Shown here one piece after another: positions 1 to 64,000 of a stretch of DNA of 64,000 nucleotides; position 1 is the stretch's first letter; the number at the start of each line of letters is the position of its first letter. The notes under the pieces are model-generated. The model searched no databases and was not told where the DNA came from. It worked only from the letters and a program-made list of their open reading frames with translations. The position numbers and the translations under genes were made by a program. Source of the DNA: Dacryopinax spathularia (lineage: Eukaryota > Basidiomycota > Dacrymycetes > Dacrymycetales > Dacrymycetaceae); the NCBI GenBank assembly GCA_037974965.1, contig JBBPFI010000003.1, forward strand, positions 1,302,001 through 1,366,000, in the 5' to 3' direction.

Positions 1-546
1 TTCTCCCAAGCCCGGTCGACGGCCGCTTGCGTTGTACGCTCGAGGGCTTTGACCTGCAAGCGGAGGAGCCTGAGCTCTTCGTTTTCTTCCGCTTTTGCCA
101 GCTCCAGAAGCTTCTCTGCCTCGCCCAGCTTCTCTGTTAGCTCAGCTATTCGCGTTTGTTGCCATGACACCACATCTCTTTCTCCCTCAGGCGGTGACTC
201 AGTAGCATCTTCATCCAGAAACAGTCGTATAGGTCGTGGAGCAAGACACTCAATCTCCGCCCTCCTAGCTGGCCATTTTCTGCACAAGTCGGTGACGAGC
301 TGTTTTGCCTCTGAGAGAGGGAGCGTGCCTTGGGAGGTCTCGATGGTGGAGCGACAAGTGGGACAGACGGGTTGTATACGGAGGGCGTGAGAGAGGCAGG
401 TGGAGCAGAAGGGATGGCCTGTAAATATGGATTAGGTGTTTCTGTGCAGCAGGCGACGTGGGGAGGCTGGTGAGCGTACCGCATGGAGTGCAAGCTATGA
501 ACCCATTTGTGCCTAACTCATCGAAGCATATTTGACATCGATACAT
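1..546 (-). CDS. RING-finger protein, 3' end outside window
   Basis: Two exons are visible: 546-481, an intron at 480-419 (donor GTACGC, acceptor TTTACAG), then an exon from 418 running off the window edge. Splicing completes a C3HC4 RING at the very N-terminus: CQIC, then CTPCGHPFCSTC, then CPTC. The intron falls inside the CGH of the RING, which makes the join convincing. After the RING comes a Leu/Glu/Lys-rich stretch (about residues 95-140) that looks like a coiled coil. RING proteins of this layout usually act as ubiquitin E3 ligases; the substrate cannot be inferred. The start is the first ATG, four residues before the first zinc ligand. The C-terminus is missing because of the window edge. 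RING identity is secure, specific function unknown. Confidence 0.82.
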
Positions 547-1426
547 ATTGTCATCGGTGGAGCGTTGTGGTTGTTGAGAGAGGGGCGGTGGACGGTGATG
601 GCACTGTTCGTCGTCGATGATACGCAGGACAATCAGTGAGCCGCAATGAACGACGCGGACGCGCACAGGCACGTGATCATTCTCGATCACTGGGCTGCCA
701 AGCCTGCTAAGGTCCGACGAACCCAATAAAGGCGCTCGGGTGGGACGTGCTCGTCTTGTAACCCACTCGCTCGTCTTACTCGGAATATCTATGAATGTCA
801 GACTTTTGTCGTAGATTGAAACTGCTGGACAAAGAGAGATAGTGTCGCTATGCATTGAACGCTCCCTTGAGACATTCGACGCTGGGAAACCACAACAACG
901 AGGAAATGGCTGACAGGAACAGCCAAAGCCACGTACAATACAACGCCAGCACCTACCGACAAACACATCCTGGATAACTGCTGGAGATGGCGGGAAGCAG
1001 GAGAACCTCTTCAGACTGGCTGAATATCTTGGCTTGCTCAAGGAAAAAAGCCTGATCGCCACATGCGGTGTTGGGGTTTGCCTCTAGTTCTTGGTCAACA
1101 TGCGTCTCGTTGCTCGTCTCTGTATCGTAGCTGCACTCGTATGGTGCGCGCGCGCGTTGAGTATTCCTCCGCTTGTCGAGGTACGTGAGTCTCGCTGAAA
1201 TTTTGTCGTTTTCGTTCATCGCCTGACTCGCCGGGAAGATGGCTGGCAAGCGCCGCCTCCGAGTCGTGGACCTTTCAGCCACCTTACCCTTAGGCACCTA
1301 AGCGGGACGGGGTGCGCAGAACACTAGTTGGCTTGGCAAAGCTGGCGCTTCCGACTCTCACATCATAGCGATAAATATGGCGGGCCGACCAGGGCTGGTA
1401 CATTCGATGTGCTTCTGTGGACTGAG
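547..1426. other. Divergent intergenic region, no gene seen
   Basis: This 880-bp spacer separates the RING gene (minus) from the secreted protein gene (plus) and must hold both promoters. Open frames here have no recognisable protein motif and no consistent splice pattern. A second signal-peptide-like start at 1100 is followed by a good donor at 1181, so an alternative upstream first exon for the next gene cannot be excluded. Confidence 0.5.
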
Positions 1427-2985
1427 ATGTGGCCGACAAGAGTTGGGATTGCTCTATGCACTGCGGCGTGGTTGGCTGCAGGGTTGACGGTGCCAAGGGT
1501 GAGTACCGATCCTCTGGCTACGTCGCCGCTTCTCATTAACGGGTATCCTAGGCCCTCATTACGGACGCTGAGTTCTTATTGGACAACAACCTGGACTCCG
1601 AAGGCTCCAACTCGGTCGGAGTGCGAACTAAACGTGACACGCAACCTTATGACGAATTTCTGGCCGCCAACGCCCAGGTTAACAGAGATCAAGACGAGCT
1701 TTACGCAGTCTTTAATGATGTGCGGCGAGGCAAGCCAAATGCCGATGAATACTTGAAGGCTGAGGAAGACTTGCGCTACATCCTTCAGAAATACCTCGAC
1801 CGCCTGCAAGCTACAATGGAGCTGGCGGACCAAGTGAGCGCCGGGGTGATGCACCAGATTCGTCGTCGCGAAAGGGAAGGCGAAAACCTGGAGAAGAGGC
1901 TCGATGCGGACGAGCTGAGATTTCTAATCCTTGTCACTCGAATGGATCAGATGGAGAAGCAGCTACGGGCACAAATGAAGAAGCTGCAAGACGCGAACGC
2001 GAGCGGATCGTCAAATGAACATTCGGTGGAGTACGCAAAGCTACAGGATATGTGGCAGAAGATGAACCAAGTCACGGATCTGGCTTCTGCTAAGGCGAAG
2101 AAGCTTGCCGATCAGAACAACGCAATTTTGCATCTCATTCAACGCGATGTCGAATTGCATGCTATCGAGCAGCGGGACGGAGCCTCCTACGCGGAGACGA
2201 AGCGCCAATCCTTGGATCCGTACGACCGCACGGTCGCCTTCCTGCAGGATATGGACGCTCTGGAACGGGACATCCGGACACTGTTTAGCCAGATCCAAGC
2301 CGATTCAGAGGGCACCGAGCAATACGCAACGGATGTCGCCAACCTCAATCTGCTCATGTCGACGTACAATGATTATCTGCAGAAGGCCGAGGCAGCGTCG
2401 CGGAACCTCGCTCCCAGCGGCGCCGGACGTCGAGATGTGCCAACGCCTTCCAAACACCTAGCGAAGCGCATACAACTTGCGGAGTTACTTGTACCGGCTG
2501 CGTTCTCCCGGCTTGACATCCAGCGCGAGACGCTAGTTGCGCAAGTAGAGCGCTTGCACCGCCAGACAGCGACATCCGACCAGTTGGCGTACGAGCAGGT
2601 CCAGCTGGAGTTACAGAAGCAGAAGCTGGCCCAGGTGACCGAGCTACTGTCTACGGCCATTGACAAGTTTATCGATATGACAAACGCAGTGATCGCCAAC
2701 GTGCAGCGAAGGGAGGCGCCCGCTACTCCAATAGTGAATTCAGGGTTGAATGAGCTCGACCCGGCAGACTTGATTCCTGAGAGTTTGGACGCAGTCTTCA
2801 AGCCACTGCAAGCGCAGATGAACCAGCTGCTTCGACGCATCCAGAGCAATCCGACTCCGAACCAAGCGGACATCCTGCAACTGCAACTCATCACGCAACA
2901 GTATGCGAACTTGATAGCCGTTGTTTCTGCGGTACAGAAGGGATATCTTGACGCTGTTAACGCAGTTCTAGAGAACATGGGCTGA
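1427..2985 (+). CDS. Secreted coiled-coil protein of unknown function
   Basis: Two exons (1427-1498 and 1552-2985) join in phase 0 to give about 501 residues. The first exon encodes a classical signal peptide beginning MWPTRVGIALCTAAWLAAG. About 25 residues after the likely cleavage site lies RTKR, a Kex2-type dibasic site, followed by DTQ. The rest is nearly all charged or Gln/Leu heptad-like sequence without Cys-rich or catalytic motifs, interrupted near residue 300 by a short Pro/Gly/Ala linker and near residue 400 by a loop. I recognise no family. The design (signal, propeptide, long coiled coil) suggests a cell-surface or secreted structural protein. A rival start at 1100 (MRLVARLCIVAALVWC) is also hydrophobic but needs a longer intron. 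Confidence 0.75.
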
Positions 2986-3190
2986 GAGTGGCGTCGAAAA
3001 GGTGCGGGTTTAGCCGTGTATTAGTGGGCCGGATATAGCGCGGGTAGAGATCCGGCTTTATCTCGTGTAATAAAATACAGTGGGCCACGATATCACGCGC
3101 CCGACCGATGGTTCCTATCCCAGAGCCAGCTGCGTAGGATTATTAGTACACAGGACAATTTCCCCCAGGAGGATATGCTTACATCCCCCT

Positions 3191-3460
3191 CTATTTCTCC
3201 TTAATCAATCGCTTCAATTCCTCCCTCAGGTCCCTCGGTACCGCAATCCAATCTTTCCTGGTTAGAGGCTCCTCAATCCTCAGGTTGCTCGGATACGGTT
3301 GGCCAGTCTCGAGGGCAATTTTTCTTCGCTCGACAAGCTTGGAAAGCACGGTAGGCAACTTGGACGGGTCAGGGGTCGGGACTGGCTGTTGACGGACGGC
3401 ATTCCGAGGAACTCGACTGCGCGGGAGAATGCGCGCAAACGCGGATAGTGAGGGCCGCAT
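3191..3460 (-). CDS. Small basic protein, probably mitochondrial
   Basis: Single-exon frame of 89 residues. The first 25 residues are rich in Arg, Ser and Ala with no acidic residue (MRPSLSAFARILPRSRVPR), typical of a mitochondrial presequence. The C-terminal half ends in WIAVPRDLREELKRLIKEK, an amphipathic charged helix. The size and basic character would fit a small mitochondrial ribosomal or assembly factor, but I do not recognise the family. It lies between two plus-strand genes and shares its upstream spacer with the DUF1640 gene. Confidence 0.6.
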   Translation of the reverse strand: MRPSLSAFARILPRSRVPRNAVRQQPVPTPDPSKLPTVLSKLVERRKIALETGQPYPSNLRIEEPLTRKDWIAVPRDLREELKRLIKEK

Positions 3461-3769
3461 CTTCTACTGTTCCTCCTATACAAATATTCAGTAACTTACC
3501 AATTCGATAGTGTTGTATTCACCTTCGTCGAAAGTCACTTTTGAGGTGTGTTTCCTGAAAGAGCACTATCGTCCGCCACTTTTGGTATTACCCTGAAATT
3601 CCAAGCGCGGTGCACAGCCGCTAAGCGCGCTTTGTCGTCGACGGGTGTCGTCGACAGTGGACGCAACGAGGACGACATTCCCCAACAACGAGCAGCACCG
3701 CACACTCTAATTCTTGTAACTCCCATATTACTTTCAAAGTACCGATCAAATTTCTCATCCTGGGATACC
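3461..3769. promoter_or_regulatory. Divergent promoter spacer
   Basis: A 309-bp spacer lies between the divergent starts of the small mitochondrial-looking protein and the DUF1640 gene. Both products look mitochondrial, so shared control is possible. The short open frames inside have no family features. No clear TATA box was seen. Confidence 0.4.
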
Positions 3770-4812
3770 ATGGCAAGCATACTACGGGCAGGTCCATCCA
3801 CAATATCAGCAATATCTCGGGGTACGCTGGCCGTACTTTGTGTCTCAAGCCACCCCTAACTCCAGTTTACAGCCCGTGCCTTCCCTTCCCGTCCATTACT
3901 CGCCTCTCTTCCCCCTGTTAGTCGTAGGAACCTACATAGAACTCCAGCACCGCATGCAGCACACTTTGACACGCACCGGTTTGTTGAGCGGCTAGAACAG
4001 GAGGGTTTGACGCGCCAGCAAGCTGAGGGCGTCATGGGTGCGATGGCTGATGTGGTCGACGAGAGTATAAGAAATATGATGGAGAGCATGGTTACAAAGG
4101 CTGAGCAGGAAAAGGTCCGTGCTTCTTCCTCGCTCATGTATTCAAGTGATGTTCTCCTCCTACGTTCCTTCGCGAGGGGATACCGTGTGTCTCATTTAGC
4201 TGCAACTCTATCTACGATGCGCTGGCGAATCTTTGAGCTGACAGATGGACAGTATCTCTATACCCAGAAGGTCGACTTCGCTGCACTGAAATCAGAAATG
4301 CAAATGCTCGAGAAGAATGACCTCTCTCAAATGAAGGCCGACGCAGACCGGCTTTCAGCGGATGTTGAGCGACTCAAGCAGCGGTTAAGGGAAGAGATCG
4401 CCCGAACACAGGCAGGCGTCAGGCTGGATCTGAATCTCGAGAAAGGCCGGTTAAGAGATGAGACGAGCGCCCAGGAACAGAAGGTGCGAGAGGTGGACAC
4501 AAGGATCGAGAGTGAAATTGCGGCATTAAGGACAGCCATTGAAACCTCTAAGGTGCGCTGGATTCAACGCGTGCTATATACAAAGAGCGCGAAGCTAATA
4601 AGAGTTCGGAACAGCAAAATACTCTTCAGTATTTGGTCACGGTCGCTACAGGTTGTTGCGCCTTACTCATGGCATACTTACGGTTCAGGAGTAAGCAGAA
4701 TTTTTCCGAGTTTTACCGCCCGCAATTTAATGGCTCTATACAGTGTAACGAAATCCTTTTTGACTCAGCATATGTATTGGGCGGTAACGGAGAGAGATTC
4801 GAAGAATTATAG
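3770..4812 (+). CDS. DUF1640 / CCDC90-MCUR1 family mitochondrial membrane protein
   Basis: Exons 3770-3821, 3873-4114 and 4253-4552 are clear; a last exon carries the membrane helix near 4640-4690. The protein starts with an Arg/Ser-rich mitochondrial presequence. The family core RFVERLEQEGLTRQQAEGVM follows, then a long coiled coil, then a hydrophobic helix beginning YLVTVATGCCALLMAYLRF. This order matches fungal Fmp32-like proteins and animal CCDC90/MCUR1, inner-membrane proteins linked to respiratory-complex assembly or calcium uniporter regulation. The 3' end is ambiguous: read-through ends at TAG 4810-4812, while splicing at a GTAAGC donor just after the helix would end at TAA 4746-4748. 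Either way it stops before the convergent ZW10 gene. Confidence 0.82.
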
Positions 4813-4868
4813 TTTGGGTATCAAGATAATTCGGAGGAAGAATTTTACGGTCACGGGTATGAGACCGA

Positions 4869-7800
4869 CTATGCATTACGCGGGCCAGGATGGCCAGCCA
4901 GAACCATGTCGACCGTCTCTGCTCGCTTCGGCGTGTCCGCAAACAGCGCACGCAACAGTGATGCGATCTCTTGCACATCGAAATCAACTAGCATGCCCTC
5001 CGTGAAGAATTCCTTGAAGTCCGCCATGGATGCTTCCTATATTTGAGCGTCAGCGTGACAGAAGCAGTGCAAGCGGAATCTGTATACGAGTAATGTTGAA
5101 AGGTAGTTGAACTTGAACCAAGATGGCACGTATAATGCGATATCCGATGTCTAGAAGGCATCCATAACTGTTTGCAGAACACCGATTGTTGGGCTCACCA
5201 TTCCAGGGGCCTTAACAAACAGCTCCTCTACTCGATGCATCATCACGCACAGAGCGCTCAGACGATGTGACTCAGTCTCAGTGATGTCAGGAAGACGGAG
5301 GATCGCCTCCATGATGCTTCGCAACGCGCTGTCCACTACGGCTCCCATAACCTTGGCATAGTTTGCGAACGTCATAAGAGGCTACGCAGACACTCAGCAC
5401 GGCAAATCTGCTTCGGGATGGCCTTTCTCACCTGCCATTCTTTGGACAGAGTTTGACAACGCGCCAACACACTCTCCACAGCTCGATGGCACTTAACCGC
5501 ACTAGCGTCATTCGCCGTGTCCGCGAATCCCGCGGCCGGAATCAAGGCCTCTTGAATACGTCTAATCTGCTGACTCTGAAATTTTGGTGAGCGGCGAAGT
5601 GAGGAAAAAGGGGCTGAATGCATACCGTGCTCATGATTAACGCCCGTGTGCTGGTTCCATCAAGCTTCCGCACGACCTCGGGTAACTTCGTCGCGTCATT
5701 ATGGGAAGAAAGATGTGCTGCCAGCTTTTCAACCTCCTTTGCGAGATACCTGCAATCATTCGACACGATGACATATCGAGGCGATGCCACATCTTCTTGA
5801 GGCAGCGCTCGATACAGATCGAAAAGGGATGAAGAGGTTGACATGAGAAGCGTTCCAGTTGGCGGGTGTCGTTTTGGTATTTCTCTATAACACCGTAAGA
5901 ACAATCCGGCCATATATGAAGATGGGCCAGCTTACGGATGCACGAGTAATTGTTTTGACTCTTCTAAGCATGTCCTTCCGACGTCCAGAACAGCTTGCGC
6001 GTGTTGAGAAACGGTATACGTCCGCTTGCCTGCGTACTGCACTGAGGGGTGTTCAACAGGTTTTTCTCTGGCAGGGGCTTGGGGCGCCTGTCGTGGAGGT
6101 TGCTTGTCTCGAGCCGGCTGGAGGGAAACCTCCTCGCTGTTCGTTGCTGCTTGCCTCCCTCGATTCGCGCGTTTCTCGAGTTTGCTAGCCGCTCTAGGAG
6201 CGCTCTGTCCGTTCGTTTTGGGAGGCGGTGCTGGCAAATCCCAGGGGTCATCCTCATCTTCGACATTCTCGTTGTTCGTCGTACCATCTTCCCAGCCCCA
6301 GTTGGCGGAATCGTCTGGTACGGCTTGCATCTTCGGTTCTTCGAAATCCCACGTCTCCGTCTCGGCACTTTCATCTGACTGGTCCGGGGCCGACGGAGGG
6401 TTGTCTGTAGACAGCGATGATTGCGCATCATCGAAATCCCAGCTTGACTGGTCATCTTCTTGATGTGATACCGAGGGTGCCGTAGAAGCCGGTCTCGCCA
6501 TGGGAACCTGGGATTTGTGCGGCAAGACAGCTTCTGGCGCTTCAGAAGTTTCTTCTGCTTCGAAATATCGCGCGACACCGTCAAGAATAATACCTCGTGC
6601 CTGGTCGAGGAGCGCTTGGCGGCGAGCTCGCTCGTAATGCAAGCCAACGTCATCGGCCCACTCCTTGATAGTTGCCGTATTTCCAAACTTTTTCTCAAGT
6701 TCAACGGCTTCGTGCAGAAGCTTCAAGAATGGCGGGAGTGCCGGCAGAGACTGCGGCATAGAAGGGATGATGACATGCTTCAACAATGAGCTGGAGACGT
6801 CGAGTCGCAAGCTAGCCATGATGGGCATGGGTAATCTCGTTTTGAGGAAGTCCAGAATCCGTTCCAGATTGAACAGTATGGAACCCGAAGCCGTTGATTC
6901 GGGTGAGATAGTCAATGTATCCGCATTGACAAACACAGCAGCAGACATCGTTTGAACCGGTTCGAAGACGCGGGACATGATGTCCTTCCGCAGCGATGCA
7001 GCGATCGCGTCAACCGTGCCAGTCCTCATAGCGGATACAATAGCGGAGAGTTCTAGCGTGCGCGTCCAACCCGGGACTGTTCAAATAATCAGTTGACGGG
7101 GTCCGCCACAGCGAAAATCGCGTACGCTTCACAGAGTGTTGTAGTCGCAAAGTTGTCTCACGCGCATTGACTGCGACATGAACGGCATTATGATAAGCTT
7201 TGCCCAGCTGTTCCTGAATGCTATCGTCGGTTGCCCTAAATCGTGCCTGCAACCAGTCAGAATTTTTCCGAGGGATGCTGCGAAGCGGGAGATATGACCA
7301 CTAACCAGCAATTCGCTCCAAAGCTTGCTTCCTGGGAAAAGTCCTTCTCTGTCGGCTCTTGAAAGCACCTCTGACAGGTTTTGGCAGACTTGAGAAGCGC
7401 TTGGCAAATCCCCCTCTCTCGTCTTGGTCGCCACAGTCTCCAGTTGGGCAAAAGAGGTGAGGAACGTGTCGAGTGCCTTGGTCCTGCAGAAGGCATCGCT
7501 TTGTGACTGGGCCACCGTCTTATGAGTGGCCAATCTCTTCAGGAGCACCGGAAGTAGTCCAGCCTAGAGTTACAGTCAGTCGTGCTGCAATATACTAGCA
7601 TATATCGTCCAACGTTAGCATCACTTAGCCTTTCATCCAGGTCCCGAACCTCATTGCTGAGTTTTGACGTTTGGTTCGAAAGGTCTTCGGCCAACCGCCT
7701 GTGATGGTCGAAAGCCACGGGGTCCTTTTTTATATGAGAATACAGTAGTTTCTTTGAACAGCGTGTCCATGAGCAGCCAGCCAGTAATGGTACAGAAGTG

Positions 7801-7998
7801 GCTCACCTTCGTGTCGGTTATTGCGCGATTGAGCTCCTCGACGCATTTACGTGCTACGGCTGAGCTGAGCTGAGGCAAAGGCTTCGCCACATCCCGCAGT
7901 ATTCTTTGCGCGGTGGACGGTTGTTGGGTGGCATAGCCGTCGTGTACATCACCGAGCGGGCCCGCACGAGGAAGATGTTGAGGCAACGGGAAGGCCAT
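4869..7998 (-). CDS. ZW10/Dsl1-family vesicle-tether subunit
   Basis: About nine exons. N-terminal segments include DPVAFDHHRRLAEDLSNQTS. The middle contains the ZW10-like stretch PSMPQSLPALPPFLKLLHEA followed by EWADDVGLHYERARRQALLD. The C-terminus (FFTEGMLVDFDVQEIASLLR and ALFADTPKRAETV) matches the conserved ZW10 tail. ZW10/Dsl1 is a subunit of the NRZ/Dsl1 complex that tethers COPI vesicles at the ER; animal ZW10 also acts at kinetochores. Between the middle and C-terminal parts lies an acidic, disordered segment with repeated Trp motifs (SSWDFDD, ETWDFEEP, NWGWEDG, DPWDLP; plus-strand 6235-6450). It resembles the coatomer-binding lasso of yeast Dsl1. The stop (TAG, 4869-4871) is only 57-120 bp from the end of the convergent DUF1640 gene. 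Confidence 0.82.
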
Positions 7999-8085
7999 GG
8001 GTGCTCGCTCTCACAGTATGTTGGACGCGGAGACCAAAGGAGCTGAGCTCGTGGCTGTGCGGAAGCCCAAGTGACCGTCCGTGTC

Positions 8086-8670
8086 GAGAAAATTGCTATA
8101 TTGACCCCTCTGCGGAGGCGTTGTTGCTACAATGACCCCGGAGGCGGATTTTGCTATTGTAACCCCTAGGGTCCTCCTAGTTAAGTATGTTAATTTGTAT
8201 TATTTGCCCTGTTATCAGCAAAAATAGTAGCTTGAGCCAAGAACTCCAGATAAGCGCTAAAAAATAAAAGAGGAAAAAAAACGCAAATGGTTGTGAGATG
8301 TGGAGGAGGCTTTTCTGAGGTGCACTTCCAGGATTAGTGGCCATGTAAGGTCATCAAAAGCTTCTAAGTAAGTACGCAAAATTATCATAAAACCCTTATT
8401 GTAAGTGTGGGGTTGGAGCCCTTATTCATGTATCTTTCCCTTTATAACGGTAATCTCCTCTCCGGAATTACTGCTGAATTTACTGGTGCTTTTGCATGTA
8501 AATTTCAGGAAGAGATCCTTACAATTATATTTTATTTCCGCTAATGGAGGTTGTAATTACGACTTAACACGGCTAATGTCCGGACCCTAGGGGTCAGAAT
8601 AGCAAAATCCGCCTCCGGGGTCATTGTAGCAACAACGCCTCCGCAGAGGGGTCAATATAGCAATTTTCTC
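8086..8670. mobile_element. Non-autonomous DNA transposon (MITE), Mutator-like
   Basis: A 585-bp element with 89-bp terminal inverted repeats that differ at only two positions. The termini read GAGAAAATTGCTATATTGAC inward. It is flanked by a perfect 9-bp direct repeat GTCCGTGTC (8077-8085 and 8671-8679). Nine-base target duplications with long TIRs are the signature of Mutator/MULE elements. The AT-rich interior has no transposase frame, so it must have been moved in trans. Near-identity of the TIRs and an intact target duplication suggest a recent insertion. It sits in the shared upstream spacer of the ZW10 and Clr2 genes, 88 bp from the ZW10 start. Confidence 0.88.
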
Positions 8671-8837
8671 GTCCGTGTCTTTACGTAATCAGATTGGCTT
8701 GTGATTATCAGAAGCTGCTCATGAAAGACGCGCCTCGCGAGTTGCCCTCGCGAATCCCGCTGTACCTTCCCTCCTCAGATTTGTTCCCCGTCTCCGGTCA
8801 CGAACATACCCAATCATAATCTCTCTCCCAAACCATC

Positions 8838-10776
8838 ATGTCGAGCTCCAAACTACCCTTCCCTATGCCTGTGAATGGTATCATTCACTTCCCTAGGACA
8901 GACGGGTCTCCTGAATGTCGACCCACGCTCACCAAAGAAAACGCTCCTGCGGGCGTTTACAACTATCATGAACTCATCGATCCCAACGAGGAAAGACATA
9001 AGAGATGGAGACAGAAAGTCGGATTTTACTTGATCAAACTGCTGGAGAAGTATATTAAGAGTAAACGGCTCACCACTGGCCTTACCACATGCTAACGTCC
9101 TTCCAAGCCAACCCATACATGTCGTACACAATAGCCGAGTTTCCGGAACATTATGGCCTCTATACCAAGCCCAGAATGACTGGAGCAACGGAAGATCGCG
9201 ACGATCTGTATCTATACGGTATGCCTAACATCCTTTTTTTGCTCAGGACCTCTCAACTGAATAAATTGTCCAAACAGGTTCTAAATATGTTAACAATTTC
9301 CGCTCCCCTCGAGAATTTGTCTTTCATGCTTACTGGCTCATGACGGACCCTACACTCAATAACAAAAATTGCGAGTGTACTTGGTGCTCCGGAACGCCGC
9401 AAAAGGAGCTCAGCAAGCGCCTCGGTGCCAGTGTCGATCACTACAGTGACGGCACGAACAAGCATAGAGGTCAACCGCGAGCGGATTTTCGGGAAGATGC
9501 ACGCGACACCCCGCCCGCGTCGCCCATTGAACCACCTGGAAGGGTAGCGCAGGATCACTTGCGCGATCATCCACCTCATCGTGTCGGCGAGCTTGTCTGG
9601 GCCCAGCTACGGCCACCAATCCGAGGAGAATCGGACAACCAGGTGATTGATTGCTGGCCTGGGGTTGTGCTAGAGATCAGGCCGCGCGTGGTCCGCACTG
9701 AAACGGGCTTGGACCGGCAGACCGGACTGAAGTTGAGGCTACTTGGCACCCTTTATGATACCATCATTGACGCCTTCGATACTGTCCCCTATCACGCCTA
9801 CAACATACCCAGATCCCTGCACAACTACATCTCAAATACGAAACCCGAGAATGTGTCTGACGAAGCCTCCTATGATCGATTATCGGATATCAAGCTGTTT
9901 ATCGATAGCGCGTTCGACAAGCGCCCGAGACAAGCCACGTTCGACCAAGTATGGCCGGCCTTCATCATCGGCCGCGTCATGACCTACCGGCTTGCCGATC
10001 GCTGGACTCTAGCACGCATCTCGGCGGACCCCACACGGCCGACTACGCCACGAACTCCGGCGCCACAGAGTGCTGCTCCAGCAGCGCAGAAGGACATGCC
10101 TTGGGACTCCATTTGGTGGGGCGCAGAATGCATATGGGTGGGCGATCTCATACGATTGCGTACTACTGCGTTACAAGACAGCCCGCTCCTGCGCTTCGTC
10201 TCGCCGGGAGCAGAAACGCGATGCCTGTTTTTGAAGCTCGACAAAATCCAGACATCCAAAGCTACGAGTCCAGCCCATGTCTGGCTCACCGGGACGCTCT
10301 ACGAAACAGTTCCGGATAATGGTGACGAAGAGGAGGCCGCCGTTGAGCCAGCAAAACCAGAGGGAGTGGACGCATCGTCTTTGAACGGTCTTGTTGCGCT
10401 CTCCACAGAGCCGGAATTCCCAGCGGCAGCAGCCACAGCATCTCTTCCTGACCCTCCAATGGGCTTCCGTTTCAAGCCAGTACTCGCATCCACACACATG
10501 TGCTACGTCCAACTAACCCACGTAGCCGGACGCTACTATCCCCACCTCGAGTTCTCGCCCCTCTTGACCAGCACAAGAGCAACAAATGAAGTTCGCCCTC
10601 CGCAGATCCTATCCCTTGCAGGATACGCGCCAGCCGACGTACATCCACAAATGCTGCCGGGTCACCACCAGTCTCGCAAGAACATGTGGGAAGAGCTGGA
10701 GGGGCAGGCCAAGGCTTTCCTGTTGAACCGGTTCATTTCTGCGAGTCGACCGCTGAAGCCCGAACCGAGGAGATGA
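8838..10776 (+). CDS. CLR2: Clr2-type transcriptional silencing protein
   Basis: Three exons (8838-9060, 9108-9218, 9278-10776) join in frame to 610 residues. The N-terminal module holds YTIAEFPEHYGLY, then LYLYGSKYVNNFRSPREFVF, then the cysteine cluster CECTWCSG. This pattern is what I recall for the cryptic loci regulator 2 domain. In fission yeast Clr2 is part of SHREC, the HDAC/remodeller complex that silences heterochromatin in the nucleus. The rest has a chromo-barrel or BAH-like feel (HRVGELVWAQLRPP; WWGAECIWVGDLIRLR) and ends with a basic tail. The two small introns are supported because they restore the conserved LYG-SKY and NPYMSY junctions. The gene starts 167 bp after a recent MITE insertion. 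Confidence 0.8.
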
Positions 10777-11393
10777 GGAGAGATTCGGCAGCACCTGCAC
10801 AGGCTGCGCATTTTTACATATGAAATCGTCAGACAGCATTCCTCTGCCTGTACGCTTGCAACTGTATCATTTTCTTAAACCACCGTGTAGCCCCTGAAAA
10901 GGTAGCGCCAATAATCATAGCAAAGCAATTCAAATGATCAGATCTTCCATTATCTTTCCATAGTCAACGCTGCCTATCCAGTTCACGGAATGATCAGGCG
11001 CAACTCGATGGCAAAACAATCGGATAGGATAATTTGGTGGGCGGATGTCAAAACGTACCGGACTGAGAAGCCACCTACATCAGTTAACCCAGCATAATAA
11101 AAATCTAATCAAAAGAAGCAGACGTGACAATAGCTCCCTGGCCAAATGCGCCGTCCCGCGATAAGGAAGGGCGGAAAAGATGCGTCCAAAATCCGTCCAA
11201 ATGACAATGCGACCAAGGCGGTACTTGTTACCCTTGGCAGACCCACCGTCTGCCAAACGCAAAGCATTGCTGCCTAACCGCAACGATCGATGCGAACCGC
11301 AGCCGAATTCATCTGCCCTGGTCACACAAGTTGCCAGAACAGGAGAAACCGGCAAAGAGAAGCAGACACACGGTAAAGTCCCGAACAAGCCGC
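10777..11393. other. Convergent 3' spacer, nothing recognised
   Basis: A 617-bp spacer lies between the stop of the Clr2 gene and the stop of the LRR-like gene. It should hold both 3' UTRs. I found no coding frame with family features, no tRNA and no repeat here. Confidence 0.5.
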
Positions 11394-13155
11394 TCATGCA
11401 GGGCGGAACAGTGCCAACTTCGTGCGAGGCCGACCTTGTCCCACGGCCGCCTTCGGCGTGGACCCCGGCAAGGACGGATTGAAAAAAGCTTTGGATGCCG
11501 GGAGTCTCCTGGCGAAGGGGGATGCCGAGGTCGACCCGGCTGTTATGGTTGCAGCAACGCCCTTCGCGTCGGTCTGGGATTGCGAGCCGGTAGTGTACTG
11601 CGTGTAGAGCGACACCACGGGGGGAATCGGTCTTTGCCGCTTCCGCGCTACTGCGACACAAGCTTCGTCGGTTTGGAACTTCTGGACTTTCGCCTCTGAG
11701 ACAGCTTTTGCCTGCTTGACAGCTTCCACGGCGGTCGCGAGAGCTGAGTAAGGTATTGGAATGCGGTAGAAAAGCTGGGTAATTTTTCGTTTGGGCGGCT
11801 CATCTTGCCCTTTCTGAGGTATTGGCTCGCTTTGCGGGAAAGTCTGGTAGAAGCGCAGAGCATCTGCCGCGCGTTGATGGATTTGGGCTTCCTCCTCAAT
11901 GACAGTGTTCTGAAGGCGTGATGGTCAGAGGTAGACGTAGGGGAATCAGTAGGGACAAGGCATACCTGCCATTCTCGCTCGCGCCATTCTCGCTCGCGCC
12001 ATTCTCGCTCGCGATCTTGGAGCGCGCACGCCATATTCTGATCCGACCGAGCGAACGCTTTCAGCATGTCCAGCTTAGAGCCTGATGGGGTACCTGTTTG
12101 TTCTCGATTTGGCGGCAAGTTTGAAATGGTCGAACCGCCAGCGTCGACAAGGGACGCGCGGGTGGAAGATTCAAACTCGGAGCGTATGCGTTGCGCGTAC
12201 TGTTCGCCGTTGACAAACACTTGAGCCGGTCGGCAGGGGAGCGCGTCAGGAGCGAGAGTCAAGATGAACGAAAGGACATCTTTCCCGAAGAGAGCTTCTT
12301 TTCCTGGTTCACAGATTTTCCAGCCGTCGGTAAATGCGATGGTTCTGATTGATGTGCCTCTGAGATCTGTGTGCCCGTTGGGATTTCAGGATTTTTTGAA
12401 GACAAAATGCGAAGGGACTGACCTAGCCCGCAAAGCAACGGCCACATTCGCATATACTCGAGCGCAAGGCGCGTGATCTTCCTGCATCCGGCCAGTTTCC
12501 AGACCCTCAGCCTCCATGGTCCCAGTACTTGCCCATCACGATCGACAAAGAGTGTCTGCGACAGAGCTTGCACTCCCGCATCGCTGAGTTCAGTTCGGCT
12601 CGTATCGAGCGTACAGAGGTTGTCGAGCGTGGCGAGCTGTCGGATAGTCGTGTCGTCCAGATTTGAAGAGCCGCTCAGGTTTAAGTGGAGGAGTAGGCAG
12701 AAGGACGATGTAGGCGGACATCTGCCCAGATCGAGTATGTGAGGGTCGGAGAGGGCGATGTTAGGATAGGTGAGCAGCTCGTCGTTCAGCTCCGCAGCAC
12801 ACGCCTGTACGAGGCTGAGCCAGGTTAGGGGGTGGACGTAGCGCACGTCGTCCGCGTGTCGAATAATTGTGTGTATGCATCGTGCTGCCTGGGGAGGAGG
12901 GAGCGTGTGGGAGATGGAGTCGATGAGAGCAGGTCTGCGCCTGATGAGGTCGAGGCAGAGGTTGAAGAGGGATGACACATATATGCGCTCTCCAATATCG
13001 CCGCTGTTCAGTCGCGGTAATCCTTCCTTATATGGTGGTGATATGTCTGATCGCGTATAAACGACACCACCTTTGATCTCCCCGCCCTCCTCGTCCAGGG
13101 TGAATTGATTTGTGGTCGGTCTTCGAACGAGGAATATTCCCCCATTACGACTCAT
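11394..13155 (-). CDS. Leucine-rich-repeat-like protein, function unknown
   Basis: Three exons. The first runs 13155 to about 12432 and ends in phase 1; the second starts near 12367 at LRGTSIRTIAFTDGW and ends at the donor after EWQ; the third starts near 11910 and ends at TGA 11394-11396. The N-terminal half has LRR-like segments: LLLHLNLSGSSNLDDTTIRQ, LDNLCTLDTSRTELSDAGVQ and RVWKLAGCRKITRLALEYM. The C-terminal half is basic and disordered. Exon 2 carries an in-frame triplication of REREW. Similar proteins occur as unannotated LRR or F-box-like proteins in basidiomycetes; I assign no function. An upstream in-frame extension to 13431 is open, but it is Arg/Cys/His-rich and looks non-coding, so the ATG at 13155 is preferred. 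Confidence 0.68.
11969..12013. repeat. 15-bp coding minisatellite, three copies
   Basis: Three perfect tandem copies of CCATTCTCGCTCGCG lie inside exon 2 of the LRR-like gene. On the coding strand they encode REREW three times, immediately before a splice donor. Copy number would change the protein by five residues per unit without breaking the frame. Confidence 0.9.
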
Positions 13156-13489
13156 ATGAGCCGCATTGGATGTCGAGTTGGATGTCGAGTTGGATGTCGC
13201 AGTCGAATGGAGAGCAGTGCACAGACAATAATGAACAGCGCGTCGCGTCCGATCACGCGTCGATCTCACTCGGGAACAGATCCCTGAGATCGGGGTAACG
13301 TGGCGTGCGTGTGTGTGGCTGTGTGATGTTCTCTGCCTCCGCATTCGGTGGTCGCAGTGACAGACGCAGCGAACACACATCGAACGTATACATCGAACAT
13401 TGAAAGGTACTTTGAACCACTCACTAAACACCCTTTGCTAACATTGTCTTTTGTCTGTTGCATATACAGTTCACAGAAACAACGATAGT
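13156..13489. promoter_or_regulatory. Divergent promoter with 12-bp tandem repeat
   Basis: A 334-bp spacer lies between the divergent LRR-like and VPS5 genes. At 13166-13200 there are two perfect and one partial tandem copies of TTGGATGTCGAG just upstream of the LRR-like start. No other element was recognised. Confidence 0.45.
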
Positions 13490-16400
13490 ATGGAGCAAGG
13501 CGGATTTGACGATTTGTTCAGTCCATCGAACAGAGTCACAAATCCATTCGCAGACGGCGATAACCCATTCGCAGACGCTCGATCGCCCGCAGCGGATCCA
13601 TGGGCAACGTACTATGGCTCAAACGCTGCTTCAGCCGGGTTGGCTGGCCCGCCTTCTCCTCAGGCTCATACAGACGCGAGGTTCACGTCAGACTCGCCCA
13701 CTGCCTCCCCCGCACGGCCGACGTTCACCACTTCGAACAGTACGACAGAACATGAGGCCTCCCCCGCGGTCCATGGCGAACAACCGGAGCCAACACCAGT
13801 ACCACCACCACGGACCTCGACGCTCTCACCGCCTTTCCGGGAGGTATACGATGAGCCATCTGTACCCGAAGTTGTATCGCCCGTCGCAGCGGATACAGCC
13901 TCTGCGTTCTCGGGCCATTCGACCACTTTGGCATACGAGCCTTCCTATCCCACGCCAGTCACAGCTTCCTCAATTCTTAGCGAGCCCACACCGCTGCCGA
14001 TGTTGTCCTCGGTTCCCGGACTGCCAGACTCGACATACGACTCTCCTCTCGGTTCATCCGCGTTCGGCAACCCTTTCGCGCCGACCACGCCACTCACCGC
14101 TTCTACCTCCTCTGCCTCCCAGTCCACACCGACTGAGCGAAAGTCTACGGCAGACCTGCTCGATTCACTGGGCGTCGCCGATGATTCGCCTCAGGGTGCA
14201 TTTGCTGGTCCAAAGTTCAAGCCGCCACCAACGCCAAAGCGACGTGTCGCATCGAAAACGGTGGCTCCGTCAAAAGCGTCGGAGGCGAAACAAGCGACAC
14301 CTTCGGTCAAGCAAGAATCTCCTCCACAGTCTGCCGGAGCAACGCCCCGAGCGCCCGCTTCGACAGGGACTACAGCAGCTACGGAGACGATGGGATCCAC
14401 TAAAACCGAGCCTCCAAAAGTGGAAACGGTTGCCCAGCCAGAGCCTGCTCCTCAACCTCCTCTACCAACTATCGCCGAGCCTGCGTCAAAAGGTCCTGAC
14501 CTATCAACAGCGCTCAAAACACCTCTTCCACCCTCCGAGATCCCCACGCCATCTGTCCAGACGCCTATTCGCGTGGCCAGCCCTCCACTACATCCAACAA
14601 TCCACACCGTTCTCAGCACAGTTGAGCCGCTCTCGCCCGCTTCGAACGCCTGGACACACCCCGTAGGACAGCCGCCTACATCGTCCAGCGAACCCGCATT
14701 CCTCTCCCCACTCGATGCACCCTCTTACAGGCGGATTGCCGACAGGACCATTAGCGATTTGACTATCAGCGGTGGTATGGATGAGCCTGGCTGGCAAGGC
14801 GTTGCCAGTGTTACAAGCCCGATGATGTCCCCTGGTGGGTGGCTCGCCCCTGGCGAAGGGGAGGTGCTTGGCAATAGGCACGATCAGGAGGCGACAGTTA
14901 AGACAGAGACGCAAGAGGAAGTCCCGGCGATTCAGGTAGGCCTCTGTTTTGTCACCTGCAGAGGCCGCTGCTCATTGTCTTCGGGAAGGCTGTTCCTGCT
15001 CCGAGGGGTGTGAAGCGGCGTATGGACCCGAGCAGGCCAAGTATCACGGTCACAGTGGGTGACCCCCAGAAGGTCGGCGACCCAATAAATGCTCATATCG
15101 TCTACACTGTTCACACGACAGTAAGCCCGTCTCGCCTTGGGCTGCGGGCAGAGAGCTGATATCAAGCAGACGAATTCGCCAAACTTGTTCCGCAAACAAT
15201 CCTTCTCTGTACTGCGGCGCTACTCAGACTTCCTTTGGCTATACGACAACCTCTCTAACAACAACCCGGGTGTGATCGTCCCACCGGTGCCGGAGAAACA
15301 TTCATTCGGCCGTTTCGACGAGACCTTTGTGGAGACCCGTCGTCAGGCGCTGAACAAGTGCATTCAGAAGATCGTCGATCATCCACTGTTGTATACCGAC
15401 CCTGCACTGAAGCTGTTCTTGGAGTCGGATTCTTTTGCACTGGATGTAGGTGCATTCGGCTGTTTGTCGACCGAATAGATGGACTAATGGTCATCCGATA
15501 GATCAAGCATAGGAAAGCGGATGCGAGCGCGGATCGCGCTGCTGGTAGCACGGGCTTGATGGCGACTATCGGGAGTACACTGACTGGGCCGAAGTTTATT
15601 GAAAACGACGATGTCAGCTAAGTCCTCCGAGCGCTGGAAAACCGCTTCTGACGACAAACTGCAGTGGTTCGAGAATCGAAAGCTGTACCTGGATGCTCTG
15701 GAATCTCAGTTCCGCGCACTAATCAAGGCCGTCGATGCCGTGGCCAAACAAAGAGCTGGTCCGTGGTTCCCGCTCCCTGTACTATCCCTTCGTTAAAGAA
15801 GTCTGTTAGAGGTGGTCACCGCGGCAGGCGAACTCTCGCAGTCATTGGCCGAGCTCGCGCAGTCCGGCCTGAGCAAACAATTATCGCAGATTATCGGCAT
15901 GCTGGGTGATGTGGAGACTAGGGTGAAGGAGATGCAGGAAGAGCAGTCGAAGGACGATGTGATGACTCTGCTTGCCGGAGGTGCGTCCGTCCTATCTCGA
16001 CCATTTTCCATCGTCCAGTTGGCTCATGGCCTTAATTTTAGTGGACGAATACACCCGCCTCATTGGGTCTATCCGATTGGCCCTCATGTCGCGCGAACGA
16101 GTGTATGTGGCATGGCAGAATGCCGAAGCCGACGTACGGAAAGTGCGGGCTGGACACGAGAAGGCCAAACGCCAGGGTAAGCTGCCGTCGGACACCACGG
16201 GCGTCTCCCTTGCTCAGCTTAGTGCGGTGCGCATTGTCATCTGCCTCATCGGGAAAAGACCAGCTAATGGCCCCCTGTCAAGGCCGAACGACGTGCTCTT
16301 GACGCTAAGAATGAGTTTGAGTCGGTAACCAAGCTCGTCAAGTCGGAGATTGCTCGCTTTGAGCAGGAAAGAATCGAGGACTTCAAGGATACCCTGGAGT

Positions 16401-16576
16401 TATTTTTGGAAAATATGATCCGACGACAGAGAGATGTAAGTTAGACCGCAATCGTTTCTTGCTGCGTCTGACCACCATGGTAGCTTATCGGTGCTTGGGA
16501 ACACTACCAAAGCGTGTTGTTGAAGAGGATGGGGGCCAACCCTCCCGTAAATGGCTCCTCGTCAGTGCGATCTTAA
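13490..16576 (+). CDS. VPS5: Sorting nexin VPS5 (retromer SNX-BAR subunit)
   Basis: About eight exons. Exon 1 (13490-14935) encodes about 480 Pro/Ser/Thr-rich, disordered residues. These hold three NPF motifs (TNPFADGDNPFAD near the N-terminus, GNPFAPTT near residue 190). Next comes a PX domain (PSITVTVGDPQKVGDPINAH, FSVLRRYSDFLWLYDNL with the RRYSDF phosphoinositide motif, VPPVPEKHSFGRF, ETRRQALNKCIQKI). A BAR domain follows (FENRKLYLDALESQFRALIK ... GMLGDVETRVKEMQEEQSKD ... LIGAWEHYQSVLLKRM). The PX-BAR order and the sequence between them fit VPS5/SNX1, which shapes endosomal tubules with retromer. Several introns are as short as 49-60 bp; joins at 14935, 15597 and 15758 are supported by the conserved frame. 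The stop is TAA 16574-16576. Confidence 0.88.
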
Positions 16577-16688
16577 TCGAGACCTCACCGGCTCGCACAT
16601 CAGAAGAGGAAATGACACCACTGCATTGAGCTCATAGTGTACATCGGGGAACTGTAGAACTAGTGCATCGGCTGACTGAGAGGAATGA

Positions 16689-18588
16689 TCAGTAATAGCG
16701 ACCCATCTTTCCCGCTCTATAATCAACTTGGATATAGTCCTGTGGTCTTCCTCGCTTCTGCCCTCGCGACTGTGCGCTTCCCTGCTGCTGAGAGAAATCA
16801 CCACCGGGCTGGAATGACATTTCTGAATTTGGGTACATGCCGAAGTCTTGCCCGTAACCACCTTGCCAACCCATGAATGCATTACCGGTCATATTCATCC
16901 CCATTCCCATCGCGTTCATTGCGTTCATATCTATCCCTTCCATCCCGGCCGCGTTGCTCATTTCGTACATTGCTGTCAACATTTGCATCTGCGCCAGCTG
17001 TTCGTTGCTTTGCTGCAGTCTGATCTGCAACCGTTGCCTGTCTTGCATGTTGAGATTCGGTTTATTGAGCATCGCGGTCATTTGCTTGATCGAATCCTGG
17101 AGCGTGGCAATTTGGGCCGTGTAGTCAGGCCTAGGCATGGTCTTATCGACGTTTCCTTCCTGGGCCTACGACGGTACGCGTCAGACCAATCGCCACACTA
17201 CGCACTGTTGCATGCTCACCATCCCTTCGCCCCCTTGGTTTTTGGGAGCTTCGTCATCCTCCTCCTTGGCTTCATCCATAGCCTTATATATGTATTCCTT
17301 GACCTTCCGCCTCATATCCGTATCCGGTTCCAGTCGATCCAGAGATCCAACCCGCTGCGTGCAGTTCGGGCAGACGAAGTCGTGCTCAAGAAGATGGGTC
17401 TGGATGCATTCTTCGCAATACGATGTGGAGCAGCAGGGAGTTTTCGTAGCTTCCCTGAAAAGCTTGGAACATATCGGACAAGCCAGAGATTGATCGGTAA
17501 CAGCCTTCTCACGAATGTCGTTCTCGGATAAGGCCTTGGCTTTTGCTCGTTGCTTTTCCCAAGTCGCCCTGTCGAAAGGCGTCAGAGCTGCTGGTCGCAT
17601 CCTAACAGAGACGTACTCACGAATCAGCCTGTGCGATCACATAACCTCCGTCTGGAGTTACCATCACGCCTGGCATGCTATTACCTGTCGCAATGGGATT
17701 CTCCACAGCCTTGAGGAAGCTTCGAGGGATACCAGTCGTTCGCTTAATGCGCGGCCGGTTGTCGAAATCTTGGTCACCATTTGTGGGACATTCCTGGATC
17801 CAATGGCCTTTCTGTCCACAGCGATAACAGGTATATCCCAGTGGGGGTGGCCTGGCGGGTTGCTCATGAGTTTGGTGAGGCTGGTGAGATCTGCCTCTGA
17901 ATCCTCCACGACCGCGGCTGTTATGGATCGGAGTAGCTCTAGGAGAAAGTCAGTCATGGGGTCTTAGCAATGGAGTACATTTGTAATACGCACTGAGCCA
18001 TCTTCTCTTGCGCTTGCTGCCATTGCTCGGACGTGGTTTGGAACATAGCAGCAATCGCAGCTTGCTCTTCATCATCCAGTGTTGTGGATGCGAGCGCATT
18101 TTCTTGCTGATCTTCTGGTTTCTCAGTTGGCTTTGGGGCTTCTTTGCCGTCGAAGCGCTGCGTAATAGATCCCTGGCCAGGCTTCCACTGCGGCAAAGGT
18201 TTTGGCGGTGCTCTTGTAGCTTCGGAACGCGGGTCTGCGGCCGAAGTCGAAGACTGCAAGTTGGCTACGTAGATTTGAGCCTTGCCTCTACCGGGCTTCG
18301 ACGGCGGCAAGCGTCGGAGAACCACTGAGCTAGAACGAGGGATGATCTCCTCGTCGCTGTACTCTGGCAATAGACGTAAGCATTTCTGCATGCATCCGAT
18401 GGATTTGTTTGCATACCTTTGTTCGATTTTGGGTCATACACTCCCAGGTCAAAATCTGCACCAGTGCCCATTTTATTTGCCACCATGATTTCTCTCTTCA
18501 GGTCAAACACGGAAATCCCCGTTCCGTCGAAAGTGATGCGAGACTCATCCCTCTGCGCTTTGAACTTATAGTAGACAGATGATGCCAT
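16689..18588 (-). CDS. MPE1: MPE1/RBBP6-type cleavage and polyadenylation factor
   Basis: About five exons. The N-terminus is a DWNN ubiquitin-like domain (YYKFKAQRDESRITFDGTGI, then VFDLKREIM and FDLGVYDPKS). A CCHC zinc knuckle CYRCGQKGHWIQEC follows. Then comes a RING/U-box-like finger (CPICSKLFREATKTPCC, CEECIQTHLLEHDFVCPNC). The C-terminus is Met/Gly/Asn/Gln-rich (MNAMNAMGMGMNM) and ends KMGRYY. DWNN-knuckle-RING is unique to the RBBP6/Mpe1 family. Mpe1 is a subunit of the pre-mRNA 3'-end cleavage and polyadenylation factor in the nucleus and contacts the poly(A) signal. The start at 18588 precedes the DWNN directly. It converges with VPS5, with 112 bp between stops. Confidence 0.92.
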
Positions 18589-19137
18589 AGTGAGAGCGAC
18601 GCCAATGTCACTAGTACGTCCGAATGGACTGGGATAGGAAAAGAGCAAGGAAAAAGTTGGAAGCGCGACAAGGTGGACGACAGCACTTGCGAGTCTAGCG
18701 GGCAATAACGATATATGATTTGCTACAAAACAAATCGGTGGTCGACGAAGACGTATATGCGAGTGAGAACAATCAGAGTATGGCGGTGATGGAAGGGAGA
18801 AGTATGCGGGAAATGGGTGTGGAGAGTGGGCGGTGACCGGTTTCAGTGGTGGTCGTCGGGGACGAGTAGTGAATGTTGACGAGGAAGTGGTCGATTGAGG
18901 GATGAATGCCCGTTAAGCGGTCTTAGCTTATTAGATAATACCCGGAAGCATATTCCCCCAACTTAAAAGCTTAGTCAGCATGACGCATGACAGAAAGGCG
19001 TCGAGGCGACGGACGGCCTCTGCGAGCTCTGCTGCATTCTAGAAGCTGCTACTCTTCTTCAACGGGGCCTCTTAAATACCCAACATTTCTCACCTCCCCT
19101 TGCTACACTGTTATCTGATAGACTATTGTCACAAACT
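18589..19137. promoter_or_regulatory. Divergent promoter of MPE1 and ZPR1
   Basis: A 549-bp spacer lies between two divergent housekeeping genes. A TATA-like TTAAATA occurs about 65 bp upstream of the ZPR1 start, followed by CT-rich sequence of the kind common at fungal starts. No coding frame was supported. Confidence 0.45.
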
Positions 19138-20873
19138 ATGCCAGCTAAACCACAAGATCCGTTCTTCAAGCCGATTGGCACCGCTGCTGAGCAGACAGAG
19201 GCATTGACGGACGAGCCGGAAAACAAAGCACCCGATGCGGAGCCAGCAGACGAGGAGAGGCCGTTACAGGAGGTCGAGAGTCTGTGTATGAATTGTGGGG
19301 AGCAAGTGCGTACAGATGGCTATCAACTCTGCTGACATACATCTAATGGCGTTCTAGGGAGTTACCCGCATGCTCCTCACCTCCATTCCCTATTTCCGGG
19401 AGGTGATAGTTATGTCCTTCAGATGCGACCACTGCGGAAACCAAAACAATGAAATTCAGTCTGCCAGTACCATAAGAGGTGAGCAAGCTTGGTTTGGTAA
19501 GAGCTGGAAACCATACTTGACCCGCCCCACGCAGAGCGCGGAACCGTATACACCGTGAAAGTTCTGAATCAAGGCGACTTGGACCGCCAGCTCGTCAAAT
19601 CCGAAACAGCGACCGTCACGATCCCTGATTTTGAGCTTACGATTCCACCACATCGTGGTCAGCTGACCACCATCGAAGGTATCCTGCGTGAAGTGGTCCA
19701 AGACCTGAGCGCAGATCAGCCATTGCGTCGCATTCAGGATCCTCCCACGTACGAAAAAATTGAGGCTCTGTTGGAAAAGCTCAGGGAGATCGTCCCCGAC
19801 GACGAGGACGACAACGCGCCGACTATGAAAGAAAGAAAGCCGGAGGATCCGGTCAAACCCTTCACCGTGATACTCGATGACCCAGCAGGAAACTCTTTCC
19901 TCGAATTCCAGAACTCGATGGCCGACCCCAAATGGAGCTTACGGGAATACGTGCGGACAGCAGAGCAGAACATTGCGCTCGGTCTCGCGAAACCGGAGGA
20001 CGACGAGACAGGGACTGTTACTCAAGAGGCGGAACCTTCGAAGGCTGCAGATGACGACCCGCCAGCCGAGGATGTTCTTGTTTTCCCAGGAGTATGCTCT
20101 TCTTGCGGGCACAAGGTTGACACTCGCATGAAGAAAGTCAATATTCCCTACTTCAAGGTATGTTCAACTGCTCAGATAAAAGCCATAGTGACCCATTGTG
20201 GGACAGGATATCATCATCATGTCCACGAATTGCAGCGCCTGTGGCTACCGAGACAATGAAGTCAAGTCTGGTGGCGCTATTTCTGAGAAGGGGAAACGGA
20301 TAACATTGAAAGTGCAGGATGCCGACGATCTGAGTCGAGATATTCTTAAGGTATGCACGCGTTGAATCTCTACCTAAACTCCGCATTGACTCGTGATCAG
20401 AGCGAGACGTGCGGTCTGGAAATTCCTGAGATCGATCTCGTTCTTCATGCCGGTACACTCGGTGGCCGGTTTACGACTGTTGAGGGTATTCTCACGCAAG
20501 TTTACGATGAGCTGAGCGAGAAGGTGTTCCGTGGAGATTCTGTAGGGTCAACATCTTCTAAGGCTACCGGGGAGTTCGAGAAGTTCCTGGGAAATCTCAA
20601 GGAGGTGTGTGTGTTTCATTAATTTCGCCTTGTGAAAATAACGCGACCATTTCGTTTTAGGTCATGACGGCTTCCCGACCATTTACGCTCATTCTCGACG
20701 ATCCTCTGGCAAATTCCTATCTGCAGAACATCTATGCCCCCGATCCCGATCCGAACATGGAGGTCGTTACTTATGACCGTACCTTCGAACAGAACGAAGA
20801 TCTGGGTCTCAACGATATGAAAGTGGATGGTTTTCAAGCTGCAGTACAGTCCGATGGCGAGAAGCTACAGTAA
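19138..20873 (+). CDS. ZPR1: Zinc-finger protein ZPR1
   Basis: Six or seven exons. The gene carries the duplicated ZPR1 module. The first copy has CMNCGEQ with [19 protein letters not shown] and [10 protein letters not shown], then an alpha-homology domain ending [14 protein letters not shown]. The second copy has [37 protein letters not shown] and [14 protein letters not shown]. Four CxxC pairs make two C4 zinc fingers. ZPR1 is an essential chaperone-like protein that binds and helps fold eEF1A and moves between cytoplasm and nucleus. The ATG at 19138 gives a short acidic leader (about 55 residues) before finger 1. The stop follows GEKLQ at 20871-20873. Introns are 45-60 bp and fall at conserved positions. 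Confidence 0.93.
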
Positions 20874-21148
20874 CCGGCTACGAAGAGAAAGTGACGGTTA
20901 TCAGAATTGATTCCACGAGGTTGAAGGATGAAACGCACTCCTGTATTACTATAGTCGACATTCGGGTAATTGTGCATGTAATAGACTACGTTGTTCGGAG
21001 ATTTCTCCTAGGAATGGATCGCGATGCAAGGACGTGAAAGGATCCCTTATTTCAAGAATCGCATGAGCCTATCGTCAGCCGCGTCACTTACTTTCCACCC
21101 TTCCCTCGTAAGTTATCCTGTTTTCCATCAATATTATTGCATTCTCCG

Positions 21149-22240
21149 ATGTCCGCATCTATCGCCATGGCTTCGGCCACGAATGACTCTCTGAGCTTCA
21201 CTGGTTTACCTAAAAAGGAGGGGAACCGATGGATCCCGCTCGAAAGTGATCCGGACATCATGAATGATGTGAGTTCCTCTTCCTGGTGGTGTACTGCAAG
21301 CCGTTCATTCTACATTGGAATGTGAAGTGGGCTAAGCAGCTGGGTTTGGAGACAGACATCCACTCCTTCCAAGATGTCTACGGTGAGCTAGATGAGTATG
21401 ATTGGCCAACCGCCGACAATCTTTTCGCAGGTCTGGATCCTGAGCTCCTAGCACTCGTCCCACAGCCTGTCAAGGCCATTCTCCTACTCTTCCCGAATGT
21501 CCAATCAGTGGAAGATGCACGCAACATCGATGAAGCCAAGCGAGCCACGGCATCTGCAGAACCAATTGATCCCAACCTGATATTCATCAAACAAACGGTA
21601 CGGCTTCTTCTGAACAACGCTTGGAAGCCCCTGATCCCTCCGCAGATCAGTAACGCTTGTGGAACAATTGCTCTGCTGCACGCGTTTGCCAACGTGCGTA
21701 TCTACTGCTTGAAGAGCTGTATGGGGTTTGTTTAGCGATGTAAACCTAAGGCGCCGGGTGTAACGCTTAAACCGAACAGCCCGCTGCAACAATTCATCGC
21801 TCTGTGCAAAGGTGCTGCCTACCTCAGTCAGCAATGCGCGACTCTGCTAATGGAATTTGCAGATAGGACCCCCGAAGAGAGAGCAGAGTTATTGGAGACT
21901 ACTCCTCTTTTTGCAGAGATGCACAAAGCAGCGGCCGAGGCTGGCCGATCGGTCATTACACCGGACCTGGAAACGGACTTGCACTTTATCTGCTTCGTGC
22001 AAGCCAACTCGCAGTCTGATCCCAACGGTAAGCGCCTTATCGAGCTGGATGGTCGCCGCAGTGCCCCGGTCGACTATGGGCCGAGTGCGGAATTTCTCGC
22101 AGTAAGTGTTCCCAGCTCTTGCTGCGTGACGGTGATCCGAGAGGAAACAGGACGTCGCAAAGATTGCACAGGAGAAGTATTTGGGCAGCACGAATAGTCT
22201 GCAATTCAGTATGACAGCCCTTGCCCCCACGGACTTTTAG
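21149..22240 (+). CDS. Ubiquitin C-terminal hydrolase (UCH, peptidase C12)
   Basis: About six exons, giving about 265 residues. After removing the introns the N-terminus reads NRWIPLESDPDIMND-WAKQLG, the family start. The catalytic centre is visible: oxyanion Gln129 (IFIKQT), nucleophile Cys135 (ISNACGTIALLHAF), His197 (DLHFICFV) and Asp219 (IELDGR). This is the UCH-L3/Yuh1 type, which removes small adducts from the ubiquitin C-terminus in the cytoplasm. The last exon ends ALAPTDF. Length matches the short UCH class with no C-terminal ULD, so it is not the proteasomal UCH37. Two Met codons precede the domain; the first (21149) is used here, the second is six residues later. Confidence 0.9.
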
Positions 22241-22391
22241 GACATTGATGATGTATATGGTACACATGCACGGAACCATGTGGAGAGATTATGATGCTTG
22301 CCATGCATAGGTCATCCCGGTCATAGGAAAAACATTCGCCGGTTAACCTCCATCTTGGGCTATGTAGGGATCAGTAATCTCATATACCGCG

Positions 22392-23664
22392 CTACAATCC
22401 GGGAGCTCCCACCTTCCACAACCAGTCGTAGTCACTGTCTCGCGGCGCGGACTCCTCCAAGCTGAGTGAGCCTGCCCGTTCCTCATTGCTGATTTCTGAA
22501 GCCAGCTGTAAGCCGGAAGGCCGAGGAGGCTCTACCACGTTAGGCAGGCCTTTCTTGAGCCATCGCAGCTTGAGAGTGAAGCGGGGTCCGATTTCCTGCA
22601 AGCCAGTCCTCTCTGTGGATTTGAATACGTATCTGGACGCGGCATCGGAACATATCAAGCATGGAAGACGAGTGATCAAGATGGCTCACCTGTGTCTTCG
22701 GAAAAACAGAAAGTCTCTTTGGTTATGGAGGGTCACGACTTGCCGACCTTCAAACTCTGGCATAGGCGGGAAGAGGGTTTGGAACATGCGCCCTACAGCA
22801 TGCCCCAAACGAGTCACGAAGCCGTTTAGCACCAACTCAGGGTAATGTCCAGAGGGTCGGGCGTGGCCCTGCCAGGACGTCAGACAGGAAGTCTGCGGAG
22901 AGGTGTTTAGCTTACAAGAATCTCTTTCGACAGTTTGATGGAGGACAGCTTGAAGTATGCTGTGGGCCCATCCGGAAGATGGACGAGGGTAATGGCATCT
23001 ACCCGTTAGATGTAAGCCTTCCGCAGATGACGCGACCCGGGAAGTGCACGCACTGGGGATCTTATGGTCTTCATTCACGACCACCATGGCGCTATAGCCT
23101 CGTTTGGCGCACCAACCAGCGATTTTGCCCATCTGGAAATCCTGGCCCTTCTTCCGCCGAACCACGTCCGCGCCCGGTAACACGGCGGCTAGTTCATCGC
23201 AGAATTCGTATGTGGCCTTGGTAGCTTTCGCGGACGTCGTAATAAGCACCTTGGGGGGGACTGTGGGATCATTTTCGGAGGTGAAGTAGGATGCAAAGGG
23301 ATCATTCTGAATGTCAATAGCTGATTCTGGGTCGACCTCTTTACGGGCGCTTGCTGCCGAGGACGATTCAGGATGAGCCTCGGGGTTGAGAGTCATCATC
23401 GAAGGATCGTATTCCCTCATGTTATCCAGTGTCTTTGGTATATTCTTGGTTCGCCGTTCCTGAGAAAGCCTTTGGGAGACTATTACCTCAAGGCCATACT
23501 TCTACACGTACCTCCCGAATGCGCGGGTCCTCCTTTTCCGCCTCAGCCTGCTCCAATCTACGCCGCAACTTCTGTTGCCTCGCTTCCCTTTTCCTTTTGC
23601 GATAAACATCTTGTCGTTTCTCCTTGTTTCCTATCTCAGACAGTGCGAAGCGCGAGGGAGCCAT
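22392..23664 (-). CDS. RPF1: Ribosome production factor 1 (Brix domain)
   Basis: About five exons. Exon 1 encodes a basic Arg/Lys/Gln-rich helix ([19 protein letters not shown] onward). The Brix domain follows: [73 protein letters not shown], then [20 protein letters not shown] and [19 protein letters not shown]-type sequence (here [17 protein letters not shown]). The final exon has [20 protein letters not shown]. This order is diagnostic of Rpf1, which acts in the nucleolus in 60S subunit assembly and 27S pre-rRNA processing. It is head to head with the p24 gene (247-bp spacer) and ends at TAG 22392-22394, tail to tail with the UCH gene. Confidence 0.9.
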
Positions 23665-23911
23665 GGTGGATGAGGATGAGGATGAAGGATGCGGTCTGTA
23701 ATGTACAGTATGTTATATCGCTTTGTGGTGGTTACAGGGAGTGGCGAAAATACTTTCAGGGACCACCATTTCGGTGATGTGCCGACGTCCAATTCAGGGA
23801 TATTACGAAGTTACTGTAACTACGCGGGTCAATACACGTCCATCTGAGAAGGGCACATCATCCTTCCTTCGCTACAATACTGACTCTCAATCTCAAACTC
23901 GCACTCTGAAT

Positions 23912-24732
23912 ATGGTCAAATTAACGCAGATAACTGCCATCGCACTGTCTTATTCGCTCTTATCATCCGCTCTTCATTTCTATCTTGATTCTACCGAGAA
24001 GAAGTGCTTTATCGAGGAGCTCCCAACAGATACCGTCGTAGAAGGTACGTAGCCGACCTCAGACGCCTGCGTCCGTACCAAGCTGAGGTGGAATGCCCAG
24101 GACACTATCGGGCGCAGGAATGGTCCGATACGTCGCAAACGTATGAAGTCAATCCGGAGTTAGGCGTTCAGATAGATGTCGATGTACGTTTCTTCGTCTC
24201 GAGCTCGCGGAGTGTGCCTTCCTTACTTCCTCTCTTCTCGTCACAGGAACTCTCCACCGGCCACTCAGTGGTGAAAACGAGGGGACCTCCAAACGGGAAG
24301 TTCACCTTCTCATCTCATGATGCCGGCGACCATTCCATTTGCCTGTCCACCAACTACACGTCGAACTGGCTTTCGAGCAGGAAGCACATACGGATGTATC
24401 TGGACATAGTCGTCGGCGCCACGCGGCGAGACGTAGACCACGACCGCTCCCACATATCCGACTTGGCTCAACGAGTCCGCGATCTGAATTATAAGCTACA
24501 GGACATACGGCGAGAGCAGCAATTCCAACGGGAAAGAGAGGCAGCATTCCGAGACTTGAGTGAAGAAGTCAACTCTCGAGCTGTCTGGTATTGCGTTGTA
24601 CAGATCATTGTGCTGTTTGCTACGTGTGCTTGGCAACTGCGGCACCTCAGAGTTCGTGATTTGCTTGACGCCTTCCGTTCATGCTAATAACCATGTCGCG
24701 CAGAGATTCTTCGAGGACAAGAAGATTCGATA
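23912..24732 (+). CDS. p24-alpha family ER-Golgi cargo receptor
   Basis: Four exons, about 210 residues. A signal peptide (MVKLTQITAIALSYSLLSSA) is followed by the GOLD-domain start HFYLDSTEKKCFIEELP, characteristic of p24-alpha (TMED4/9, Erp1/5/6). GKFTFSSHDAGDHSICL follows in the GOLD core, then a coiled coil (HISDLAQRVRDLNYKLQDIR). One membrane helix (WYCVVQIIVLFATCAWQLRHL) comes next. The tail, on the last exon, is RRFFEDKKIR: an FF motif for COPII and a KKXX ending for COPI retrieval. These proteins cycle between ER and Golgi as hetero-oligomeric coat adaptors. The last intron separates the membrane helix from the sorting tail. Its stop (TAG 24730-24732) is 61 bp from the stop of the convergent ETR1 gene. 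Confidence 0.9.
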
Positions 24733-24793
24733 GGCAACGGATTTAATGTACAGAGGGGGTTGTTATGGTATGAAGAGAGATCGAATCGTTGCT

Positions 24794-26204
24794 TCAGCTC
24801 TCCTCAAAGTGGAACAAAATCTTCTTGTGCCTGCCGCTGAGGCTCTTCCCTATGGCCTCCTTGACTACGGCTTCCATCTCTTGGTCACTGCCTCGGAGAC
24901 TGACGATCTCATGCGAAGGCTCTTTCAGCTAATGGCCAATCAGCTATGACGTGTTAAGTTTCAGTCCACCGACATACGAGCCCGCTCTCCATCAACCCAA
25001 CAAGCTCTGCAATCAGTGCATGGCGTTCTTCCGCATTGTGCTGTTGATACCACCTGGACTGCCAATATCCCTGACACGTAAGGTTTTTGAAAATGAATAA
25101 AGACGTTGGCAGCGAGAGGGGTGCCTTAGACATTGCCCCGTACGAAATCAGATGCGCATCCTGCCTAGATCGAGTATGAGAAGGGGGCCGAAATTGTTAG
25201 GCAGAAAACGATTGTACCCGAGGAAGCGTGCCATGGTGGTGGTGTCCTTCCCGCTGACACAGTTCAAACCAAGGCGAATGGGCTGCATTGAACGTTAAGC
25301 CCCTTCCCACATGCGTCGGCAAAGAGATCCAACCTTGCCTCCCGTCCATTCCCGCACCATGTCTCTAGCCGACTTCTCACCGAGCTCGTTGTAAGTCAGA
25401 ACATAGTCGGCGCCCAAACCCTTGAGCTCTTGCTTAAGGTCCTCGATCCCTTGGCTGCAAGCGAAGTCGCGTCAGGATAGACTATTATGAGTCCACAGGC
25501 GAGGAGGCACACCGGTCTCGAACCAGGTTTATCGTCTTTAGACCTCGTCGGTGGGCGATCTGGATGACCGCCTGTCCAACTGTACTGTTCGCCCCATTCT
25601 GGATCACGAATTCTCCTGCTTCGAGATCCACGAAGTGTGTCAAAAGCGCAAGCGCAGTTGGGGGATTGACCTATATGTACGTTAGTGAGCCACTTGATCC
25701 ACAGTCGAGGCAGCTCACGGTGAGAGTCGCCGCTTGAACTTCCGTCAGAGGAGAGTTTGAGGATTTGGGCACCCTAATAATGTCGCTCTGCTTGGCTAGG
25801 ACTTCGCTCGCCCACGTCCCGAATTGGGGAGTGCTGAAGATGACCCAGTCGCCCTTCTGGAAACCGGACACGCCCTCGCCAACTTCTTCTACCAAAGCCA
25901 GCCCTTCGTTGCCAGCTATGTATACCGGCTCCGGAGTACCCAGGTCATCTCTCGCGCGGGGCTTGGCTGGATACGCTCCTTGAATGACATTCAGGTCCGC
26001 AGGGTTGACCGGACTCAAGGCAAACTTGAGTTTGACTTGATCGCCCTGCGGCGCTGGCAGAGCGGGTAGTGTGCGGACTGTCAGGACCTCAGTGGGTTCA
26101 CCGTTGCGCGTGTAGATTACGGCTTTGGCCTTTCTAGCAAATGATGAAGAAAAAAACCGGACGTTGACGGACGATAGCGAGCGTGCTCCTATTCTTGAGA
26201 ACAT
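24794..26204 (-). CDS. ETR1: Mitochondrial 2-enoyl thioester reductase (MECR/ETR1)
   Basis: About six exons. The N-terminus from 26204 is a mitochondrial presequence ([20 protein letters not shown]). The MDR-superfamily fold then has [20 protein letters not shown], substrate-site [12 protein letters not shown], and [19 protein letters not shown]. The NADPH-binding stretch is [20 protein letters not shown], followed by [11 protein letters not shown]. The C-terminal part has [29 protein letters not shown] and [12 protein letters not shown]. The enzyme reduces trans-2-enoyl thioesters in the last step of mitochondrial fatty acid synthesis, which feeds lipoate production. The last exon is separated by a 51-base intron ([10 protein letters not shown] ... 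FHFEES). An in-frame ATG at 26315 would add 37 residues; the later ATG is preferred because the presequence begins there. Confidence 0.9.
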
Positions 26205-26517
26205 GGTCGTCGAGCAGCTCGCTGTCGCGTGTGGTGGATGCTGTGGGTGACGAAGCTTCACTGCACTGACCGACGGCCCCAGGTTCAGGGCGCGGCCTCG
26301 GTTAAAGCCATTCATCCTACCGGAATAAACATCATATTCACATGGCAGCCTCTTGCCTCTTAACGCACAGCGTGCATTTCGTCTTCACTCATTGTTGCTA
26401 GCAGTTTCAATTCGCTACTCTGACTTTGAAGAACACCTTGGGATATATAATAGGATGCGATTTAGGGACAGAGTAGGCGATTTTCAGCGTGTAAAGCAGA
26501 ACATTTACCGTGCTTTT
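26205..26517. other. Spacer between ETR1 start and ATP1 end
   Basis: About 310 bp between two minus-strand genes. It holds the ETR1 promoter and 5' leader (or its N-terminal extension to 26315) and the ATP1 3' UTR. Nothing else was seen. Confidence 0.45.
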
Positions 26518-28545
26518 TAGGCGTTGAGGAAGGCGGATACGTGGTCCGTCACAACCTATACATTCTAGGTTTAGATATGCCCGTCGGCAGATGATCAATG
26601 CAACTGACCTTCTTGATCTTGGCCTCAAGCTCATCGCTGGCGGCCCCCTTGGCAATCTCCTCCAGCAAGGGGCCCTGGCTAGTGGCAAGGTGTTCACGGA
26701 ACTCCATCTCCCATTGGGTGATCTTGTCAACGGGAACGTTGTCGAGCTAAGATGAAACATGAGCCGGTAACCGCGTAGCAGATCGCAGAATGCTTACGAG
26801 ACCGTTAACACCAGCGTAGATAATGGGAACCTGCACCTCGGTAGCCAAAGGCTGGTACTGGCCCTGCTTCAGGAGCTCGGTGAGACGAGAGCCACGGCTG
26901 AGAAGGAAGCGGGTCGAGGCATCGAGGTCGGAACCGAATTGGGCGAAAGCTGCAACCTCACGATATTGGGCCAAGTAGAGCTTCAGGGAACCGGCATACT
27001 TCTTCATGATCTTACTATAAGAAGGTTTAATAATGTCGGAACACATTCACACAAAACACTCACGTCTGGGCGGCCGAACCGACACGAGAGACAGACAAGC
27101 CGACGTTAATGGCGGGGCGAACACCCTTGAAGAAGAGCTCAGACTCCAGGAAGATCTGTCCGTCGGTGATGGAAATGACGTTTGTCTTACAGGGTACATT
27201 AGTCCCGGCACGCACAGCAGTGATAACAAAGGAACTCACGGGAATATAGGCGGACACATCGCCACCCTGAGTCTCAATAATCGGGAGCGCGGTCAGAGAA
27301 CCTCCTCCAAACTTGTCGTTCATCTTGGCAGCACGCTCAAGAAGGCGAGAATGAAGGTAGAAAACGTCACCGGGATAAGCCTCACGCCCTGGCGGCCGGC
27401 GGAGGAGCAGAGACATCTGACGGTATGCAACAGCTTGCTTGGAAAGATCGTCATAGACGACCAGGGCGTGCTTGCCATTGTCACGGAAGTATTCGCCCAT
27501 GGCGCAGCCAGAGAAGGGGGCGAGATACTGCAAAGGAGCAGCCTCAGAAGCCGTGGCAGCCACAATGATGCAGTACTTCAGAGCATCGTTCTCCTCCAAT
27601 GTTTGAACAAGCTGCGCGACAGTAGACCGCTTCTGTCCGACCGCCACGTAGACACAGTAGAGCTTTTGCTTCTCGTCGTTCCCATCGTTCCAGCGCTTCT
27701 GATTGAGGATGGTGTCAAGCGCGACAGCCGTCTTCCCGGTCTGACGATCCCCAATGATCAGCTCACGCTGACCACGGCCGATGGGAACCATGGCATCGAT
27801 TGGCTTCAAGCCAGTCGCCATGGGCTGGTTAACAGAGCGGCGAGGCAGGATGCCCGGGGCCTTCAAAGAGGCACGCCGGCGTTCCTTGGCCTGGATGGGG
27901 CCCTTGCCGTCGATGGGATTACCGAGAGCATCGACAACACGGCCCAACAGCTCGACACCGACAGGCACATCGACGATTTGGCCGGTTCGCTTGACGGTGT
28001 CGCCTTCTCGGATAGCACGATCATTACCGAAGACGGAGACACCAACGTTGTCGGGTTCCAAGTTAAGGCACATGCCGCGCACGCCCGAAGAAAACTCCAC
28101 CATCTCCTCTGTTTAAGGCTCAGTGTACTAAAACCTAAGCCGACTGATGTGGACTCACCGGCTTGGACATTGCGCAAACCGTAAACACGAGCAATACCAT
28201 CACCAATCGCTAGAAGTGCAGCATGAGTACCACTCCACTGTTGTCCTCAGCATGAGCGTTACACACTCAGAACACGACCAGTTTCCTGCACGTCTCCACC
28301 GAAAGAAGCGCCCCCGATACGCGACTCGAGGATGGAAGAGACCTCAGAAGCAGCTATTCCATTATGAGTAAAAAAGAACACGGACGACGGTTTGGGGTGA
28401 GGACGGACCAGGCTTTGCTGTTGCATAGTTTCGGATCTATCAAGGAATAAGTATATGGATGCATATATGCGAGTATAACAAGACATACGATAGGAGATGC
28501 TGCCCTTACGGCGACGGACGCCCTCCTAAAAGCGAGGGAGTGCAT
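26518..28545 (-). CDS. ATP1: ATP synthase F1 subunit alpha, mitochondrial
   Basis: About eight exons. The first two encode the presequence ([19 protein letters not shown], then IRNYATAKP). Exon 2 is only 28 bp (28409-28436). The mature protein begins [14 protein letters not shown]. Landmarks include [18 protein letters not shown], the P-loop [56 protein letters not shown] with the arginine-finger segment, [17 protein letters not shown], and [10 protein letters not shown]. It ends [10 protein letters not shown] at TAA 26518-26520. The protein is a catalytic-hexamer subunit of mitochondrial F1Fo ATP synthase. All core motifs are intact. An antisense open frame of 383 residues (27033-28184 plus) is a shadow. 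It is divergent from the eL43 gene. Confidence 0.96.
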
Positions 28546-29413
28546 TGCGGGGGAGGGCGGAAATGACGAGCAATGAATGCGAGTCGGGGTGAGGAGGACG
28601 AGGAGGAGGACGACGACGACAACGGGGGTTTAGCAGAGGGCGAAAGAGGGAATGGGCCGTGCGCGGCGGTGCCAAAGAAGGGAGCAACTCGGAACGGACT
28701 CAAACGGAATCGTCATCGTCCTCCGAATGGGGACACGTTCCAACATCATACCAAAGCCGGCCCTAAACTCGAAGCCTTCTTAACAACAACAACCACTTCT
28801 TATCGCCCCCCCTTCCATATGTTCTTTAACTACTTTAATCTTCAGGTTATGCGTCACCGTTTTGTCCTGGCCACCAACAGGTTTTGTAGATTCTATGATG
28901 AGCAACTCCAAAAAAAGGAGCCTTCGCCTGTAACAAGCGGCATAAGTCCCTGTAACAGCAGTATCTGATGTCTCCCGTCAACTTCAGAGTCCTGCCGTGG
29001 TGGGCATGTCATCGTGCTCGCTGCTCGTGAATGTAGCGACGGAGAGTTGCCAGCATCGCTGAACTCATGGCGCCCATTGCTTAGGGCTAGCTCTATGCCG
29101 GAAAACCAGTAGATTGCGCATGAACCAACAAGTGTAACCACGTTTGACGGAATCCATCATTGTCTCTGGTCGTCCATAGCCAACACTTTACCTCTAGTCG
29201 TTTCGGCTGCGCGGCCCACGGTAGCCACACAATAGAAAGCTGTTAACTATCAAGACCAGTTTATAACCGCGGCAGAACGAGTTGCGGAAGCAATAAGATG
29301 GGTGGCGGTGCTACTCCTTGAAGTCCTGTACAGTTTTATGGTGGCCTAGGGTTCCTGCTCACCGTCGCTGAGCTCCTTTGCACCGTCGGCCTCGATTTCA
29401 CAACACCAAAAAC
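28546..29413. promoter_or_regulatory. Divergent promoter region of ATP1 and RPL43
   Basis: An 868-bp spacer lies between two highly expressed housekeeping genes. It contains a purine-rich low-complexity run of GAG/GAC triplets (28580-28625). An AT-richer part lies at 28790-28870, and a TTTATAA box about 155 bp upstream of the eL43 start. The 131-residue open frame across the GAG/GAC run is low-complexity with no family features, so I did not call it. Confidence 0.45.
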
Positions 29414-29959
29414 ATGGTGAGAACAGATTATCTTGCGTCGTCAATGGAGAAGGTACTGATCTTATGGGTAGACTAAGCGCACCAAGAAGGTCGGCGTTAC
29501 CGGCAAATACGGCACTGTGGGTGGTTTTGTGATATCGGGACGACATACCGCTGACCCAAGGTTTAGCGTTACGGTGCTTCCCTGCGCAAGCAGGTGAAGA
29601 AGGTACATAAGGGGTGCCCGGTACACCTATCGAGACGCTAACGTGGCTCGTAGATGGAGATACAGCAACATGCTCGGTACACCTGCACCTTCTGTGGCAA
29701 GGTGCGTTTCTACCGGTGCTACAGCAAGGAATGTTCGTATTCACTGTCATGTAGGACTCCGTCAAGCGGACCGCTGTTGGTATCTGGAACTGCCGGGCCT
29801 GCAAGAAAGTGACTGCGGGTGGGGCTTGGACTGTGTCGACGACGGCAGCTGCCACGGTGCGGAGGTGCGTGTCCTTCCTATCGACACCCCATACACGTCG
29901 ATTGACATGTTCTGCGAAACAGTACCGTTCGCCGCCTTCGCGAGCTGGCGCAGGCATGA
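29414..29959 (+). CDS. RPL43: 60S ribosomal protein eL43 (L37a)
   Basis: Five coding exons, about 92 residues. Exon 1 contributes only the ATG, followed by a donor GTGAGA. Then come [63 protein letters not shown] and [17 protein letters not shown], ending [11 protein letters not shown]. The zinc ribbon (CTFC ... CRAC) is complete. eL43 sits in the large ribosomal subunit. An ATG-only first coding exon is a known habit of ribosomal protein genes and usually goes with intron-dependent expression. The minus-strand 237-residue open frame over this gene is a shadow. Confidence 0.95.
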
Positions 29960-30335
29960 GATCGTCCTGTGCTGGGGAGAAGGCTTGGTAGCCGGCTCTG
30001 TTATACTTCATGCGCGATATGCTCTGTACTCCGACTGTAGTCGCAATGCTATAGTTCATGCTTCTGCCGTTCCGGATTCCGTGGGTGGCTTAGGTCTCTT
30101 GTTTGCCGTCTAGAACAGTATCGTACACTTTCCCTTTCCAACCGGGTGCATCCTCATTATGCTATTTCGAGCCCTGCGCTTTGGTAAGGTCATGTTCCGA
30201 GCTCAATTAAGTTTCATTGTCAGAATACACAGCGCGACCCATCACCTGGCGATAATGAGGAAGGTCCGCCAGACACCAAGACGCATGGATAATCTAGGTA
30301 TGGAGAGACATCAGACAGCCACAGGTGATCTGCGA
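29960..30335. other. Convergent 3' spacer of RPL43 and CDC55
   Basis: This 376-bp spacer holds both 3' UTRs. The only structure noticed is the hairpin at its right edge that overlaps the CDC55 stop codon (listed separately). No coding frame with family features was seen. Confidence 0.45.
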
Positions 30336-30341
30336 TCACCT
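30323..30341 (-). other. Hairpin overlapping the CDC55 stop codon
   Basis: AGGTGATC-TGC-GATCACCT is a perfect 8-bp stem with a 3-base loop. On the coding strand the TGA stop of the B55 gene (30336-30338) lies inside the first arm. It could mark transcript 3' processing or termination, or it may be chance; no U-tract follows. Confidence 0.4.
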
Positions 30342-32067
30342 ATCTACCGAGAAGATGAACAAATTGTTCGTCGCGGCAATCTGCAGTGGCGAAGGGTTTA
30401 GCGCGCGAGTTCAGCGCTCGCAGTGAATTAACTCACAGCGATGGTGTTCTCCCGAGGATGCCAGCTACCATGCAGAATCTTTTTGTTGAAGTCCATTGCG
30501 TCGAGATTGACGCCATCTTTTAAACCGGGCTTCGTTCCATTCTTCATACCAGGCTTGCCGGCCGCTCCAATTTTCTTGGCCTTGAAAGCAGACTTATCTG
30601 CTTGGAGCACGATATCGTTCGTAGTGTTGACATCGTAGATGTGGAAATAGTTTTGGTAGGAGCCGGTCAAAACGCTCCTGGGCGGTGGGTAGTCAATTCG
30701 GAGCATGGTGCAGAGCATAAAAACGGACTTACTGTCCATCGCCGCTCCACGTACACTCGAACTTATCGAAGATGCAATCGTTCTCATAGAGGTCGCAGAG
30801 CTTGCCCCGTAGATGATCATGAATTTGGATAGTCTTCAGTGGCCCGCGATCCATATTGACGTCCCAGATCTTCAACGATAAGTAGTCGCGTGAGAGGATG
30901 TATCGCCCGTCTTTGCTGAACTTCACATCGGATATGGAAGATATGATCTCCGAGAAGAATGAACGATTAGAGGGATCATCTTCTTCCTCAAAAACTGGAC
31001 TCAATTTAGCTTGGCGCTCAGGTGAATGCAAGGAAGGGCTTACGCTTGGCATGGCGATCACACAAAGCAGATTCCCTCATGTCAGCAAGCTTGATCGTTC
31101 CTTTCGAGCTGGAATACATGAAAAGGTTGCAGTGAATGGGATGAAATTCCGCTGCAGTGATGACTTCGGTCAGCTCCTCCATATTGGCCGGCTTGATATC
31201 CACGATATCTGCAGAAGACATCAAAAGGGATAATGTGACGGGATAGATGGCGCCGTACTGAAGCTCTGATCGCTGATGTTGAGGTTCCAGAGGTTGATGC
31301 GTAAATCATCGGCGGAGATGTACGTTTCCCCGTCCGAATTTATCGAAATCGAATTGATGTGGTATGCATGTGCATTCGCATATACTTTCCGAGGTACAGC
31401 CGCGACGATAGAATCGTGCTGGGTCATTTTCGGTAGACGCAGATTGTTCGCGTGTGTCGGGGCAGCAACTGACCGGGTCCCCTCATGCATGTTGTTTTCG
31501 GCCACCACCTTGAGTTGCTTCTCGAAGACCTTCCATAGCTTGATGGTTTTATCTACGCAGGGACTGGCATTGGTAGTGTTCACATGGAAGAGATTGGGTC
31601 TAACCGTTGGTAGATAGAAGGAAATGAGCAGCATTCTGACGTTTGCACCACTTTATTCGGTTAATCTTCTCTTCAATCTCCAAGGACTTGAGGTAGTCAA
31701 ACTCCGGCTCATGTGACTGGAACTCGGTATAGAACTTGTATTCACAACCTTTCTTCTGCTTGCCATGTGAGCAGTCAATCCGGAAAGCTCTCTGAGATAA
31801 CCCACGCTATCGTTTCGCTCAAAGAGCACCACTCTTCCACCTTTATCTCCTGTGGCTAGATAATCCCCGGTATGGTCAAATTCCACGGTCGAGATGATAT
31901 CGGCTGCAGGTAAGGTAGACGCAGTCAGACCGACGAACCGCCTCAGCAGCATAGATAAACCACCGACCTTCGGTGATATCATCCACCTCCCCCTTGTCGC
32001 CGAAGCATTGAGCAAAGCGCCAGTTGTTCGCATTTGCTGTTGCTGAAGTGGAGGGTTCCCCATCCAT
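30336..32067 (-). CDS. CDC55: PP2A regulatory subunit B55 (Cdc55/Pab1)
   Basis: Seven or eight exons encode a WD40 propeller. Landmarks of the B55 family in order: [167 protein letters not shown] and [12 protein letters not shown]. The C-terminus is [15 protein letters not shown]55 targets PP2A to substrates such as Cdk1 phosphosites in mitosis; it is soluble in cytoplasm and nucleus. An Ala/Gly/Lys-rich loop near [16 protein letters not shown] replaces a variable loop of the family. The start at 32067 gives a short Ser/Ala-rich leader. The Harbinger transposon begins 269 bp upstream of this start. Confidence 0.94.
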
Positions 32068-32486
32068 GACGTGACGCTCGGAGGACGTTCGGTGTGACTG
32101 GACACAAGTTGGGTAGAGGCGGGGGGCGTTCGGTACGAGGTGGAGGAAGGACTGGTTATAGTCTGATAATGGGGAGGATATAGAGGAGAATAGGGGGTCG
32201 TTAGAAGTATTGAAAAGGTGGTTTTTAGGTTAACTTTGAGAAGGGCGACAGGCAATGAGACGTGAATTGAGTTGAGGAGATGAGGGACGGTGTGCGTGGG
32301 TTGTATGGCGCCCTATGAGCGTTGTGCACCGTATTGGATGACTTCCCGTCGTCCAAGATCCTAAATGTGCTTCCATCAACGGAAGGAGAATCCTAGATTT
32401 AGGATAGGACTGCTCACCGTCGCAGGTTTGTTGCCCAGAGCCATACCACCCAGATCAATCCTAAAACCCTGAACCGTACATTATAC

Positions 32487-33835
32487 ATGAACTCCATCAT
32501 TCTTGATCGCTGGCAGACAGTGCTGGAGGAAGATGTCCTTGCGCAAGAGGATGATGGATATGACAGTGACGAAGAGCAAGCCCGGAATGCTGCCTTCCTC
32601 CTTTTGGTACACCACCAAACCACAGCAGTTGTTGCAGAAGAACGGAGCTTGCGCAGGGTGTATTTGACACGACCAGACCTGCTACCCAACCCTCGTCACA
32701 GCACACCTTTTCAGCAGGTGTTGTACAGTGAGAATGATCGCGCATACATCACAACAATGGGACTGGATATCAAGACATTCCGATATCTACTTTGCGCAGG
32801 GTTTGAAGAGGCCTGGAATTCTACACCAATCATTCGCAATGACGTCGCATCTGGTGCTGAACCCAAAGCATATCGCCGGTCTCTTGATGCTGCAGGCGCC
32901 CTCGGCCTTATCCTGCACTGGATAAATTCAACAATGCTGGACAAAACCCTTGCGCAAGTCTTTGCCCTCGTCCCAGCAGTCATAACACGGTATCGAAGCT
33001 TTGCCCTTGCCCTGCTTCTCCAAACCCTGCGCAAGGTGCCAGAGGGTCGAATATGTTGGCCAGCCACGGAGGACGAGTTTGAAGCCCTATCAGACCTTGT
33101 TTGTGCACGGCATCCACGCTTAAAGGGTGCTTTCGGGTCTGTGGATGGGTTGAATCTCCCAACAGCAACATCGAGCGATGAGCGCTTGCAAAATGCACAA
33201 TACAATGGGTGGCTTCATGGGCATTACACCAGTAGTGTGATTGTGTTTGCGGCTTCAGGTGAGTCTCAACCTTGCGCAAAGTCTTCTGTGACTGACCTTG
33301 CGCAGGAGAAATCATCCATGCTGTGATCAACGCACCCGGTAGCTGGCATGATGCACTGGTAGCTCGAAGTATTTATCGCAAGCTAGAGACCAAGACCCCT
33401 GAAGGCTTTTTCCTCGCAGCCGATACTGCATTCCCACATACCCTGGCCTCCATTGCATCCAAAATACATACACCTGTGAAGACCGGCAGCTATACAACAC
33501 GTGAAGAGCTTCAGGTCATTGAACAGCTTGTCTCTTTCCGACAGTCCGCAGAATGGGGTATGCGAGCAATACAGGGCTCCTTTGGACGTTTGCGACTGCC
33601 GCTCGATGCCAACAATGCGCAAGGTCGATCTGAGCTCCTTGAAACCGCTTTTCGACTGCATCAAATCCGAGTGCGCTTGGTTGGTATCAACCAGCTGAAA
33701 AGTGTATATGAGCCAATCTGGACAGAAGCAAAGGAACTCAAACAAACATGGACCGGGATGCATAAGATGCTGTTTCCAGACTTGCACAAGGCAGAACGTG
33801 TTGCACAATTTCATTATGTCGAAGTACAGGACTAG
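32487..33835 (+). CDS. Harbinger (HARBI1-like) DDE transposase
   Basis: Two exons (32487-33258 and 33306-33835) join in phase 1 to 433 residues. The nuclease triad is visible: Asp220 in FGSVDGLNL, Asp297 in FFLAADTAFPH and Glu340 in RQSAEWGMRAIQGSFGRLR, with the family signature PGSWHD between. This matches the DDE_4 nuclease of PIF/Harbinger and HARBI1. The N-terminal 100 residues are acidic. The 47-base intron contains one TGCGCA motif and its acceptor is formed within a second one (CCTTGCGCAGG). The gene ends GAC TAG in a palindrome shared with the convergent partner gene. No damage was seen in the frame. Confidence 0.9.
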
Positions 33836-33845
33836 GCGCCTAGTC
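33830..33845. other. Palindrome carrying both transposon stop codons
   Basis: GACTAGGCGCCTAGTC is a perfect 16-bp palindrome. Read on either strand it gives the last codon and stop (GAC TAG) of one of the two convergent Harbinger genes. It lies close to the middle of the element. Confidence 0.92.
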
Positions 33846-35015
33846 TCTATCTGGCATAGGAGGGAAATTCATACCTTGCGCAAGGAATGCGCCAACATTG
33901 CCCATGCCCATCATCATAACACGCATCTGGTCCTGCATCTCCAAGCGCGCTTGCGCTACATCAAGCTGCCGCTGTACAGCAACTTGCGCTCGGGCATCCT
34001 CAACCAGTTTCATGCGCAGGTCCTCAATGATCTTCTCTTTTTCCATCATCATGGCGACATGCTCAAGCTGCTTATCACGTAGCTGGGCTTGGAGCGATGA
34101 GATCTGCGCCTCATAGAGATGTCGCTGGACTCGAGCCTCATCACGTCGTGCTTGAGTCTCTGGATTGAAAGCCTGGCTGACATTTGCAAGGAGCGTGTTT
34201 GTTGAGTCCTGCCGTGAATCGCCCTTCTTGACATGGCGCCGCTGTTTGACAAGTATTGGCTCGCTGGGTGTCGCAGCTGCTGTTGGGACATCACCCTGCG
34301 CAAGGTCTTCCTGGGCAAGTTGACTCTGCGCAAAGTTTTCTTCATCGGAAGGTGGCCACACGATGCCATCGCTATCTTCATCTTGTAAGTCGACCATGTG
34401 AACATCGTTCTGGATATCGCGGTTCACATCCTTTGCCCGTGCAACAATGGCATGCATATGCGGGTTACCGGTGGGCTTAGGCATTCGGACTAGCTGGTAG
34501 TAGGTAAGCAAAGACCTTGCGCAAGGTCTAAGTGTGCGCACCATATTGAACTTGCGCTTGATGCTCTCCTCAGTTCGATCGGCCATCTTTGCACTTGCCC
34601 AGAACTCTCTCATCCCCTGCGCAACCTTCTCCCATCCACTTGATCCAATTGGCTTATGCCGCTCAACCTCCTCGACCAACCTCAACAACTCTGCATCACC
34701 ATACCCCTGCGCACCGCTCGCACGTCCCTTTGCTTTCTTCAGTGGTGGTTCATCTTGCGCAAGGTTCTTTGCTGGTTGCCGCTTTTTGGGTTGGACAGAA
34801 GTTGGCGCAATTTGTGGGGTAGATGGAGGGACGGGTGCACTCATCGCTTCTGCCATGGTTGGCAAGAAGTCTTCATCCTGCTGAGAGGAATGCGCTGAAA
34901 GCGGGCTGTAGCTATAAGGGCTTCTTCCCTCCCAGCCTTGCGCACGGAGTGTGGCAGGATGTGGTATGATATGCGGTAGATACATCGGTGAGCTGCTGTT
35001 ATCGAGGTTGTCCAT
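33840..35015 (-). CDS. Harbinger Myb/SANT-like DNA-binding partner protein
   Basis: Frame of up to 391 residues. A 51-base segment (about 34493-34543) has a good GTGCGC donor and a CTACCAG acceptor, so the spliced form is probably about 374 residues. The N-terminus is disordered and Pro/Ser-rich. A trihelix/SANT-like region follows: GYGDAELLRLVEEVERHKPI, GWEKVAQGMREFWASAKMAD and EESIKRKFN. The C-terminal part is a long coiled coil (RRDEARVQRHLYEAQISSLQ ... RMKLVEDARAQVAVQRQLDV) ending PPMPDRD. In Harbinger systems the Myb-like protein brings the transposase into the nucleus and to the DNA ends. The stop lies 4 bp from the transposase stop. Confidence 0.84.
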   Translation of the reverse strand: MDNLDNSSSPMYLPHIIPHPATLRAQGWEGRSPYSYSPLSAHSSQQDEDFLPTMAEAMSAPVPPSTPQIAPTSVQPKKRQPAKNLAQDEPPLKKAKGRASGAQGYGDAELLRLVEEVERHKPIGSSGWEKVAQGMREFWASAKMADRTEESIKRKFNMVRTLRPCARSLLTYYQLVRMPKPTGNPHMHAIVARAKDVNRDIQNDVHMVDLQDEDSDGIVWPPSDEENFAQSQLAQEDLAQGDVPTAAATPSEPILVKQRRHVKKGDSRQDSTNTLLANVSQAFNPETQARRDEARVQRHLYEAQISSLQAQLRDKQLEHVAMMMEKEKIIEDLRMKLVEDARAQVAVQRQLDVAQARLEMQDQMRVMMMGMGNVGAFLAQGMNFPPMPDRD

Positions 35016-35121
35016 GGTGTAAGAGCGACCTTGCGCAGGGTGACCTCTTCGAAAGCAGACATGAGATGAGATGCCGGACCGGCATGGTGCCTCCGCCTGG
35101 GTTTAGGACTCGGATTTGAGT

Positions 35122-35149
35122 TAGGAGAGGGGGGGGTACCCCTCTCCTA
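35122..35149. other. G-rich hairpin in the transposon right end
   Basis: TAGGAGAGGGG and CCCCTCTCCTA form an 11-bp inverted repeat separated by six bases. A third direct copy, TAGGAGAGGG, lies at about 35161-35170. It is located between the Myb-like gene start and the right terminus, so it could be a subterminal binding site or part of the promoter. Confidence 0.7.
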
Positions 35150-35424
35150 GACAGCAGTTTTAGGAGAGGGCCGGAGTTTGAATTTTTTCGGCAGCACCTC
35201 GGCATTGCTGTCTTGGCACATTTAGGTCTACCTAAACCGTGCCTAGATGGCGACGGGAAGTCATCCATTGACGCACTCACTCGGAGCCAAATACGAACGC
35301 ATCGGTTCCAACCCGCGTTTGGTCCCACCCGCACCGCTCAGTCCCGCATTCCGCCTCCTCCCTCACCCCCCGCCGTCGCCTTCAACACCACTCCAACGGT
35401 CGACGACGAACAACACATCATCCG

Positions 35425-35451
35425 CATCGTACACATCGTACACATCGTACA
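35425..35451. repeat. 9-bp tandem repeat, three copies
   Basis: CATCGTACA is repeated three times in tandem just upstream of the COX9 5'-leader intron. It could vary in length between strains; its effect on the promoter is unknown. Confidence 0.85.
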
Positions 35452-35478
35452 CACCAGTCGGCACTATCATCAGCCAAT

Positions 35479-35560
35479 GTAAGTCATTCAGACTAGACCA
35501 GCTCTGGTTTCTCTCCTCATGTCCCGCACACAAACACATTGACACCTCCTTGCCATGCAG
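35479..35560 (+). other. Probable 5'-leader intron of COX9
   Basis: A strong donor GTAAGT at 35479 and an acceptor TGCCATGCAG that ends immediately before the COX9 ATG define an 82-base intron in the untranslated leader. Joining the ATG two bases before the donor would not give a coding frame, so the intron is read as non-coding. Confidence 0.6.
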
Positions 35561-35840
35561 ATGCAACCCATCGTAGGCAAGCTCAGGAAGCGCTTGGTCC
35601 TCGACATCACTTGCTCAATTGGCCTTGGTACTGCCATGGCGTATGCTTACTGGTATGTGCCTCGCCAAACACACATATTACACGACTAACACGTCCTGAT
35701 GCCAGGTATGGCATTCACTTGCCCTCCGGTATGACGTTCCTCCCTGTGTGTTCACAATTATTGACCGCCTTGGACCAGTGCGACGCCGCGATGATTACTA
35801 CCTCAAGCTCGAGAGGGAGAAGAAGGCTGTTTCTGCGTAA
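35561..35840 (+). CDS. COX9: Cytochrome c oxidase subunit VIIa (COX9)
   Basis: Three exons join to a 58-residue protein. MQPIVGKLRKRLVLDITCSI begins it, followed by the membrane helix GLGTAMAYAYWYGIH, and it ends RRRDDYYLKLEREKKAVSA. The layout (short matrix tail, one helix, charged intermembrane tail) and the YWYGIH/RRRDDYY core match fungal Cox9. It is a small structural subunit of complex IV in the mitochondrial inner membrane. Splice joins are at TG/GTATGT (about 35652) and G/GTATGAC (about 35726), both restoring family residues. The protein is too short to stand out as a single frame. The stop is TAA 35838-35840, 70 bp from the convergent J-protein gene. Confidence 0.9.
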
Positions 35841-35910
35841 AGTGCCGAAATCCGCGTACATAAAGCGTATCGCGATAAATCAAACTCCGCATAATATACA
35901 AACTTGAGAT

Positions 35911-37363
35911 CTACTGGGACGCTTGTAAAAACTCGCTCAACTTCTCACAGCTCGGCATTTTTTCGCTCCGTATGCGCTCGACTGCTTGCCAGTTGGTTCC
36001 AATACCAAAGAGCCCTATCTCGGACTGTATGCGCTGCTCTCGATAATCTTCTTCCCGGCGACATTGATTCTGCAAGATGGATGCATAGCTGGATTCGACC
36101 TGATTTTCAAATGTCCGCAGCTTGCTGGAGGAACTGGCCGCACGGGTGTCCTCCCGTTTGTCGGCAGGTATCGAGTCCCAGATGGGATGTTTGGTGAATT
36201 GCCCGGTATTCACGAAGTACGGTACGTTGCGGGACATCGTGTGTCGCTCCAGATCGAAGAAGGGAGACCGCTGAAAAGAGAATGAAGGATCAGGCGTCTT
36301 AAACGACCCGATTAGGGATGGGAGGGACGTTAAGAGGGAGAAAAGGATAACAATGATCAGGGGCAGTAATTGCTTGAACAGCGAGGCCGCTTCGTTTGCA
36401 GGTGCTTGTTGGCCGCGTGGCCGACCTCTAGCGGAGGTGAACTGCACTCCACCCGGTCCGCCGAAGTGGAACGTGAAGCCTGCCCGATTGATGAGCGTTA
36501 ATATTGAGACGGCATGAACTCTTACCTGAACCGGGCCCGAATCCTGTGGTGGCAAATTGTGATCCGCCGGCCCCGCCAAAGAACATATTGAAGAGGTCCT
36601 CCGGGCTGATTTCTGAGTCGAAGCCTTCAAATCGTGTCGACGCATGGGAGAATCCCGAGCGTGCGCTGGACATCCCGCTAAATCGTGAATCTGGGTCGGC
36701 CCCATGCTGATCGTATGCTGCCCTCTTCTGTGGGTCTGACAGGATTTGGAATGCCTTAGACACCACTATCACAATGTCAACATTGAGCAATGACTTTTCA
36801 GTGAGAGGGATACTTTTGAACGCTTCATCGGCGCCAGGGGCACCATTTTTGTCCGGGTGGAGTTGCAGCGCAAGCTGCAGGACAGTTAGCGAGCCTCATG
36901 GGGGAAGACCCGCATAGCGCACCTTGCGATATGCACGCTTCACATCATTGTCATCGCAGTCACGAGAGAGCGACAGAATCTCGTAGTACTCCGTAACTTT
37001 GCAGCTTCGCACGCGTTTCACGACTGCAGCCATCTCTGCGGTATATTCCCGTTTTCGACTGGTGGACGTATCTCCGTTCGATCGCGAGGTGCTAGTTTCG
37101 GCCCCATGACTGCGCTGTTTCGTAGTACTGGAAGTAGGATGTGTTTCGGTGCTCGTGGACGCCGCCTGCGAGGTGTCGGTGGTAGAGGCAGCTGCAGACG
37201 CAGCTTCGGCTTCTAGGATAGAGGCCAATTGAATTGCCTCAGGCGTCGAGAAAAGGTTGATCGACTTCTGGCAGAATCGAGACGCAGCTGCATAGTTACC
37301 ATTGTCCCTGTGACGCTGGGCGACCCGAAGACATTTCAGAGCTTCATCTCTGTTGCTTTCCAT
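35911..37363 (-). CDS. ER-membrane J-protein (DNAJB12/Hlj1-like)
   Basis: About four exons. The N-terminal 60 residues ([20 protein letters not shown] ... FCQKSINLF) are the TPR-like helix pair seen in DNAJB12/14. A Ser/Thr linker follows, then the J-domain: [44 protein letters not shown] (HPD intact) and [20 protein letters not shown]. Next comes a Gly/Phe-rich region ([20 protein letters not shown]), a membrane helix ([20 protein letters not shown]) and a DUF1977-type C-terminus ([12 protein letters not shown] ... [19 protein letters not shown]). Such J-proteins sit in the ER membrane with the J-domain in the cytosol and recruit Hsp70 for ER-associated degradation. The first ATG gives the conserved MESNRDEA start. 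Confidence 0.92.
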
Positions 37364-37573
37364 ACCAGATTAGCACACAATTCAAAGTGATGGTCGCCGT
37401 CGAGTGTGACGCCCAAGACGCCTGATGAGAAGGAAGGGGAAAGGGTCCGCGACGTGGCTCAGGTCAGCGAGCTGGTAACCGCCGCTGGCTCATCGCCCTG
37501 CCTCCGCCGGCGACCACACTATCGCACAGTGAGGCGGACGGTCACCTCCTCCCTCACCGGTATCTGGGGCAAC

Positions 37574-39171
37574 ATGGAAGAGACCATCGACTCTTCTTCG
37601 GAGAGAGTATATATCGCTCCGACCAGGGAGGAAGAACTGGAGAGATTTCGAGAGGCGTGGAGAGCGGAGGTCAGGCGGAAGAAGGAGACGTCTTCCACCA
37701 CAAGTGGCCCATCGGAGGACAGCCAACGTCCTCCATCTAATGCTGACGAACTCTACTGGGGTCCATCCACATCGTCGGCAGAACTGGATCTCGCTCTGCA
37801 GAAGTTATCCGTCACGCCTACCCCAAAATCGCTTCCCGTCACGAGTTCCAGTCCACCGCACGCCTCGACCAGCCGGGCCATTGACTTGTACCGCACGGCT
37901 GTTGAATGTGAACAGGAAGGCCGGTTGGATGACGCACTTGCTCTATACCGGCGCAGCTTCAAACTGGACAGTAATGTGGATAAGGCATACCATCGACTCA
38001 TATCCAGAGAATCGCCTGCGACACATTCAAGGCACACGGACGAACACACTCAAAAGGATGTCGCTGCACATACAGCTTCAGCGCAGACAGAACAACCAGA
38101 AAGGGCGAAGGAATCTTTGCAGCAAATGCTCTCTACTTTCCAGCCCCGGCCTGTGGTCTTCACCGCGGAAGACGAGCGGTTACCCAATCCGCTCAGTACT
38201 TTGCCCGACGAAGTTATTCTGCACATATTGCTGCTCCTTGCGCTCCAGAAGGATGTGACTTCCATCGAGAGGTTTGCGATGGTCAATTTGAAGGCCAGGC
38301 TGCTTGCGGCAGATCATTCCGTCTGGCGGTAAGCCTGGTGTGAATGTATGCCGAGCGGCTCATACTTATGCCCAACTGAGATTCATTTGCGAAACAACCT
38401 ATGTACCCCCACAGATAAAGCAAGGTCTTTCCGCAAGCGACATCGTTGGCCGATACGCAAATGATTACCGCCACACCTTCATCCATCACCCTGTATGTGA
38501 TGTCCAGCTCGAATTAAGCCCCTCTTCACAGACTCTCGCAGCGTGTACGACTCGACGGCTGTTATATTGCCGTGTGTCACTATATGTGAGCCATGCCAAG
38601 TGCATGCATTGTTGTCCGGTTTCTGATGTTTAGCAGTCGGCCAGGACAAAGCGAGAACGCTTGGGTGACGGTATGTTGTGCTAACCCGCTCGGTTCACCT
38701 CACTCACCCAGTTCCTCAGATACGACATCTTATCACGTATCATCGCCTACTGCGATTTTATCCTGACGGAACTGTGGTTTCTCTTCTGACGAATGAAGAA
38801 AAGCCGTTGGCGGAAATGGTTCATTTGCTCAAGCCTTCGATTCGCATCAAAGGCTCTCAGGTTGGAAGATGGAGTCTGGATGATACAGACAGACGATTGA
38901 GTATCCGCCATTTGAGACCGATCGAACCGGGTGGTCGATCCACACTGAAGTACGAATTCGCCATGGACCTCAGGTTGACGAGTGCGCGGCACATGAGGTA
39001 GGCTCGATGGATCTGCTGGTCCCAGGACAGGCTCATAGGGTTCCTAGATGGAATAAACTCGACATGCAGTGGTACGCATCCGTGGATATTGAATCGGGAG
39101 AGGTGCAGGAATTGCCAATCAAAAGGGAAAGACCGTTCTATTTCTCGAAGGTGAAGTCGTATGTGGTATAA
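37574..39171 (+). CDS. F-box/TPR-like protein, FBXO9/Hrt3/Pof7 family
   Basis: About six exons. Exon 1 (37574-38328) carries a MIT/TPR-like helix pair (AIDLYRTAVECEQEGRLDDA LALYRRSFKLD) and the F-box NPLSTLPDEVILHILLLLAL. Later exons read FICETTYVPPQIKQ, RVRLDGCYIAVCHYI, and LITYHRLLRFYPDGTVVSLL TNEE, followed by RWSLDD and KYEFAMDLRLTSARHM. The C-terminus is WNKLDMQWYASVDI ... VKSYVV. The RFYPDGTVVSL block is diagnostic for FBXO9 and its fungal relatives Hrt3/Pof7, substrate receptors of SCF ubiquitin ligases. A frame upstream of 37574 is open but lacks an ATG. The spacer to the J-protein gene is 210 bp. Confidence 0.88.
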
Positions 39172-39517
39172 ACACGGTGTATAACCTCCACCATTTAGAG
39201 CGAAGTTGTAAGTTATTGTAACAACACACGTTACCTTGCCTTCGTAGTGGTTTTTGGTCCAGACGGCAAGAAATGCTTCTGCGAGGCCAGCATGCCTTGC
39301 TTCGACAACGGGTCAACTCTGCAACCAGCAGGCTGCCGCAGGCTAAATCGCAAATAAACAGTTCTGCACCGACTAGCATAAGACACGTCAGCCCAAAGTC
39401 CTCTTTCCCATTGAGACAATCCGCTGCTACAAAATCTGGAGGAACATGCGCTTGAAACGCTCCGTCTCAGTGCAACGGGCTGAAGGCGGGGCTGCCGGAG
39501 CAAGCTCGTGAGACTAC
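39172..39517. other. Convergent 3' spacer, nothing recognised
   Basis: This 346-bp spacer lies between the F-box gene stop and the PMT gene stop. It should hold both 3' UTRs. Short open frames here have no family features. Confidence 0.45.
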
Positions 39518-42370
39518 TCATTTTCCAGCGAAGTGTAATGTCCATGTTGATAGTAATCTGCGTCGATTGACTTGATCTCCATCCAGCCTAGCGCGGCATG
39601 TCAGCCCAGCATGCAATTAACGTAGTTCGGACGTACCCAGGAGTGCCATACGTAAGGGGCGAGATGAAGATGAACATGGCGACGAGCACCACTACAAACA
39701 AGCCAGCTGCCACGAAGGACCGCAAGCCGAGCTCTGCGTACGTTCGGGGACGCAGCCGCGTGTTAGGACCGGCCACAGAGATAGGATAGTTGATGGTCTC
39801 CGACATGATGAAGTTGAATACACCACCGGCAACGAGGGCGGATGCCAAGTGCGCAGGCAAATAGTGGTGAAGGAAAAGCTGGCGGCTCATCAAGAAGAAT
39901 GGGAAATAATGGTATGCCCAAGCTGCGAAGAACAATCCGGTGGAGTTCCACAGACGATTTCGCAAGGCTGGAAGTCGCATGTCAGCTGAAGCCGAAAGAC
40001 AACAGAGATAGAACGTACGTTCCGGGATTGGGTAAACACCGCGTCGTCGCGCTAGCAGATCCGCACCGATGATCCCAACATAAACTGAAAGGGCCATGAC
40101 GCATGTCCACCACCCAACGATATTTCCAATCATGTAGATTTGCCTCTGGGTGTCGTTATGCGTCCAAAAGCTTATCCCACTAATCAGGAAAGGCCAATTA
40201 ATGGGTCCGCTGGCATAGGGATGTGACGCGGTCAAGCCCGCATTGTGCTGCAGCATGAGCATCTGCAGCTCCAGGAACTTGCGGAAGAAGCTGAGATGTT
40301 TCACAGGTTTGGGCTCAATCGTCCCAGTCCGGTTCCTCACATCTGTTCCGGCTAGGATATGGTTGAACATGAGATAGCCACGGCACAAATCGGGACATAC
40401 TCTCATCGCTGACTATTTCGTCGACGAACCAAGTAGCTGTTCTTTCTTGGGCATTCTTGTTGCCATTAATTTCTTGCTGCTTGAATGCCCAGTCGGGCAG
40501 GGGCTCCGAATGGGTCCACATCGATACCCTGGTAGGCACGTGAATCAAACGGAAATGGCCAGACTTAGTTTTCCATGGTTCGCCTTCATGGGCCTCGTTG
40601 ATGTTGACCTCGAAAAGCGTATCGTCATATCGGCTGGTGTCGTTGGCAGGCCACGTCGTAAATTCTTGGTTCGTGGGCATGAGCGGAGAAGCCACATCGT
40701 GTGTCAGCAGGTAGGAATCTGTGTTAACGTGCAAGAGCTGAATGATATCCTTGTGCCGTACGATCCGCCCACGGCCTGTCGGAGGTAATGACTTCGTGGG
40801 TACAATCTGCCAGTAGTTGTTGGTATCATTGAAGGGGTATCCTGTTACCTGCTGGCCTTGCATTGCCAAGAGTTTAGCGCAAGCTGGGTTCAATTTGAGA
40901 ATCGCGAACCTTGGCTACTGATCCGACCGTCGTCATAGCGTAACGGGTATCGTTCTGGGTGTGAGTGGAGGAATACTTTGGAATCCTTATGACGAATTGT
41001 GACGGTATCATAATAGCGTATCTCTGTTCCGAGGTTTGCACGCATCGAGGCTTTATCTGGCGAAACACAACATACCTTGACTGCTGAGCAGCAGCTCGTT
41101 ATTTTGTAGCGTCTCTTGGAATGCCGGGCTCATAAAGGAATCCCCCGTTCCAGAATGGTTTAGAATCTTGAAATGGACCCAGAAGAAAGATAAATAAACG
41201 AAAAAGGGTATAACTATCAAGCCAAGTGCCCTGGCGAAGAAATGCTTGGCAACATGTTCCTGTTCAGAGCGTGTGAGGACAGGGCCGGATAGTTGTGAAA
41301 GCAGGGGCTGACAAGAGTAAGGCCCCTTCGGATATCCAACAGATTCCAAAGGTCCACCAGCACAGCGGTTCCAATTGTGGCGAACGTGAGCAGTCCGACC
41401 ATCTTGCAGCCAAGGGTACATGCTAACGAGACGCCCGTCGCTATCATCCACGCCCACCACTCAAATGTGAACTCCCTGCTCAAATGTCATAAGGCAGCCG
41501 CCCTTTACCGCAGGTCGGACGCACCAGTACCGGAGCTTGCGGAACCGCACATAGGAATACAGCGAGAGAGCCATGAAGAATATCAAGGCAGCGTCCAAAA
41601 GGATCAGTCGCACTTGGGTCACATGGCCATTATCTGTGAACCGGCATCTTAGCATTGGCCGTCTATAGGTGCACGATGTGGGACGTACCAAACAAAATCA
41701 GACACGCGGAGAAAGCAGCAACCAGCGTAGGATAGCCACATTCCCGCATGATGGCAAAGACCAACGGAACAGTGAGACTCCCAAGGATGGCAGGGAAAAC
41801 ACGCATGCCAATGTAAGGAACATGATGAGCTGTATAGCTGTCCCCAATATTTTCGAAGTCGAATTGTCCATCGAATCCAACAAACCATCCTGCTGCTCCG
41901 AGGAGAAGTTTGGCCAACGGTGGATGAACATCGAAGTAGTACTCTCGCAAGATGTAGTACGCAGCAAACTTTCCGAAGTGTACTTCATCGAATCTGCAAA
42001 GGAATAGGATATAAAAATCCGCGGCCGCTGCACATGGAACCAGCATTTCACGTACACCACTTCATCAGGGTTGCTGATTTTGTACAGCCGAATGGCAAAC
42101 GCCAGAGCAGCAAGCAGCAGGCCCGTTGCATAAACATGGGTGGGTCTTTCCATGAAGGACATTAAAGGCGACAAGCGCTACGATGTGAATCAGCCATGCG
42201 TTGAACAATATGAAGTGGGCACGAGCTCTTACTCTCTCTGACCATGGGGGTAGGGCGCGGTCATCCTCCTCAGCTCCCCGAATGGAACCTTCGAGCGAAT
42301 GATCCCTGTCTGAAGATGCACTCCTCGGTCCTCGACGCTGTCGAGGAAGGATGCCGAGCTGTGCGCTCAT
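39518..42370 (-). CDS. PMT4: Protein O-mannosyltransferase, PMT4 type
   Basis: About ten exons, roughly 750 residues, GT39 fold. The first luminal loop has the catalytic DE (FDEVHFGKFAAYYILREYYF) followed by DVHPPLAKLLLGAAGW, FDFENIGDSYTAHHVPYIGM and RVFPAILGSLTVPLVFAIMR. Several membrane helices follow, then MIR repeats (TVTIRHKDSK, QVTGYPFNDTNNYWQI, IVRHKDIIQLLHVNTDSYLL). C-terminal helices end in the last exon with NRRRLLSTWTLHFAGK. It transfers mannose from dolichol-phosphate mannose to Ser/Thr of secretory proteins in the ER. The DDGRISSQGQQVTGY-like MIR segment and the C-terminal tail favour the PMT4 subfamily (POMT1-like) over PMT1 or PMT2; this subtype call is from memory of the families. 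The last exon is found only by splicing at GG/GTACGT. Confidence 0.86.
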
Positions 42371-42711
42371 GGTGAAATAGAGAACAGGATTCCGAGTCTG
42401 AACAATGTTTGCAGGGCAACCGACGCGGTCAGCGACGCGTCGTGGGGAATGCTCATCGCGACGGTTTACCTCCGCTCGCCACTCTCCATTTGGGCTGCAA
42501 GCACTAGGGTCCAAAACGCACTGACGGACGCTCAACAAATTCCTTCATAACCGCCGCCTTCAATCTCATAAAGGTAGTCTCTCCGCCTTCTGCGACGTTG
42601 AAGCAGTCGTCAGCCCACACCCCAACCACACTCTGGGCATAGAGGGGCTTATTGTGAGTCCTGTGCTCGTCTAACCTCCTGGATCATGTTGCTCAGTCGA
42701 GGACGCAAGGC
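42371..42711. promoter_or_regulatory. Divergent promoter of PMT4 and bL21m genes
   Basis: A 341-bp spacer between divergent starts. No repeat, TATA box or extra coding exon was recognised. Confidence 0.4.
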
Positions 42712-43275
42712 ATGCAGCGTTTCATCTCCCGGTGTGGCGCGGGCCTGCCCAGGCTGCAGAGCCCCTCCTCATGTAGACGTCGTCTGGCTACCTTAACGGG
42801 TGCGAGTCCACAGACGTCGCCCTTACAGACAGATGGATTGCAAAGCTCAAGCAGCGGGCCGTTCAATCTTTCCAGAGCCCCCACGACTACGGCCACGCTG
42901 ACGCCTTGTCTGCCCGACGCCCTCCGTTTACTCCGCCAACAACCGTCTCATTACGTTGTAGCAAGCGTACAAGGGAGAAGATACCTTCTTACGCCACGCG
43001 ATCTGCTCACAGTCCCGCGATTGAAGAATGTAGCGGTCGGAGAGACTCTGCGCCTCGATAAGGTCCACGAGCTGGGCTCGAGAGACTACACTTTGCGAGG
43101 GGACCCTTTCCTACCGGTGGAAACCGTCTCACTCACTGCCACCGTGGTCGAGCACACCAAGGCGGAAATGGAAAGAACATTGAAGAAGAAGCGTCGCAAG
43201 GGTTATCAGAAGCTAATCGAACACAAACACACATACACGCGGTTAAGGATCGGGGATATTGTTATTGGGGCGTAG
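42712..43275 (+). CDS. MRPL49: Mitochondrial ribosomal protein bL21m
   Basis: Single exon of 187 residues, unusual here for having no intron. The N-terminus is an Arg/Ser-rich mitochondrial presequence (MQRFISRCGAGLPRLQSPSS). The bL21 domain covers residues 80-187: HYVVASVQGRRYLLTPRDLL, VPRLKNVAVGETLRLDKVHE, GDPFLPVETVSLTATVVEHT KAE, then KKKRRKGYQKLIEHKHTYTR and LRIGDIVIGA. The basic KKRRKGYQ-H-HKH-Y-TRLRI block is typical of L21. The protein belongs to the large subunit of the mitochondrial ribosome. It converges with PRP40, with 76 bp between stops. Confidence 0.93.
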   Translation: MQRFISRCGAGLPRLQSPSSCRRRLATLTGASPQTSPLQTDGLQSSSSGPFNLSRAPTTTATLTPCLPDALRLLRQQPSHYVVASVQGRRYLLTPRDLLTVPRLKNVAVGETLRLDKVHELGSRDYTLRGDPFLPVETVSLTATVVEHTKAEMERTLKKKRRKGYQKLIEHKHTYTRLRIGDIVIGA

Positions 43276-43351
43276 ATAACGAATCGTAGAGGGTATCTCG
43301 AGCAAGCAGAGTGTTCCAACTCCCGCGGCTGCTCGGCCAGAGCTGGTAGCA

Positions 43352-46301
43352 TCAGATCTCGCCTTCTTCTGGAGTCTCTGCCCTTGTTGATGCTGGAGGA
43401 GCTGGGGACGAATCATCGAGACGAGGACGCTGCCGTTGGTGTATTAGCTCAATCTACTGTACCTTCTGAAGTGGATGTGGGCGGCGCACCTTATGCACGC
43501 GCTCTTCGGACACCTCACCCTGGTCTCTCTCGGAGGATGCCCAATTAGAGCGCGCTCGGTCTTCTCCACGCAGGTGACTCTCTCGTTCACGCTTGGATCC
43601 GTATCCTTCACGGTATTTCTCGTCCCTTTCGCGGTCCCGCTCGGCCTCATCATCGCGAGCAGCTCGTCTCGACGAACGACGGTCATCGCGCAGACGAGAA
43701 GAGCGATGGCCTCGTTCATGCTCCCCATGATCCCGCTCTTTGGTCCGTTCTTTATCTCGATCTCGATCTCTGTCGCGCTCGCGGTCGGTACGTCTGTCCT
43801 TGTCTCGTTCCCTAGATTCACGTCGAGCGCTTCGCCGCTCATCGTCGACGTAACCAGACTTAGATCCCCGATCCCGGTCACGCTCATGTTCAGCATCATG
43901 TTCTCTCCGGGCTCGACCAGCGGAATGACTGTCCTTGCGTTTTCTACTTGTCACTGAACCATCATCCGAGACTTCCCTGAGTTTTTCCTGCCGAATAAAT
44001 CTAAGGTAAGGGCAGGAGCGCCTAGCGGTTCTCTGGCATACCTTCTGCCGCTTGATATATTTCATGAAAGCTGCTCGTCGAGCCTCCTCGTTGTCCAACG
44101 CCTTGTACTCGTCCAAGTCAGTCATACGGGGTACAGCCTACAAACCGTCAGAATGGTTCCGAACTAGACTGGAGATACCCACCTCTTCGTACGTTATGTC
44201 CAAATCAAGAGGGGGATCCAGCTTTTTCAAAGCATACCGCAGATCTTCCTGGAGATGTCTCAGCTTGCGTTCCGCCCTCCGTTTCTCGTCGGCATGCCGC
44301 CGAATGGCTCGTTCTCTCAGCTGCATACGCCGTCAGTGCGGCCCAACCATATAATCCAGAGATTATTACATGTTCGAACACATCTGCGATCTCCGATGAT
44401 CCAAGTCCCGATAATGAGGTCGCTTCGCTTATCGCAGCTTGAAATTCTTCCCAAGACGTGGTGTGATCAAACATGAAGCTACGTTCCTTGAGGACTTGTT
44501 CCACGGGAGCAACAAGCGCATCCAGCTGCAAGGAAAGTTCGTCCACAAGGTCCCAGAACAGTTCCAAGGGGGTTGATCCAGGATTACCCAGAAGGGTTTG
44601 ATATCGCGGGTCTTCAGCTAGTAGGGGATACACCGTCTTCCATTTACTTTTGGCTTTGATCTGGCCTTGCACCCGGAGCTCGTTGAGTAGTTCCTATGTG
44701 CCCTGAGCATACGAAGCCAACCTGGGGACAGCTTAACTCACTCTGAAACCCTCTCTCGCTTTCCTTTCCTGTCTCGTACGTTCGATTTGCCTCTTCCTGT
44801 GGACCTCTTCGTAATCACGCTCTAAAACCCGGCTGTAGTCTTCGAAAGCTAGCAACATGTCGAGAGGCGCAAGTTGCCGAAGCTCAGCGTCCTCCGCCCA
44901 TTGTTGCGAGGATACGATTTGTGCCTGAGCGTTTCGCCAGCGCGTAGTGACGTTCATATCCAGTTCCTTCAAAAGAGCTACGACTTTGCTGATATTCCGA
45001 GTACGCATCTCTCGAGTAGCAGCCTGTCGCAGGCTTCAGTTGAGTTATATGATTGCAAACTTGCACGGCTCACAGTTTGCTTTTCCATAAGAGCGCCAAC
45101 ATATTCGTCAAACAGCATGCGTCTCTCAGCCTCTACCTTGACTTGAGACCATGTTGGATTACCAGCGAAGAGTTTTTCTGCGGTACGGAATGTTGTGTAA
45201 TAGTGCACGCTCTTATTGCTGCTCAGCAAACTCCTGAAAGCCGGGCGCATTCGCTGGAGTCTCGCCTCCTTCTCTTCGGCTTCTTTCGCCTTCAGGTCTT
45301 CAACGTACTGTATCAAATCAGCACATATGCAATGGCAGCTTTTGCTCATCGAGATTTACCTTCTGCCAGGCTGCTTTCTTCTCCGCCAGGCTCTTTAGAG
45401 ACTTGTATAGGGGGTCTGTGATGATTGCCCGCATAGTCTGGTCCCATGTCCAGGTGGCATCGACTCCGGCTTTGCGAAGGAGATGCATGAACGCCCTTTC
45501 TGCCTCTTCCGTCGTAGCAAAACCGCCCTGAGGTATAACTGGATCGGGTGGAAGATTGGGGCGGCTCGGTAAGATGCTGACGGCGTTGATTGGCAGGCTG
45601 ATGGACGGCCGAGTCGCTGGAACGAAGCCGGTAGGCTGCATTATGGCAGTGGCGCCATTACTAAGTGGCGCCTGAGCAGGAGCAAATGCCGTTGTAGCCG
45701 TACCCACAATGGATAGCGCATTCTGCGGGACAACTGGGCTACCGAAAGGGACCCTGTGTCACACAGTCAAGAGTGGAAGAGCTCATCGTACAGAATACAC
45801 GAACACCGGCTTGGGAGCTACATGCGCCTGTCCAGGAAACTCCTTCTCGACTTGAGCAAGAAGTTGCGTGAGCTCATCGGGCATGTCCCATTTCGACTGC
45901 TTTGTTTCGGTCTTTACGGAGCAGACAACGAGTAAGCAGTCTGTCGGTCTGATATGGCAAGCGTACGAACGTTGTACCAATATTTGCGACCATTGGCAAC
46001 GTACTCCTTCCACGTTGTTTTCCCGAGTGCTCTCTGCAATCACTCCTCAGAAGCGAACGTAGACAGTGCGCAGATCTCACCTCAAAAGGAGTCTTGAGTG
46101 CATCGGGCTTCTCCCACACGCTCTGTTTCGTTTCATTCTGTTTATCGAGGTCAGGGCCCAAGGACACGATATGGTTGCAGGAAGACCTCACGTTATACCA
46201 GTATGTTCGACCTTCCGGATTGCGATGCTCGGTCTACACATAAGATTCTGAGATCGAGCGGTAACCCTCGGACTAGAAATCATTACCCAAAGGCTGGTCA
46301 T
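43352..46301 (-). CDS. PRP40: Pre-mRNA splicing factor PRP40 (WW-FF protein)
   Basis: About nine exons. Exon 1 encodes only MTSLW and splices onto [14 protein letters not shown], then [21 protein letters not shown] domain 1. WW domain 2 is [14 protein letters not shown] with [18 protein letters not shown]. After a Pro/Val-rich linker come several FF domains, for example [20 protein letters not shown] with [19 protein letters not shown], and [20 protein letters not shown]. The C-terminus is a long Arg/Asp/Glu/Ser RED-type tail, and a last exon ([13 protein letters not shown] ... EEGEI) ends at TGA 43352-43354. Prp40 is a U1 snRNP-associated nuclear protein that bridges the 5' splice site to branch-point factors. 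The start is chosen because it gives the first WW tryptophan directly. Confidence 0.92.
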
Positions 46302-46761
46302 TTCCTTTGTCAGACGGGCGAAAGGTAATGGGAGCGTGAGTGGGGGACACGGGTCCTCGTACCCTTGAGCGTGCCAACGGCGCGGAAACGGAAGTAAGGG
46401 TCCTCTCCCCCGACTGTCGGACTTCCGCCATGGCGATCCATTAAGCTCTCGTTCCTCGGACACAAGTCAGCCCTACGACCCCTCTCAGCGCCTCTTGATG
46501 CAAAACGCCCACACTCTTATCACACGCTTCACAGACCGGCATGATCCCCTCGACGCCACTGTGCAGACCTCTCAATGACATCTAATCATTATGATTTCGC
46601 TGTCCGCTCACTCCGTATTGTTGCGTACCCTTATCCGGGTACGCCGTCCCAGCAGGGCAGCTAGCTTTCGAGCCTGCCAACCTCCTCCGATTTACCCTGT
46701 CACAGGAGTCAGCATGAAGTGCTTGAAAGCAGGGCCCTCTCATGGCCCTTCCCTCCTGTTT
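46302..46761. other. Start of a gene-poor stretch, PRP40 upstream region
   Basis: About 460 bp upstream of PRP40. It should contain its promoter. No coding frame or repeat was recognised before the tandem duplication at 46762. Confidence 0.4.
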
Positions 46762-46994
46762 CTCGGCATTCGCCAGTCTTGTAAGCCTTTTCACACTCAT
46801 CTGACGAACCGTGGGTACACTTTACAAGAACTGTGTGGCCGCCGTGCAGGTCTACCCTCGCGTAATCCTCGACTGCACTCGGCACTCGCCGGTCTTGTAA
46901 GCCTTTTAATACTCATGCAGACGGACAGTTGGCGCACTTTACAAGAACTGTATGGCCGCCGTGCAAGTCTATCCTGGCGCAATCCTAGACTGCA
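46762..46994. repeat. Tandem duplication, two units of about 116 bp
   Basis: Unit 1 (46762-46877) and unit 2 (46878-46994) align along their whole length, at roughly 80% identity by eye. Both start CTCGGCA, carry TCTTGTAAGCCTTTT near the beginning and CTTTACAAGAACTGT plus GGCCGCCGTGCA in the second half, and end GACTGCA. Each unit contains the inverted pair CTTGTAA / TTACAAG about 55 bases apart. No coding frame with family features covers it. Confidence 0.85.
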
Positions 46995-47009
46995 CTCTGG
47001 TTGCAGCGC

Positions 47010-47038
47010 CGCGTTCAGCATTTGCACCACTGAACGCG
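47010..47038. other. Hairpin next to the tandem duplication
   Basis: CGCGTTCAG and CTGAACGCG form a perfect 9-bp stem around an 11-base loop, 15 bases after the second repeat unit. Confidence 0.7.
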
Positions 47039-48630
47039 AGTGAAGTCGAGATGCATAGCTGCCTTCCCTGTATGTCACGTGGGTGAGATGACGAGTACAG
47101 TAGAAGTAGAGGTGCGCTCCGGGCTTGAGAGCTTCTGAGCAATCTGCCAAAGGCACCGCCAATGGTACTGAAATGTACTTGTCTTCTTCCCAGAGTGCCG
47201 GTGATTGCTCTTGTCTTGCAATGGTCATCTTGGCATGACTCGCAGTCAAACTGATCACTGTTTCTATTTTTATCTCGTCATACGATTTACCGAGTCTTAT
47301 ATTTGCTGCACAAGGGAAATCTCCTGCTCATAAAATGCACACAGAGACCACAGGTCACTAAAGTGGCATTTGACCATGCCACTACGAACAAATAACATTG
47401 TTCTCAACTGCAATTGGCCTATGTTTGCCACATGACCTATATAGACAGTTGGATACAGTAGTTAAGAGCCATCACATGTTTGTTTGCTTTATACATGAAC
47501 CTTAACTGGTCTACAGGAGCACAGTGTACATACCTTAAGCTGAATGACTATACACCACACAATTAATTGGGTTCAGATGTATGAGTGTACTAGCACAGGG
47601 CTTCACCTTTCTCTCCTGTAAAAGCCAAACTCATTTTCGGAAACTCTTTACCCCTTTCAGCTGGATGAAAGCAGAAAAGGAATTCCTCCATTGTACATGT
47701 TGCGCAACTCTTTAATTCTAACAAATAGCAACCTCCTGCGGTGTCTCCGGTCTTTTGTTTAGCTAGTTGCGGCGGCCTGCCTCTCCAACAACCAGCCTCT
47801 CCTCCGTACGTCTAGAAATTGCACACCCCCAACGGGATTGCGCAATCTCTGGCATATTCTAGACTGCAAACCATCATACTGTTTCCCTATTCTAAACAAA
47901 TGATCACAAGTTGAGGTCATCTGCAAGTGAGGTGCTAGTGACAAGAAGCCTTGGAGCTTATTGTGAAAGCATGAACATAAATACCCACCCCCAAAAGGGC
48001 GAGCGAGCAAGAAGTGGTTCCACTGGGACAAGGCAAGTCGCAGCGAACTCAATAAGATGCGAAGGTTCCTAGGCACGGACTTATGAGAAGCGACTTCAGG
48101 TTTCGACGGTACGGTAAATAGCTGCGTGGGTGGCAGATGCCGGGCACAAATGGGGGCGGTGGATACGCGCAAACGGTCAGAATGCCCTGAGCCAACGAGC
48201 TCTTGCTAAACAGCGGCGTGTCCAGACGGGTCTCCTGCTTCTGGGACATGCGAACGAGACGTAACCACGAGCTGTCAAGGGCAAGGTGCGACGGGCAGGA
48301 TATCACTGATGTCCTGCGGGACAAAGGAGCATGAAGCTGCTATGAAATCGCTTCCGACCCTATAAGTAAAGTTGTAGCTGAGACCCAAATAAGGCATGTG
48401 AGCCAAAGGAAGGAGATAATTCATGCGGTGGAACGGTCTGCGGAAGGACGAGATCGATCCTATCAGTCCAGTGTTCGACGCGCGACGCGTCCCTGCAATG
48501 ATGTAGTGCTTCAGGGTCCACGGTCATTCGCATCTCGCCCGACCCACACTCTCTCCGGCGACGGTTGTCGGTCAAGGCAAAGCGCCGTGATCCTCCAGTC
48601 TTCTGTCGTTCAACGGCCACGTCGGTCGAC
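47039..48630. other. Gene-poor, AT-richer stretch upstream of YVC1
   Basis: About 1.6 kb without a supported gene. The part at 47260-47750 is visibly AT-richer than the rest of the window and contains a perfect hairpin AGTGGCAT-TTGACC-ATGCCACT (47362-47383). Open frames are short, have no family features and lack consistent splicing. It may be the remains of an unrecognised element or a long regulatory region for YVC1. Confidence 0.45.
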
Positions 48631-51600
48631 ATGTCCCACCATGACATCGAATCGGAACAAGCATCACTGCTAGGGAGTCCTCCGGTCTATCCAACAATCA
48701 TGGCAATCAGGAAGGATGTCTGCCATTACCTCGACACCTCGTTAACCTATGAGCAACTCCTGGCACCAGACCTAACATACTCTTTGGTGAGACCGCTGGC
48801 GTCGAAGTATGCCCGACTGAAGAATATTGCTGTACCTTTCTGCTTCCTCATCAACCGCGTACACTTCCTGCGCGATCAGAACTTCAGCACTCGTGCTGTC
48901 TCCATTTCTCGGGCGAACTTGTGCGAACTGCTTGCAATTCGGACGCTTCGGGAGTGGGTCGATCCTATGGACCTCGCGACAGTGCTGGTCACGAGCTTTG
49001 ATCTTCTCAGTGGGGCGAGCCCGGAAGTTGTTCAGGCAACGGTCCAGGATGGAGAGGAGCATGACTTGCAAGGCCGCGTGGGGAATACTATAGAGGTTCG
49101 AGCGTCTCATGAAGTGGGATCTAGCTAAGGCTCACAGCCCTCGATCACAGATAGCGATCATCTCCCAGTCGAAGCGCTTTATCAAGTCCTCGCCATGCCA
49201 GAAGGTGATTAATGCCATCTGGCGTGGTGAGATTGTATACCAGGCCGAGAGCTCCCATGCAATCATATCCGATGCGAGTATCCGAGTTGCTCGCTTTCGT
49301 GGAAGTCCCTTGACATGTGGACAGACATACAAAAGGCGTCCTATCTACTTTTACGACTATAGAAAGGCTCCCTTGCTGGATCACTACAGGTGAGCGTACA
49401 TTCGTCCTGTGCGAGTGCCTATCTCAAGTTTACGATCAGGCTCAAAGTGCCCGCTGTCCGTTCCGTACTGGAATACATGAAGTGATACCTCGACACTACC
49501 ATCTGTAGCAGTTCAGCTCACGTTATCCAGCTTCTCAATCCTATTCGCCCTGTTTATTGTGGCTCTCGAAGGCGCTGAAACTGATCGACTGAACATCTAC
49601 GAAGCCAGTTTTTTGGTAAGGAGCTGGAAAAGACATCGTGTCCCAAGTTGACCCGTCATTTCAAGGTCTATGCCGCTGGTAGGATAGCTGGCAAGCATCG
49701 ATATCCAGAATTTCACCTTTGATTTTGACAGGATTCACTTTGGAGAAACTTGCGGCGATGCAGGAGCATGGGCTGAAAAGTCTGCCTGCCATTATCCTCA
49801 TCTGGTCCTTCTGACGCTGATAGAGAGCATCAGTGTTTTCGGCCAACGTGAATGACCTCGCTTCCCTTGAGGCCTAGCGTGTTCTTACATGTTTTCGTCC
49901 AGCTATGGAACTTCTTCGACTTGGCGTTCATGACAATTTATGTATGCTATGCGGCGTTGAGGGTACACGGTCTGCGACATAATTCTGCATGGGCCAAAAG
50001 TCTGGGGATAGACCTGCTTGCTATCGCAGCTTGCCTCATGTTTCCGAGGGAAGGCTTTATAGCACTGGTAAGTGTGGATGTGACACTGAATCTCTCGTAT
50101 AGGCTCGCATTTGCTACCTTGTCCAACAACGTGCGTGAGGACATGGTTCCATATCAATGCCTCACATTCGTACTATTTGTTCTAGCTTATGATCCTGTAA
50201 GTCTCTGTTGCTGCCTGAGAGAAAGTGTGGGCTGACCTCGGCGTATGCAGCTCACTTCGCTCTATGCTGCTCGAATTCACCCTCTTGATGTTGTTGGCGG
50301 CGTTCTGGTTAGTACACCGGCCTGTCTGTCTGATTCGCAGCGTTGACGTCAGTCCGCAGCTTTGGAGGCTTCCTATATGCGCGTAAGTTCCATCTAAGAG
50401 CCTGCGAAGTCGGCTCACGGTCAAAGTGTGGACGCTCGGTAGGGGAAGGTGAGATTAGCAGGCCAGTAATGGGGTGATAAGGACCGTAACTGTGTCGGCA
50501 GGTTTTCGTCAGGGCAAGTCGCGTGGTGGATGTTGGACATATGGTGCGTGGAGAACAATGGAAAGGCGTTTGTTGATGCTCTGTAGGTTTGGCTTGGATG
50601 CTTCAGGCTTCGACAAATCATCATCATTTCACCCCTTCTTCGGACCAATCTTGATGGTGCTCTATGCTTGCCTCAGTAATACATTGCTGCTGACCGGTCT
50701 GTCCGTCATTTGACCTACTTGTCTGCCTTATTCACCTCGCATTGTATCCAGTTCTCGTTTCCGTACGTACACCTTCATCTGGCAGAGCTAGGCTAATCGA
50801 ACCTAGATTCTTTCCAACACGTTTGCCACCATCAACGCCGACGCGTTGGCTGAGTCCTTGTTCAGACGAGCCGTCACAACCGTTGAAGGGTAAACGTTTC
50901 GGTGCTCAAATCGGTATGAATGCAGCAACTCAACGTCTTGTAGAGTCAAAGTGGATGCGCTTTTCTCCTATCTTCCCCCTCTCAACTTAATTGCCTTCTT
51001 GATCATGTTCCCAGCATCGTACATTCTCAGTCCGCGCTGGTTCCACAAGGTACGAGGACGCCCAACACATTGCACGTGAGAGTTTTAAGTGTGGATCAGA
51101 TCAATGTAACCGCCATCCGGCTCACGTCTTTTCCGATCCTACTGGCAATTGCCTTTTATGAGCGTCAACTTTCGCCTTCACGCAAAGCTCCTACCTTCAT
51201 AGACCGTGCTGCGCAGGCAGCAGTGCGTGTCGTGGAAACCATGCCGCGTCGTTTAAAGAGGTTTAGTACGTCATGCTCGGCAATCTTCCTGTTCATGAGG
51301 CTGAGTTTTCCAGGCCTCTTTGAAGGGTTCGCGGGACCTGCTGCAGACATTGATGCCATCTTCGAAATAGAGGAACAAGCGGGGGAGACCGCTGATTCCA
51401 AGAACCTTTCCTCAGACGACCCTTTCCTGGTTGCCTATGAACAGCATAAGGATCCACGAACGTCTCGAGAACCACCCGTTTCCTTCGGCCGTTTGGATCT
51501 GGCCACCTCTCCTGCGGGGAGTCGAGGTTCAACACTTGGGGAAACGTCCCGCGGGGGACGTGCAGCACAGGAAGCATCTGTCGACTCAACAATCCGGCGA

Positions 51601-52047
51601 CGCCGGCATTCTGAAGTTCCGAGAGGATCCAGAGATAGAATGCGGGATCTCCTTTCGGACCATATTCAACCCACATTTACTCCCCTGATGCGTCTGTTTC
51701 AGCCGGTGGTTGAAGACGAAGCTCTGAGTGGCGGCACAGATTCCGACACACGTCGGTCAACTAAACCCCGTCCAACATCATTTCGACTGGACACGCCTCG
51801 TCCAGCAAGGGCCTCAAGCGCAGCGCGACCACGTCGACACGCTTCTGAGGATGAGTCACAACGAACGCGGCCTGAATTACGAGAACCACAGGCGGTACGC
51901 GACATTGAAGAAGCCGAAGATGAGGACGAACCAGCGTCTTTGGTGGAGGACGATCTGAAGAGCAGGCTTGAGAGAATTGAAAGTCAGCAGCAACGGTTGG
52001 AGAAACTACTCCTGGATATCGCCGGTGCGGTGGGACATGCCACCTAG
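48631..52047 (+). CDS. YVC1: Vacuolar TRP-type cation channel YVC1
   Basis: Ten or more exons. Exon 1 (48631 to about 49096) encodes the fungal Yvc1 N-terminal domain: SLVRPLASKYARLKNIAVPF, CFLINRVHFLRDQNF and RANLCELLAIRTLREW. Next come IAIISQSKRFIKSSPCQKVI NAIWRGEIVYQAESSHAI and RRPIYFYDYRKAPLLDHYR. The membrane part includes LTLSSFSILFALFIVALEGA, FLHVFVQLWNFFDLAFMTIY VCYAAL, SLGIDLLAIAACLMFPR, GPILMVLYACLSNTLLLT, and NLIAFLIMFPASYILSPRWF. The C-terminal 300 residues are a disordered, acidic cytosolic tail ending in a coiled coil (LKSRLERIESQQQRLEKLLL). Yvc1 releases Ca2+ from the vacuole on osmotic or oxidative stress. The start is the first ATG after an open but ATG-less leader. Internal exon limits between 49,380 and 51,100 are less certain than the identity. 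Confidence 0.86.
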
Positions 52048-52439
52048 CCAGGAGCTTCGTTATCTTGTCGTTGTGATGCACTCATGATGACTCGGTTTTC
52101 TGCGTCGCAAGGGCATATGGCCCGCGTAGGGACTCTATGCCAGATGTACGTACGAGACCAATCCTGTAGAAGGTATACTAGGATCCGATAATGCGGTGAT
52201 TGGAATAACTTACGTGTATGTAGTATGTGTGTGCATGTTGTGCAAGGCGTAAGTTCTTACCATTCCGAGTCGCGGCTTATGACCGTCTCGGTGGCGGTGC
52301 AGTCGTGCTCGGATGGTGGCGCGTCAAATGCATCATTGCCCCCATACGCGTCGACGCGTCCGCACTCTTGCAGCCCTACACTGATGGCTTGAGTTCAGAC
52401 AGCCTTCTGCAACACCTACCCGATTGTCATTCGTAAATC
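52048..52439. other. Spacer between YVC1 and MBP1
   Basis: A 392-bp spacer between two plus-strand genes holding the YVC1 3' UTR and the MBP1 promoter. No MCB-type cluster was obvious; one ACGCGTCGACGCGT palindromic run lies near 52345-52358 and includes two ACGCGT boxes, the sequence Mbp1 itself binds. Confidence 0.45.
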
Positions 52440-55045
52440 ATGGATCAGAAAGTCATCCGTGTGTACTCATCGGTTTACTCTGGCATTCAGGTAGGCATGC
52501 AGATCTGGTAGTCTTCAAGGCGTGCGTGTGATGAGAGGTTCGCAGGTGCTCGAGGCTATCGTCCGCGGCATTGCCGTCATGAAGCGGAAGTCGGACGGTT
52601 ATGTCAACGCAACACAGATACTCAAGGTGCGCATCATGAGCGACGCACCCGTCCATGCTCACAATATATCAACCCACTAGGTTGCCGGCGTGGAGAAGGG
52701 CAAGCGCACCAAGATCCTCGAGAAAGAGTGCGTGAGTACCCATACGCCCTGGGTTGATGCTCAGTCCCCACCAGCATTACCAATGGGGAGCATGAAAAGA
52801 TACAAGGTGGATATGGAAAATATCAAGGAACATGGTAAGCACCTCTCCTTTTCCTTTGGGAACTTGCTAATTCGTTGCAGGATCCCGTTGGAGCGCGGGC
52901 GCGAGTTGGCTCAGCAATACGGGGTGGCCCACCTTCTGGCACCCGTTTTCGATGCTCTTCCTACGCTGTCCAACGATGCTTTTCCCGGACGCCCACGGAT
53001 TTCCGGTCCATCACAAAACAATAACAAGGTCTCGGCCCGCCAGTCGCAGACTCTACCTCCTCCTTCAGTTGCGTCACCAGTCGTACCAGAATTTGGCGTC
53101 CAAGGGATCCCGACGGCTTTGGAGATATTGCATAGAAGCCGAACACAACATGTCCAAGGGCACTCACCGCTGCTGTTCGATGGGACCCTGTTCCAGGGCG
53201 AGAGCGATGCCGCGCATCCCCCAGTTAGTCGTGGTCAGTCTCTAAAGCGAGGCCGGCAACTCGAAGGAGATCAAACGGATGGTCTGCCGAGCATAGCCCC
53301 ATCCTATCAGTCCCAAAACGATCAGTACCTTCACTTGTCGAATGGGGATGGACCTCCGATAAAGAAGCTGAAAATCGAGTCGGTTGGCGTCTGTGAACCT
53401 GCAAACGGCACCTTGATGCCACCGCTTCTGCCCGGCAACACCTCGTCCGATCTTACGCCCCACCTGCCTGTGTTTGAAGATCTGGAGTTCCACCTATCCA
53501 AACCTAATTCTCGAGCCCAGCGAGCGCTGACGGCGATTGACAACGACGATTCTGCGAGCTTACTTGCTGCTCTCTCAATAGTACAGGCGGACGGCATGCC
53601 CGGGCTGGACGGAAGTCTGAAACTGGACGAAGAGGGTCATACAGCTTTGCATTGGGCAGCGGCTTTGGGGCGGCAGAATATTGTAGACGCCCTGGTGCAA
53701 GGCGGTATTGATGTCGCCGCCCGGAACGCTATGGGCGAGACTGCGTTGATGCGCGCCGTCAAGTCCTCGTATAATTATGAGCGACAAACATTCGGCTTTC
53801 TGGTGTCATGCCTCCAGGGGTCTTTGAAGTTGGTAGACGACTCCAATCGGACACTGCTGCACCATATTGTTCAACTCGCTGCAGTCAAGGGACAGGCCAC
53901 CGCAGCCAGGTATTACATGCAGATCGTTTTCGAGTGGATCGCGCGTCATGTCGGTGGCAACTATCGCGACCTTGTCGATGTGCAGGACATCAACGGTGAT
54001 ACGCCACTCAACATTTCCGCTAGAATTGGCTCGAGGGCGTTGGTTCGAATGCTTCTAGACGTCGGTGCTGATCGGACAATTCCGAACAAACTGGGTTTGC
54101 GGCCTGGTGACTTCGGTATTGAGGAAGATGTCAGTGCGTTTGCATCCATTTGAATTCTACTAATGGCCCCCCGCATCAGAATCTCCAGCATAATCCCACT
54201 GAGGATGCATTCTCGTCGTTGCGAGCAAACAAGTCGGCTCCACTCCAGCGGAGCTCGAATATCATATCTGGTGACTCTCAACTTCCCCTGAATAATACAC
54301 TTGAACTGACCCACACTGTGTAGGCATTACTAGTAAGATGGAAGCACTCACATCCGAATTTGCATCGGAATTGGAAGGGAAGCAGAAGCAGATTGTGATG
54401 AATCAGGTCCATCTGCGCGCAGCTACGAGGCAACTTGCCGAGCAGAGGCGTCAAATACAGATCTGGAAGTCGAAGTGCGAGGAGCTTGATCAAGCAAGAC
54501 AGCGCGTGAAAAACGTGCAGCGAGCGCTAGCTGAAGAAGAGGAATTCGACTGGACGGGTCGGATCGAGGCGGATGGCAGTCCTGCCGGTGAAGCTGCAGG
54601 TGTGGCCTTCGCATATCGTGGCAGTAGCCGTTCGCTCTCATCTGGTGCCGCTGTCGAGGTCTCCTTCGAACTCGAGCCGGATCCCCCAATGCCCTCTGGC
54701 AGCAATGCTGTCGCACTTATCAAACTTAGACGAATAAGAGCTTGGACAGAGCGAGTCGAGCACATCCTGTCCCAGCGTATCAGCCGGTTGCAGGGTGCGG
54801 GCGCGGAGAAAGAACTCCAGTGCAAACGAATTGTGTCTCTTTGTACGAAAGTACCTGTGGAGGAAGTCGAACGAGTAAGTCCAGCAGACGTTTCGACCAC
54901 CGCTTGTCTGATGCGCGCACAGATGCTCGAGCCCTTGCTGAATGCCGTCGAAAGCGACAGCGACAATCTGGATCTTGAACGAGTTTCCGGTTTTCTAGCA
55001 AAGGCAGGCTGCACTGCCCCTTTCTGCGTTCAAATTGAAGTCTAA
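52440..55045 (+). CDS. MBP1: APSES/ankyrin transcription factor MBP1
   Basis: About eight exons. The APSES (KilA-N) DNA-binding domain is assembled across five small exons: MDQKVIRVYSSVYSGIQ, VLEAIVRGIAVMKRKSDGYV NATQILK, VAGVEKGKRTKILEKD, then ITNGEHEKIQGGYGKYQGTW and IPLERGRELAQQYGVAHLL. A Pro/Ser linker follows, then ankyrin repeats (EGHTALHWAAALGRQNIVDA LVQGG, MGETALMRAVKSS, NRTLLHHIVQLAA, INGDTPLNISARIGSRALVR). A C-terminal coiled coil comes next (KQKQIVMNQVHLRAATRQLA). It is the DNA-binding subunit of the MBF complex controlling G1/S genes, working with Swi6. An intron near 54873-54921 inside VEEVER-MLEPLLNAVESD is likely. The exact C-terminus (stop at 55043-55045) is the least certain part. 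Confidence 0.9.
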
Positions 55046-55305
55046 TCATATAGCAGGTTCGCAATGGCAATATCTAAGCTGTGCTGGCTGAGCCCCGGAC
55101 GGTGGAGGCCAGTGTCCTAGACATCGGTCCTGCGTGGTCATCGGCGTGTATTTCTGGATCTCATCACATACTTCCGGTTGTCTTTGTCGTCCGTTCGCCG
55201 CAAGGTCTTACGCTTGCCAGCGTCCACCATGCTTCATTGGTTCTCTGGAAGGCGCATATCCTTCGATATTACTGTTACAAGCAGTACGTGCACCTGGTTC
55301 ACCTA

Positions 55306-58300
55306 TTACTTTCCGCGTCCGCGTTCTCGTCCTCTACTTCCCCAACCAGAATCTCGAGGCCGGTCACTGGATCGACGTCTTCGAACGTAGTCTCGGTCAG
55401 CTGCATGACGTCCAGGGCCCGGGCCCGCGCTGCCATGAGTTGTGCCAGAAATACTCGCGTGAGGGCTAGAGACGGGTGTAAGTGTGCGTCGCGAAGGTCT
55501 TCGGAACGTTAGGACATACTTCCTGTCGGGGCTGCGGCTCGTATTTACAGAAGACGCCACCGGCGTAGATGGGCGATACAGTTCGTCAGTCGGATACATA
55601 GCAGGAATGGATGCCAAGTCTTGTCCCTGATGCGGACCATAAGCGTCAAGACTACCAATTTGAGGTCCCCTTGAAGCAGCCAACGGTTCAATCGCAAACC
55701 CTGGCAATGCTGTTGTAGATGGCCCAGAATCCGCAAGACCCGCTTGCCGTATCAAGGAGTGGACTAGCCGCAACTGTTCTGGGCTAAGTCCAGCTATGTC
55801 AGTTGCGATATTCGACGGGTTCGTTTGAGTGAATCCGGATTGTGATGGAGAGGGTGTAGGCGTGGTTGAAGATCCCCATAAGGAGTGGGGAGTCGCTTGG
55901 CTCGCAAGAACATGTCCTTCCAACGTCGGAGGATGATTCGACGGCCGCGGAACCCGGTCCTTGTACAAGACGAAGATGCCGATGATAATGTCGCTCGAGC
56001 GTTGAGGTGTGAGCTCGAGGTGATCCAGAAGCTGAACAAACTCGGGAATAGGTTCATTCGCCTTGAGAGGTATGAGGTAAAGATCCTTGCCGATGGCCAT
56101 CTCAGAAGGCTTCGCTCCCCATGGAAACACTATGCCATGACGTCTGTGCCATGCTCAGCACCAAAGTCAAACAGCAGATAGGGATATCAACACGAGCACG
56201 CACCCGCGGGAAGACAGAAACTGAACGAGCGCGGTAAATGAGGCCTCCTCGGACGGACCCTGCGGTGCGAAAGACACTGCCACGAGCTCTTTATTTGTGC
56301 TCATACGCATGGTGAGCAGATACTGAGCAGAGCTCATGACTGGCACCCGTCCATCTATGCGGACAGCTGGCGTAGTGAAAAGGCGACTCCAAGTTGAGGG
56401 ATTTTTCTCAAGCCGAGGGCCAGCAATTTGCCATGCCCCGACTTTGCACGATATTGCGGGCGACGGGTCCATTGGCATCACGATCTGACATGGGTTAGAC
56501 GCAAAGGAGTGGCTGGATCGGAAGGCCCACCGGTCCAGTCCAGACAGCCGCCGACCAATCTAGCACTCGACCCTCGGGTGGCAACTCCTCCATTTTGGAT
56601 ACAACAGTGACACCATCCTCCGGCGCGAGCAGGTCGTCCAGATTACTGTCGTCCAAAGAATCGAGGAAGTCGTCTTGAAGGGATCTCTCCAAAACAGCGC
56701 TTTGCAGCTCAGGACTGTCTCCCGACATCCGGCGGTTCGTACCTTCCTCCGTCGCATTCCAAAGGCTGTTCAAGCTAAATTGGGGATTAGTCGCCAGTGC
56801 CGGCGATATAGCTGGAGCTGAGGTTTCTGTTACGGTGGGGGATACTTGTCGCTTTTCGAATCCCACTGAGACGGGGCGTCGTGCTGCAGCGCTCCTCGAC
56901 GCGTCGGTATCTTTGGCGCTCGAAGGCGATGGGAAGGGCGACGCGGAACCGAACGCCATACTGGGCTGAGGGGTGGGTGCTCGCCCCTCATGTCCCAGCG
57001 ACCCGACAGGCGTCTGAGAAGACGGCTCGTTTGACATTTGACGCAAAGTGTAGAGTCGCTCGGAGGAAACCGTTGCGCTGTGGCCCTCACTCGCAGGTGC
57101 TTCAAACGATGGTAGTTCTGGTCGACGAGAATCGTGAGAGGAAAAGGAGGTCTCGATGATCTCCTCCCCTTTGTGAGTGATTTTGGCTGTGGGTACTACC
57201 GGGGCTTCCAGAATGGAATGCTGCAAGGACTCTCTTCTGGCAAGCTCTATTTCATGCTGGCGCTCCTCATTGGCTAGATCGGCGGAGGACATCTTCGCCA
57301 CTTCTCCCGCTGATATCTCGCCTGTTCCGATCTTACGACGCAAAGATACCCGGTCCTTTTGGGAGAGGTTGAAACTCAGCATTCGAAAGCGTTCCCTAGA
57401 AACATTTAAACTAGACTCCTGTCGTCACACTGCAAAAGCTCACCTATATCTTCCACTCGCAACGGTTCTCCGCTTCTTTTCGTCGTACTCGCCGAACATA
57501 TCAAATATTCTCTGCTCGAGCTCGTTTACAAAGTCGGTCGCCCTGTTGCCAGCCGGGTCAATGAGAGATGTATCGATCCCATCGGAAGAAGACACGAAGT
57601 CGGAGCGACTCCTACTTGTCTCCACAACGCCCATTTGGATGGCATGCTCCTGAAATATGGGCAGGATAACATCGAGGAGTTTGCTATAGCAATACTTTCG
57701 GACAGGATCGTCCACGACACCACCATCGCTCCTCTCCTGGCTCTTTGTTGCAACACCAGTTGGGGAGCGCGTTTGTCGCAGAGCGCCTCCAGCTCCGGCC
57801 GGGCGACGACTACGCTTAACTAGAGTAGGGTTCCTATCGAACGCCTTCTCCGTGTCGCGCTGTCGCAGCGTAAGACTCGGCACATTCACGAATAGAACAC
57901 CTACCTTACGGAGGGTTCCTCTTTCCCTTTCTGAATCCTCTGAATCCTCTGTATAGTTATCGTCACTGCTCATGCTCTCCTCACTTTCATCAGGATAGAT
58001 CCCGATTAATGGACGCCTTGAGGGATCTAACGGCTTGGACCGGAGGGTGATAACATGTTCTCCATCCTGAGGCATGCTTCCAACAGCGTCATGAGCATTC
58101 GGCTGGAGTTGATGGGTATTTGTATCATCCCAGAACACTGGACAATAGGTCAGATATCGTATGAGGCGTAGGATGGCCAGGCGATGCAGGCAAGGAGCGG
58201 GACGGCGTCAATAACTTACTCAGGATCACAGGACCGGTCGTAGTAGTGCATCCGGCACATACGAATAAGGCTTCGTGAATCAGCACTGCGACCTGCATAC

Positions 58301-58512
58301 GTGGAAACAACCCACCCAAATCCTCGGCATCGATCTCTGACAAGCCTATACAGTGAAAATGGAACCTGGTTCTATATGATGAGCACTGTGACATCAACTT
58401 CAGCAATCGAGGCGCACCATGTGAAGCAGCTCTCGCACTGGACAGAGGCTTCTGTTTCCAGATTAACCCCATCGCACACACAGCTTGACCGACTCCTTTT
58501 GTGGCCACGCAT
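55306..58512 (-). CDS. BYE1: BYE1-like PHD / TFIIS-central / SPOC protein
   Basis: About six exons. From the ATG at 58512 the protein starts MRGHKRSRSSCVCDGVNLE, the beginning of a C4HC3 PHD finger that continues ASVQCESCFTW, FHFHCIGLSEIDAEDLGG and FVCAGC. After an acidic Ser/Asp linker comes the TFIIS central domain (VRKYCYSKLLDVILPIFQEH ... ATDFVNELEQRIFDMFGEYD ... RMLSFNLSQKDRVSLRRKIG and ISAGEVAKMSSADLANEERQ). A Ser/Pro linker leads to a SPOC domain (AWQIAGPRLEKNPSTWSRLF, KDLYLIPLKANEPIPEFVQL, DIIIGIFVLYKD). The tail is Arg/Ser/Gly-rich. PHD-TLD-SPOC is the order of Bye1/DIDO/PHF3, which bind H3K4me3 and RNA polymerase II in transcribing genes. The stop is TAA 55306-55308. Confidence 0.88.
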
Positions 58513-58887
58513 CTCCTAATAGCACTGTGCAGGGGAAGAGAGCAGTGCCAATGGTTCACACCATAAAGTGTACCGTGCATAACTATAGGACTGGGGACCT
58601 CCAATAATGCATTCATTTAAGCGCCCTGACGGGAAGGTCAGTGGCTGTGTTGGCGGAGGAGCGCCTATCGTCCCACGCTCAGATATCATCAAGCTACTGT
58701 ACCTAAACGTTACGTCCCCCTTATAATCCCGATCGGGCACGAAGATGGTGGGTAGACTGCATCACCCCAAGGCATACTGACTTTGTTTAGTCTATGTCCA
58801 TAAGTCTGGGATGAGCGGCACTGTATCGCTCAATGGTCATGACCTCGTCCTTCCAGTCGAAGGCGAGCACTTCAAACTGAGCACTAT
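58513..58887. promoter_or_regulatory. Upstream region of the BYE1-like gene
   Basis: About 375 bp between the BYE1-like start and the inverted-repeat element. It presumably holds the promoter. No extra coding exon was supported. Confidence 0.4.
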
Positions 58888-59504
58888 AGTACACTGACAC
58901 GCAAGTATATTGACGCAGGGCCCTTTTCACACCTAAACTGACCACTTTGCGTGAAGAATTTCGACTGCTTTTAATCCACATATTTCTTAGTTTCTTTTTG
59001 GGAGTCAAAGACCTGGCCTCAGCCTGTATTCCGAGGGCAGAGGTTTTCTTGCACACTCACAGGTAATAGAGCGACAGGCACTTGAATCTCGCCCTGACCA
59101 AGCCTCACCCATTTTATATGGTATTTTGCCTCCGCTCGCCTTCGTGCATACTTGTCTGGGCTGTAGAATCATCGCACATCCACATTTCAAAACCATACTA
59201 TGTCCAGATGTTCTTCGAGTATCTGCGGGGAAGGAACACCTTTTTTCGGGCTTCCAAAGCCTTTGGACAGGGAGAAATCTTTCCCAGACCGCAAACTGCC
59301 CCTCACGACTGTTATCTGCTCTACCTCATATAATTCTCCCCCAAATTGCCTGAAATTTGAACAATAGTTGGATTGCATATCTGAATATCTACACCACAAG
59401 TTTCCAGGCAAGATACTCAGGATGTGGTGAGTAATCGACAAAACAAGTCAAAACCAGCGGCAAAAATATCTCCGTGTGTCAATATACTTGCGCGTCAGTG
59501 TACT
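58888..59504. mobile_element. Inverted-repeat element, MITE-like
   Basis: A 617-bp segment bounded by inverted repeats of about 30 bp that start AGTACACTGAC and continue CGCAAGTATATTGAC, with about three mismatches. There is no clear target-site duplication and no transposase frame in the interior. This fits a non-autonomous DNA transposon whose flanks have changed, or a remnant whose true ends lie elsewhere. It sits in the spacer between two minus-strand genes. Confidence 0.6.
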
Positions 59505-59740
59505 TCAAGCGGCTTGGTGCGATTGTCACAGGATCCACGAACATCAGCGTTGCCGCAGATTCGAAACTGTGTTCATTTGGCCTACTACTGGCGGAGCATA
59601 CCGACCGACACATGGTCGGCACGCGATCTGAAGCGAGGGCATGGCGTAGCTGTGTCATGCAGTAAGTGAGACTACCTCTAGGCAGAAACGAACTGTTGAG
59701 AGGCACGTTACGGATGTCACGGATGTCTGCGCCTGGTCCA
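59505..59740. other. GH15 3' spacer
   Basis: About 235 bp between the inverted-repeat element and the GH15 stop; it should contain the GH15 3' UTR. Nothing else was seen. Confidence 0.4.
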
Positions 59741-62700
59741 TCACAGAGTGAGTTTACCCCCGCCTAGCGTGCGGCTGAGATTATAAGATGCGCTATCATG
59801 CATACCATGAGCAGCGTGGGGTGGTCTCGCACAGACTTAGCTTACCTGATGAGAGTTACGTGCTAGACGGCGCATGTGAGCGGACAGTACAGGGAAGGCG
59901 GGACAGCCCACCCACAGTGAATCCTTGGACTGCATTGCCTAGCCTGTTCCCGTATGAGCTCGTCCGTCAAGGCAGATATGGAGCCGCGACATCACCCTTC
60001 TCCTGCTGCAGAAATCTCCTCCGACCTGCATCACATGAAACCAGCAGCCTTGGTTATCGGCAATATAAGTGCATACCAGAGAGACACATGATTGCCTGGC
60101 GAAGTAGATACATCAGCTCTGCAGAAAGGACAACGCAGTGGACGTCCTACCATATCCAAGGAAGTCCTGCTTTCACGTCAGAGACGGATAGGATGAAATT
60201 GTCTTCCCTCACCTCGAACATGTCGACCGCTCTGGCGAGATACTTCCGGTCATACTGACCCGCACGGGCCAGTGCCTCGACGCACCTAAGTACCTTTGAG
60301 AACCGCAGAGCAACATGGAGGACATGCAATACCAGAGGGTGCAGAGGGAGAATGTCCTTGAGTGCTGCTCAGCAAGGAAAGATATGCCTGGGAAATGAAG
60401 CATACCCTTCTTCACCGCCCACACCATCGTCGGCTTTAGTGACATCTGATGCGGAAACGGGGTCAGCCCCCCTTGATCCATTAGGGAACCCAGCCCCACC
60501 ATATCTGTACTATTGCCCTCGTTAGAATTGTTTCCACTTGGTCCGTGCCCGCACTTACAACAAGGTTGTTCGTGACTAGCCCTCCACGTTCTGGCGGCCT
60601 CAGTATAGCATCCAGGGTACTGAGGAATCGGGGGTCCGCCGCTGAAGAGAAGAACACGAGTGGGGCGATCAAGATAGAGGCATCCAGAACATGCTGTCAT
60701 AGCAGTTATTCAGAGGTGCTTGCTAGACGTCTGCAGGCTCACAGGTTCCTCATAGCTCTGGCCATAATGAGCACCAGGGGAATACCATGCCTTTTGCATG
60801 ATCTCCTCGTAAATCTCGTCTCGCGCCTTAAGCCATTCGTTCCGTTTTGGACAGGGGAGCGAGCGCTTGTCAGCAAGACGCAACCCTAGAACCAGAGATC
60901 CAGCTTGAATCAAAATACAGCCATGGACGTGGTTACCTCGATCTATAGCAACCCTGCAGATGAATTCAGTCTCGCCTAATCTGCGGAGCGAGGGTTGCCT
61001 TTACCAGAGCATGATCTAGACGACTATCGTTGTAGTCATGTCAGAACGCGCCAACATATACCCGGCTGACCTTTGAATACTGTCATGGAGACGTCAGCGT
61101 AAGAACATAGACAGTGTCATCTCCTGCTCACCGTAAAGTTGCGATGCTTGTTCCGAACTTCCCTAACAGAAGCCATCAGGAATAAAATGCCATCTTCTGA
61201 ACCCGAGTTGCTATACCAAATAGATCTAGACGATGCACCTATTCAGCCACTGGAAAGCCCCGTTCTGCATCACTCACAAGTCTGGTCTATGATAGTTGGC
61301 AACCACATAATCCACCCTGTTATCATGATCAGTACAATGTTGCCAATTAGTGCGGGTCATGCTCGAACAGCTCTCGAACTGCAACCCAGAGATCATAGCC
61401 GAGGGGTTTACTGAATTTTTGGCCCAGATAGATGCAGTCCATTAGCTCGCCATAAATGTCCTACATTGACGTGAGACGGCTGGCATACGGCGATAAGACT
61501 GCCTTACAAGCTGGACGTGATCGGCAGCTCCGTTTCCGATCCTGCACGACGATTAGCAGCGGCATACCAAATACAAAACGGACGGACCGAACAGGTCTCG
61601 AACCTTGGTAACCTATTCGGGTATCAGAAACGCCGAAGAGATCCTTTTTAAAGCAGACGGACCTTCGAGGTGGTTGAGCTCGATTTCGTCAATCTGCTTT
61701 CCACCTGGCTTGTGCTGTAGTTACCGCTCTACAAAAGCTAGAAAGCCTAACCATGAATAGTATACCTGTTACGGTGTTAGAGCAATACAGCACAAGCGGA
61801 AAGTGCACGTACATGATCTGCAGAGAGCCGTCCGCGTTCTACGATGTGCCAATTAGCATTGGATGTGATGACAGACTGCGGATTGTTTTACCCTGTCCCT
61901 CAGTCGGTTGAAGATGAATTGCATATACGCTAGTTCCAGTCAAACGAGGCACTGAGTCATTTGAGAAAGAGAAATTGCTGACCGTTTGCCTCATCGGTAA
62001 ATCCCAAACGTATCAAAGCATAGACTGTGAACGAGCTGTCTCGTATCTAAATCAAGGGAGTCAGCTGGCTCTGTGATGGAAGGGAAACTCGTCTACCCAG
62101 GAGTATCTAAGATTGCCCTGTTCCGTAAGGATGTTGTTGGAAGCAATTATTTTGCCTACCTATAGTCCCTGCATGGAGGTTGAGCAAACATGCCACTGTG
62201 TGACCCGGCCTACCTACCAGTTTCTTGTGCCGCCGATAAACTCGGGAAGAGAGAACGTCGGTGAAGCAACGATGGCACCAGTCGGTTCATAAATGAGCAT
62301 TTTCAAGGCGAGTGCACTGCGATGGACAGCCTCTCGCCATGAGCCACGGTAGGTTGATTTTCCGATCCAATTTTGCCAAAATTTCGTTGTTTCCTACGAT
62401 TCGTTCAGAACAGCCCTCGCCTCCAGGACATCCTCTGTGCATTACAAGGAGGAGTTTATCGGTCAGTTCCTGTATGACATGAGGAACAAGTTTTGACTGG
62501 TATAAATGTATGACAGACAATGTTTAACAAGGGATCATCAGGCGCGCGTAGCTTGGCAGTTTTAGCAGCCAACTCTAAAATGTTGTGAGAGGCCACATCG
62601 ACGGCCTTCAAGAGGTATGCACACCTTCGACAGGGACGTGAAGGGCTTTGGCATGCGAAACATTCGGGCTGGGCTTCTTATCCTTGTCGGCGGACGGCGG

Positions 62701-63692
62701 TGGGCAGCGTAAGATGAACGTGATAGATTGGCCTGCACAGCGTAAGTCCCGTTTACAGCTGGAGCCTCTGTTCGACGAACCATCGACGAGCTCAAAGTCG
62801 CAAACCGCGGAAGGCCCTAGATGACCTCTCAACTGTGTAAGCTGCAGGTCAACCTTGGGCAAGCCGCTGCAGCTTTCAGAGGAATCCAGGACGTAACGCA
62901 AGTCAAGATCCATCGACTGACTGCTGAACAGCACCTTGTCTTGGCCATCAGCCAAGATGCTGTCATCCGGCACGAGCCGAGCTGTGTGCTTGTCCCTGGC
63001 GTAGTTGAACGCAGGCGCACACTCCATTCGGATGGGAATGGTTCCTCGAATGGCCGTGACCTTGCGACAAAGCCAGAATAGCTTTGGGGGAGATCCGTCC
63101 ACGGGTCGAGGGAGCCAGTCCACAACTTCTGCAACACCTTGATCCGCCAGGAATCTACCCACCGGTCAGACGATCATTGAACACCGGAACGGCTATTTCA
63201 ACGAACTTGGTCCGGAGCACGTTCGAACTCGGAAGATAGGCCTGAGCAGACACTCGTCAGGACTGCGGCTCGTCAAGAGGAAGGAGGTACGGCACACCTG
63301 TTTCGGAGTGAAACTAAGCTTCGGTGTTATGCTGAAGTGACCGCCCTTGTGGCCTATTTCAGTGGACGTTGCTTTCAGATGATCCGTGAAACACACCTTG
63401 TGCTTGTCCAATATGCGGGCAAAGACACTATGAGGGCACTGAGTGCGGATGCGACCGCCGAACAGAATGCGTACCTCGGGCTGTCAAAATCTGGGATACA
63501 ATAGCTCTCGACGGATCCATCGACTGATATGAGGGCTGCTGTTCTGAGGTTGCCAATAAGGGCATGATCCTGGATTGGCAGATATGGCCCTATACCAGGG
63601 ATATAATCAGCTGGACCGTTGACAGCACATGGGATGACGATGAACGCACTTGCGCCGTCACCCGTAGGTTCCTGGTTATTTGAGTGCGCCAT
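59741..63692 (-). CDS. Glycoside hydrolase family 15 enzyme (trehalase/glucoamylase-like)
   Basis: More than 20 exons, many tiny, joining to roughly 650 residues. The N-terminal beta domain has [67 protein letters not shown] and [20 protein letters not shown]. The (alpha/alpha)6 barrel then has [128 protein letters not shown]-like [28 protein letters not shown] and [20 protein letters not shown]. It ends [14 protein letters not shown]. Family members hydrolyse alpha-glucosides such as trehalose or starch ends; no signal peptide is seen, so a cytosolic role is likely. Catalytic-region acidic residues are present. The start (63692) is the ATG nearest the domain. Confidence 0.85.
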
Positions 63693-64000
63693 CCTATTTG
63701 CACCACGCAGAAGCAGACGATGGGCACTCGACTGTGGTTTAACAGCTAGTTTACCCGAGTGTGGCGGTAGTAGCGAAAGAGAGGTGTTGCAATGTATGTT
63801 GGTTGAGCATTCATAAGCCGTCCCATAGAGTGAGTGATACGCCCACACCCACCGGACGGGTTCTCCGCGATAGCGCGGGGTGTGTGTGGGTGTTTCAACG
63901 TCAGCTCACGTGGACACGAAAGGGAGTGAAGGTGAAAAGGGGTCAAAGGGAATACATAGGTTTTGGTAGTCATCCTACTTTACTTGTTTGGTTTACTATT
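63693..64000. other. Upstream region of the GH15 gene
   Basis: About 308 bp at the window end, probably promoter. It contains a GC-rich imperfect inverted repeat around CCGCGATAGCGCGG (63868-63881). No gene was recognised. Confidence 0.4.

Follow-up and report, generated by a model that had tools for sequence, protein, structure and literature searches.

Dense family-specific words in the coding body of a fungal Harbinger transposon are constrained at the DNA level

En/Spm and Ac/Ds transposons carry subterminal clusters of transposase sites, in which short protein-binding words are repeated. Sequence-specific anti-silencing by transposons is, to our knowledge, known from one plant system, VANDAL/VANC. 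According to the accessible portions of two reports, these Arabidopsis MULEs contain dense family-specific words, mainly in non-coding sequence, in one orientation and as tandem repeats (PMC5735166, PMC10398659). Related families are described in the accessible text as differing in word, with words and a fast-evolving element protein changing together and the target defined by density, not by single sites (PMC5735166). In Harbinger3_DR, as far as the accessible account extends, the target of a Myb-like protein is a motif of 9 bp in the subterminal region (PMC9710019). Fungal Nuwa-type Harbingers combine a transposase, a Myb/SANT protein and a 3-bp target duplication, and the accessible part of their description does not mention a dispersed array (PMC12730594). 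In titles and abstracts of the open-licence literature, no description was found of fungal transposons whose coding regions carry dispersed words specific to the family.

The window (the whole stretch of 64,000 nucleotides analysed) contained a two-gene Harbinger of 2,931 bp at 32336-35266, hereafter the window element. It is a PIF/Harbinger DNA transposon, with a DDE_Tnp_4 match above cut-off, terminal inverted repeats and a 3-bp target duplication. With its two genes, for a DDE transposase and a putative Myb-like protein, and its subterminal motif (here TCCTA[AG]) it resembled PIF/Harbinger elements such as Harbinger3_DR, within the accessible account of that element, and with its transposase, putative Myb/SANT protein and 3-bp target duplication it resembled the accessible description of Nuwa-type Harbingers, the latter likeness being drawn without placement in a tree. 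Target duplications on both sides of other copies, taken from the alignment, were ACT (contig C16), AAT (C10) and ACT (sister element on C2), and across the four copies fitted an A-N-T pattern. The usual Harbinger target duplication is TWA, unlike the pattern found here. The genome searched comprised 29.2 Mb in 24 contigs, its gene and intron style pointed to a fungus, and the sequence compared letter by letter covered about 1% of its bases; DNA-methylase matches were present in it. The features of the element were as follows (strand given where one applies):

32333-32335: target-site duplication ATT, left, read from the sequence
32336-32351, plus strand: terminal inverted repeat GGATGACTTCCCGTCG, left, 16 bp
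32336-32539: left outer zone free of TGCGCA, with subterminal TCCTA[AG] motifs
32487-33258, plus strand: first exon of the transposase gene, with boundaries deduced from the frame
32540-32545: array site 1, extends to CTTGCGCAAG
32650-32655: array site 2
32793-32798: array site 3
32951-32956: array site 4, extends to CTTGCGCAAG
33028-33033: array site 5
33259-33305, plus strand: intron, 47 nt, two motifs inside, inferred from GT..AG and frame
33273-33278: array site 6, within the intron
33299-33304: array site 7, within the intron, overlaps the 3' splice site
33306-33835, plus strand: transposase gene exon 2, DDE_Tnp_4 (PF13359, E 5.5e-8)
33616-33621: array site 8
33840-35015, minus strand: second gene, DUF6818 match (PF20681, E 7.5e-7), ATG at 35015
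33877-33882: array site 9, extends to CTTGCGCAAG
34013-34018: array site 10
34297-34302: array site 11
34327-34332: array site 12
34518-34523: array site 13, extends to CTTGCGCAAG
34535-34540: array site 14
34618-34623: array site 15
34708-34713: array site 16
34756-34761: array site 17, extends to CTTGCGCAAG
34939-34944: array site 18
35032-35037: array site 19, 17 bp upstream of the second gene's ATG
35038-35266: right outer zone free of TGCGCA, with subterminal TCCTA[AG] motifs
35251-35266, minus strand: terminal inverted repeat, right, 16 bp
35267-35269: target-site duplication ATT, right, read from the sequence

The 19 TGCGCA coordinates of the first-pass annotation were exact (19/19). 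Its statement that most copies extend to CTTGCGCAAG did not hold, the full extension being found in only 5 of the 19; the looser consensus in the window element was approximately ACCyTGCGCArGGT, often with one half intact. In the rest of the window, where it had been called rare, CTTGCGCAAG had zero occurrences. The density of TGCGCA was 6.5 per kb in the element vs 0.25 per kb elsewhere in the window (15 copies in the remaining ~61 kb). Genome-wide, CTTGCGCAAG occurred 175 times vs 67 for the pattern read backwards, and close TGCGCA pairs showed no excess (212, and 260 with the pattern reversed), so that only a minority of elements can bear arrays.

The array spanned two genes on opposite strands. 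Sixteen of the 19 sites were coding, and the non-coding ones lay in the intron (two) and upstream of the second gene (one). Placement of every site between the two gene starts, as claimed earlier, applied to 18 of them and failed for the site at 35032. The outer 200 bp were free of TGCGCA, as had also been claimed (distance to the nearer end 204 bp for the first site and 235 bp for the last), and the same free end zones were present in the C10 and C16 copies; by itself, the end gap was only marginally beyond chance (P ~0.047 for 19 uniform sites). Unlike the En/Spm and Ac/Ds clusters near the ends, the TGCGCA array avoided the ends.

The array was not a codon effect and, in the window Harbinger as the best-tested element, was under selection on the DNA itself. 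Synonymous-codon shuffles preserving protein and codon use (1000 each) gave a mean of 2.3 and a maximum of 9 TGCGCA in the window genes vs 16 observed, a count that no shuffle reached (0/1000). Observed numbers similarly exceeded the shuffles (0/1000 in each case) with two Helitrons, A (26 sites vs 3.7) and B (36 vs 4.8), and with the Harbingers L049 (21 vs 3.5), L046 (28 sites in genes vs 13.0), L048 (8 vs 1.9) and L053 (16 vs 6.0). Host genes did not share the enrichment: both TGCGCA in window ORFs of at least 250 aa (4 vs 3.9) and ACCAG in host ORFs (33 vs 35.6; synonymous shuffle) were at expectation. Coding sites in the window element used all three frames (10, 4 and 2 of 16), and the favoured frame read -AQ- or -AH-.

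The C16 copy (97% identical to the window element, with stops in both genes) retained 17 TGCGCA, and the C10 copy (L045; 81% identical, with one stop in the second gene) carried 19. Between the window element and C10, 16 of 19 sites were retained, whereas retention over hexamers in general was 28% (p 5e-7), and fourfold sites were unchanged in 20/23 cases within motifs vs 162/329 outside (p 3e-4), in agreement with synonymous constraint on the motif positions. Absence of the motifs from related copies, named in the first-pass annotation as evidence against a function, was therefore not observed for the 97% and 81% copies; it was observed for a 59% sister, which had an array of ACCAG instead. 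Of the two levels of function proposed there, the DNA level was supported for the body of the element by the shuffles, the fourfold conservation, the use of several frames and of the intron, the retention in copies and the host controls.

The sister (L046, on C2) had 59% DNA identity to the window element, and its transposase (62-67%) was closer to that of the window than its second protein (38-44%). Only 2 TGCGCA were found in it, and 34 ACCAG on both strands of the 3.9-kb locus vs 9.1 expected. Despite their different body words, the two elements had the subterminal TCCTA[AG] in common. Counts of TCCTA[AG] in the outer 435 bp and in the body were 8 and 0 for the window element, 5 and 0 for L046, 8 and 0 for C16, and 4 and 2 for C10; the corresponding counts of the body word were 0 and 19 for TGCGCA in the window element and 1 and 31 for ACCAG in L046. 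Outer TCCTA[AG] and an inner body word in both sisters point to two separate sets of sites, of which only the body set was switched. Within the accessible account of Harbinger3_DR, the difference lay in the TGCGCA array of the body and in a body word that changes with the terminal motif constant. Positional inheritance from the window array to that of L046 was weak and was rejected: 6 of 19 TGCGCA lay within 5 bp of an ACCAG vs 1.9 expected (p 0.012), and overlap at 3 or 12 bp was not significant.

Eleven Harbinger loci chosen by protein family were compared (the window element, L044-L046, L048-L053 and L066), and 9 of the 11, including the window element, had an array; no clear array was found in L051 and L052. 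The word was GACCAGT with L048 (21 ACCAGT vs 1.6 expected), ACCAGT with L053 (17 vs 1.5), AACTGGCGCCAGTT with L049 (5 complete palindromes and further half sites) and CATGATCATG with L050 (six clusters, partly as short tandem runs, which occurred with L050 alone). ACCAG was also densely arrayed in L066, the 72%-identical relative of L048 (15 sites, expectation 3.9); in a local view the array was retained and most sites had moved, with 0/16 and 0/8 hexamers kept on what was a poor alignment. The lack of an array in L051, a relative of L049 and L053, argues against the array being essential. Within genes, the non-palindromic arrays of L046, L048 and L053 had 34 sites in sense and 32 in antisense orientation, a balance that points to double-stranded DNA as what is recognised.

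Thirty-two Helitrons were compared, namely 30 of 45 protein-family matches plus A and B; A, B and the MULE copies were picked via CTTGCGCAAG and are therefore biased towards arrays. Helitron A (C2, 2197.7-2209.2 kb) had 63 TGCGCA in 11.5 kb and 0 in the adjoining 8.5 kb compared, and Helitron B had 71 in the first 10 kb of compared sequence. A, B and L026 had clear arrays and L027 a weak one, these four forming one clade in a FastTree tree drawn without branch supports, and no clear array was found in most Helitrons (28/32). A and B had 5 exactly homologous sites vs 0.17 expected, at 53% identity and with different flanks; exactly homologous sites numbered 0 between A and L026 and 4 between B and L026. 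One MULE family had a TGCGCA array (L010 and L011, 97% identical), and no clear array was found in 6 of 8 MULE loci or in any of the 5 RVT_1 loci sampled for retroelements. The lack of arrays in most Helitron, MULE and RVT_1 loci, and in L051 and L052, indicates that an array is not required for success. The hAT locus L065 scored 9.4, a value of uncertain meaning because an inverted duplication doubles every count; gen_L008 and L029 had high scores and were set aside by eye as apparent simple coding repeats.

The flanks of TGCGCA differed by family, with ACC in 15/38 half-sites of the window element, TC in 63/126 of Helitron A, AGC in 86/160 of Helitron B and AGG in 28/44 of MULE L011; no flank preference was found in 30 half-sites around host TGCGCA. 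TGCGCA arrays were more evenly spaced than random (mean gaps 138-185 bp). The CV of gaps was 0.57 in Helitron A (random 1% point 0.74), 0.68 in Helitron B (1% point 0.79, simulated with slightly more sites than present) and 0.65 in the window array (random 5% point 0.66). Spacing of ACCAG-type arrays was not even (CV 0.87 to 1.26).

VANDAL/VANC, in its accessible description, was the closest system, the likeness being dense family-specific words within an element. Further points in common appear to be that related families differ in word, that the word changes along with a fast-evolving protein of the element, and that a target is marked by density and not by single sites. Unlike that description, the words here lay in coding sequence, were palindromic or in both orientations and mostly not tandem, and formed arrays in Harbingers, Helitrons and a MULE family of one genome; no VANC-like protein was found in the frames scanned. 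The VANC-type domain (DUF1985) was absent from the 10, 10 and 9 frames scanned with Pfam. Bearing on the loss of methylation in the VANC system, CpG decay in C16 was the one observation here. Since no VANC-type domain was found in these frames, the arrays were not classed as a member of that system.

The model of the window element's second protein had a three-helix Myb/SANT-like region at low confidence (mean pLDDT 56.6) and a confident long C-terminal helix of 97 residues (285-381), which probably forms a coiled coil and, as modelled, would suit dimers. The second protein had no significant sequence match in the PDB, and nothing in a fold search with the Myb-like model passed the threshold of E 0.001. 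Identity to the L046 protein was 31/56 in the SANT-like region, 31/104 in the N-terminus, 29/82 in the linker and 68/117 in the predicted coiled coil. Good conservation of the SANT-like region where the word has changed argues against the second protein as reader of the body word, and a Myb-like protein of a Harbinger would more probably recognise TCCTA in the subterminal zones (PMC9710019). No Myb-like gene was identified in the examined frames of the Helitrons and MULE with the TGCGCA core, which is some evidence against the binding of the array by the Myb-like protein that the first-pass annotation had suggested, and no protein common to all array-bearing elements was found. An RPA70 C-terminal-like gene was common to Helitrons A and B and the MULE; as a shared reader the RPA-like protein was rejected, since it also occurred near array-less Helitrons and so did not track arrays. 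Element-carried TET/JBP genes gave four weak matches below cut-off, none at array loci, and were likewise rejected. Candidate readers for the Harbinger are its own fast-evolving second protein or a family of host factors whose sites have TGCGCA at the core.

CpG transitions made up 23 of 41 polarised changes in the decayed C16 copy vs 0 of 11 in the window copy (p 0.001). What this pattern documents is that a dead copy decayed at CpG and not that a live copy was protected, and the window copy may simply be younger than C16. The decay of C16 at CpG argues against a trans-acting shield, which should have covered C16 too.

The computed properties were the array, its constraint at the DNA level, the family-specific word, the replacement of that word in the sister and its separation from the terminal motif. 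Constraint, palindromes, lack of strand bias and family-specific flanks make a double-stranded-DNA-binding protein that reads the family word the simplest account, and the reader would probably be a dimer because the full site is a palindrome. TGCGCA may accordingly be read, at about even confidence, as a body-wide binding array for a sequence-specific protein of this kind and as a family mark, most likely for anti-silencing; binding itself is probable from the sequence pattern, and the anti-silencing effect is the less certain part. The protein would occupy sites every ~140-185 bp over the transcribed body, and the array would mark the element as a family member, other DNA transposons bearing equivalent arrays with different words. 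Once bound, the protein would protect the element from CpG methylation and heterochromatin or would recruit an activator, and host genes, without a dense array, would stay unopened. Anti-silencing appears the most likely use in view of the host DNA-methylase matches and the CpG decay of C16, and the silencing evasion suggested in the first-pass annotation is accordingly plausible.

Recruitment by the arrays of a single host DNA-binding protein, or of a few paralogues, as enhancer or chromatin opener, with no element-encoded binder, is somewhat unlikely. A host factor family is nevertheless a serious rival, because the SANT-like region is conserved, the subterminal motif is the better target for the Myb-like protein, and Helitrons and MULE share the core. 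The recurrence of TGCGCA across one Harbinger, one clade of Helitrons and one family of MULEs, that of a CCAGT-type half-site in four separate Harbinger lineages, and the lack of a shared element-encoded protein that tracks arrays all agree with it, but flanks so strongly family-specific are not expected from a single host factor, and the L050 word is unrelated. It is improbable that TGCGCA represents sites of the Harbinger Myb-like protein for transposition (synapsis, nuclear import) extended inward. The subterminal binding described in the accessible account of Harbinger3_DR (PMC9710019) would favour such sites, as would the modelled Myb/SANT-like region and dimer-suited helix of the window protein, but the outer ~200 bp have no TGCGCA, the outer TCCTA[AG] is shared with a sister whose body word changed, and Helitrons and a MULE have the TGCGCA core as well.

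Action of the sites in RNA, through splicing, stability or small-RNA evasion of transcripts, was the other function raised in the first-pass annotation and is very unlikely. Although most sites are transcribed and two are in the intron, one of them at the 3' splice site, the window array occupies both opposite-strand genes, palindromes dominate, the non-palindromic arrays have no strand bias (34 vs 32), and one site is outside the coding frames. A mutational or codon artefact, through biased codon use, a peptide repeat of the LAQ/PAQ type or a short sequence that spread by insertion, would fit the preference for the -AQ-/-AH- frame (10/16). Its probability is very low, as the synonymous-codon shuffles were exceeded, other frames, the intron and non-coding sites were used, synonymous sites were conserved, and motif sites at alignment gaps (1/25 and 3/36) were at background.

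Extending the binding-array reading beyond this element, several DNA transposon superfamilies might write a family-specific address in coding sequence, evenly and apart from the transposition sites, with a cognate anti-silencing reader and with new families arising when word and reader change together; this is put forward tentatively. A code similar in appearance to that of VANDAL/VANC is seen here in an apparently fungal genome, in Harbinger, Helitron and MULE elements, and it shares its coding sequence with the message for the protein. Because sister elements differ in word, they offer a direct test of whether word and reader co-evolve. If a reader exists, the array would be a compact, family-specific "do not silence" mark over kilobases and would help to explain the coexistence of DNA transposons with genome defence. 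Four further stretches elsewhere in the genome matched transposase exon 1.

The motif TCCTA[AG] occurred eight times in the outer 435 bp of the window Harbinger and was absent from its body, and was common to this element and its sister on C2 (L046). In the decayed Harbinger copy L044, CpG transitions made up 23 of the 41 polarised changes, whereas none of the 11 changes assigned to the window branch was of this kind, which suggests that dead copies are CpG-methylated.

Window 32336-32539 and 35038-35266: subterminal TCCTA[AG] zones
C16:254900-258600: decayed Harbinger copy (L044)
L011:6951-8270: MULE RPA70-like gene; further copies in L010 and at C2:1459007
C9:429000-433800: hAT locus (L065)

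An RPA70-like gene, split by an intron, was present in the MULE family of L010 and L011 (three copies in the genome), and was kin to the RPA70-like gene of the array-bearing Helitrons A and B. To our knowledge, Helitrons are expected carriers of RPA genes and MULEs are not. A word around CGGATGCC was repeated in, and common to, three other MULEs (L062, L063 and L064), the 8-mer being in 4-5 copies, under the array threshold applied in this analysis.

At the hAT locus, a near-identical hAT sequence was present twice, the two copies being inverted relative to each other and matching at 99.8% over 1,282 bp. RVT_1 matches on contigs C19, C23 and C24 had TGA as their only in-frame stop, and probably resemble mitochondrial intron reverse transcriptases, with TGA read as Trp.
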